DNA of 43,159 nt from an uncultured Acetatifactor sp. (GTDB lineage: Bacteria > Bacillota > Clostridia > Lachnospirales > Lachnospiraceae): assembly GCA_947627535.1 (NCBI GenBank), contig CANQWM010000024.1:1-43159 (forward strand), in the 5' to 3' direction. The translations under genes and the position numbers were made by a program. The notes beneath the pieces are model-generated. The model had not been told where the DNA came from and did not search any database. It saw only the letters and a list, made by a program, of their open reading frames with translations. Of this stretch, positions 1 to 43,159 are shown piece after piece (position 1 is the stretch's first letter; each line of letters opens with the position of its first letter).

Positions 1-1847
1 CGGGAATCTTCCGACTTCGGCTTGTTGTAGTTCTCCCGCTCAATGATACCGCACTTCCGCTTCACTTGTGCGATATAAAGGTGGCTGACCTTAATCCCGA
101 ATTTCTCCAGCACATACGCCTTGATTTCCTCGTAGCTGGCTTTCTTCTCGGCGGCGGTCAAATCCATCTCGTCCATCGTCAATTCGACCTCGATATGTTG
201 CTTGACATTGAGTTTGGACAATAAGCACACCGTCTCCACATGCACCGTCATTCCAAACTGGTCCACGCCCCTTACCCTTTTAATCTCGTACCCGCCCTCG
301 CAGAGAATCTTTAAATCTCTTGCCATCGTCGCAGGGTCACAGCTCACATACACGATCCTCTCCGGCCCCATCCGAAGCATTGTATCCAGGCAGGCCTCAT
401 CGCAGCCTTTTCGGGGCGGATCCACAACAATGACATCCGGATGAAGAAATTCCTCGTCCCTAGTTATAACATGCCCCATTTCACCTGCGCCCTTTTCAGC
501 CGCCCCATCGCCCGCCGCGCTAAAACCGGCACGAAATCCCCGCTCCGTACAGGACCCGGAAATCCCGCTCTTTTGGGCATAAAATTCCGGCAGTATTTCC
601 TCGGCCTTCCCTGTAAAAAATTCCGCGTTGGCAATCCCGTTCCGCCTTGCGTTTTCCCTCGCGTCTTTGATGGCCTGGGGAACGATCTCCACGCCGAAGA
701 CCCTTTTCGCCCATCCTGCCAGAAACAGGGAGATCGTACCGATACCGCAGTAGAGATCCCACACCGTCTCCCTGCCGGACAGTCCGGCATATTCCAGCGC
801 AAGACTGTACAGCTTTTCTGTCTGTATGGGATTTACCTGATAAAAGGAAAGCGGTGAAATATGGAAGGTCAGTTCCCTCCCTGTAAAGGGAAATCCCGGC
901 CGGCTCATGTCCCTGACATGAATGGTATCGGAAATCGTGGGGCTTCCCCATATCGTATAGACCTCGTCTCCCATGATTACGTTTGTCCGCTCTGTATTGA
1001 TGTTGACTGACACACTTGTCATTCCTTTTACCGCGGCCAGTTTTCCCAGTAATTCACCCTGTTCCGGTAAAAAAACACCGTCCTTCTTTAAATGCCCGTC
1101 CTTCTTTGCAGAACCTTTTCCGGCAGAATATGACATATTCGTCGTTTTCTTTCCGGTTGAGTCCTGTGTAAAATTCAGCACCAGACATACCATAATCTCG
1201 CCGCTGGAAAAGCCTTTTCGGATCAGGATATGCCGCACCAGCCCTTTTCCCGTCGTTTCGTCATAGGGGCGGATGCGGTATTTTTTCAAATGCCCCAAAA
1301 TGATTTCAAGAATTTCCCGGTTTTCCTCCGCTCCCAGCAGACAGTCCGTATTTGCTACAATATTATGGGTTCTTCCCGCGTAAAATCCTGCGACTAAATT
1401 TCCCTCCCGGTCGATTCCCACTGGATACTGGGCTTTGTTCCGGTATCGAAACGGTTCTTCCATACCTACAATGGGTTCCATTCTGGCGTCTATATATGCG
1501 GAAGAAAAGCCCCCAATCCGGATCAAGCTGCTGCGGATTTTTTCCTGTTTATATGCCAGCTGCTTTTCATAGGACAGCGCCTGCAGCTGGCAGCCGCCGC
1601 ATTGTCTGTGAAAGACGCATTCTGGCTCCACGCGAAAAGGAGAAGGCGTCACCACCTTCTCTGTCCTCGCGTAAGCATAAGTCTTTTTGTTTTTTACAAT
1701 CCTGGCCCGGACGGTATCCCCCGTTACGGCGTCCTTCACAAACAGCGTGAAGCCTTCCGTCTTCCCGATTCCCAGTCCGTCGGCGCTCATGTCTTCTATG
1801 ATCACCGTAACGATATCGTTTTTCTGAAAATTCATGGTTCCGCTCAT
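1..1847 (-). CDS. rlmD: 23S rRNA (uracil-5-)-methyltransferase, RlmD/RumA type, with C-terminal extension (3' end cut by window)
   Basis: SAM-dependent methyltransferase of the TrmA/RlmD family, expected to make m5U in 23S rRNA. Reading the minus strand from 1847 gives an N-terminal TRAM-like segment, an iron-sulfur cysteine cluster (about C77-x5-C83-x2-C86, with a later Cys in TDCLLG), the SAM motif WDLYCGIGT, VDPPRKGC and the catalytic-cysteine motif YVSCDPATMARD. The last motif normally lies close to the protein end, but here the frame continues about 90 codons past it to the window edge, including VSHLYIAQVKRKCGI and ERENYNKPKSED, a tail I recall from other Lachnospiraceae proteins. Two stretches look like insertions relative to the family: a Lys/Gly-rich loop (about 1060-1170) and a Gly/Ala-rich loop (about 475-580). 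The start at 1847 has GGGAGAAG upstream; a second in-frame ATG lies at 1835. Substrate U1939 versus U747 cannot be decided by eye. Confidence 0.93.
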   Translation of the reverse strand, partial: MSGTMNFQKNDIVTVIIEDMSADGLGIGKTEGFTLFVKDAVTGDTVRARIVKNKKTYAYARTEKVVTPSPFRVEPECVFHRQCGGCQLQALSYEKQLAYKQEKIRSSLIRIGGFSSAYIDARMEPIVGMEEPFRYRNKAQYPVGIDREGNLVAGFYAGRTHNIVANTDCLLGAEENREILEIILGHLKKYRIRPYDETTGKGLVRHILIRKGFSSGEIMVCLVLNFTQDSTGKKTTNMSYSAGKGSAKKDGHLKKDGVFLPEQGELLGKLAAVKGMTSVSVNINTERTNVIMGDEVYTIWGSPTISDTIHVRDMSRPGFPFTGRELTFHISPLSFYQVNPIQTEKLYSLALEYAGLSGRETVWDLYCGIGTISLFLAGWAKRVFGVEIVPQAIKDARENARRNGIANAEFFTGKAEEILPEFYAQKSGISGSCTERGFRAGFSAAGDGAAEKGAGEMGHVITRDEEFLHPDVIVVDPPRKGCDEACLDTMLRMGPERIVYVSCDPATMARDLKILCEGGYEIKRVRGVDQFGMTVHVETVCLLSKLNVKQHIEVELTMDEMDLTAAEKKASYEEIKAYVLEKFGIKVSHLYIAQVKRKCGIIERENYNKPKSEDS

Positions 1848-1892
1848 TCTATGCCGACTTCTCCCGCCCTGTGCGGGCGTCTTTGTCGTCGA

Positions 1893-1926
1893 TCCGGCCG
1901 GCCGGACATGATCCGGACTGTCCGGA
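1893..1926. repeat. GC-rich palindromes between fprA and rlmD
   Basis: The 93-bp gap holds a perfect 14-bp palindrome TCCGGCCGGCCGGA (1893-1906) and, 5 bp further on, TCCGGA-CTG-TCCGGA (1912-1926). Both can form hairpins in the transcript that runs from the flavoprotein gene into rlmD. Neither is followed by a T-run on the minus strand, so a processing or partial-termination role is only a guess. Confidence 0.5.
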
Positions 1927-1940
1927 CGCGCCGTCACTCC

Positions 1941-3089
1941 TTACGCCAGTTCTGCCGCCAGCTGTTCCAGCTGTTCCTGATTTTCCGGCTTCATGGCGGA
2001 GAGCAGAGTCACCGTATTTTCCGCAAACGTGATCTCCTTACTGTTAGCAAACAGGGCTTTCATGTTCTTTGCGGCCGTAGGAGCCCAGGAGCCGTTCTCT
2101 ATCAACGCCACTGTCCGGTTCTGATAGCTGCGCTCCAGAAGGCGCCGGATAAAATCATCCATAAAGGGATTCAGCCCGTTGTTGTAGGTATTGCAGGCAA
2201 GCACCAGCTTTCCGTAACGGAAAGCGTCTTCCACAGCTTCCGCCATATCCGTTCTGGCAAGATCGTGAACCGCCGTTTTTACGCCTTTGTCCTGAAGCTT
2301 CTGCGCCAGCAGCAGCGCCGCCTGGGCGGTGTGTCCGTAAATGGAAGCGTATGCTATGGCAACGCCCTGGCTTTCCACCCCGTAGGAGGACCAGATCTGA
2401 TACAGATTCAGATAATGCTCCAGATTTTCCGTAAGCACCGGTCCGTGCAGGGGACAGATCGTCCTGATATCCAGCTCCGACGCTTTTTTCAGTACATTCT
2501 GTACCTGCGGACCGTATTTCCCCACAATTCCGAAATAGTAGCGTCTCGCCTCGCAGTCCCATTCTTCCTCTATATCCAGCGCGCCGAACTTTCCGAATCC
2601 GTCCGCGGAAAAGAGAACTTTATCCGTCTCATCGTAGCTCATCATGACCTCCGGCCAGTGTACCATGGGCGCAAATACAAAATGGAGCGTATGCTTTCCC
2701 AGAGAAAGAGTACCGCCGTTAGAAACAGCGATTTTGTTTTCCTCCAGCTCCAGAGCAAAAAACTGCTTTATCATGTCAAAAGCCTTTGGCGTCGCTGCCA
2801 CCTTAGCTTCCGGATATTTTTCCAGAAAGGCCGGAATGTTTGCGGAATGATCCGGTTCCATATGCTGAATTATCAGATAATCCGGTCTGCGCCCGCCCAG
2901 CGCCTCTTCCACGTTGGCAAGCCACTGTTTGCCGAAATGAATGTCCACAGTATCCATTACCGCAGTCTTTTCATCCAAAATTACATAGGAGTTATAAGCC
3001 ATGCCGTTTGGCACGGTATACTGTCCTTCGAACAGATCCACCTCGTGGTCATTTACGCCCACATACAAAATATCGTCGGTTATCTTCAT
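1941..3089 (-). CDS. fprA: Flavodiiron protein (FprA family A-type flavoprotein)
   Basis: Cytosolic flavodiiron enzyme that reduces O2 to water and/or NO to N2O, typical of anaerobes. The N-terminal metallo-beta-lactamase-like domain keeps the whole diiron ligand set: H76-x-E78-x-D80-H81 (HMEPDH), H144 (MVHWPE), D163 (SADGFG) and H215 (PLHGP). A flavodoxin domain begins near residue 243 with AYASIYGHTAQ, the FMN phosphate loop. The 382-residue length is usual, with no C-terminal rubredoxin. The start at 3089 (MKITDDILY) is preferred over 3101 because AGG sits 6 bases upstream of it. The gene lies 32 bp after yhaM on the same strand and is probably cotranscribed. The preference for O2 or NO cannot be read from sequence. 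Confidence 0.95.
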   Translation of the reverse strand: MKITDDILYVGVNDHEVDLFEGQYTVPNGMAYNSYVILDEKTAVMDTVDIHFGKQWLANVEEALGGRRPDYLIIQHMEPDHSANIPAFLEKYPEAKVAATPKAFDMIKQFFALELEENKIAVSNGGTLSLGKHTLHFVFAPMVHWPEVMMSYDETDKVLFSADGFGKFGALDIEEEWDCEARRYYFGIVGKYGPQVQNVLKKASELDIRTICPLHGPVLTENLEHYLNLYQIWSSYGVESQGVAIAYASIYGHTAQAALLLAQKLQDKGVKTAVHDLARTDMAEAVEDAFRYGKLVLACNTYNNGLNPFMDDFIRRLLERSYQNRTVALIENGSWAPTAAKNMKALFANSKEITFAENTVTLLSAMKPENQEQLEQLAAELA

Positions 3090-3121
3090 GTCATACCTCA
3101 TTTCCGCCGCATAACGGCTTT

Positions 3122-4072
3122 TTATTCTTTCAGACTGCTGACTCTCAGGTTGGATTCAAATCTCCTGTTATAGCCCAGCCATCCTTTCTTTTCCCTGTTG
3201 TTTTCCAGAGTCTCCTTAAACGTCTCTATCTTTGCGTCGGTATCGTCGGCATAATATAACGCAAGCGCCTCGATAAGAGCCGGCGTCTTCGGGGAGCCAT
3301 ACTCATACTTTCCCTGATGGGCCAAAATACAATGCTGAAGCTGGGACAGCATTTCATGAGGAAAATCCGGAATGTCGCGAGCCTTCTCCGCAACCATCTG
3401 GGCCCCCATGACGATATGCCCCAGAAGCTGTCCGTCATCCGTATAATCGTTCTGGGGAAAAGGGGAAATTTCTCTGGTCTTCCCGATATCATGACACATT
3501 GCCGCGGTTAAAAGCAGATCTCTCTTCAGGATCGGATAAGCGCTGCAGTAATAATCGCACAGCTTCGTGACATTCAAAGTATGCTCCAGCAGACCGCCGA
3601 TAAAGCCGTGATGTACCGTTTTCGCCGCGGAGGAAACCCGGAAAACCTTTATGAAAGATTCATCTTTAACAAAAAACGCCTCCAGCAGCTGCCTCAGATA
3701 CCGGTTTTGGATACTGCGCACAAGCCCGGTCAGCTCCTGATACATTCCGTCCAGGTTTTTTGAGCTCATGGGCTGGTAATCCGCAGGATCATATTCTCCT
3801 TCCCTGCACTTCCGGATCCGCTTTACGCTGACCTGCAATGCTCCCTGAAAATTGTTCACGTCCCCAGAGATTTCTATATAATCCATGGCGTCGTAATCTT
3901 CTATCCCCGGACTGTCCGGCTCCCACACCTTCGCATCAATGGTGCCCGTCCGGTCCTGAAGGATCACATTTTCATATGGCTTGCCGTTTTTTGTCACCGC
4001 GGCCTGTTTATATTTACACAGATAGATATCGGAGATCCTGTCGCCTTCCTTCAGATCCTTGATAAATTTCAT
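3122..4072 (-). CDS. yhaM: 3'-5' exoribonuclease, YhaM family (OB fold + HD domain)
   Basis: Predicted metal-dependent 3'-5' exonuclease acting on RNA (in Bacillus also on ssDNA). The first 90 or so residues form an OB-fold nucleic-acid-binding domain (VILQDRTGTIDAKVW; ISGDVNNFQGALQ). An HD phosphohydrolase domain follows, with H157-H158 region, LLEHTLNV (H164) and CHDIGK (H194-D195) as the metal-binding signature. The length of 316 residues matches the Bacillus family. GAGAGG lies 5 bases before the ATG. It sits 56 bp downstream of the HtrA-like gene and 32 bp upstream of fprA, all on the minus strand, suggesting one transcript. Confidence 0.93.
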   Translation of the reverse strand: MKFIKDLKEGDRISDIYLCKYKQAAVTKNGKPYENVILQDRTGTIDAKVWEPDSPGIEDYDAMDYIEISGDVNNFQGALQVSVKRIRKCREGEYDPADYQPMSSKNLDGMYQELTGLVRSIQNRYLRQLLEAFFVKDESFIKVFRVSSAAKTVHHGFIGGLLEHTLNVTKLCDYYCSAYPILKRDLLLTAAMCHDIGKTREISPFPQNDYTDDGQLLGHIVMGAQMVAEKARDIPDFPHEMLSQLQHCILAHQGKYEYGSPKTPALIEALALYYADDTDAKIETFKETLENNREKKGWLGYNRRFESNLRVSSLKE

Positions 4073-4128
4073 GGTTTCCTCTCATTTCTGCCGGCTGTCG
4101 GCTGCTGTCTGCTATATTTTCGGTTCTG

Positions 4129-5547
4129 TCAGAGCGTTCCGGGCTCGATGGTAAACTTCATTTCCCTGTATTCCTCCTGAGACTGGCGCATCACTGTCAG
4201 CTGTACGGCTTGACCCGGTTCGATCAGCCGGATCAGCTGGCTGCAGTAACTGTCAAAGGTCGTGATGCCGCTGCCGTTCATGGATGTGATGACGTCACCC
4301 ACCTGAATCCCGGCCAGCATAGCGGGGGAATCCATTTCCACCCGTGTCACATAAGCCCCGTATGGCACTCCCTGCTCGTTGTGAATGTACTCCGGAACAT
4401 CCGTACCCGTAATACCCATATAGGCAAAGGGTTCGCTGTTGGACAGCTTTTCTATAATTCTGCGCAGCTCTGTAATGCCATATGCGGTGATGAGATTCTC
4501 CATTCCGTCTCCCAGGTTATTTTCCGCGATAATTCCCACGACCTGTCCGTTCAGATTAAACAGCACACCCTCCGCGTTCCTGCTGCCAACGATATTCGTC
4601 AATAGCAGCCGATAGCTTCTGTCCGGCCCGGTCAGCTGCGTACCGGCAGCAGTAATCATACCGGAACCAATGGAACCGCTGACACCCAGAGGGCTCCCCA
4701 GGGCAATCACGGGCATTCCCACCATCCGGCTTCCCACGGAAGACCCAAGAGATGCCACCGCCAGCCCGTCTTCTTCCAAATACTGCGCGGGCAGACGGTT
4801 TTTGATCACCGCCGCTATCGCCAGATCCGTATCCTGATCCACGCCTTTAAGCTCCGCATTGACCCTGTATGTGCCGTTGTCAAGATCCAGCACCAGACTT
4901 TCCGCGTTTTTCAGAGGGCTGTAATTCACCAGGATCAGCAGCTCGAAACCCGTATCCGCCACGATCAGCCCCGGCACCTGGTTACTGCTCTCCTGTATGT
5001 CGTCAAACCAATCCACATTGGAGGTTACGCCCCGGATGGTAACCATGTACCGGCAGAGTGCGGTTTTGGTGATGTTTCCGTCTTCGTCTGTTTTATCTTC
5101 ATAAATATATTTTAAAACCGTATCCTGCATCTGAGAAAAGTTGTCTATATCAGGTCTCGTGCTGTCTAAAATTTCCCTGACCCGCTCTTCCGTCAGTGCG
5201 GACGGCGTCTCTTCCGGAAGCTGTTCCGGCAGAGGGCTTTCTGACGGCGATACAGGCGACGGACTCTCGGAGGGAATATTCTCCGCCAGCATTTCTTCCG
5301 GGGACATTTCCTCCTGATCCTCGGGAAGCTCCGGAAATTCCACCGATGGCAGTTCCTCCTCCGGATAAAGCCTGCTGCTGATCACCGGCTCCAGAACCAG
5401 AAAGGTAACACACGCCACCGTACCGAAGATCACGGCCATAACAACGGTAAGCGTCATCCGCCGTATCAGCTTTCTCCGATTGACGGGCCTGGTCTTGATC
5501 TTTTCTATCATAAAGTCATTCTGACTGTTTTGCTCCCTGTCGGGCAT
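4129..5547 (-). CDS. HtrA/DegP-like membrane-anchored PDZ protein with degenerate protease site (pseudoprotease)
   Basis: The order is a short cytosolic tail, one transmembrane helix (about 32-53), an acidic Pro/Ser/Glu-rich spacer (about 62-120), a trypsin-like domain (about 160-365) and a PDZ domain (about 375-470; AGIQVGDVITSMNG). The trypsin fold is recognisable (FELLILVNYSPL, DTDLAIAAV, VLFNLNGQVVGII, the last being the strand after the catalytic Ser). Two of three catalytic residues are lost: the His of the usual TNxHV motif is S210, and GNSGG has become RNAEG with A325 at the Ser position. The Asp (D241) remains. It is therefore probably an inactive scaffold or sensor presenting its PDZ domain outside the membrane. 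AAGGAG lies 6 bases before the start. It leads the yhaM-fprA-rlmD group. Confidence 0.88.
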   Translation of the reverse strand: MPDREQNSQNDFMIEKIKTRPVNRRKLIRRMTLTVVMAVIFGTVACVTFLVLEPVISSRLYPEEELPSVEFPELPEDQEEMSPEEMLAENIPSESPSPVSPSESPLPEQLPEETPSALTEERVREILDSTRPDIDNFSQMQDTVLKYIYEDKTDEDGNITKTALCRYMVTIRGVTSNVDWFDDIQESSNQVPGLIVADTGFELLILVNYSPLKNAESLVLDLDNGTYRVNAELKGVDQDTDLAIAAVIKNRLPAQYLEEDGLAVASLGSSVGSRMVGMPVIALGSPLGVSGSIGSGMITAAGTQLTGPDRSYRLLLTNIVGSRNAEGVLFNLNGQVVGIIAENNLGDGMENLITAYGITELRRIIEKLSNSEPFAYMGITGTDVPEYIHNEQGVPYGAYVTRVEMDSPAMLAGIQVGDVITSMNGSGITTFDSYCSQLIRLIEPGQAVQLTVMRQSQEEYREMKFTIEPGTL

Positions 5548-5590
5548 CTAGTCTCCTTTCCGGTAGGGATTTCCCCTTATCCGCTTTTTC

Positions 5591-5619
5591 AGTATAGCGA
5601 ATCAAAGGAAAAAAGTAAA
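5591..5619 (-). promoter_or_regulatory. Candidate sigma-A promoter for the HtrA-like gene
   Basis: On the minus strand TTTACT (5619-5614) and TATACT (5596-5591) are separated by exactly 17 bp, in the 87-bp gap between the hybrid kinase stop and the HtrA-like start. This suggests the four-gene minus-strand run has its own promoter rather than relying on read-through. Confidence 0.5.
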
Positions 5620-5634
5620 GCGCGCCCGCATTCT

Positions 5635-8592
5635 TTATAGCCATTTATTCATGGTTTCCAGCAGCTTTGATACTTCCACGGGTTTTGACACATGATCGTT
5701 CATCCCCGACTCCAGCGCTTCTTTGATATCGTCCGCAAAGGCGTTGGCCGTCATGGCGATAATGGGGATACGGTCCGTGTCCTCTCTTCCCATGCCCCGG
5801 ATCATCCGCGCCGCCTCGTATCCGTTCATAACCGGCATCTGAACGTCCATCAGGATCAGATCGTAATAACCGGCGGGCTTTTCCCTTACCATATCCACTG
5901 CGGCCTTTCCGTTCTCGGCCTGTTCCACGCTGACATTGATAAAGGAAAGCAGCTCTGTCGCAATCTCCCGGTTCAGTTCATTGTCTTCCACCAGAAGGAT
6001 CCGCTTTCCGCTGTAGCTTGTTTCCTTCAGCTCCGAGGATTCCTGCTTTACGTTGGTGTCGTCTCCGCCAAGCACGGATTTCAGAGCATAGACCAGTCTG
6101 GACCGAAACAGCGGCTTTTCAATAAACGCTTGAATACCCGCCTCTCTGGCCTGCGCTTCCACATCCGTCCAATCGTAAGCCGACAAAATAATAATAGGAA
6201 GTTTGTCTCCGATTCGCCTCCTGATCTCCCGGGCCGTCTCAACACCATCCCTGCCGCCCGGCATCTTCCAATCCAGGATCACGACCGCAAAATCATCCTG
6301 CGTTCCGTGGACGGCCTGTGTCCTCTCTATGGCCGCCTCTCCGCTCTGCACCCATTCCGCCTTCATTCCAACACTTCCCAGTATCTCACAGGCGCTGATA
6401 CAGGAGCTCTCGTCGTCGTCCGCGACCAGAACCTTTAAGTTCTTTAACTCCTGCAGATCCTCCGTCTCCTGATCCTGAAGCTTCAGGTGAACCTGAACCG
6501 TAAATACGGAGCCCTTTCCCGGCGTGCTTTCCACCTGAATATCTCCCTCCATCATACGCACGATATTGCGGGTAATGGACATGCCGAGACCGGTGCCCTC
6601 GATCTGTTGATTTACAGAATTTTCCGATCTGGTAAACGGATCAAAGATGGTTTTCAAAAAATCTTTGTCCATTCCCATGCCCGTGTCTTCGCAGACAAAC
6701 TCATAACATCCCATCCCGTGGATCCGGGAGTCGCGCTCACGGATCAAAAACGTGATGCTGCCGTCCTCCGGAGTAAATTTCACCGCATTTCCCAGGATAT
6801 TTACAAAGATCTGCCGGAGCCGCAGCGTGTCTCCGATCACATTTTCATGCCGGATATCTGAGATATGCACCTTCAGATGCTGACCGCGGCTGTTGACCTG
6901 GGGCCTTATGATGGTTACGATGCTTTCCACCAGATCCGCCATGCCGAAGGGCTCCTCCGACAGCGTCACCTTGCCGCTCTCGATCTTGGACATATCCAGC
7001 ACATCGTTGATTAAAGCCAGCAGATGACGGCTTGAAATTGTTATCTTGTTCAGGCAGTCCGTCAGTTTGTCTCTGTCTTCCATATGCATGGCCGCCACAG
7101 TCGTCATTCCCATGATGGCATTCATAGGCGTCCTGATATCATGAGACATTCTTGCCAGAAAGTCCGATTTGGCGCGATTCGCCGCCTCCGCGGCCTCGGA
7201 CGCATTCCGGAGGGCAAGACGGATCTGCATCTCGCGCTCCTTTAGAGACGTCACATCCTGGATGGCAAAAAGGATCTTAGACGCCAGACCGTCTTTTTCC
7301 TCCAGACACAGAACGGACATATTTTCCCAGCGTCTTCCGTCCAGATCGATCTGATATTCAAACTGCAGATAAGGGGTTTCCCGGGTCAGATGCTCCTGAA
7401 TGTATTCCCGGGAGATAACCGTGCTTATCTTCTCGCCGTTTTCGTCTTCCGCCACATATCTGGGTTCCAGGTAGCGGACCAGATCCGTATACCGGCCCTT
7501 GATCGGCGCTCCGCTTTTTTTGTTGTCCAGGTATTCATAAGTGTCTTCCTCCAGATCCACCAGCGCGAACCGGGAAAACAGTTTTGTAACCGCGCCCACG
7601 ATCTGGGACATTTCCTGCTTTTCGGACACGAGCCGGCTGTTGCGGAGCCTGTTTTTTAACAACAGATAAAAAATATAAAGTAAAAACGCCGCAAACAGCT
7701 TGATTTCCAGCACGATTCCCGCGGAATCCGCCTCTCTCGCCATATTTTTTGTCAGCGCGGAGGAAAAGCTCTGCACCAACATCCATTCCCCGTCCTCCAG
7801 CGCGGTGACATAAGCGCTTCCGTCGCCCTTTGACCCGATATAATTAAAGCTTGTGGAACTTCCTTCTTTAAGAGCCCTGTCCAGTTTTTCCCTGTCTTCG
7901 GGAGAAATCCTGCGCTTTTCCTCCAGAGTCTGTAAAAGATTTCCGGGATGTGAGCTGTCCCCCGCCGAAAGGATCACATTTCCGTTCCGCTCCAGCAGAT
8001 AGCTGCTTCCCTCCATGCCAAAGAAATCCGTGACAAGATATGACTCCACCGTAGTTCCCCGGAGAATCCCGCTCAACACGCCGATGATCTCACCCTCATG
8101 ATAAAACGGCGTATAGAAGATCAGCAGCGTTTCATTGGTGATCCTGGAATTATAGACCACACATTTTCCGCTGACCCCCTGCATACCGAGCTGAAAATAC
8201 TCCCGGTCCGACAGATCTGCCGTCCTCCCGTCCACAGTCAGATCCATGCCATCCTTAGAAATAAACTCCACATAATCAAAAGACGAGCGGTTCATCATTT
8301 CCTGCAGCATCTCGGTATCTACCGTGGGTTTTGTCATCATCGACCCGAAAAGCTGCGACATGATCTCCACACTCTGCTGCGACATGGTAATGATATCGTT
8401 GATCCTCGCCGCGGTACTGCGGGTGGCATCCTCGATAAACTGATCGTTCTGTTCCAGAATACGTCTGTTGTTATCTCTGGTAAAGGTATAGAAGGAATAG
8501 ACAACAAAAGCCAATATCGCACCGATAAACACAATCTCAAACAGGAAAGCCCTGTCTCGTTTTTTCTTTTTATGCACCTGCGTCTTCTCCAT
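5635..8592 (-). CDS. Hybrid sensor histidine kinase (Cache sensor, HisKA, HATPase, two receiver domains)
   Basis: Membrane-bound hybrid kinase of 985 residues. A transmembrane helix (about 15-38) precedes an extracytoplasmic double-Cache-like sensor (about 40-290) and a second helix (about 298-318). A PAS-like linker (about 335-460) is followed by HisKA with MSHDIRTPMNAI (phospho-accepting H484), an HATPase domain (about 590-710; VCEDTGMGM, EGTGLGMSI), a first receiver (LVADDDES; VILDWKMPGG; EKP) and a second receiver (LLVEDNELN; LILMDVQMPVMNG; SKP). Both receivers keep their Asp and Lys. There is no HPt domain and no DNA-binding output, so phosphate must pass to a separate HPt or response regulator outside the window. 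The start has no strong Shine-Dalgarno site. The ligand is unknown. Confidence 0.93.
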   Translation of the reverse strand: MEKTQVHKKKKRDRAFLFEIVFIGAILAFVVYSFYTFTRDNNRRILEQNDQFIEDATRSTAARINDIITMSQQSVEIMSQLFGSMMTKPTVDTEMLQEMMNRSSFDYVEFISKDGMDLTVDGRTADLSDREYFQLGMQGVSGKCVVYNSRITNETLLIFYTPFYHEGEIIGVLSGILRGTTVESYLVTDFFGMEGSSYLLERNGNVILSAGDSSHPGNLLQTLEEKRRISPEDREKLDRALKEGSSTSFNYIGSKGDGSAYVTALEDGEWMLVQSFSSALTKNMAREADSAGIVLEIKLFAAFLLYIFYLLLKNRLRNSRLVSEKQEMSQIVGAVTKLFSRFALVDLEEDTYEYLDNKKSGAPIKGRYTDLVRYLEPRYVAEDENGEKISTVISREYIQEHLTRETPYLQFEYQIDLDGRRWENMSVLCLEEKDGLASKILFAIQDVTSLKEREMQIRLALRNASEAAEAANRAKSDFLARMSHDIRTPMNAIMGMTTVAAMHMEDRDKLTDCLNKITISSRHLLALINDVLDMSKIESGKVTLSEEPFGMADLVESIVTIIRPQVNSRGQHLKVHISDIRHENVIGDTLRLRQIFVNILGNAVKFTPEDGSITFLIRERDSRIHGMGCYEFVCEDTGMGMDKDFLKTIFDPFTRSENSVNQQIEGTGLGMSITRNIVRMMEGDIQVESTPGKGSVFTVQVHLKLQDQETEDLQELKNLKVLVADDDESSCISACEILGSVGMKAEWVQSGEAAIERTQAVHGTQDDFAVVILDWKMPGGRDGVETAREIRRRIGDKLPIIILSAYDWTDVEAQAREAGIQAFIEKPLFRSRLVYALKSVLGGDDTNVKQESSELKETSYSGKRILLVEDNELNREIATELLSFINVSVEQAENGKAAVDMVREKPAGYYDLILMDVQMPVMNGYEAARMIRGMGREDTDRIPIIAMTANAFADDIKEALESGMNDHVSKPVEVSKLLETMNKWL

Positions 8593-8623
8593 TCGTCATA
8601 ATTTGTATGGCTGCACAGGTCTT

Positions 8624-8652
8624 ATTTTATCATGCAGCTAACCTATCGTCAA
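8624..8652 (-). promoter_or_regulatory. Candidate promoter of the hybrid kinase
   Basis: Minus strand TTGACG (8652-8647), 17-bp spacer, TAAAAT (8629-8624), ending about 30 bp upstream of the kinase start. It lies back to back with the promoter of the GH5 gene. Confidence 0.6.
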
Positions 8653-8672
8653 ACGCGAATCACATTCCGCTG

Positions 8673-8701
8673 TTGCGAAATCCGGCCGTACATGTTATGA
8701 T
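8673..8701 (+). promoter_or_regulatory. Candidate promoter of the GH5 gene (extended -10)
   Basis: TTGCGA (8673-8678), 17-bp spacer, TATGAT (8696-8701), with an extended -10 TG at 8693-8694. The start codon at 8744 lies about 40 bp downstream. Confidence 0.55.
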
Positions 8702-8743
8702 TTCTATATCGATATTTTATGGATGAAAAACAGGAGAACCGTT

Positions 8744-9841
8744 ATGACACAGGAGAAAAACTCAGCCCCCACTGCCCGGGAGGTGGCGGACGCCATGGGC
8801 CTTGGTCTGAATCTGGGAAACACCATGGAAGCCTATGAGGCAAAAAACTGCGGCGACGTCAGGTATCAATGGATCCCAAAAGCAGGAAACAACACCCCTG
8901 GGGACTATGAGACGCTCTGGCATGCGCCGGTGACGACGCAGAAGGTCATTGACGGCATCCGCGGCGCCGGCTTCCGGACTGTGAGGATCCCGGTCTTCTG
9001 GGGCAATATGATGGAAAACGACGGCTTTTACAGAATCCATCCCGACTATATGCGCAGAGTGCGGGAGATTGTTGATTACTGTCTCAACGCAGGGCTTTAC
9101 ACGGTGATCAATATTCACCATTTTGACGAATTTCTCATCCGAAGGCACTCTCTGACGAACTGCGAACGGATTTTCCGGATCCTGTGGACCCAGATCGCGG
9201 AGGAATTCCGGGACGATCCCTATACCCTTGTCTTTGAGGGCTATAACGAACATCTGGGCCTGGATCAGTTTGATCGAAACGGCGTCCTTACCAAATTTGA
9301 TCCGTCTGACAGCTACCGGTTTACCAATTCCCTGAATCAGGTCTTTGTGGATACCGTGAGAGCCTGCGGCGGAAACAATGCCCGGCGGGTTTTGATCGCA
9401 TCAGGTCTCAATACGAACATTGACAGGACTACGTCCCACAGCTTCCGGATGCCCTCAGACAGGGTAACGGACCGGCTGATGATCTCCGTCCACTATGTAG
9501 ACAACGCCATGTACTGGGACAACAGGATCGGCAGCGCAGAATGGCTGGAGTATATCGAAAGCCAGTGCCTGCTCCTGAAAGAGACCTTTACAGACAAAGG
9601 AATCCCCGTGTTCATGGGCGAAACTACCTCCTTTTATCCAAAGGATCGTTTTGATTCCAGAGCAATTTACACCGATTCTACAGACTGTCTTGCAATCGTT
9701 CTCCGCAAATTGATCCGGGAACGTATTGTTCCGGTGCTTTGGGATACGGGAAACGGATTTTATTCCCGGACGGAATGCCGGATCCGATGCGGAAAAGAAA
9801 GGGATCTGATAAAAACGCTGGTATGCAGACCGCGCAGTTAG
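8744..9841 (+). CDS. Glycoside hydrolase family 5 (cellulase-like), apparently intracellular
   Basis: Retaining beta-glycosidase of the GH5 TIM-barrel fold, 365 residues. Visible landmarks are GLGLNLGNTMEA at strand 1, R81 in FRTVRIPVFW, the VINIHH strand (H125-H126), the acid/base glutamate in FEGYNEHLG (E169), H250-Y251 and the nucleophile in VFMGETTS (E293), then W333. All catalytic positions are present, although the usual Pro after NE is His. There is no signal peptide, membrane helix or carbohydrate-binding module, so it probably acts on imported oligosaccharides in the cytosol. The start at 8744 has AGGAGA 6 bases upstream; the earlier ATG at 8723 has no such site. Its end overlaps the convergent MFS gene by 4 bp. 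The substrate is not predictable by eye. Confidence 0.9.
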   Translation: MTQEKNSAPTAREVADAMGLGLNLGNTMEAYEAKNCGDVRYQWIPKAGNNTPGDYETLWHAPVTTQKVIDGIRGAGFRTVRIPVFWGNMMENDGFYRIHPDYMRRVREIVDYCLNAGLYTVINIHHFDEFLIRRHSLTNCERIFRILWTQIAEEFRDDPYTLVFEGYNEHLGLDQFDRNGVLTKFDPSDSYRFTNSLNQVFVDTVRACGGNNARRVLIASGLNTNIDRTTSHSFRMPSDRVTDRLMISVHYVDNAMYWDNRIGSAEWLEYIESQCLLLKETFTDKGIPVFMGETTSFYPKDRFDSRAIYTDSTDCLAIVLRKLIRERIVPVLWDTGNGFYSRTECRIRCGKERDLIKTLVCRPRS

Positions 9842-11025
9842 GCCGCTGCAGGCCGTTTCCGCCTGCTGATCCCGATTCCTGCAAGCAGGAGCACGGGAAA
9901 GACCGAGGCCGCCAGGATTCCCGTTCTTAAATTATCCCCATAGCTGCCGGACACTGCCCCCACCAGCGTAGGCCCGGCGGAACAGCCAAGATCTCCCGCC
10001 AGCGCCATCAGGGCAAACATGGCGGTTCCTCCTCCGGGCAGCAGGGCGGAAGCCCGGCTGAAGGTCCCGGGCCACATGATTCCCACAGACAATCCGCAGA
10101 CCGCGCAGCCTATCAGTCCCGCCGCAGGATGCGGAATCAGACCGATGCAAAGATAGGACAAAACACAAAGCATACTGCTGCCGGCCATAAACTTATCCAG
10201 ATCAATCCTGTCACCGAACTTTCCATAAAAGACCCTTGCGCTTCCCATCAGCACCGCAAAGGCCATAGGACCTGCCAGGTCGCCTGCCGCCTTGCTGATG
10301 CCAAGACCCAGCTCCGCAAAAGCGGACGCCCATTGGCTCATCGCCTGCTCGCTTGCGCCGGCACACATCATCATGATAAGAAAAACCCAGAACAGCTTGC
10401 TGTCCGCCAGCTCCTTTATCGTGCGGCGCTGTTCTCCCTCTTTGATTAATGGCGCAATCGGCACCCTTGCAAAAAGAAAGGCGTTGCACAGCGGAACCAG
10501 CGCCCACACCAAGGCCAGCAGCCTCCAGTTTTCAATCCCAAACAGCCAAAAGAACAGGGTGGAAATAAGGACCACCCCCACATGCCCCCAGCAGTAAAAG
10601 GAATGCAGAAGGCTCATGGCCTTTTCCTTGTTGTCCGTGGGACAGGCCTCCACCACCGGGCTCACCAGCACCTCCAAAAGGCCGCCGCCGATGGCGTAAA
10701 CAATCACGGCAATCAGAAGTCCCGCGAAGGGATCGGGCAGCATCCCTGGCAGCACCGCCAGCGCCGCAATTCCCACAGTGGCAAAAATATGGGCGGCAAG
10801 CAGAGAGGCCCTGTAGCCGATCCTGTCCACAAATCCCACCGACAAAAGATCCACCAGCAGCTGGAGCCCGAAATTCACTGTCACGAGCACGGTAATGCGG
10901 GAAAGGGGGATATCATAGGTACTGTGGAAGGTAAGAAACAACAGCGGTGCAAAATTATTTACGATGGCCTGTACAATATAGCCGATAAAACAGGCATAGA
11001 TGGTTTTTCGATAATCCGTTTTCAT
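9838..11025 (-). CDS. MFS transporter (FucP/fucose-permease-like)
   Basis: Integral membrane permease of about 12 helices in 395 residues. The first half holds the short basic loop after helix 2 (DRIGYRASLLA), and the second half has YGKFGDRIDLDKF in the equivalent loop. SLLHSFYCWGHVGVVL and the overall layout recall sugar-permease-like MFS proteins (FucP/YfkF type), but the substrate is not established. Convergence with the GH5 gene hints at sugar handling, which is inference only. The gene has its own promoter with an inverted repeat over the -10 region. It is unusually rich in Gly/Ala/Leu, as expected for a transporter. Confidence 0.85.
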   Translation of the reverse strand: MKTDYRKTIYACFIGYIVQAIVNNFAPLLFLTFHSTYDIPLSRITVLVTVNFGLQLLVDLLSVGFVDRIGYRASLLAAHIFATVGIAALAVLPGMLPDPFAGLLIAVIVYAIGGGLLEVLVSPVVEACPTDNKEKAMSLLHSFYCWGHVGVVLISTLFFWLFGIENWRLLALVWALVPLCNAFLFARVPIAPLIKEGEQRRTIKELADSKLFWVFLIMMMCAGASEQAMSQWASAFAELGLGISKAAGDLAGPMAFAVLMGSARVFYGKFGDRIDLDKFMAGSSMLCVLSYLCIGLIPHPAAGLIGCAVCGLSVGIMWPGTFSRASALLPGGGTAMFALMALAGDLGCSAGPTLVGAVSGSYGDNLRTGILAASVFPVLLLAGIGISRRKRPAAA

Positions 11026-11054
11026 TTTTGTGTTCTCCCTGATCTGTGCTTCTT

Positions 11055-11083
11055 ACTATACAACATTTTGTATTAAAAATCAA
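11055..11083 (-). promoter_or_regulatory. MFS gene promoter with overlapping operator-like palindrome
   Basis: Minus strand TTGATT (11083-11078), 17-bp spacer, TATAGT (11060-11055). A perfect inverted repeat, ATACAA-N4-TTGTAT (11058-11073), covers the spacer and the upstream half of the -10 hexamer, where a dimeric repressor would block polymerase. Confidence 0.55.
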
Positions 11084-11158
11084 TTGCGCCGTTTGGCCCG
11101 CTTTTGTCCAAAAAGTGCCATCCATCGGGAAAACCTCAGGAAAACCTTCCTCAAACTT

Positions 11159-11190
11159 CTCGCGTTTTTTCCGATTTCATGATATACTTT
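11159..11190 (+). promoter_or_regulatory. mutS2 promoter; extended -10 module shared with the gene at 15837
   Basis: TATACT (11183-11188) with an extended -10 TG just before it, about 70 bp upstream of mutS2. There is no good -35. The 17 bases 11174-11190 are identical to the promoter region of the divergent nuclease-like gene (16632-16663, minus strand), and the similarity continues upstream as CTCGC-N-TTTTT in the same phase. Confidence 0.55.
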
Positions 11191-11257
11191 TCAGGTAAGC
11201 CCCCATCCGGCAGAATTTTACCGCCGCGGCAGTACGAAATGCCGCAACAGGAGACGC

Positions 11258-13636
11258 ATGAATCAAAAAGGACGAAACACATTAGAATATGATAAGATCA
11301 TCGCCATGCTTGCGGACAGGGCTGATTCCGAGCCGGGCCGAAGACTGTGCAAAGAACTCCTCCCTTCCGTGGACATCGACGAGATCCGGGAAAACCAGGC
11401 CAGAACCAGAGACGCGCTGACAAGGCTTTTTCAAAACGGAAGCACCTCTTTCGGAAGCAACCGGGATCTTGGCTTTTCCGTAAAATCCCTTGAGATCGGG
11501 AGCCCTCTGTCCTCGGGGGAGCTTTTGCAGATCGCAGCCATGTTGAATAACGTAAGCCGTATCCGATCCTACGGGAAAAAGCAAAACGAAGACGCGCCCG
11601 ACGATACCCTTGACGATTATTTCCGCCGGCTTGCGCCTCTGACCCAGCTTGCGGACGAGATTACCCGCTGTATTCTCTCCGAAGAGGAAATTGCAGACGA
11701 CGCCAGTCCCGAATTAAAGAGCATCCGCCGCTCCATGATCCAGACAAACGAAAAAATCCATACCCAGCTGACATCCCTGCTCAACGGTTCCATGCGCACT
11801 TACCTCCAGGATGCGGTAATCACGATGCGCAGCAATCGTTACTGCATCCCTGTCAAAGCGGAATACAAGACGCAGGTAAACGGCATGATCCACGATCAGT
11901 CCGCCACCGGCTCCACCTACTTTATCGAGCCCGCGGCTGTTGTCAGTCTGAACAATCAGCTGAGGGAGCTGGAGCTGCAGGAGCAGGACGAGATCCATGC
12001 CATTCTGGCACAGCTCAGCGCCCTTGCGGCAGAGCACACGCGGGAGCTGACCGAAAACCAGAAAATCCTGACAACCCTGGATTTTATCTTTGCCAAGGCG
12101 AAGCTTGCCATGGACTTAAACGCCACGGAACCTTTGTTCAATACAGACCGTTATCTCAACATCCGGAAAGCCCGCCATCCCCTTTTGGACAAAAAAAAGG
12201 CGGTTCCCATCGACATTCGTCTGGGAAAGGAGTTTGACCTTTTGATCGTCACCGGCCCCAACACGGGAGGGAAGACCGTATCCTTAAAAACCGTGGGACT
12301 TTTGACCCTGATGGGACAGGCGGGACTTCATATCCCTGCTCTGGATCGCTCAGAGCTCGCCGTTTTCAAGGAGGTTTACGCAGATATCGGAGATGAACAG
12401 AGTATCGAACAGAGTCTGTCCACCTTCTCTTCCCATATGAAGAGCATTGTCCACATCCTGAACCATGCGGACGCGGAATCCTTGTGTCTGTTCGACGAGC
12501 TCGGCGCGGGGACGGACCCCACCGAGGGAGCGGCGCTGGCCATTTCCATTCTGGATTTCCTTCACGGGAGGGGAATCCGCACCATGGCCACAACCCATTA
12601 CAGCGAGCTTAAAATTTACGCCCTCTCCACAGAATTTGTAGAGAATGCGTGCTGTGAATTTAACGTGGAAACCCTGCAGCCTTCCTACCGGCTTTTGATC
12701 GGTATACCCGGAAAGAGCAACGCTTTCGCCATCTCCTCCAGGCTGGGACTTCCGGATGAGATCATCGAGGCCGCAAGGGCCCAGATCGGAAATGAGGAAA
12801 AAAGCTTTGAGGACGTGATCGCGGATCTGGAACAGAGCCGTGTCACTATAGAGCGGGAGCAGCGGGAGATCGCGGAATATAAGGAACACATCCGCACCCT
12901 GCAGGAACAGCTGAAACAGAAGAATGAAAAGATCGATCAGACCAGAGACCGAATCCTCCGGGAGGCGAACGAGAAAGCCCGCGACATCCTGCAGGAGGCC
13001 AAAGAGATGGCGGACGAGACCATCCGGGATTTCAACAGGATCGATTCCGGCACCGATATCAGGGAATTGGAGAAAAAGCGGCAGAAGGTACGGGATAAAA
13101 TCGGTGAAAAAAACCGTAATCTGGCGCTCAACGGCGGTCAAAAGCCGGCGCCGGAGAAATCCCTCGATCCGAAAAAGCTGAAAAAGGGCGATATGGTCAG
13201 GATCGTTTCCATGGGATTAAAGGGTACTGTCAGCACCCTGCCGGACGCAAAGGGCGCTTTGTTCGTACAGTGCGGCATCATCCGTACCCAGACAAATGTC
13301 CGGGACCTGGTACTGATAGAGGAGGGCGGCATTTCCGCTCCCGAACCCCGTCCATCCAACACCGGAAAGATGAAAATGTCCAAAAGCCTTTCCGTCTCCA
13401 CGGAAATCAATCTTTTGGGGAAAACGGTGGATGAAGCCATCCCCCTTTTGGATAAATATTTAGACGACGCTTATCTCGCCCATCTTCCCAGCGTCCGCGT
13501 GGTACATGGAAGGGGCACGGGCGCTCTGCGAAGTGCCGTTCACAACCACCTGAAACGGTTAAAATATGTGAAGGCGTTCCGTCTGGGCGAATATGGAGAA
13601 GGTGACGCAGGTGTCACAATCGTTACTTTCCGATAA
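11258..13636 (+). CDS. mutS2: MutS2 family protein (ATPase with Smr nuclease domain)
   Basis: MutS2 binds branched DNA and restrains recombination; in Bacillus it also acts in rescue of collided ribosomes. The 792-residue protein has the MutS core and clamp region, then Walker A GPNTGGKT (about 333-340), Walker B LFDELGAGTDPTE (about 410-420), a long charged coiled coil (about 520-630), a KOW-like segment (KKGDMVRIVSMGLKGTV) and a C-terminal Smr domain with VVHGRGTGALR (H750 region). It lacks the MutS N-terminal mismatch-recognition domain, as is normal for MutS2. The ATG at 11258 has AGGAG 5 bases upstream. The response-regulator gene follows 40 bp downstream and may be cotranscribed. Confidence 0.97.
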   Translation: MNQKGRNTLEYDKIIAMLADRADSEPGRRLCKELLPSVDIDEIRENQARTRDALTRLFQNGSTSFGSNRDLGFSVKSLEIGSPLSSGELLQIAAMLNNVSRIRSYGKKQNEDAPDDTLDDYFRRLAPLTQLADEITRCILSEEEIADDASPELKSIRRSMIQTNEKIHTQLTSLLNGSMRTYLQDAVITMRSNRYCIPVKAEYKTQVNGMIHDQSATGSTYFIEPAAVVSLNNQLRELELQEQDEIHAILAQLSALAAEHTRELTENQKILTTLDFIFAKAKLAMDLNATEPLFNTDRYLNIRKARHPLLDKKKAVPIDIRLGKEFDLLIVTGPNTGGKTVSLKTVGLLTLMGQAGLHIPALDRSELAVFKEVYADIGDEQSIEQSLSTFSSHMKSIVHILNHADAESLCLFDELGAGTDPTEGAALAISILDFLHGRGIRTMATTHYSELKIYALSTEFVENACCEFNVETLQPSYRLLIGIPGKSNAFAISSRLGLPDEIIEAARAQIGNEEKSFEDVIADLEQSRVTIEREQREIAEYKEHIRTLQEQLKQKNEKIDQTRDRILREANEKARDILQEAKEMADETIRDFNRIDSGTDIRELEKKRQKVRDKIGEKNRNLALNGGQKPAPEKSLDPKKLKKGDMVRIVSMGLKGTVSTLPDAKGALFVQCGIIRTQTNVRDLVLIEEGGISAPEPRPSNTGKMKMSKSLSVSTEINLLGKTVDEAIPLLDKYLDDAYLAHLPSVRVVHGRGTGALRSAVHNHLKRLKYVKAFRLGEYGEGDAGVTIVTFR

Positions 13637-13676
13637 CAGTCAACAACAGCATTATGCGGGGAAGGACAGCTTAATT

Positions 13677-14381
13677 ATGGTAAATAAACAAAAAATCCTG
13701 ATTGTAGACGACGATAACAACATTGCGGAATTGATTTCCCTTTACCTGACAAAGGAGTGTTTCGAGACCCTGACGGTAAATGATGGGGAGTCCGTGCTGC
13801 CTGCCATGGAAAGCTTTTCACCGAATCTGATCCTGTTAGATATCATGCTGCCCGGCATGGACGGCTATCAAGTCTGCAGGGAGGTGCGGGCAAAATACTC
13901 TGTTCCCATTATCATGCTTTCCGCGAAGGGAGAGGTTTTCGACAAGGTTCTCGGGCTGGAGCTTGGAGCTGACGACTATATTGAAAAGCCGTTTGACTCC
14001 AAGGAGCTTGTGGCAAGGACAAAGGCTGTCCTGCGGCGTTATAAGCCTGCTGCCGTCGTATCGGAAAATCCCGGCGATAAATACGTGGAATACCCAGATC
14101 TTGTGATCAACCTTACCAATTATTCCGTGATCTACAGGGGCACTGCCATAGATATGCCGCCGAAGGAACTGGAGCTTTTGTATTTTCTCGCCTCCTCCCC
14201 CAATCATGTTTTTACCAGAGAACAGCTTCTCGACCAGATCTGGGGGTATGAATATATCGGCGACACACGTACCGTGGATGTTCATATCAAGCGGCTGCGG
14301 GAAAAAATCAGGGATCACGCGGGATGGAAGATCAGCACGATCTGGGGCGTGGGTTACAAGTTTGAGGTCAGAAACGGATGA
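13677..14381 (+). CDS. OmpR-family response regulator
   Basis: Two-component DNA-binding regulator of 234 residues: a receiver domain with acidic pocket D11-D12-D13 region (LIVDDD), phospho-acceptor D55 (LLDIMLPGMDG) and Lys in EKPFD, then a winged-helix domain (about 135-230) with FTREQLLDQIWGY and RTVDVHIKRLREKI. The start at 13677 (MVNKQK) is chosen because GGGGAAGGA lies upstream and receivers normally begin here; the longer frame from 13593 would overlap mutS2. The stop overlaps the kinase start as ATGA, so the pair is translationally coupled. Confidence 0.95.
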   Translation: MVNKQKILIVDDDNNIAELISLYLTKECFETLTVNDGESVLPAMESFSPNLILLDIMLPGMDGYQVCREVRAKYSVPIIMLSAKGEVFDKVLGLELGADDYIEKPFDSKELVARTKAVLRRYKPAAVVSENPGDKYVEYPDLVINLTNYSVIYRGTAIDMPPKELELLYFLASSPNHVFTREQLLDQIWGYEYIGDTRTVDVHIKRLREKIRDHAGWKISTIWGVGYKFEVRNG

Positions 14382-15805
14382 AAAAAACGCTTTATCTGAA
14401 ATTTATCCTCGCCTATTTTATTTTTGGCGTGTTCAGTTTTATCATCATTACAACGTTTGTGCCCAATATGACCAGAGATCACCTGATTCGGGAAAAGGCG
14501 AAATCGCTTTACGCGGAAGCGACTCTTATCGCGGGCACCTACGCCAGCGGCCTCTATGCCAGCGAGACCGATCTGGAAACCGTAAAAACACAGCTTGACG
14601 CACTTTCCGTATACATGGGTTCCGCTATCCGTATCATCAATCCCTCCGGACGTCTGGTGCTTGACACAAATCTGCCGTTAAACGTAGAGGATGTGGTGAT
14701 GATCGAAGGCTTTGACCCTACCGTGACCCAGGGCTCCTATTATATTGTGGACCGCTTTTTTGATACCTTTGAATCCGATATGCTGACGGTTCTTGCCCCC
14801 ATCAATTACAATTACAAGGTAAGGGGCTATGTGGTGATCCATTGTGATCTCAATGACATCCAGAAATCCTGCAACAGTCTTTTAAATATTTCCTATATCA
14901 CGCTTGCGATCCTGCTTTTGCTTTCACTGATCATCCTGATCTTTTTTACGGAGTTTGTCTATGTGCCGCTGCGCAAGATTACCCATGCGACGGAACAGTA
15001 CGCCGCCGGAAATATGCATTATGAGTTTCAGGTGGAAAGTGATGACGAGATCGGATATCTGGCTGCCTGTCTCGGCTATATGGCAAGCCAGATCGCAGGG
15101 GCGGAAGACGATCAGAAAAAATTCGTGGCCAATGTATCCCATGATTTCCGCTCTCCCTTGACCTCTATCCGGGGGTACTTAGACGCCATGCTGGACGGAA
15201 CCATTCCGCCGGATCAGTATCCGAAGTACCTTGAGATTGTGTTAAACGAGACGGAACGGCTGACCAAGCTGACCAACAGTCTTCTGACCCTGAATAACCT
15301 GAACACAAAGGGTATGCTGCTGGACTGGTCCGATTTTGACATCAACCAGGTCATCCGGAGCACGGCGGCTTCTTTTGAGGGAACCTGCAGACAGAAGGCC
15401 ATCACTGTCGAACTGATCCTTACCGGTGAGGAAATGCTGGTCCACGCCGATATGGGAAAGATCCAGCAGGTTTTGTATAACCTGATCGACAACGCCATCA
15501 AATTCAGCCACCATGATTCCGTTATCAGGATAGAAACCTCCCTGAAAAAGAATAAGCTCTTCGTATCCGTAAAGGATACGGGCATCGGTATCCCAAAGGA
15601 TGACCTGAAGCTGATCTGGAACCGCTTTTACAAATCCGATCTGTCCCGGGGAAAGGATAAGCGGGGAACCGGTCTGGGGCTTTCCATCGTAAAGGAGATC
15701 CTGAACAGCCACAACGAAAACATCAATGTCATCAGCACCGAAGGGGCAGGAACCGAATTTATCTTTTCCCTGGCTCTGGCCGCGCAGACAGAAGAGGAAG
15801 ACTGA
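14378..15805 (+). CDS. HAMP-domain sensor histidine kinase
   Basis: Cognate kinase of the preceding regulator, 475 residues. A transmembrane helix (about 8-28), an extracytoplasmic sensor of about 135 residues, a second helix (about 170-192), a HAMP linker (about 193-245), HisKA with VSHDFRSPLTSIRGYLD (H255) and an HATPase domain (NLIDNAIKFS, VKDTGIGIP, RGTGLGLSIV). All catalytic boxes are intact. The extracytoplasmic part is not one I recognise (single-Cache/PAS-like fold possible). It converges with the gene ending at 15837 across only 31 bp, with no obvious terminator between them. Confidence 0.95.
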   Translation: MKKTLYLKFILAYFIFGVFSFIIITTFVPNMTRDHLIREKAKSLYAEATLIAGTYASGLYASETDLETVKTQLDALSVYMGSAIRIINPSGRLVLDTNLPLNVEDVVMIEGFDPTVTQGSYYIVDRFFDTFESDMLTVLAPINYNYKVRGYVVIHCDLNDIQKSCNSLLNISYITLAILLLLSLIILIFFTEFVYVPLRKITHATEQYAAGNMHYEFQVESDDEIGYLAACLGYMASQIAGAEDDQKKFVANVSHDFRSPLTSIRGYLDAMLDGTIPPDQYPKYLEIVLNETERLTKLTNSLLTLNNLNTKGMLLDWSDFDINQVIRSTAASFEGTCRQKAITVELILTGEEMLVHADMGKIQQVLYNLIDNAIKFSHHDSVIRIETSLKKNKLFVSVKDTGIGIPKDDLKLIWNRFYKSDLSRGKDKRGTGLGLSIVKEILNSHNENINVISTEGAGTEFIFSLALAAQTEEED

Positions 15806-15836
15806 CCGGCAGGACCAAAAGCCCACGCCTGGAAAC

Positions 15837-16583
15837 TCAGATATCCAGTATCTCGTAAAGGTACTGGTTCACTTCTTTTCCCACCCTTGTCAGTGTTCCG
15901 GTGAAATAAAGGATATTCAGCACGGACTGTGCAATATCCGTGGGGATACGGGCCGCTTTCGCGAACTGCTTCGAGGTAAAGGGCGTATCCAGCCCTTCTG
16001 GTATAAACTGCCTGTAATCCTTAAGGCTGTCGACGGCGATCTCCTCCACGATCGCGGAGGGAACCCTGTCATAGGTTTCCGACTGCAGGGTTTTGTCCCA
16101 GGGACCGTAATTGACCAGCCGGTATTCCTGTACCGCAAGCAGCAGGATCCTCAGCCTGAAATTCGGGTCCTTTAAATACATCTTAATCTTGTAAAGCTCC
16201 GGAAACACCAGATATTTATTTCCTTTTTTCGGGGATTTCCGCATCTTTACAAATCTTCCCGTCTCCCCGTCGAGAAGCACCAGCGTTTTATCGGCCGTAA
16301 TGGGATGCACCACCGTCACCTCGTGCCGGGGCAGAAAGACGCCAAGCTTTTCCCGAAGCTTCTCCATCTGGCGGGTCTGGATCTCGATGATCTTTCCGTC
16401 GGAACAGATATCCGCCACGAAATTGTCCACCGGGACCTCCTGACGGCTTTCGTCAGGTTCATAATAATTTTTTAAAATGGCGTGGACGGATTTCTCCGAA
16501 AGCGTACCGATTCCAAGCTTCGGTCTGACGCTTTCCATAATTTTTTTCTTTGCCCGCTCAAAAGCTTCCGTATCCGGCTGCAT
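15837..16583 (-). CDS. Uncharacterised protein; PD-(D/E)XK nuclease-like domain plus winged helix (predicted)
   Basis: Not a family I can name with confidence. In the 248-residue protein the N-terminal half has the pattern of a restriction-endonuclease-like fold: a helix with E30 and H34 (SEKSVHAILKNYYEP), then D58 in VADIC, then E67-x-Q69 in KIIEIQTRQ, followed by a Lys-rich helix and VTVVHPI. The C-terminal 60 residues (FTSKQFAKAARIP, VLNILYFTGTL) resemble a winged helix. The reading frame stays open to 17009, but that extension lies antisense to the LytTR gene. AAGGA sits 8 bases before the ATG at 16583, so I place the start there (16592 is an alternative). It is divergent from the LytTR operon. 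Confidence 0.75.
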   Translation of the reverse strand: MQPDTEAFERAKKKIMESVRPKLGIGTLSEKSVHAILKNYYEPDESRQEVPVDNFVADICSDGKIIEIQTRQMEKLREKLGVFLPRHEVTVVHPITADKTLVLLDGETGRFVKMRKSPKKGNKYLVFPELYKIKMYLKDPNFRLRILLLAVQEYRLVNYGPWDKTLQSETYDRVPSAIVEEIAVDSLKDYRQFIPEGLDTPFTSKQFAKAARIPTDIAQSVLNILYFTGTLTRVGKEVNQYLYEILDI

Positions 16584-16631
16584 TTTCCTCATCCTTTCGT
16601 AACTGAAAAATTTTTCTTCCGTTCTTTTTAG

Positions 16632-16663
16632 AAAGTATATCATGAAATAACCAAAAAGGCGAG
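16632..16663 (-). promoter_or_regulatory. Promoter of the nuclease-like gene; copy of the mutS2 promoter module
   Basis: Minus strand TATACT (16639-16634) with extended -10 TG. A 17-base block ending in TATACTTT is identical to that before mutS2, and CTCGC-N-TTTTT occurs at the same distance upstream. No good -35 is visible at either copy. Confidence 0.5.
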
Positions 16664-16679
16664 CAAAACGAAAAGGAAC

Positions 16680-16708
16680 TTGGAAAATCCGAAGACTTCT
16701 GTTATACT
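16680..16708 (+). promoter_or_regulatory. Candidate promoter of the LytTR operon
   Basis: TTGGAA (16680-16685), 17-bp spacer, TATACT (16703-16708), leaving a 65-base leader before the ATG at 16774. Confidence 0.5.
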
Positions 16709-16773
16709 GTATTCGCCGTAAGGGGAAACTGCAACTGGAAAAATGCATTGTCATAAAATACCGGGGGCTTGTT

Positions 16774-17469
16774 ATGTCAGTAAACATCTGTATCTGTGAT
16801 GACTCTTCGCAGGGGCGCGCGTCTGTCAGCCGTCTTGTTTCGGACTGGGCACAGCATTCCGGGCAGGACGTGAGGATCACGGAATTTCCTACCGCCGAAG
16901 CTTTTTTATTCGAGTATGAGGAGCTGGCGCCGGACATTGTTCTGCTTGATATCGAAATGCCGGGGATGAACGGCGTGGAGCTTGCGAAACGCCTTCGGGC
17001 GGAAAACAAGCTGATTCAGATCATTTTTATCACAGGCTACTCGGAATATATCGCCGAGGGGTATGAGGTGGCGGCGCTGCATTATCTTCTGAAGCCGGTT
17101 TCGCCTCAAAAGCTTTTTTCCACGCTGGACCGCGCCATGGAAAAGCTCGCAACCGACGGCAGGAAGCTTGTGATCACAACCTCCACGGAGACCGTGCTCC
17201 TTCCCATCTATGAGATCCGCTACATCGAGGTGGTCAAAAATTATATCACCCTCCACGGGGAAAATGACTATACCATAAAAAAGACCCTGAAGGAGATCGA
17301 GGGGGAACTGGACGAGCGGTTCCTGCGGGTGGGAAGGTCCTATATCGTTAATCTGCGCTTTGTCTCCCGCGTGACCCGGACGGAGCTCTTTCTGCGAGGG
17401 GGAGAGACCGTTCCCCTTCCCCGGGGCGCTTATGAGACGGTCAACCGGGCGATTATCCGGCTGAAATGA
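16774..17469 (+). CDS. LytTR-family response regulator (AgrA-like)
   Basis: Response regulator of 231 residues: receiver domain with D9-D10 (ICDDS), phospho-acceptor D59 (VLLDIEMPGMNG) and Lys in LLKPVSP, followed by a LytTR DNA-binding domain (about 130-230; IYEIRYIEVVKNY, FLRVGRSYIVNL). LytTR proteins usually bind pairs of about 9-bp direct repeats spaced two helical turns apart, and such a pair lies before the ABC genes at 18291-18320. The GHKL kinase follows 23 bp downstream. The pair resembles AgrA-AgrC modules, but no agrB, agrD or other peptide gene is visible nearby. Confidence 0.93.
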   Translation: MSVNICICDDSSQGRASVSRLVSDWAQHSGQDVRITEFPTAEAFLFEYEELAPDIVLLDIEMPGMNGVELAKRLRAENKLIQIIFITGYSEYIAEGYEVAALHYLLKPVSPQKLFSTLDRAMEKLATDGRKLVITTSTETVLLPIYEIRYIEVVKNYITLHGENDYTIKKTLKEIEGELDERFLRVGRSYIVNLRFVSRVTRTELFLRGGETVPLPRGAYETVNRAIIRLK

Positions 17470-17492
17470 TTTGACTTTTCAGAGGTGACAAC

Positions 17493-18170
17493 ATGAAGCT
17501 ATCCAGAAGAACCAACCGAAAAATTGAGACATACCAGCAGGAGCTTTTGAAAACCCACTTTGCCGAGGTGGACAATATGTACCGGAAGATGCGGGGCTGG
17601 CGGCATGATTACCGCAACCACATCCAGGTCTTAAAAACCTACGCCGAAAAGGGCGATCTTCCGGCGGTCATAGCCTATCTCGACGAACTGGAGACCGACC
17701 TGTACACCGTGGACACGGTGATCAAGACCGGCAATCCCATGACGGACGCCATCTTAAATTCCAAGATTGCTCTTGCGGCCGACCGTGGAATCCGCGTGGA
17801 GGCGGATGCCCATATTCCCGCGCTCTTGCGCTTTTCCGCGGTGGATCTCTGCACGATTCTGGGAAATCTCTTCGACAACGCCATCGAGGCCAGCGTCTCC
17901 CTGCCGCCCGAGAAACGGTTGATCCGGGTCTACATGGACATGAAGGGCGTTCAGCTCTACATTTCTTTTTTAAATTTCACGGACCGGGGCAAGCTGAAAA
18001 AAACCGGCGCGCTTTTTCCCAGCACCAAAGGCGGCGACCACGGACTTGGCCTGGAAAGGATCGACTCGGTGGTGGAGAAGCTGGGCGGATATCTGTCCCG
18101 GAACTCGGAGGAAGGGGCTTTTACCACGGAAATCCTGCTTCCTGAAGCTATCAAAGAAGGAGCGGAGTAA
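17493..18170 (+). CDS. GHKL-type histidine kinase lacking a membrane sensor domain
   Basis: Predicted partner of the LytTR regulator. The 225-residue protein starts directly with a helical dimerisation segment and WRHDYRNHIQVLKTY (H38), the AgrC/CitA-type phosphoacceptor motif. An ATPase domain follows (ILGNLFDNAIEAS; GGDHGLGLERID). AgrC-type kinases normally carry five to seven N-terminal transmembrane helices; here there are none, and AGAGGTGACAAC just before the ATG fixes the start, so this is not a missed upstream exon-like region. It is either a soluble kinase or needs a separate membrane receptor. No frameshift is seen upstream. Confidence 0.88.
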   Translation: MKLSRRTNRKIETYQQELLKTHFAEVDNMYRKMRGWRHDYRNHIQVLKTYAEKGDLPAVIAYLDELETDLYTVDTVIKTGNPMTDAILNSKIALAADRGIRVEADAHIPALLRFSAVDLCTILGNLFDNAIEASVSLPPEKRLIRVYMDMKGVQLYISFLNFTDRGKLKKTGALFPSTKGGDHGLGLERIDSVVEKLGGYLSRNSEEGAFTTEILLPEAIKEGAE

Positions 18171-18290
18171 AAAGCATCGGAGTAAAAAAGCGCCGTCCCT
18201 TACTTACCGTACCTTTTCAACGCATTTCTCGGCGCCGGTCTCCCGGCCTGCGCGGGCCGGGCAGAATAAGATCCGGCTCTTTTTCTGCGA

Positions 18291-18353
18291 TTCGTCCCCC
18301 GGAAAATACATTTCGTCCCCAAAAAATTTTTTTCGGATTTTCTGTTATATAAT
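18291..18353 (+). promoter_or_regulatory. ABC-operon promoter with paired 9-bp direct repeats (predicted LytTR site)
   Basis: TTCGTCCCC occurs at 18291-18299 and again, identical, at 18312-18320: 21 bp start to start with a 12-bp spacer, the geometry used by AgrA and ComE dimers. TATAAT lies at 18348-18353, and the hexamer 17 bp upstream of it (AATTTT) is a poor -35, so the second repeat ends a few bases before the -35 position. This is what an activator-dependent promoter looks like. The half-site only partly matches the general LytTR consensus (shared CGT core). Confidence 0.6.
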
Positions 18354-18404
18354 CAGACTGTTACAAAAATTTACCGGAAAACCTGTAAGACGAGGTGACA
18401 AACG

Positions 18405-20282
18405 ATGTCCAAAAAAAAAAGAAACAATGTTCCAGGAGAGGAACGCCAGAAAGAAAAACCCCAATACGGTATGGCCCGATGCGTGGGCTTTATGTTTTCC
18501 CGGGCCATGCGCTATCAGAAGGAAGTGCCGATCCTTTTGTTTTTTCAGATCGCCTTCAACATCTCCAGCGGGATATTCGGGTTTTACTTATCTCCCATGA
18601 TCCTTGCCCGGCTGGAGGCGAGAAGTCCCTTAAACGAACTTTTACTGACCGCGGGTTTTCTGATCGGGGGATGTTTTCTCTCCGACGCGGCAGTGTCGGT
18701 TCTGGGAAACGGAATGGGAAACTGGGGCATAAAGGCGGCATATCAGGGGGAACTGAGAAGCCATATCCTTCAGGAGATATCCAATAAGAGTGCCGATACC
18801 TCCTACTGCAACTGCCTGGACACCAGGTGGCAGAGACTGGCGAAACGGGCCAGAAACTGCTGCAACAGCAACAGCTCCGCCTGTGAAGGGATCTGGCATA
18901 CCCTTCAGAACCTGGGGGTGGGAATTTTCCTGTTTTGTTTTTTCACCGCCATGCTGACCCATATCCACCCTCTGATCTTCGGGGTGACGGCGGTGTTCTG
19001 CCTGCTGGACTTTATCGTATCCTCCTATGTCTATCGGTACAATTACCGGCACCGGGAGGAACTGTCCCACCTGGACAGGCAGACCTGGTACCTGTTGGAA
19101 CTTCCCCGGGATCTGTCCGTGGCGAAGGATATCAGGCTCTTCGGTCTTGAGAGCTGGATCCGGCGGCTGACCGACAAGGCTTTTCTGGCCCGTCAGGCTT
19201 ACGCCAAGCGGGAGCATACCTTTTACCTGATCGGGACTTTTTCCAGCACAGTCCTGGAATTTTTAAGGACGGGGGCCGCCTGTCTGATCCTGCTTCGTAT
19301 GTGCCTGGACAGAAGTTTAAGCGCGGCGGAATTTATGCTCTATTTTTCCGCGATCAGTTCCTTTAACGGACAGTTGAGCGGCGTACTGAACCGTATGCTG
19401 GAACTGAGAAATTATTGTCTGGATCTTTCCAGTCTCATGGAATTTCTGTTTTACCGGGAACCCTTCCGCTTTGCGGGCGGGATCCCGGTACCGGAGGACG
19501 ATACTTACGAGATCCGGCTGGAACAGGTAAGCTATACCTACCCGGGAGCGGAGAAAAAGACCATCGACGGCTTAAGCCTTACCGTTGGGAAGGGGGAAAA
19601 GGTGGCGGTGGTGGGCTTAAACGGCGCGGGGAAGACCACGCTGGTAAAGCTGATGACCGGACTTCTGGATCCGGACGAGGGACGGGTCCTGTGTAACGGG
19701 ATCGATATCCGGGAGTTTAACCGGAAGGAATATTACCGGCTGTTCTCGGCGGTGTTTCAGTCCTATAACCTCTTTGATATCACCGTGGCGGAGACAGTGG
19801 CCCAGTCCGCCCAAAATGTGGACCGGGAAAAGGTAAAGGACTGTATCGAAAAGGCCGGGCTTACGAAGACGGTGGAGGAGCTTCCCGCGGGACTTGACAC
19901 CCATCTGGGGCGCAGTGTGTACCTGGACGGCGTACAGCTCTCCGGGGGCCAGTACCAGAAGCTTTTGCTGGCCCGGGCCCTCTATAAGAGTGGGGCGGTG
20001 CTGGTGCTGGACGAGCCTACGTCGGCTTTAGATCCCCTGGCGGAAAGCGATCTGTATCACAAGTATCATGAGATGACAGCGGGGAAGACCTCGGTCTTCA
20101 TCTCCCACCGGCTTGCCTCCACCCGGTTCTGCGACAGGGTCCTTTATCTGGAGAAAGGAAAGATCGCCGAGGAAGGCACCCACGAGCTTCTTGTGGCAAA
20201 GGGCGGGAAGTACGCTCATATATTTGAGATCCAGTCCAGATATTATCAGGAGGGAGGAGAATTTTATGCAGGACAAAACTGA
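18405..20282 (+). CDS. ABC transporter, fused permease/ATPase (exporter type), subunit 1
   Basis: Half-transporter of 625 residues: an N-terminal basic tail, about six transmembrane helices (about 40-340) and a C-terminal ATPase with Walker A GLNGAGKTT, signature LSGGQYQK, Walker B VLVLDEPTSALD and H-loop ISHRLAS. It probably pairs with the next gene product as a heterodimeric exporter. There is no C39 peptidase domain, so it does not itself cleave a leader peptide. The fourth codon region is an A10 homopolymer (18411-18420), prone to slippage. GAGGTGACAAACG precedes the ATG. The substrate is unknown; placement after a LytTR/GHKL pair suggests a peptide, antimicrobial or toxic compound, by analogy only. 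Confidence 0.92.
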   Translation: MSKKKRNNVPGEERQKEKPQYGMARCVGFMFSRAMRYQKEVPILLFFQIAFNISSGIFGFYLSPMILARLEARSPLNELLLTAGFLIGGCFLSDAAVSVLGNGMGNWGIKAAYQGELRSHILQEISNKSADTSYCNCLDTRWQRLAKRARNCCNSNSSACEGIWHTLQNLGVGIFLFCFFTAMLTHIHPLIFGVTAVFCLLDFIVSSYVYRYNYRHREELSHLDRQTWYLLELPRDLSVAKDIRLFGLESWIRRLTDKAFLARQAYAKREHTFYLIGTFSSTVLEFLRTGAACLILLRMCLDRSLSAAEFMLYFSAISSFNGQLSGVLNRMLELRNYCLDLSSLMEFLFYREPFRFAGGIPVPEDDTYEIRLEQVSYTYPGAEKKTIDGLSLTVGKGEKVAVVGLNGAGKTTLVKLMTGLLDPDEGRVLCNGIDIREFNRKEYYRLFSAVFQSYNLFDITVAETVAQSAQNVDREKVKDCIEKAGLTKTVEELPAGLDTHLGRSVYLDGVQLSGGQYQKLLLARALYKSGAVLVLDEPTSALDPLAESDLYHKYHEMTAGKTSVFISHRLASTRFCDRVLYLEKGKIAEEGTHELLVAKGGKYAHIFEIQSRYYQEGGEFYAGQN

Positions 20283-22164
20283 TAAGTTAAGCTGGCCGGA
20301 GGCTGTGAGGGTCAATATCCGGGCGATCCGGCTTCTGGCCTCCAAAAATAAGCTGCTGTTTCCCTACGCCGTCCTGAAAGCGCTGATGGATACGGTTTCC
20401 ACTTACCTGTCCATTTTTCTCATGGCAAGGCTGATCGGGGAGCTGGCGGGGGAAAGGCGGGGAGACGTCCTGATCTTCTGGGTCCTTGCAGGGATCCTGT
20501 CGAAGGCTGCCTTCGGGATCGCAGGAGGGCTTATGTATCACGCCTATGAGATCCGCAGTGCTCTTTTCTGGAACAACATGAAACGGATCGAGGACGAAAA
20601 GTTCCTTTCCATGGATTACTGCGATGTGGAAGACCAGAAGGTCCGGGACCTCTACGACCAGATCTGTCAGAACGCCAACTGGAGCGGCTGGGGATTCTTA
20701 AAGATCCATTGGAATTTCCAGGACTTTGTCCGAAATTCCTTCTCTGTGATCGGCGCGGTGGGAATGTCAGTGGGGCTGTTTACCAGCAGGGTTCCGGAGG
20801 AAAGCGGCCTGGTTTTTTTAAACCATCCCCTGACGGCACTGGGCTTCCTTGCGGCCATGTTCCTGACCGCCCTGATCGCTCCCTGGCAGGAGGCGAAGAA
20901 CACGGAAAAACGTGCCTCCCTTGCCGATTCCGCAAGGCTGGGAAACCGTCTGTTTTCCCATTTCGGATTTATGAGTCATTATGCGGACGCCATGGCGGAG
21001 TACCGGATGTATTCCCAGGCGGAGATCGCCGAATATTACAGCTGGAAAGAAAAAAGTTTCCTTGTGGGCGGGGTCTTTGACAAGTATGGCAAAGGCGTTG
21101 GGGGAGTCCGCGCTGCGGTAAAGGTTCTGGGAGAAAAACTCCTTCTGTGCACCATCTACCTGTTTGTGTGCCTGAAGGCCTGGGGAGGAGCCTTTGGCAT
21201 CGGGGAGGTCACCCAGTATGTGGGCGCGATCAGCCAGCTGGTCCTCGGCCTGACAGCCTTTTTATCCATAGCAAATGAGCTGCGGGTCAACGCCGGATTT
21301 GTGAAAAAGATTTTTGAATTTTTAGACCTGCCGAACCGGATGTATCAGGGGACGCTGACCACCGAAAAACGGCGGGACAGGAAATACAACGTGGAGTTTC
21401 GCAACGTCAGTTTCCGGTATCCCAATACCGAGCGCTGGGCGCTGAAAAATGTGTCGGTCTGCTTTGAGGTGGGGAACAAGCTTGCTGTTGTGGGCGAGAA
21501 CGGCTCGGGGAAATCCACCTTTATCAAACTTCTCTGCCGTCTGTACGATCCTCAGGAGGGGGAGATCCTCCTAAACGGCGTGAATATCAAAAAGTACCGC
21601 TATGAGGAATATATGGCCATCTTTTCGGTGGTGTTCCAGGATTTCTGGCTGATGGCCCACAGGATAGGACAGAACGTGGCGGGCTCCTGCGACGTGGACG
21701 AGGCCCGAGCCGTAAAGTGCCTGGAGGACGCGGGTTTCGGAGAGCGGCTGAAGGAGCTTCCGGAGGGGCTGAATACCTGGCTCTATAAGGATTTTGACGA
21801 GGACGGGATCCAGATCTCCGGCGGCGAGCGGCAGAAGATCGCCATCGCCCGGGCCCTTTATAAGGACGCGCCCTTTATCGTTCTGGACGAACCCACCGCC
21901 AGCCTGGATCCCGTGGCGGAGGCGGAGATCTACCAGAAATTTGACGCGATCTCCGGGGACCGCACCGCGATCTACATCAGCCATCGCCTGTCAAGCTGCC
22001 GGTTCTGTAAGGAGATACTGGTGTTTGAGGACGGCGGGATTATCCAGCGTGGGAGCCACGAGGAACTTTTAGCGGCCCCGGGAAAATACCGGGATCTCTG
22101 GGAGGCTCAGGCGCAGTATTACGAGAAGGCGAAGCAGTATGAGGAAGATAAAAAATATCTGTAA
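20266..22164 (+). CDS. ABC transporter, fused permease/ATPase (exporter type), subunit 2
   Basis: Second half-transporter, 632 residues, again about six transmembrane helices followed by an ATPase: Walker A GENGSGKST, signature ISGGERQK, Walker B FIVLDEPTASLD, H-loop ISHRLSS. Both ATPase sites look complete in both subunits, unlike heterodimers with one dead site. The start at 20266 (MQDKTDKL) follows a very strong AGGAGGGAGGAGA and overlaps the end of subunit 1 by 17 bp, so the two are translationally coupled; the longer in-frame extension to 20113 lies inside subunit 1 and is rejected. Confidence 0.92.
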   Translation: MQDKTDKLSWPEAVRVNIRAIRLLASKNKLLFPYAVLKALMDTVSTYLSIFLMARLIGELAGERRGDVLIFWVLAGILSKAAFGIAGGLMYHAYEIRSALFWNNMKRIEDEKFLSMDYCDVEDQKVRDLYDQICQNANWSGWGFLKIHWNFQDFVRNSFSVIGAVGMSVGLFTSRVPEESGLVFLNHPLTALGFLAAMFLTALIAPWQEAKNTEKRASLADSARLGNRLFSHFGFMSHYADAMAEYRMYSQAEIAEYYSWKEKSFLVGGVFDKYGKGVGGVRAAVKVLGEKLLLCTIYLFVCLKAWGGAFGIGEVTQYVGAISQLVLGLTAFLSIANELRVNAGFVKKIFEFLDLPNRMYQGTLTTEKRRDRKYNVEFRNVSFRYPNTERWALKNVSVCFEVGNKLAVVGENGSGKSTFIKLLCRLYDPQEGEILLNGVNIKKYRYEEYMAIFSVVFQDFWLMAHRIGQNVAGSCDVDEARAVKCLEDAGFGERLKELPEGLNTWLYKDFDEDGIQISGGERQKIAIARALYKDAPFIVLDEPTASLDPVAEAEIYQKFDAISGDRTAIYISHRLSSCRFCKEILVFEDGGIIQRGSHEELLAAPGKYRDLWEAQAQYYEKAKQYEEDKKYL

Positions 22165-22192
22165 ATGTACGTCTGGGATTTCCGCAGAGCAT

Positions 22193-22245
22193 TTTACTTT
22201 TTTCAAAAAGCGGCTATAATAAGATCAGATTTCAGATAGCTGAAA
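22193..22245 (+). promoter_or_regulatory. nagA promoter with operator-like palindrome
   Basis: TTTACT (22193-22198), 16-bp spacer and a consensus TATAAT (22215-22220), then a perfect 16-bp palindrome TTTCAG-ATAG-CTGAAA at 22230-22245, starting about where transcription should begin. A repressor operator is plausible; it is not the known Bacillus NagR (dre) sequence as far as I can judge. Confidence 0.5.
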
Positions 22246-22266
22246 AAATACAGAACGGGAAATAAT

Positions 22267-23418
22267 ATGATTATTCAAAACGGCCTTGTCTTTCAGGAAA
22301 ATAAAAGCTTTCGGAAGCGTGACCTCTACATAGAAAAGGGACGTATCGTGTCCGACGCCGATGAGCTGACCGATCCCTCCGTCATCAACGCGGAAGGAAT
22401 GTTTGTACTGCCCGGACTTGTGGACGTTCATATCCACGGCGCGTCGGGACACGACTTTTCCGACGGCAGTGCGGAGGGCCTGAAAAAAATCCTTTCTTAT
22501 CAGCTGAAACACGGCGTTACAACCTGCTGTCCCACGACAATGTCTCTTCCGGAAGAACGCCTGCTGAAGATTTTCGACGGGATAAGGGATTTTAGAAAAA
22601 ATACAACGGATTTCGGAACAGAGCCGTTTTCCCGAATCGCCGGCGTTCATTTGGAGGGACCTTTTCTGGATCCCGCCAGAAAAGGATCCCATAAGGAAGA
22701 GTATCTGCTTTCCCCGGACGGGGATTTTTTCCGGAAATGTTTTGATGCCTGCGATGGGATGATCCGGCTTGTGACCATAGCGCCCAACCTTAAGGGGGCT
22801 CTTAAACTGATAGAAGAAATCAGGGAAAAAACCGTCGTCTCTCTGGGACATACCGGGGCTGATTACGAAACTGCCAGAGCCGCTTTCCGGGCCGGCGCAA
22901 GCCACGTCACCCATCTTTTTAACGCCATGGCTCCCCTGCATCACAGGAACCCCGGTCTCATCGGAGCAGCGTCGGAAGACCAATCCTGCATGGCGGAGTT
23001 GATCTGCGACGGCGTTCATGTTCACGAAAGCGCGGTCAGGGCCGCTTTCCGGCTTTTTCCGGGCAGAATCGTCTTAATCAGCGATTCCATCCGCGGAACG
23101 GGGCTGGGAGACGGCGTTTTTGAACTGGTCGGCCAGCAGGTCACAGTCTCCGGAAAAAGGGCGGTTCTGAAGGACGGCACGATCGCAGGTTCCGTCACAA
23201 ATCTTTACGACTGCATGCGCAACGCCGTTTCCTTCGGCGTTCCCATAGAAGAAGCCGTTTCCGCCGCCTCCTTCAATGCCGCCGAAAGCATTGGCCTTTC
23301 CCATGAAATCGGCTCCCTTTCCCCGGGAAAGAGAGCCGACATCCTCCTGACAGACCGGAATCTGAATCTGCTGAAAGTGATCCGTTCCGGTTATTCCGTT
23401 GACGGATCCTTTGCGTAA
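22267..23418 (+). CDS. nagA: N-acetylglucosamine-6-phosphate deacetylase
   Basis: Converts GlcNAc-6-phosphate to glucosamine-6-phosphate and acetate in amino-sugar use and cell-wall recycling; cytosolic amidohydrolase TIM barrel. Metal and catalytic landmarks are present: DVHIHG (H55, H57), HLEGPFLDP (E130), LGHTGADY (H195), HVTHLFNAMAPLHHR (H216), CDGVHVH (H251) and the catalytic Asp in ISDSIRGTGLGDG (D273). The length of 383 is typical. No nagB or PTS gene is adjacent. The last 28 bp overlap the 3' end of the convergent antiporter gene. Confidence 0.95.
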   Translation: MIIQNGLVFQENKSFRKRDLYIEKGRIVSDADELTDPSVINAEGMFVLPGLVDVHIHGASGHDFSDGSAEGLKKILSYQLKHGVTTCCPTTMSLPEERLLKIFDGIRDFRKNTTDFGTEPFSRIAGVHLEGPFLDPARKGSHKEEYLLSPDGDFFRKCFDACDGMIRLVTIAPNLKGALKLIEEIREKTVVSLGHTGADYETARAAFRAGASHVTHLFNAMAPLHHRNPGLIGAASEDQSCMAELICDGVHVHESAVRAAFRLFPGRIVLISDSIRGTGLGDGVFELVGQQVTVSGKRAVLKDGTIAGSVTNLYDCMRNAVSFGVPIEEAVSAASFNAAESIGLSHEIGSLSPGKRADILLTDRNLNLLKVIRSGYSVDGSFA

Positions 23419-24569
23419 AGCAGCTTTAAAATAATCGGCGTCATTATGCTGGAGACAATGATTAAAAGAATAACGGAAGTAAAGTAAACCGGCGTCAGAA
23501 GTCCCACGGAAAGTCCTTTCTGGGACACGATCAGCGCCACCTCTCCCCTTGTCATCATACCCACACCGATCTTTAAGCTGTCCTTAAAGTCAAATCTGCA
23601 GATCTTCGCCATCAGCCCGCATCCTATGATCTTCGCCACAAGCGCCACTGCCACAAACGCCAGAGAAAACAGCAGGATGCTTCCGTCTACCTTGTCTATA
23701 CTGGTCTTCAGGCCGATACTGGCGAAAAATACAGGTCCAAAGATCATGTAAGAGCTGACCTCCATCTTCTGTTCGATATAGGAAGAATCCCGGATGGAAC
23801 AGAGAATGATGCCTGCCACATAAGCTCCCGTAATGTCCGCTATGCCGAAATATTTTTCCGCCGCATAGGCGAAAAAGAAGCAAAGGGCAAGACTGATAAT
23901 AGGGATCCTTCTTGTATGGGGATAGCGTTCGTCAAATCCCTTAAAAATTCTGTAAAGGATATAACCTACCACCAGCGCCATGGCAAAGAACAGAGCGGTA
24001 GAAATCACAACTCTTCCGGGATTGGAGTCCGGGCTTTTAAAGCCTACCACAAAGGTCAGCACGATAATTCCGATCACATCGTCGATGATCGCGGCGCTTA
24101 AGATGGTAGTTCCCACCTTCCCCCTCAGCTTTCCCATCTCGCGCAGGGATTCCACCGTAATGCTGACGCTGGTGGCCGTCATGATAACGCCTACAAAAAC
24201 CGCCTTATAAAAGTTTTCCGAACCCCAGGGCGCCGCGCCGTAAAAACCCATATACAGCAAGGTTCCGCCGACCAAAGGGACAAACACGCCGGCACACGCG
24301 ATGAGAAACGCCACAGGACCCGTCTTCATCAGCTCCTTCAGATCCGTTTCCAGCCCCGCGGAAAACATCAGGAGCACCACGCCGATTTCCGCCATTTCCG
24401 TCAGAAAATCCGTCTGCTGCACCCATCCGAGAACGCTTGGACCGATCAAAAGCCCGGCAATGATCTCACCTACCACCTGCGGGGCTCTGCATTTTCTCGC
24501 CAGAATCCCAAACAGCTTTGCGAACACGATGATGATCGCAAGATCCTTAAAAACACTGTACGCTTCCAT
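23391..24569 (-). CDS. Cation:proton antiporter (CPA2 family)
   Basis: Integral membrane antiporter, 392 residues with about 12 helices and no C-terminal TrkA-N regulatory domain (so shorter than KefB/KefC). Recognisable parts are the early LARKCRAPQVVGEIIAGLLI, LLMFSAGLETDLKEL, the unwound-helix region with TTILSAAIIDDVIGIIVL carrying the paired Asp (DD) of the ion site, and MMTRGEVALIVSQKG near the end. It exchanges Na+ or K+ for H+. CGGAGGAG lies about 10 bases before the ATG. It is divergently placed against nothing upstream and convergent with nagA. Confidence 0.92.
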   Translation of the reverse strand: MEAYSVFKDLAIIIVFAKLFGILARKCRAPQVVGEIIAGLLIGPSVLGWVQQTDFLTEMAEIGVVLLMFSAGLETDLKELMKTGPVAFLIACAGVFVPLVGGTLLYMGFYGAAPWGSENFYKAVFVGVIMTATSVSITVESLREMGKLRGKVGTTILSAAIIDDVIGIIVLTFVVGFKSPDSNPGRVVISTALFFAMALVVGYILYRIFKGFDERYPHTRRIPIISLALCFFFAYAAEKYFGIADITGAYVAGIILCSIRDSSYIEQKMEVSSYMIFGPVFFASIGLKTSIDKVDGSILLFSLAFVAVALVAKIIGCGLMAKICRFDFKDSLKIGVGMMTRGEVALIVSQKGLSVGLLTPVYFTSVILLIIVSSIMTPIILKLLYAKDPSTE

Positions 24570-24630
24570 TTTTCACAATCTCCTCCGATATTATATAATA
24601 TGAAAAAAGCGGTATGACGACAGTCAAACA

Positions 24631-24682
24631 CCCCGCAGCAGACTGCGGGGCGTAAAACCCGCGTCAATTTGTGACCGCGGGT
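24631..24682 (-). terminator. Tandem hairpins downstream of gyrA
   Basis: On the minus strand, 23 bp past the gyrA stop, ACCCGCG-N12-CGCGGGT (24682-24657) is followed by TTTTA, and then CCCCGCAG-N4-CTGCGGGG (24650-24631). The first hairpin has the short T-run of an intrinsic terminator; the second has a weak one. Together they probably close the dnaA-gyrA transcription block and insulate the antiporter gene. Confidence 0.65.
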
Positions 24683-24704
24683 ATTTCACTTAAAACTTAC
24701 AATT

Positions 24705-27281
24705 TTATTCCGTTTCTTCCTCTGAAATCTGTTCCTTCATGATCGCATTTTCCAGAGTTTCTTCCTCCGGAATATTTTCCATGGCGTCCTCCACATTGTC
24801 AAACTCCTGTTCCCCGTTGGAGATTTTTTCCCGAACCTTGGCAATTTTTGCAATCTTGACGCCGCTGTCAAGATCCATCATCTTAACGCCGGAGGTAATC
24901 CTGCTGTAGGTAGAGATATCCTGGCTTCTCAGCTGGATAATGATCCCCTCCGTCGTGATCAGCATGATCTCGCTTTCGTCGTCCACTGCCTTAACGCCGA
25001 TCACGTCGCCTGTCTTTTCCGTAATTTTATAGCATTTCAGGCCCTTTCCGCCACGTTTCTGGATCGTAAACTCACTTAAGAGAGTACGCTTTCCAAGGCC
25101 ATTTTCAGATACGACGAGAAGGGAACTCCCCTGGCTCTGCAGCTGCATGCCGACCACTTCATCCTGATCGGCCAGATTCATTCCGATCACGCCCATGGAA
25201 GCTCTGCCCGTATTCCTGACGTCCGTCTCTTTAAAACGGATGCACATTCCATGCTTTGTCACAAGGAAAATCTCACTGTCCTGATCCGTGGATTTTACTT
25301 CGATCAGCTCATCTTCATCCCTTAATGTAATAGCGGTGAGACCATTTTTGCGGATATTGGCAAATTCCTGAAGCGACGTTTTTTTCACAATACCCGTCTT
25401 TGTCACCATAAACAGATTTTTCCTGTCATTGTAATCTTTTATGGGAATCATTGCGGTAATCTTTTCACCGGGAGAAAGCTGAAGAAGATTCACAATGGCG
25501 GTTCCTCTCGCAGTCCTTCCCGCTTCCGGAATCTCATAAGCCTTCAAGCGGTACACACGCCCGTAATTAGTAAAGAAATTCAAGTAGTTATGGGTCGTCG
25601 TCATAAGAAGATCTTCAATAAAATCTTCTTCGATGGTCTGCATCCCCTTGATTCCTTTTCCGCCGCGGTTCTGCGCCTTAAAATTGTCTACCGTCATTCG
25701 CTTGATATATCCCAGATTCGTCATTGCGATAACGGTATTTTCCAAAGGTATCATGTCTTCAACGGAGATATCCGTTAAGTCATAGCTGATCTTACTTCTC
25801 CTGTCGTCCCCGTATTTCTGGGCAATTGTCAGGATTTCTTCCCGGATAACCCCGAGAAGAAGCTTTTCATCCGCAAGGATGGCCTTTAACTGCGCAATAC
25901 GGATTTCAAGCTCCTTATGCTCTTTTTCCAGCTTTTCTCTCTCCAGACCGGTGAGAGCGCGGAGACGCATTTCTACAATGGCGTTTGCCTGAACCTCCGT
26001 CAGTTCAAACCGCTCCATCAATCTTTCCTTTGCGGTCTGCGGCGTATCACTGCTGCGGATGATGGAGATAACTTCATCAATAAAATCAAGGGCTTTCAGC
26101 AGACCCTGTAAAATATGATCTCTCTCCTCCGCCTTGTTCAGCTCGTACTTTGTCCTTCTTGTGACTACATCTTCCTGATGCTTCAGATAAAAGTCAAGCA
26201 TCTCAAGAAGCGTCATAATCTTAGGCTCATTGTTGACCAGAGCCAGCATGATCACTCCAAATGTATCCTGAAGCTGTGTATGCTTATAAAGCTGATTCAG
26301 GATAACGTTAGCGTTGACATCCTTTCTCAGCTCAATGACGACTCTGACGCCCTCTCTGTTTGACTCGTCCCTTATACTGGTAATGCCATCAATTTTCTTT
26401 AACTTTACAAGCTCCGCGATCTTAATAATCAGATTCGCCTTGTTCACCATATAAGGCAGTTCTGTTGCGACGATTTGGGTTTTGCCGTTGGGGAGCGTTT
26501 CAATATCCGTGACGGCTCTGACAAGGATTTTGCCCCGGCCGGTTCTGTATGCTTCCTCGCATCCCCTTGTCCCAAGGATCAGACCTCCGGTGGGAAAATC
26601 CGGCGCCTTTATGATTTCAAGAACCTCTTCTATGGTTGTAGCTCTGTTTTCGTTAATTTTGTTGTCTATAATTTTTACCACCGCGTTTACCACTTCGCGG
26701 AGATTATGAGGCGGAATATTGGTGGCCATGCCCACGGCGATACCGGTAGTGCCGTTTACAAGAAGGTTGGGATACCGGCTGGGAAGGACCACGGGCTCCT
26801 TTTCCGTGTCGTCAAAGTTCGGCATGAAATCTACGGTATCTTTGTCAATATCCGCAAGAAGCTGAGTGGAAATTTTAGAAAGTCTCGCCTCAGTATAACG
26901 CATGGCAGCCGCTCCGTCCCCGTCCATGGAACCGAAGTTTCCGTGACCGTCAACGAGAGGATATCTTGTGGACCAGTCCTGTGCCATATTTACCAGCGCG
27001 CCATAGATAGAGCTGTCGCCGTGAGGATGATATTTACCCATGGTATCACCAACGATACGGGCGCTCTTACGGTGCGGTTTGTCAGGTCCGTTGTTCAGTT
27101 CTACCATGGAATAGAGCACGCGGCGCTGGACCGGCTTCAGACCGTCTCTTACGTCAGGAAGCGCTCTGGACGCGATAACGCTCATGGCATAATCAATATA
27201 AAAGGTCTCCATCCGCTCTTTCAGGTCAACCTCATGGATCTTGTCAACACCGGGAACCTTATCAAAAATATCGTCGTTCAT
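24705..27281 (-). CDS. gyrA: DNA gyrase subunit A
   Basis: Breakage-reunion subunit of gyrase, 858 residues. The winged-helix/tower core includes the quinolone region [10 protein letters not shown] and the catalytic tyrosine Y129 in [10 protein letters not shown]. The C-terminal beta-pinwheel has repeated blades and a GyrA box ([10 protein letters not shown]), which marks it as gyrase rather than topoisomerase IV. At the position of E. coli Asp87 the residue is Gly94, while the Ser83 equivalent (S90) is kept. A 50-residue acidic tail follows the pinwheel. It is 48 bp downstream of gyrB. Confidence 0.98.
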
Positions 27282-27329
27282 TTTTCCTCACAATCTCCTG
27301 CTGCCTCATAATATGCTTTTCACATCAGA

Positions 27330-29426
<2,097 letters not shown>

Positions 29427-30536
29427 TCAAAAAAATATATTCTGTTCTGTGCCGTTCCTGCAGATGACAGATCCATTCGATACCTGAAAAACCCTGTTGA
29501 TCTCAAACCTGTTTCTGACAAATTCTTCCAGACCCGTGCAGGTAATGATCGTCTGGATATCACCGATGCTGTTCAAAAGATAATTCTGTCTGTTGGAATC
29601 CAGTTCCGAAAGCACATCATCCAGCAAAAGAACCGGCGTATCCTTCGATATTTTTTTTACAAGCTCTATTTCAGAAAGTTTTAAGGACAGAGCAGCCGTG
29701 CGCTGCTGTCCCTGGGATCCAAATTTTCTGATATCAACGTTTCCGACCATAAAAGAAAAATCATCCCTGTGAGGTCCCACAGACGTCATTTTTGCTTTTA
29801 TATCTCTGTCCTGGCTGAATTTCAATTTTTTTTCAAACTCTTCAATCTCCACATCCGGTTCATATTTGATCAGAATCTCTTCTTTTCCGCCGGAAAGTTT
29901 TTTATGTATTTCATGGATAATATCATTTAACTGATCCACAAACAGCCTGCGCCGCTCTATGATCCTGCCCCCAAAAGAAACCAGCTGCATATCCCAGATA
30001 CCCAATGTTTCCTTCAGATCAGGATTCATGTACATATCCTTCAAAAGCTTATTTCTCTGGTTTATGATCTTATTGTAATGGTTCAGGTTATAAAGATAGA
30101 GGCTGTCAAGCTGGCACAGCTCCATATCCACAAATCTTCTTCTCTCCGAAGGACCATTTTTGATGATTCCAAGATCTTCCGGGGAAAAGAAAACCACATT
30201 ACATAATCCCAATAAATCGGCGGCCTTTTTAATTTTCTGGCCGTCGATTGCAATTCCCTTTGACTTACTCTTTCTAAGGTGCATATCAACTCTGGTTTCA
30301 ATGCCTTCTTTTTCAAGATAAGTTCTGATATGGGATTCCTCTTTATCAAAACGTATAATTTCTCTGTCCTTGCTCCCCCGGTGCGATTTTGTCGTAGCCG
30401 CCAGATAAATTGCCTCCAGGATATTCGTCTTTCCCTGAGCATTGTCTCCATAAAGGATATTTGTGCCCCGGTCAAACTGTATGGTAAGAGATTCATAATT
30501 TCTGTAATCCGCCAGCTCTATTGACTTGATAAACAT
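29427..30536 (-). CDS. recF: DNA replication and repair protein RecF
   Basis: SMC-like ATPase that helps load RecA at gaps, 369 residues. Walker A GDNAQGKTN follows LADYRNYESL at the N-terminus; the signature region is FGSQGQQRTAALSLKL and Walker B is PVLLLDDVLSELD. Located between yaaA (19 bp upstream) and gyrB, the standard Bacillota order. Confidence 0.97.
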   Translation of the reverse strand: MFIKSIELADYRNYESLTIQFDRGTNILYGDNAQGKTNILEAIYLAATTKSHRGSKDREIIRFDKEESHIRTYLEKEGIETRVDMHLRKSKSKGIAIDGQKIKKAADLLGLCNVVFFSPEDLGIIKNGPSERRRFVDMELCQLDSLYLYNLNHYNKIINQRNKLLKDMYMNPDLKETLGIWDMQLVSFGGRIIERRRLFVDQLNDIIHEIHKKLSGGKEEILIKYEPDVEIEEFEKKLKFSQDRDIKAKMTSVGPHRDDFSFMVGNVDIRKFGSQGQQRTAALSLKLSEIELVKKISKDTPVLLLDDVLSELDSNRQNYLLNSIGDIQTIITCTGLEEFVRNRFEINRVFQVSNGSVICRNGTEQNIFF

Positions 30537-30555
30537 GTTCTGTACCGTCTTTATT

Positions 30556-30762
30556 TTACTTGATTAAGATCGTCTCTCCGTCAAATTCAACGACATCTCC
30601 CGAAACAAGCTTTTTTCCACGCTGCGTCTCAACCTGCCCGTTTACTTTTACAAGGCCATCCTGAACGGCATATTTTGCGTCAACACCGGACTGTGCCATT
30701 CCGGAAGCCTTGAGTGCCTGCCCCAGCTTAATAAAATCTTCTCTCAACTGAACGGTGATCAT
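30556..30762 (-). CDS. yaaA: S4-domain RNA-binding protein YaaA
   Basis: Small S4-fold protein of 68 residues (IKLGQALKASGMAQSG, VKVNGQVETQRGKKL). In Bacillus the homologue between dnaN and recF is linked to ribosome assembly. It is 10 bp downstream of dnaN and 19 bp upstream of recF, and thus inside the dnaN-recF-gyrBA transcript. Confidence 0.93.
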   Translation of the reverse strand: MITVQLREDFIKLGQALKASGMAQSGVDAKYAVQDGLVKVNGQVETQRGKKLVSGDVVEFDGETILIK

Positions 30763-30772
30763 TTTTACACTC

Positions 30773-31882
30773 CTAGCTGACAGTGGTAAAGTTTACAGGA
30801 AGAATCAGATATATATAGCTTTCCTCTTTGTTTTTTATAAAACAGGGAGCTTTCGGATTTACCATATAAATATCAATTTCTTCATCATCGATCACTTTGA
30901 GCGCGTCAATTAAAAATTTCGGATTAAATCCGATCATCAGGTCCTTGCCCTGCTTTTCAATATCAATATCTTCATTCATACTTCCGAGTATGGAATTAAT
31001 TTTTAATTCCATTCTGCCGTCAATTATATTGATGATGATAGGTTTTTTGTCGCCTTCCTTTACAAGAAGAGTCGCTCTGTCAATACAGTTTAAAAATTCT
31101 TTCTTGTTAATTTTTACCTTTGTCTCATAATCGCTGGAAAGCATCTGGTCGATTCTGAAATACTCTCCTTCGATCAGCCTTGAAACAACGGTTGTATTAT
31201 CAAATTCAAATACAATATGCTTGGATGTAAAGGAGATTGTCACATCGTTTTCCGTTCCGCCGGGAAGAATCTTACTGACTTCATTTAAGGTCTTTCCGGG
31301 AACGACAACCTTTTTTGATTCATAATGATCTCTCAGCTGTATCTTTCTGATAGAAATTCTGTGTCCGTCAAGAGATACCACCTTCAATTCATTTTCATTT
31401 ATTTCAAACAACTCTCCCGTCATCAGCTTATTGTTATCGTTGTCAGAGATGGAAAATATAGTCTGTCTGACAACTTCCTTCAACGTAAACTGGCTGATTA
31501 TGATACTGTCTTCCTTTTCCACAACGGGCAGATAGGAAAAATCTTCTCCGGATTTGCCGATAATGGTAAATCTGGACTTTTCACAGGTTATAACGGTTTT
31601 ATAGGAATCATCCGTTTCCATGGTAATGTCATTGTCGGGAAGCTTCCTCACAATCTCAAGAAAAATCTTCGCATCCAGCGCTATGGAGCCTTTTTCAATG
31701 ATTTCCCCTTTGATAATAGTCTCAATACCAAGATCCATGTCATTTGCTGTCAGCGTAATAATTCCCATGGAAGCATCTACCATGATACACTCTAATATAG
31801 ACATGGTTGTTTTGTTGGATACAGCCTTTGACACAATCTGTACTCCGTTCAGCAGATCAGATTTGGAACAAACAAGCTTCAT
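30773..31882 (-). CDS. dnaN: DNA polymerase III beta sliding clamp
   Basis: Processivity clamp, 369 residues, with the three-domain clamp pattern and the usual end (IYLILPVNF near the C-terminus). GAAGGGAG lies upstream of the ATG. A variant DnaA box (TGTGAATAA, 31882-31890) overlaps the start region. Second gene of the origin cluster, 239 bp after dnaA. Confidence 0.98.
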   Translation of the reverse strand: MKLVCSKSDLLNGVQIVSKAVSNKTTMSILECIMVDASMGIITLTANDMDLGIETIIKGEIIEKGSIALDAKIFLEIVRKLPDNDITMETDDSYKTVITCEKSRFTIIGKSGEDFSYLPVVEKEDSIIISQFTLKEVVRQTIFSISDNDNNKLMTGELFEINENELKVVSLDGHRISIRKIQLRDHYESKKVVVPGKTLNEVSKILPGGTENDVTISFTSKHIVFEFDNTTVVSRLIEGEYFRIDQMLSSDYETKVKINKKEFLNCIDRATLLVKEGDKKPIIINIIDGRMELKINSILGSMNEDIDIEKQGKDLMIGFNPKFLIDALKVIDDEEIDIYMVNPKAPCFIKNKEESYIYLILPVNFTTVS

Positions 31883-32121
31883 GTGAATAACTCCCTTCGC
31901 AATTTAAGTGTGCTGCCTGCGGGCAGGCGTATCATATATAAAATAAAGAATTTCATAATCTATATAATAAAGGATGTTGATTTGTGCATAACCACCTCTA
32001 TTATACTATTTTTAAAGGAAAAAGAAAATGGAAAAGTGGTGAATAATTTCATATTAACCTTATATTAAGTCCAGAATTATACACATAGTCATTTTTTCTT
32101 TTTCTTTTGACATAAAGTTTT
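31883..32121. other. dnaA-dnaN intergenic region with DnaA-box variants and promoter elements
   Basis: AT-rich gap of 239 bp. One-mismatch DnaA boxes lie at 31882-31890 (TGTGAATAA), 31983-31991 (TGTGCATAA) and 32077-32085 (TTATACACA). A consensus minus-strand -10 TATAAT is at 32005-32000 with no clear -35; further TATA-rich stretches follow at about 31955-31970. A short GC hairpin GCCTGC-GG-GCAGGC (31915-31928) lies in the dnaN leader. In Bacillus subtilis the matching gap is the second half of a bipartite origin. Confidence 0.6.
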
Positions 32122-33495
32122 TTATGAAGGAGATAATTTTTTCATAATAACTTCAATCTTGTTTTTAAGTTCCTCATTTCTTTCAATTTCTGCAGAAATC
32201 TTGTCTACACCGTTGATAACGGTTGTATGGTCTTTTTTGCCAAGAATTTTTGCAATGCTGACCAGAGAAGTATCCGTCAGTTTTCTGCACAGGTACATTA
32301 CGACATGTCTTGGCAGTACAAATTCTGAATTTCTCTTTTTTGAGGTAATGTCTTCCGGTCTTACGCCGAAATGTTCTGCCACTACATTAATGATGAGAGT
32401 CGGCGTAATGTCTGTTGTCTTATTCGGATTGATTGCGTCTTTCAGCGCATCCTCAGCCAGAGACATGGTAAGTTCCTTATTTTTCAGTTTTGCGTATGCT
32501 ATGATTTTATTGAAGGCGCCCTCCAGTTCCCTGATGTTGGATTTTATATTTGTGGCGATGTACTTCATGATTTCTTCATCTATCTGCTGTTCGCAGGATT
32601 CCGCATTTTTCTTCAAAATCGCCATCCTTGTCTCATAATCCGGAGGCTGGATGTCCACAATCAGGCCCCATTCAAAACGGGAACGGAATCTTTCATCCAG
32701 GGTTTCCATCTCTTTTGGATGTTTGTCGGAGGATAGAATGATCTGTTTTCCCGCCATATGAAGCGAGTTAAAAGTGTGGAAAAACTCTTCCTGGGTGCTT
32801 TCCTTTCCTATTATAAATTGTACATCGTCTACCATAAGTACATCCACGGTTCTGTATTTTTCGCGAAGCTTCGACATGGAAGCGGCATTACCGCTCCTGA
32901 TGGATTCGATCACTTCGTTTGTAAATTCTTCACTGGTTACATAAAGCACCTTTTTTTCCGGATTTTGCTCCAAGGTATAATGTCCGATCGAGTGCATCAG
33001 ATGCGTTTTTCCAAGTCCCGGTTTTCCATAGATATAGAGGGGATTATAAACCTCTCCCGGAAATTCGGCGACTGCGACTGCTGCGGAATGCGCAATCTTG
33101 TTGTTGCTCCCTACTACAAAGGTACTGAAATTATATTTAGGGTTCAGATTTGCCATTTCAAATTTGATATTGTAAACAGGCTTCTGAGCGGAGGATTCAT
33201 TTTTAGAGGCCTCCAGCGTTTTCATATCTTTTTCAGAAATAAATTTTACGTCATAATTGTGGTCGAACATTTCTGAAATTGCAAACTGAAAGAAAATTTT
33301 ATATTTTAAAGAAATATATTTCAACGCATTTGCCTTATCAGACGGTATAATGATCCTTACCGTATTCTCTTCTATATCATAAAATTCCAGGGGTTCAATC
33401 CATAATTCATAAGCAATCGGCGTAAGCTCATGTTCTACTTTGATCGCTTCCTTAATGTCTGTCCAGTTTTCTCTTATCGCATCTGCAACGTCCAT
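32122..33495 (-). CDS. dnaA: Chromosomal replication initiator DnaA
   Basis: Origin-binding AAA+ initiator, 457 residues. Domain I (about 1-85), a short linker, then Walker A GKPGLGKTH (157-165), Walker B VLMVDDVQFI, and the C-terminal DNA-binding domain IV with the signature LTDTSLVSIAKILGKKDHTTV. The start at 33495 (MDVADAI) has AAAGGA 7 bases upstream; the longer frame to 33543 has none. Divergent from rpmH across the origin. Confidence 0.98.
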   Translation of the reverse strand: MDVADAIRENWTDIKEAIKVEHELTPIAYELWIEPLEFYDIEENTVRIIIPSDKANALKYISLKYKIFFQFAISEMFDHNYDVKFISEKDMKTLEASKNESSAQKPVYNIKFEMANLNPKYNFSTFVVGSNNKIAHSAAVAVAEFPGEVYNPLYIYGKPGLGKTHLMHSIGHYTLEQNPEKKVLYVTSEEFTNEVIESIRSGNAASMSKLREKYRTVDVLMVDDVQFIIGKESTQEEFFHTFNSLHMAGKQIILSSDKHPKEMETLDERFRSRFEWGLIVDIQPPDYETRMAILKKNAESCEQQIDEEIMKYIATNIKSNIRELEGAFNKIIAYAKLKNKELTMSLAEDALKDAINPNKTTDITPTLIINVVAEHFGVRPEDITSKKRNSEFVLPRHVVMYLCRKLTDTSLVSIAKILGKKDHTTVINGVDKISAEIERNEELKNKIEVIMKKLSPS

Positions 33496-34017
33496 ATTTA
33501 TTCCTTTCAATTCTGTTTCACAGAATATAATCATAAACCGCATACAAGTTCATTTTAATATAGAATTGTTCATATTTCAAATGTTAGTTATCAACATGAT
33601 ATGGATAAAGTTGTCCACATAGTGTCGATATTTATTAATTTATCTTTATGATTCACATTCATTTGTGGATATAATTGTGAATAAGTGGATAAGTTTCCTC
33701 TATGGTAAAAGATGCGTATTTGCTTAAAAGATTAGACTTTTACACATTTATTTCACATGCTGTAAGAAGAAAAACATGAATTATCCACAAGTAATCGACA
33801 TTATGTGTATAACTTAATTAACACTTTATTTTGTGGATATGTATGTGTATAACTATTTTTACAAAAAATTAATTGCTATACGCTCTAAATTTTATGTGAT
33901 TTTTCTTGACATTGGGGCCTTTTTCCGATACAATCAAAATGCTATTTTCCAAAAAAGAATAAAAATAATCGTTGCCTTTATGATATATGAAGGTTGAAGA
34001 GAAGGAGGTGCTTTTCC
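33496..34017. other. Replication origin region (oriC), dnaA-rpmH intergenic
   Basis: A 522-bp AT-rich gene-free stretch. One perfect DnaA box TTATCCACA (33781-33789) and at least nine one-mismatch boxes: 33588, 33600, 33611, 33664, 33677, 33684, 33804, 33832 and 33844 (start positions, both orientations). Between 33850 and 33900 runs an A/T-rich segment suitable for unwinding. The rpmH promoter occupies the right end. The dnaA promoter must also lie here, but I could not define it convincingly. Confidence 0.85.
33906..33934 (+). promoter_or_regulatory. rpmH promoter
   Basis: Consensus TTGACA (33906-33911), 17-bp spacer and TACAAT (33929-33934); the strongest promoter match in the window, as expected for a ribosomal-protein gene. 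The ATG is about 80 bp downstream. Confidence 0.8.
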
Positions 34018-34152
34018 ATGAAAATGACATATCAGCCTAAAAAGCGTTCCCATGCCAGGGTTCACGGATTCAGAGCCAGAATGAGTACTCCCGGCGGAAG
34101 GAAGGTTTTAGCTGCCAGACGTGCAAAAGGAAGAAAGAAACTATCTGTATAG
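34018..34152 (+). CDS. rpmH: 50S ribosomal protein L34
   Basis: Very small basic ribosomal protein of 44 residues, beginning [19 protein letters not shown] and ending GRKKLSV, the canonical L34 pattern. A near-perfect Shine-Dalgarno GAAGGAGGT lies 8 bases before the ATG. First gene of the rightward origin operon. Too short to stand out in ordinary ORF scans. Confidence 0.97.
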
Positions 34153-34182
34153 GTCACAGAAATGTGACCTTTTTCTTCTTTT
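34151..34182 (+). terminator. Hairpin terminator/attenuator between rpmH and rnpA
   Basis: AGGTCACA (34151-34158), GAAA tetraloop, TGTGACCT (34163-34170), then TTTTTCTTCTTTT. The rpmH stop codon runs into the stem. Since rnpA has no obvious promoter of its own, this probably works as a partial terminator that lowers rnpA relative to rpmH. Confidence 0.7.
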
Positions 34183-34215
34183 ATCAGGAAAATTAAATGA
34201 TATTAGGAAAACTAA

Positions 34216-34551
34216 ATGAAATTTTCTGAAAGCTTAAAGAAAAATTATCAATTTCAGACTGTTTTTAAAAAAGGTGTATCTCGTGCAGACAAGTATCTTG
34301 TCATGTACGTATTGGAAAATGGCACAGAACGTAACAGGATCGGAATCAGTGTAAGCAAAAAGGTTGGCAACAGTATCGTCAGGCACCGGGTGACGAGACT
34401 GGTGCGGGAAAGTTACCGATTACAGGAAGCAATGTTCAATAGTGGTTTGGATATTGTAATCGTGGCAAGGAAGAATGCAGCTTCGGTAGGTTATCATGAA
34501 ATAGAAAAAGCCCTGCTTCACCTTGGAAGGCTTCATCAGATTATGCTATGA
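34216..34551 (+). CDS. rnpA: Ribonuclease P protein component
   Basis: Protein subunit of RNase P for tRNA 5' maturation, 111 residues, with the RNR signature in [20 protein letters not shown] followed by [16 protein letters not shown] lies 7 bases before the ATG. The 17 bases upstream are an imperfect tandem copy of the start region (see findings). Its stop overlaps the yidD start (ATGA). Confidence 0.96.
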
Positions 34552-34757
34552 AAAAAATATTGATTTTTGGGATTAAAATGTATCAGAAATATCTGTCTCC
34601 TTTAAAAAGGACAAAATGTCCTTATATTCCCACGTGTTCTCAATACGGTCTTGAAGCCATTGAGAAGTATGGAGCTGTAAAGGGCGGGATTATGGCTTTT
34701 TGGAGAATTTTACGTTGCAATCCTTTTTCAAAGGGCGGGTATGATCCGGTTCCCTGA
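34548..34757 (+). CDS. yidD: Membrane protein insertion efficiency factor YidD
   Basis: Small membrane-associated protein of 69 residues with the family core [20 protein letters not shown] and [16 protein letters not shown], ending in the [12 protein letters not shown] signature. It assists the YidC pathway. Translationally coupled to rnpA. Confidence 0.95.
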
Positions 34758-34819
34758 TCTGCAGCATAATTTAAATCAGATATCATGTCCGAAAGAATCG
34801 GGCAGGGGGTAAATAAAAA

Positions 34820-36142
34820 ATGTATCTTATTTTGATGACAAAGAGCAGTACGCCGATTATAGGATGGATTGCAAGACTGCTTGGCTTTATCATGGATGGA
34901 ATTTTTAATTTGATCGATTTCATTGGAATTCCAAACATCGGCCTTGCGATTATCCTGTTTACAATCGTTGTAAATCTGCTGATGCTTCCATTAACAATCA
35001 GACAGCAGAAATTTTCAAAGTTGTCGGCTAAAATGAATCCTGAGATTCAGGCTATTACCGCAAAGTACAAAAATAAAAAGGATAATGAGTCCATGATGGC
35101 GCAGCAGCAGGAGGTTCAGGCTGTCTACGCAAAATATGGTGTATCCGCCAGCGGAAGCTGTGTACAGCTTTTGATCCAGATGCCGATATTGTTTGCCTTG
35201 TATAAGGTGATTCAGTCTATTCCTGCATATGTAAATAAGATCGGTAATGTTTTTGGTTCACTCGCGGATGTCATTATAAAAAATGATGGCGCGGAATTTC
35301 TGAAAAACTCCGGCAGCCAGACCATACAGAGAGTTGTCAGTTCCTATGGAAGTTCCATGAATAACGCAGGTACGTTAAAAAACGGTGTCATAGACGTACT
35401 GAACAAGCTTTCTTCAACAGATCTTTCTGTCATAGCGGATCATTATAATTTGAATCAGCTGACGTATCCGGCGGATGGCGGAAATCTGATTTTAGGCTCC
35501 GATGGCCTGATCAATACTTATAACAATTTTTTAGGTCTTAATATGGGAGATTCTCCCAGCGCGTTGATTCATTCCGCCTGGGCGTCGGATCCGAGACTCT
35601 GGGGTATTATTATTGGCGCTTTGTTGATTCCTGTTCTTTCCGCTCTTACACAGTGGATTAATGTAAAGCTGATGCCCCAGACTTCAGGCGGTGATGATAA
35701 GTCTTCCATGGCTTCTTCCATGAAGATGATGAACATGATTATGCCTTTGTTTTCTGCATGGCTGTGTTTTTCTTTTCCTGCAGGTCTTGGTCTTTACTGG
35801 GTAGCCGGCAGCGTGGTAAGGTCTGTTCAGCAGATTGTGATCAATAAGCATTTTGATAAGATGGATTTTGAAGAGATCATTAAGAAAAATTCTGCCAGAA
35901 GTTCCAAAAAGATGGAGAAGTTAAAAAAGAGGCAGGAGATGATGAACGCTTATGCAAATATGAATACAAGAAATATTCAGAGCAGAGCGAACAGTTATAA
36001 TAATTCCGCAAACGACACCGGAAAAACGGATTCTTCTCAGTCATCTTCCAATACGCCTGCTCCCGTAAATGCAAAGCCGGGAAGTATAACGGCAAAAGCA
36101 AATCTTGTTAAACAATATAACGAAAAAAATAACAATAAATGA
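34820..36142 (+). CDS. yidC: Membrane protein insertase YidC/Oxa1
   Basis: Oxa1-family insertase, 440 residues with about five transmembrane helices: one near 14-35, the pair around 40-60, and the C-terminal helices after WGIIIGALLIPV and IMPLFSAWLCFSFPAGLGLYW. The cytosolic coiled-coil hairpin (about 65-105, NPEIQAITAKYKNKKD) follows the second helix. A large extracytoplasmic stretch (about 140-250) and a Lys/Ser/Asn-rich tail of about 85 residues bracket the core. No lipoprotein signal Cys is seen, unlike Bacillus SpoIIIJ. GGGGGT lies before the ATG. Confidence 0.94.
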   Translation: MYLILMTKSSTPIIGWIARLLGFIMDGIFNLIDFIGIPNIGLAIILFTIVVNLLMLPLTIRQQKFSKLSAKMNPEIQAITAKYKNKKDNESMMAQQQEVQAVYAKYGVSASGSCVQLLIQMPILFALYKVIQSIPAYVNKIGNVFGSLADVIIKNDGAEFLKNSGSQTIQRVVSSYGSSMNNAGTLKNGVIDVLNKLSSTDLSVIADHYNLNQLTYPADGGNLILGSDGLINTYNNFLGLNMGDSPSALIHSAWASDPRLWGIIIGALLIPVLSALTQWINVKLMPQTSGGDDKSSMASSMKMMNMIMPLFSAWLCFSFPAGLGLYWVAGSVVRSVQQIVINKHFDKMDFEEIIKKNSARSSKKMEKLKKRQEMMNAYANMNTRNIQSRANSYNNSANDTGKTDSSQSSSNTPAPVNAKPGSITAKANLVKQYNEKNNNK

Positions 36143-36143
36143 A

Positions 36144-36165
36144 GCCGGTATCATTTTATACCGGC
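36144..36165 (+). other. RNA hairpin between yidC and jag
   Basis: GCCGGTAT (36144-36151), six-base loop, ATACCGGC (36158-36165), a perfect 8-bp stem just after the yidC stop and 21 bp before the jag start. No T-run, so an intercistronic stability or processing hairpin is more likely than a terminator. Confidence 0.5.
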
Positions 36166-36186
36166 GGCATAGAAAAGAGGTAACCT

Positions 36187-36819
36187 ATGGATTATATGGA
36201 AGTATCTGCGAAAACGGTAAATGAGGCAATAACAGAGGCATGTCAAAAGCTTAGTGTGACCAGTGACAGGCTGGAGTATGAAGTAGTTGATGAGGGATCC
36301 AATGGATTTCTTGGAATCGGTTCAAAGCCTGCTGTGATCAAAGCCCGGGTAAAGGTTGTGGAAGTTTCTCTTGAGGAAAAGGCAAAGACATTTTTGAACA
36401 ATGTATTTTCCGCCATGAATATGGCTGTAGTTGTGGAAGCCTCTTATGATGAAAATGAAAATGCCCTGAATATTGACCTGAGTGGGGAAGAAATGGGCGT
36501 TTTGATCGGTAAACGTGGACAAACACTGGATTCTCTTCAATATCTTGTGTCTCTTGTGGTCAATAAAGAAGAAAAAGATTACATCAGGGTAAAGGTTGAT
36601 ACGGAAAATTATCGTCAGAGAAGAAAAGAAACATTGGAAAACCTTGCTAAAAACATTGCGTTTAAGGTAAAAAAGACGAGAAGGCCGGTATCTTTGGAGC
36701 CTATGAATCCTTATGAGAGAAGAATCATTCATTCTGCCTTGCAGAATGATAAGTACGTCGTAACGCACAGCGAAGGAGAGGAGCCCTTCAGAAGAGTGAT
36801 TGTTTCTTTGAAAAAGTAA
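36187..36819 (+). CDS. jag: RNA-binding protein Jag (KhpB; Jag_N, KH, R3H)
   Basis: RNA-binding protein of 210 residues. The Jag_N domain begins at the start (VSAKTVNEAITEACQKL; GSNGFLGIGSKPA), a KH domain carries GVLIGKRGQTLDSLQYLV, and the R3H domain ends with MNPYERRIIHSALQ and EGEEPFRRVIV. In streptococci KhpA/KhpB pairs regulate division genes. AGAGGTAACCT lies before the ATG. Terminator follows. Confidence 0.95.
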   Translation: MDYMEVSAKTVNEAITEACQKLSVTSDRLEYEVVDEGSNGFLGIGSKPAVIKARVKVVEVSLEEKAKTFLNNVFSAMNMAVVVEASYDENENALNIDLSGEEMGVLIGKRGQTLDSLQYLVSLVVNKEEKDYIRVKVDTENYRQRRKETLENLAKNIAFKVKKTRRPVSLEPMNPYERRIIHSALQNDKYVVTHSEGEEPFRRVIVSLKK

Positions 36820-36834
36820 CTTTTTATTCATATG

Positions 36835-36881
36835 CCGCCATACTTTTTCTGATGGATTCGGAAAAGTATGGCGGTTTTTTT
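36835..36881 (+). terminator. Intrinsic terminator after jag
   Basis: CCGCCATACTTTT (36835-36847) pairs with AAAAGTATGGCGG (36862-36874), a 13-bp perfect stem followed by seven T (36875-36881). Strong rho-independent terminator that closes the rpmH-jag transcript. Confidence 0.9.
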
Positions 36882-36883
36882 CA

Positions 36884-36911
36884 TTGCGTGATAAAATGTA
36901 GCTGTTATAAA
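36884..36911 (+). promoter_or_regulatory. Candidate mnmE promoter
   Basis: TTGCGT (36884-36889), 16-bp spacer, TATAAA (36906-36911) with an extended -10 TG. It directly follows the jag terminator and precedes the mnmE start by 31 bp, so mnmE-mnmG-rsmG form a separate unit. Confidence 0.55.
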
Positions 36912-36941
36912 TTTTGATTGATTATTGACAGGATGGATGTT

Positions 36942-38345
36942 ATGTTTCAGGACGATACGATTGCAGCTATTGCCACAGGGCTGACGGATTCCGGAATTGG
37001 TATTATCCGGATCAGCGGGCCGGAGGCTGTTTTAATTGGAGATCATTTGTTTCGGAATGCTTCGGGAAAATCTTGTTTAAAGGATTCCGAAAGCCATAAG
37101 ATGCGGTACGGATTTGTGGTTGACGGGGATGGTGTGGTTCTGGATGAGGTGATGGCTGTTGTAATGAGAGGTCCGAAGAGTTTTACCGGAGAGGATACCG
37201 TCGAAATTCAATGTCACGGCGGCGTGCTTGTGATGCGTAAAATTCTGGATGCTTCCCTGAAATATGGAGCCAGACTTGCACAACCGGGAGAATTTACCAA
37301 AAGAGCTTTTTTAAATGGGAAAATAGATCTGTCCAAGGCGGAGGCTGTCATGGATGTGATCCGTTCCGGCAATGAATATGCGCTTGTTTCTTCTGTTAAC
37401 CAGTTAAGAGGGAACCTATCGAAAGCTGTAAAAAAGCTTCGTAAGGAAATTCTTTCTGAGATTGCTTTTATTGAGGCTGCTTTGGATGATCCGGAACATA
37501 TCAGTCTGGATGGATATGCTGAACGTTTATATAAGAAAACAGAAGATCTGCTGGCCAGGGTAAAAAAGCTCTTGGATTCCGCGGATAACGGAAGGTTTAT
37601 GAAAGAAGGTATCTCTACTGTTATCCTCGGCAAGCCGAATGTTGGAAAATCTTCTTTGCTGAATCTTCTTTTGGGAGAAGAAAGGGCTATCGTTACGGAT
37701 ATTGCGGGAACAACGAGAGATATTCTGGAAGAGCATATTAATCTGCATGGAATCAGCCTTAATATTGTAGATACCGCGGGAATCAGGGATACGGAAAACA
37801 TTGTTGAAAAGATTGGGGTGGACAGGGCGAGACAATACGCGGAAAGAGCGGATTTGATCGTATATGTGGCGGATCGATCTGTTCCGTTGGATGAAAATGA
37901 CAGAGAAATATTGTCTCTGGCAAAAAATAAAAATGTTGTTGTATTATTAAATAAATCCGATCTTCAAAATGTTGTAACGGAAGAGGAAATGAATGAAATG
38001 ATAAAGGGTATTTTCCCGGATAGGGTGATACCGGTGATCAGGACCTCTGTAAAAGAAGAAACTGGGATAGAAAAATTTGAAGCTGTTGTCCGGGAAATGT
38101 TTTTTGGAGGAGAGCTTACACATAATAATGAGATTGTGATAACGAATCTAAGACATAAGGAAGCGCTGCAAAGCTGTTATGACAGTCTTATTTTGGTGAA
38201 AGAGAGTATTGAAAATAGGATGGAGGAAGATTTTTATTCCATTGACCTTACAAATGCTTATCAAGAGCTTGGAAAAATTATTGGCGAAGAAGTAGATGAC
38301 GATGTGGTGGAAGAGATATTTTCAAGGTTCTGTATCGGAAAATAG
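36942..38345 (+). CDS. mnmE: tRNA modification GTPase MnmE
   Basis: With MnmG it installs the (carboxymethyl)aminomethyl group on U34 of several tRNAs. In 467 residues: N-terminal tetrahydrofolate-binding domain (DTIAAIATG, IRISGPEA), helical domain, and inserted G domain with G1 GKPNVGKSS, G2 DIAGTTRD, G3 DTAGIRD and G4 NKSD. It ends FCIGK, with the conserved C-terminal Cys. The start at 36942 has AGGA 8 bases upstream; 36918 and 36933 are less well placed. Confidence 0.97.
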   Translation: MFQDDTIAAIATGLTDSGIGIIRISGPEAVLIGDHLFRNASGKSCLKDSESHKMRYGFVVDGDGVVLDEVMAVVMRGPKSFTGEDTVEIQCHGGVLVMRKILDASLKYGARLAQPGEFTKRAFLNGKIDLSKAEAVMDVIRSGNEYALVSSVNQLRGNLSKAVKKLRKEILSEIAFIEAALDDPEHISLDGYAERLYKKTEDLLARVKKLLDSADNGRFMKEGISTVILGKPNVGKSSLLNLLLGEERAIVTDIAGTTRDILEEHINLHGISLNIVDTAGIRDTENIVEKIGVDRARQYAERADLIVYVADRSVPLDENDREILSLAKNKNVVVLLNKSDLQNVVTEEEMNEMIKGIFPDRVIPVIRTSVKEETGIEKFEAVVREMFFGGELTHNNEIVITNLRHKEALQSCYDSLILVKESIENRMEEDFYSIDLTNAYQELGKIIGEEVDDDVVEEIFSRFCIGK

Positions 38346-38384
38346 AAGGCTTACTTTAATTTATTTTATTGGAGAAGTGTCAAA

Positions 38385-40313
38385 ATGTCTGAGATAAGAG
38401 AAAAAGCAGACGTATGTGTCATAGGAGCAGGGCATGCAGGCTGTGAAGCGGCTTTGGCCTGCGCAAGGCTTGGACTGGAAACCGTCATTTTTACGGTCAG
38501 CGTCGACAGCATTGCTTTGATGCCCTGTAATCCTAATATTGGAGGATCATCTAAAGGGCATCTTGTGAGAGAAGTGGATGCGCTGGGCGGAGAAATGGGT
38601 AAGAATATTGATAAAACATTCATTCAGTCAAAAATGCTGAATGTGTCAAAGGGTCCTGCCGTTCATTCTCTCCGTGCTCAGGCTGATAAGGCGGATTATT
38701 CCCGTGAGATGCGCAAGGTTCTGGAAAATCAGGATCATCTTGTAATCAAACAGGCCGAAGTATGCGAACTGCTGTGGGAGGATGATTCCAATCTGAAAAA
38801 GAAGAAAGTGACAGGAGTCAAGACTTTTACCGGCGCTGTTTATGTATGTAAGGCTGTTATATTATGTACGGGAACTTATCTGCGTGCACGCTGTCTGTGC
38901 GGAGAATCTATTACTTATACAGGCCCTAATGGATTACAGGCCGCGAACCATTTGACAGATTCTCTTGAAAAGATGGGAATTGAGCTTCGGAGATTTAAAA
39001 CGGGCACTCCTGCCAGGATGGACGGAAGGAGTATTGATTATTCCAAAATGGAAGAGCAGCTGGGAGACGAAAGGGTCGTACCTTTTTCTTTTTCTACGGA
39101 TCCGGAATCTGTTCAGAAAGATCAGGTTTCCTGTTGGCTGACATATACAAATGAAAAGACGCATGAGATTATTCGGGCAAACCTTGACAGATCTCCTATT
39201 TACGCCGGAATTATCGAAGGGACCGGTCCGAGATATTGCCCTTCTATTGAAGATAAGGTGGTTAAATTTGCTGAAAAGGAACGTCATCAAGTTTTTATTG
39301 AACCGGAAGGTCTTCATACAAATGAAATGTATGTAGGAGGGATGTCTTCATCGCTTCCTGAGGATGTACAGCTTGCCATGTACCGCACGGTCCCTGGACT
39401 GGAAAATTGTAAGATCGTGAAAAATGCTTACGCCATAGAGTATGACTGTATCAATGCGAGACAGTTATACCCAACTTTGGAATTTAAGAATGTTTCCGGA
39501 CTCTTCAGCGGAGGACAGTTTAACGGAAGCAGCGGTTACGAGGAAGCGGCAGCTCAGGGTCTTGTGGCTGGAATCAATGCCGCCATGTCTGTGCTGGGGA
39601 GAGAACCTTTTCTCTTCGACCGGTCGGAAAGTTATATTGGAGTTTTGATTGATGATCTTGTAACGAAAGATAACAGGGAGCCTTATCGGATGATGACCTC
39701 CAGGGCGGAATACAGGCTGCTTCTCAGGCAGGACAACGCAGATCTTCGTCTGAGAAAAAAGGGTTATGAAATTGGTCTGATCACGGAAACACAGTATCAG
39801 GAGCTTCTGAAAAAGGAAGAAATGATAAAAAATGAGATAACAAGGTTAAAAGAAACTTATGTAGGTGCAAACAGAGAGATTCAGGACTTTCTTATTTCCA
39901 GGGGAAGCACACCTTTAAAGACTGCGGCCAGTCTGGCGGAGTTAATCTGCAGACCGGAGCTTTCTTATGAATCATTGTCTGAAATTGACGCCGAAAGGGT
40001 CATTTTGCCTGAAAATGTTACGGAACAAGTACAGATTGAGATCAAATATGAAGGATATATTGCAAGACAGCTTCGACAGGTTGAACAATATAAGAAAATG
40101 GAAAAGAAATTGATTCCTGTCGATATTGATTATGATAAGGTTTCTTCTCTTCGTTTGGAGGCCAGACAAAAGCTGAAACTTTTTCAGCCGGTCTCCATAG
40201 GGCAAGCCTCAAGGATTTCCGGTGTATCTCCCGCGGATATATCTGTTCTTCTGGTTTATCTTGAACATTATAACAGGAGCCTGATAAGGGAGGATTCGAG
40301 TGAAAGATTATGA
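38385..40313 (+). CDS. mnmG: tRNA uridine-5-carboxymethylaminomethyl modification enzyme MnmG
   Basis: FAD-dependent partner of MnmE, 642 residues. FAD-binding [17 protein letters not shown] at the N-terminus, [31 protein letters not shown] and [14 protein letters not shown] are family signatures; the C-terminal helical domain ends with [25 protein letters not shown] lies upstream. The stop overlaps the GTG start of rsmG by 14 bp. Confidence 0.97.
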
Positions 40314-41022
40314 TACTTCGCAGTTTATAAAAGATCTTACCGCTTTGGGAATTTTCCTTACCGAAAAGCAGATAAAACAGTTTCTCAGGTATTATGAGCT
40401 TTTAACAGAGAAAAATAAAGTTATGAATCTGACTGCCATTACAGAGTTTGATGACGTTTTTAAGAAACATTTTACAGACAGTCTTTCTCTTGTAAAAGCC
40501 TTTGATTTTTCCGGATCGTCTTCTGTAATAGATGTAGGTACGGGAGCCGGGTTTCCCGGACTTGCCATAAAAATTGCTTTTCCGGAGCTTACAGTTACGC
40601 TTTTGGATTCCCTGAATAAAAGGATCCGGTTTCTTGACGAGGTGATTTCCTCGCTGGGTCTTTCCGGCGTAAAGACGATTCACGGAAGAGCGGAGGACCT
40701 TGCCAGATCAGAAGAGTTAAGGGAAAAGTTTGATCTTTGTGTTTCCAGAGCTGTGGCAAACCTTTCTACCCTGTCGGAGTATTGTCTTCCATTTGTCAGG
40801 ACGGGAGGCGTATTTATCTCTTACAAATCCGAAAAGGCGGCAGAGGAATTAGCTGCTGCGGACCATGCTATTACTTTGTTAGGCGGGAATATTGAGAAAA
40901 AGATAGACTTTATGCTGCCTGATTCTAATGTTTATCGCAATCTTGTTGTAGTTAGGAAAATAAAACCGATTTCCGATAAATATCCGAGAAAGGCGGGTCT
41001 CCCTGCAAGGGAACCTCTTTGA
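40300..41022 (+). CDS. rsmG: 16S rRNA (guanine-527-N7)-methyltransferase RsmG
   Basis: SAM-dependent methyltransferase of 240 residues, with the Rossmann motif [17 protein letters not shown] and downstream [14 protein letters not shown]. It uses a GTG start (40300) behind AAGGGAGGA, overlapping mnmG. Loss of RsmG gives low-level streptomycin resistance in other species. The C-terminal 15 residues are an extra basic tail. Confidence 0.95.
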
Positions 41023-41082
41023 AATTTTGGTTTTACTTTTTTGATTTTATAGTATATGATTTAAGTGTTATTGGTTGCTTTT

Positions 41083-41102
41083 TATATAAGAACATATGTT
41101 CT
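41083..41102 (+). promoter_or_regulatory. LexA-type (SOS) palindrome and promoter before the disrupted kinase gene
   Basis: AGAACATATGTTCT (41089-41102) is a perfect 14-bp palindrome carrying GAAC-N4-GTTC, the core of the Gram-positive LexA box. TATATA at 41083-41088, with TTTAAG 17 bp upstream, would make it overlap the transcription start; TTGGTT (41071) with TATGTT inside the palindrome is the alternative. AGAGG and the ATG follow within 12 bp. The operator could instead serve the kinase's own response regulator. Confidence 0.6.
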
Positions 41103-41422
41103 AAGAGGCGTTTATGATAAAGGATAGTTATTTGATACTTGTTGAAATGGTTTCTTCTTTTAAAAAGACGCTTTCTGATGTTACTGTCAGGATGAATGAG
41201 AATACGCTTTTTATTCGAGAGGAAAAATCCTGCATAAAAGCGTATGAAGATACGGAAGCTGATGATTTCAGAATTTTTTACCCCAGAAAAGACAACACGC
41301 CTGTTCAAAAGGAAGAGGCTGAACGAGCATATGCCAGGATTGCCGCGTATGAAGAAAAAAACAGAAAATTGAATAAAATAAAAACGGATCTTGAAAATAA
41401 GATTGGCCAGTTGGAGAATATA

Positions 41423-41427
41423 TTAAA
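41423..41427 (+). repeat. Target site duplication, left copy
   Basis: TTAAA immediately before the left inverted repeat; identical to the right copy. Confidence 0.85.
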
Positions 41428-41447
41428 CCTAGATTATTCACGACACA
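41428..41447 (+). repeat. IS1380 left terminal inverted repeat
   Basis: CCTAGATTATTCACGACACA; matches the reverse complement of 43063-43082 at 16 of 20 bases. Confidence 0.85.
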
Positions 41448-41539
41448 GCCATGAAAAATGCTGAAAGCCGCATAACTACTGTGTTTTAACTTAATATTGC
41501 TTTTCGTCTATTAAATGAATAAAAAAAGAGCATCCATTG

Positions 41540-41548
41540 TGGTATAAT
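41540..41548 (+). promoter_or_regulatory. Transposase promoter (extended -10)
   Basis: TG-G-TATAAT (41540-41548) with no convincing -35, 45 bp before the transposase ATG. Confidence 0.5.
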
Positions 41549-41592
41549 TAAGGTGCCTAAAGTCATTAATAATACAAACAAAGGAGCTCTTT

Positions 41593-42918
41593 ATGAATAT
41601 TGTAAACACCTTATCTTTAAAAAGCAATAGAAAAATTAAAATAAATTTTCATGGCGGAGATTTATCCTCCGATGCAGGATTGCTTCTTATCAAAGAATTC
41701 ATATGCAGACTTGGTATTGATAAGCTTTTTGGCAAGGCTTTCAAAACCAATGATTCTGCATTATTCAGATATCATACGGATCAGAAAAATCTGCTCCAGA
41801 TGATATATATGCTCATCGCCGGTTATTTCGAGGATGATGCCTCTGATGAACTGACAAATGATCCTGTATTCAAGTCTGTGCTTGAAAAGGATACCCTTGC
41901 TTCACAGCCTACGGTATCAAGATTTTTTAACCGTATGGATGAAGATACCTTAAACCAGTTCCTTACGATTGGCAGAATGCTTCGTAAGAAAATTTACAGT
42001 ATACAGATGCCGCAGGCTGTTATCCTGGACCTGGATTCCACTCTCCTTGATACATACGGTAAGCAGGAAGGCAGTGCCTTTAACTTCCATTATCAGAGCA
42101 ATGGTTATCATCCACTCGTCTGTTACGATGGAATGACCGGGGACTTGATAAAAATCCAGCTTCGTAATGGAAACGAGTATTCCTGTACCGGAGTAGTCGA
42201 CTTCCTGCAGCCGATACTTGATGAATACCTGAATGATTATCCACAAATCAGTATTTTACTTCGCGGTGACAGCGGTTTTGCCACGCCTGAACTTTACAGG
42301 CAGTGTGAGGAAAACGGCACAAGCTATGTAATCCGGCTGAAAGAGAATGGCATTCTCCGCGAAAAAGCGTCTTACCTTGTGGATGAACTTGATGAGATTA
42401 CCAAAAATAATAAAGTCGATTATGCGGCAGTCTATGGCGAATTCATGTACAAGGCAGGTTCATGGCCTTATGAAAGGCGAGTGGTGTGCAAGGTTGAGAA
42501 GCCGGAAAACCAACTGACTTACATGTACACATTTATTGTAACAAACATGGATTCATCACCGGAGTATCTCATCAAATTTTACTGCAGGCGTGGGCAGATG
42601 GAAAACTACATCAAAGAAAGCAAAAACGGTTTTGATTTCGCGTCCGTAAGCAGCCATACCAAAATAGTAAATGCCAACAGGCTTCAGGTACACGCTCTTG
42701 CGCATAACATATTTAATTGGTTTAGACGGCTGGCGTTATCGGCAGACATGCGAAAACAACGCATAGAAACCGTACGTATAAAGCTGCTGAAGATTGCAGC
42801 AAAAGTAATTCATTCAGCAAGATATACCACTTTCAAGCTGTGCAGCAGCTGTCCTTATAAGAATGAATTTTATGAGACACTTTCAAATATTGACAGTCTG
42901 AATGTACAGCTTGAATAG
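41593..42918 (+). CDS. IS1380-family transposase
   Basis: DDE transposase of 441 residues, full length for the family. Catalytic candidates are D146/D148 in ILDLDSTLLDTYG, D226 in LLRGDSGFATPELY and E337 in RRGQMENYIKESKNG. N-terminal ISFHGGDLS-like segment (NFHGGDLSSDAGLLL) and the late NRLQVHALAHNIFNWFRRL are typical IS1380 blocks. AAAGGAG lies 7 bases before the ATG. No frameshift or stop. Confidence 0.95.
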   Translation: MNIVNTLSLKSNRKIKINFHGGDLSSDAGLLLIKEFICRLGIDKLFGKAFKTNDSALFRYHTDQKNLLQMIYMLIAGYFEDDASDELTNDPVFKSVLEKDTLASQPTVSRFFNRMDEDTLNQFLTIGRMLRKKIYSIQMPQAVILDLDSTLLDTYGKQEGSAFNFHYQSNGYHPLVCYDGMTGDLIKIQLRNGNEYSCTGVVDFLQPILDEYLNDYPQISILLRGDSGFATPELYRQCEENGTSYVIRLKENGILREKASYLVDELDEITKNNKVDYAAVYGEFMYKAGSWPYERRVVCKVEKPENQLTYMYTFIVTNMDSSPEYLIKFYCRRGQMENYIKESKNGFDFASVSSHTKIVNANRLQVHALAHNIFNWFRRLALSADMRKQRIETVRIKLLKIAAKVIHSARYTTFKLCSSCPYKNEFYETLSNIDSLNVQLE

Positions 42919-43016
42919 CAGCTATAAACGAACCTTGACAGCAAAACAACTGCACTGAATTCTGCCACAGGGATTTTATGCCCTTTTGACGGATTAATTG
43001 AATGATGTTATGGCTG

Positions 43017-43040
43017 CATGAATCAATTTTCAGATTCATG
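43017..43040 (+). other. Hairpin in the right end of the IS
   Basis: CATGAATC (43017-43024), 8-base loop, GATTCATG (43033-43040), about 100 bp after the transposase stop and 22 bp before the right inverted repeat. No T-run. It may limit read-through. Confidence 0.45.
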
Positions 43041-43062
43041 GTACATTTATCAGTTCAGATAT

Positions 43063-43082
43063 TGTCACGTGAATAATTCAGG
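43063..43082 (-). repeat. IS1380 right terminal inverted repeat
   Basis: Reverse complement reads CCTGAATTATTCACGTGACA, pairing with the left end. Confidence 0.85.
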
Positions 43083-43087
43083 TTAAA
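43083..43087 (+). repeat. Target site duplication, right copy
   Basis: TTAAA directly after the right inverted repeat. Confidence 0.85.
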
Positions 43088-43159
43088 GAATGAAACACAC
43101 TATATTTCTTTGATTAATTTTCAGGAGGAGGATAGAAGAAGGATTGTCAGAGATCTGCA
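43083..43159 (+). pseudogene. 3' fragment of the disrupted sensor kinase gene (continues past the window)
   Basis: In the frame set by the upstream fragment this encodes LKNETHYISLINFQEEDRRR and IVRDL with no stop. The pattern ExxRxRIxRDLH is the HisKA_3 phosphoacceptor helix of DegS/NarX kinases, and the last two bases of the window (CA) begin the codon where the phosphorylated His is expected. The ATPase domain must lie to the right. Confidence 0.75.

What the first reader, a model, noticed from the sequence alone, without database searches (positions are those of the whole stretch)
41114..43159. IS1380 insertion splits a DegS-like sensor kinase; in-silico excision restores the frame
The termini (16/20 match) and the TTAAA duplications are exact, so the pre-insertion allele can be reconstructed. 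Joining 41427 to 43088 gives one continuous frame that runs from the coiled-coil N-terminus into a HisKA_3 phosphoacceptor motif. The strain has therefore probably lost this kinase recently, next to the origin.
Basis: partly seen in the sequence, partly recalled or inferred. Interest (0 to 1): 0.75.

Follow-up and report, generated by a model that had tools for sequence, protein, structure and literature searches.

The report
IS1380 insertion splitting a sensor kinase
A complete IS1380-family mobile element sits inside a sensor-kinase gene near the replication-origin genes of a bacterium that likely belongs to Acetatifactor; it likely switches the kinase off, and the assembly stops at the exact base where it would stop if cells with the uninterrupted gene are likely also in the sample.

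Summary
A 1655-bp element (41428-43082) with 16/20 matching ends, an intact 441-aa IS1380-family transposase and an exact TTAAA duplication splits the gene after rsmG. The left piece (104 residues, then 12 read from the element) and the right piece (23 residues before the contig ends) match one intact 327-aa HisKA_3/HATPase kinase, P0036, at 103/104 and 23/23, with exactly one residue between them. In the genus the gene lies between rsmG and a NarL-type regulator in 29 of 30 loci checked.

Two corrections. The kinase resembles DegS/DesK in layout, but the DegS family model is not met. And 'the strain has lost it' is probably half the story: the contig ends exactly 77 bases after the start of the right-hand duplication; 34 of 106 contig ends of this assembly share terminal stretches with another end, always of 76 or 77 bases; and a k=77 graph of occupied plus empty allele breaks at 43159, the contig's last base. 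So the sample likely holds both alleles. No reads were available, and no partner contig is in the bin. The right-hand neighbourhood (rest of the kinase, serS; probably regulator and soj) is missing from the genome held. An ordinary insertion, likely an unfixed one.

The parts
40300..41022 (+). rsmG (GidB), the gene upstream of the kinase
   Evidence: PF02527, 176.2 bits against a cut-off of 27; upstream of the kinase in 29 of 30 loci of the genus
41114..41427 (+). 5' part of the split kinase gene (104 codons plus two bases), including the left duplication
   Evidence: 103 of 104 residues identical to residues 1-104 of P0036; 61 of 104 to the G005 kinase
41423..41427 (.). left copy of the TTAAA target duplication
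41428..43082 (+). IS1380-family insertion sequence, 1655 bp
   Evidence: ends match 16 of 20; related copies of similar length with the same ends in Lachnospiraceae genomes
41428..41447 (+). left terminal inverted repeat
41428..41464 (+). element sequence read in the kinase frame: 12 foreign residues (the first codon begins with two bases of the duplication), then a TGA stop
41593..42918 (+). transposase, 441 aa, intact
   Evidence: NF033539 over its cut-off; PF13701
43063..43082 (-). right terminal inverted repeat
43083..43087 (.). right copy of the TTAAA target duplication
43088..43159 (+). 3' continuation of the kinase gene, cut off by the contig end just before the phospho-acceptor histidine codon is complete
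   Evidence: 23 of 23 residues identical to residues 106-128 of P0036; 14 of 22 to the G005 kinase
43083..43159 (.). terminal 77 bases of the contig, starting at the first base of the right duplication; predicted meeting point of the occupied and the empty allele in a k=77 assembly graph
   Evidence: length 77; other ends share 76 or 77 bases; graph test

Best explanation
A complete IS1380-family insertion sequence with an exact 5-bp TTAAA duplication interrupts codon 105 of a HisKA_3 sensor-kinase gene after rsmG, which likely abolishes the kinase in the cells that carry it, while the uninterrupted allele likely persists in the same sample. Shown: the element, its ends, the duplication, the matching frame, an intact homologue with one residue between the two pieces, the conserved neighbourhood in relatives, and a contig end exactly 77 bases from the start of the right duplication in an assembly whose contig ends share 76 or 77 bases. 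Inferred: transposition by the element's own transposase into an A/T-rich target; translation stops after 116 residues; the product keeps the N-terminal helices but lacks the phospho-acceptor histidine and the ATPase domain, so it would not phosphorylate the NarL-type regulator, and the insertion may also be polar on that regulator. The assembler would have stopped where the occupied and the empty path meet again.
For: Ends, duplication, transposase. Both pieces match one protein in register. P0036 has HisKA_3 (121-185) and HATPase_c (229-316), both beyond residue 105. Synteny: rsmG in 29 and a NarL-type regulator in 30 of 30 loci. Recent: exact duplication, intact transposase, one copy found in the genome, an intact allele differing at 1 of 128 residues. 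Mixed sample: 77 bases from duplication to contig end; 34 of 106 ends share a terminal stretch of 20 bases or more, always 76 or 77 (as pairs 13 of 77 and 6 of 76 on the same side, 1 and 1 head to tail); graph of both alleles breaks at 43159, occupied allele alone breaks nowhere, an element copy elsewhere breaks at 41504 and 43084. The COBRA paper (PMC10914622, passages) says that such assemblers break where several paths meet and that metaSPAdes leaves end overlaps of maxK.
Against: No reads and no assembly graph were seen. The two-allele graph also branches at 41427, which the contig passes; resolution by read pairs would explain that but was not tested. No contig of the bin shares the last 77 bases, so the predicted partner was not found. 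Six of 19 same-side pairs share 76, not 77, bases, and 7 further ends have their last 70 bases 1-6 bases inside another end, so the overlap rule is not perfect. P0036 is a sequence from elsewhere with one difference, so it does not prove that the intact allele is in this sample. Loss of function and polarity are not measured.
Confidence: 0.75

Rival explanations
1. The insertion is fixed in the sampled strain, and the contig end at 43159 is a coincidence (coverage drop or trimming).
For: The contig passes the left branch at 41427 as if there were no second allele there. No partner end is in the bin.
Against: The end lies exactly 77 bases from the duplication, in an assembly with 76/77-base end overlaps. 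The occupied allele alone gives no break.
Confidence: 0.17
2. The element sits in the population at more than one place, and the break comes from that repeat.
For: Elements of this family are multi-copy in some genomes, for example Lachnoanaerobaculum gingivalis.
Against: One copy found here; a second site would break the contig at 41504 and 43084, not at 43159, and the contig runs unbroken through the element.
Confidence: 0.03
3. The insertion does not silence the system: the element's right end drives a C-terminal kinase fragment or the regulator, making signalling constitutive.
For: A promoter-like pair TTGTCA-18-AAGAAT spans the right junction, 9 of 12. Some IS1380 elements are known to drive neighbours (recalled).
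Against: 8 promoter-like sites found against 6.5 (sd 2.7) in shuffles. By eye the in-frame right piece holds a TTG but no ATG or GTG before the contig ends, and the rest of the gene is not in the genome held.
Confidence: 0.08
4. The junctions are an assembly chimera and there is no insertion.
For: The locus is at a contig end of a draft assembly.
Against: Complete ends, exact 5-bp duplication, and two flanks that belong to one gene in register.
Confidence: 0.02

Closest known systems
IS1380-family insertion sequences of Lachnospiraceae (nearest found: L129, JAUNPJ010000056.1, 90% transposase identity)
   Same: Length 1656 against 1655 bp, same ends, 5-bp A/T-rich duplication
   Different: About 10% protein divergence; other sites; often multi-copy elsewhere, one copy found here
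DesK-type HisKA_3 sensor kinases (B. subtilis DesK)
   Same: HisKA_3 and HATPase core; best solved relatives by sequence (7ssj, E 7.5e-25 with the alignment as query) and by fold
   Different: By eye no hydrophobic membrane segments in P0036; predicted N-terminal helices 2-49 and 62-152 instead (model of modest confidence, pTM 0.45)
DegS sensor kinases
   Same: Soluble-looking kinase with a helical N-terminus and a NarL-type partner (general knowledge of DegS is recalled)
   Different: The DegS model PF05384 is not met

Membership tests
IS1380 family | IS1380-type DDE transposase | tested here: met
   NF033539 397.9 bits, cut-off 180; PF13701 529.5 bits, cut-off 34.7
IS1380 family | Terminal inverted repeats | tested here: met
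   16 of 20
IS1380 family | Short target duplication (4-5 bp, recalled) | tested here: met
   TTAAA on both sides; 25 of 41 related copies have an exact 5-bp duplication
HisKA_3 histidine kinases | HisKA_3 and HATPase_c domains | tested here: met
   Met in the intact homologues P0036 and P0041. The window's own pieces do not reach these domains: no such Pfam match
DegS | DegS N-terminal domain PF05384 | tested here: not met
   0 of 6 genomes over the cut-off, best E 0.03, no match at the kinase locus; 1 of 14 control genomes over the cut-off, not named in the output. No PF05384 in P0036 or P0041 at E<=0.001
DesK | Membrane sensor domain before the kinase core (recalled) | tested here: inconclusive
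   Predicted helices 2-49 and 62-152, hydrophilic by eye; no membrane predictor was run
NarL-linked two-component system | NarL-type regulator next to the kinase | tested here: inconclusive
   Present in 30 of 30 loci of relatives; in this genome the DNA right of the contig end is not held

The most novel reading that the evidence does not exclude
The insertion is a standing polymorphism: kinase-on and kinase-off cells coexist in one sampled population, and the contig's last 77 bases record the point where the two alleles rejoin. If the element also leaves precisely, which nothing here tests, the locus would be an on/off switch of an rsmG-linked two-component system.
Probability: 0.7. Interest if true: 0.45.

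Novelty: new member of a known kind. Interest (0 to 1): 0.3.

Why it matters
Insertion sequences often break regulators (recalled). What is useful here is that the event looks young and was probably caught while still mixed, and that this can be read from the assembly alone: a contig end exactly k bases after a target duplication is a test for unfixed insertions in metagenome bins. It also shows that a bin rated 99.08% complete can lack an origin-proximal stretch: serS, found in 4 of 4 other genomes of the genus tested, is not in it. The intact kinase and its NarL-type regulator sit after rsmG in 29 of 30 loci checked, and a search for papers holding at least four of rsmG, sensor histidine kinase, response regulator, Lachnospiraceae and spo0J found none.

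Tried and rejected
Strict TTAA targeting as in piggyBac: rejected, since duplications of related copies vary (ATTAT, TTTAT, CATAA and others).

A second copy of the element as cause of the break: one match only in the genome held, and the graph test puts such breaks at 41504 and 43084.

Rest of the kinase on another contig: not found; C45 carries a different HisKA_3 protein and NarL-type regulator (25% and 39% identity).

Outward promoter: not above shuffles.

Element on plasmids: 1 of 72,556 records, 6% of the query covered.

Papers: six searches. From 42, 48, 62 and 63 I saw search listings only; none of the titles or abstract starts listed concerns this locus. One search listed nothing. Of PMC10914622 I saw passages.

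The structure model has pTM 0.45 and most of the 50 fold matches listed have rmsd above 7, so only the helix layout and the DesK-like core are used.

Rows dropped before counts: for the duplication count the script got 41 of the 80 loci (39 left out as partial or under 80% identical). One search compared the 120 listed of 3037 homologues. One search used the 30 loci fetched of 49 matching genomes (138 searched). The plasmid and family searches are as stated.

Full report
What is there. The window is a whole contig (C24) of a 2.85-Mb, 53-contig genome rated 99.08% complete. At its right end an element of 1655 bp (41428-43082) has 20-base ends that match at 16 positions and is flanked by TTAAA on both sides. 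Its 441-aa transposase is intact and belongs to the IS1380 family (NF033539 397.9 bits, cut-off 180; PF13701). One copy was found in the genome held.

Related copies. A scan of named genomes kept 80 loci (of 112), up to 90% identical, mostly titled Lachnospiraceae or other Clostridia. I examined 41 of the 80: 25 have an exact 5-bp duplication, 1 a 4-bp one, 15 none (at least 3 of these lack a recognisable end). The 25 are A/T at 116 of 125 positions, with A at position 4 in all 25; TTAAA fits. Of 61 genomes (own and relatives), 3 have a match at E<=1e-40: the own one, an 86% fragment with a stop in the same genus (G006), and a 57% match in another family (G056). I infer a recent arrival from outside the genus.

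What it splits. The ORF after rsmG (41114-41464) has 116 codons, the last 12 read from the element. The left 104 residues are 59% identical (61 of 104) to the start of an intact 324-aa kinase in G005, and the right piece matches residues 111-132 of the same protein at 14 of 22. A search with the G005 kinase gave 3037 homologues; among the 120 listed, P0036 (327 aa, a cluster of 7 sequences) matches the left piece at 103 of 104 and the right piece at 23 of 23 positions, at residues 1-104 and 106-128. One residue falls on the junction, and across the empty site the frame agrees at 127 of 128 positions. P0036 carries HisKA_3 and HATPase_c. The window ends two bases into the codon after RDL, so the histidine (H129 of P0036) is just outside. 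A search for relatives of the 116-aa product found none (11 candidates, none at E<=0.001).

The module in relatives. With a 14-row alignment, 49 of 138 genomes of the genus match at E<=1e-40. Of the 30 loci fetched, 29 have rsmG and 30 a NarL-type regulator in the flanks. In G005 a ParA-type gene (soj by eye; no family model over its cut-off at the limit used), a ParB/Spo0J-family gene and serS follow. The genus is taken as Acetatifactor from the label of P0001, which is 100% identical to the G005 kinase over 98% of its length and lies on a contig of the same length, 114,252 bases. The predicted structure (mean pLDDT 75.8, pTM 0.45) shows helices 2-49 and 62-152, the second running through residue 105 to the histidine. 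The nearest solved structures are DesK. The DegS model is over its cut-off in 0 of 6 genomes, so 'DegS-like' describes the layout only.

The contig end. From the first base of the right duplication to the contig end are exactly 77 bases. Of the 106 contig ends, 34 share a terminal stretch of at least 20 bases with another end, and the length is always 76 or 77: 13 pairs of 77 and 6 of 76 on the same side, one of each head to tail. Seven further ends have their last 70 bases 1-6 bases inside another end. This is the mark of a de Bruijn assembly with k near 77; the COBRA paper (PMC10914622, passages) says that such assemblers break where several paths meet and that metaSPAdes leaves end overlaps of maxK. 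A small graph with k=77 breaks at 41427 and 43159 if occupied and empty allele are both present, nowhere if only the occupied allele is, and at 41504 and 43084 if the element also sits elsewhere. The contig ends at 43159. Against this: the contig passes the predicted branch at 41427 (read pairs could explain that; not tested), and no contig of the bin shares the last 77 bases. I conclude, without reads, that the sample likely holds both alleles.

What is missing. The rest of the kinase is not in the genome held. A relative's regulator finds a different NarL-type protein at best (39%, C45), its soj at best 31%, and its serS nothing, while the same serS query matches 4 of 4 other genomes of the genus at 92-95%. 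The neighbouring contig was likely left out of the bin.

Function, inferred. The 116-aa product lacks the histidine and the ATPase domain and would not phosphorylate a regulator; the insertion may be polar on the regulator. An outward promoter is not excluded, but the match is not above shuffles.

Verdict. Observation confirmed. It is an ordinary, young IS1380 insertion that most likely inactivates a rsmG-linked two-component kinase and is most likely not fixed in the sampled population.

Noticed in passing
G000, right of window 43159: A genome rated 99.08% complete lacks serS, which 4 of 4 other genomes of the genus tested have at 92-95% identity, and lacks a close soj; the origin-proximal contig to the right seems to be left out of the bin.
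   Followed up: yes
G000 contig ends: 34 of 106 contig ends share exactly 76 or 77 terminal bases with another end, so many of the bin's breaks are graph branches.
   Followed up: partly
G000:C45:13743-14955 (L008, L012): A second HisKA_3 kinase and NarL-type regulator pair, only 25% and 39% identical to the G005 pair; the stretch is 57.1% G+C against 47.4% in the window.
   Followed up: no
G006:C1:1995871-1996368 (L127): An 86% identical transposase fragment with a stop in another species of the genus: a decayed relative of the same element.
   Followed up: no
window 3-1937, - strand: A long ORF that looks by eye like an RlmD/RumA-type rRNA methyltransferase runs off the left contig end with a C-terminal extension; possibly a mobile-element insertion site.
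   Followed up: no
L137, L138 (Schaedlerella arabinosiphila), L144-L150 (Lachnoanaerobaculum gingivalis): Close relatives of the element in several copies per genome, with varied A/T-rich duplications or none.
   Followed up: partly
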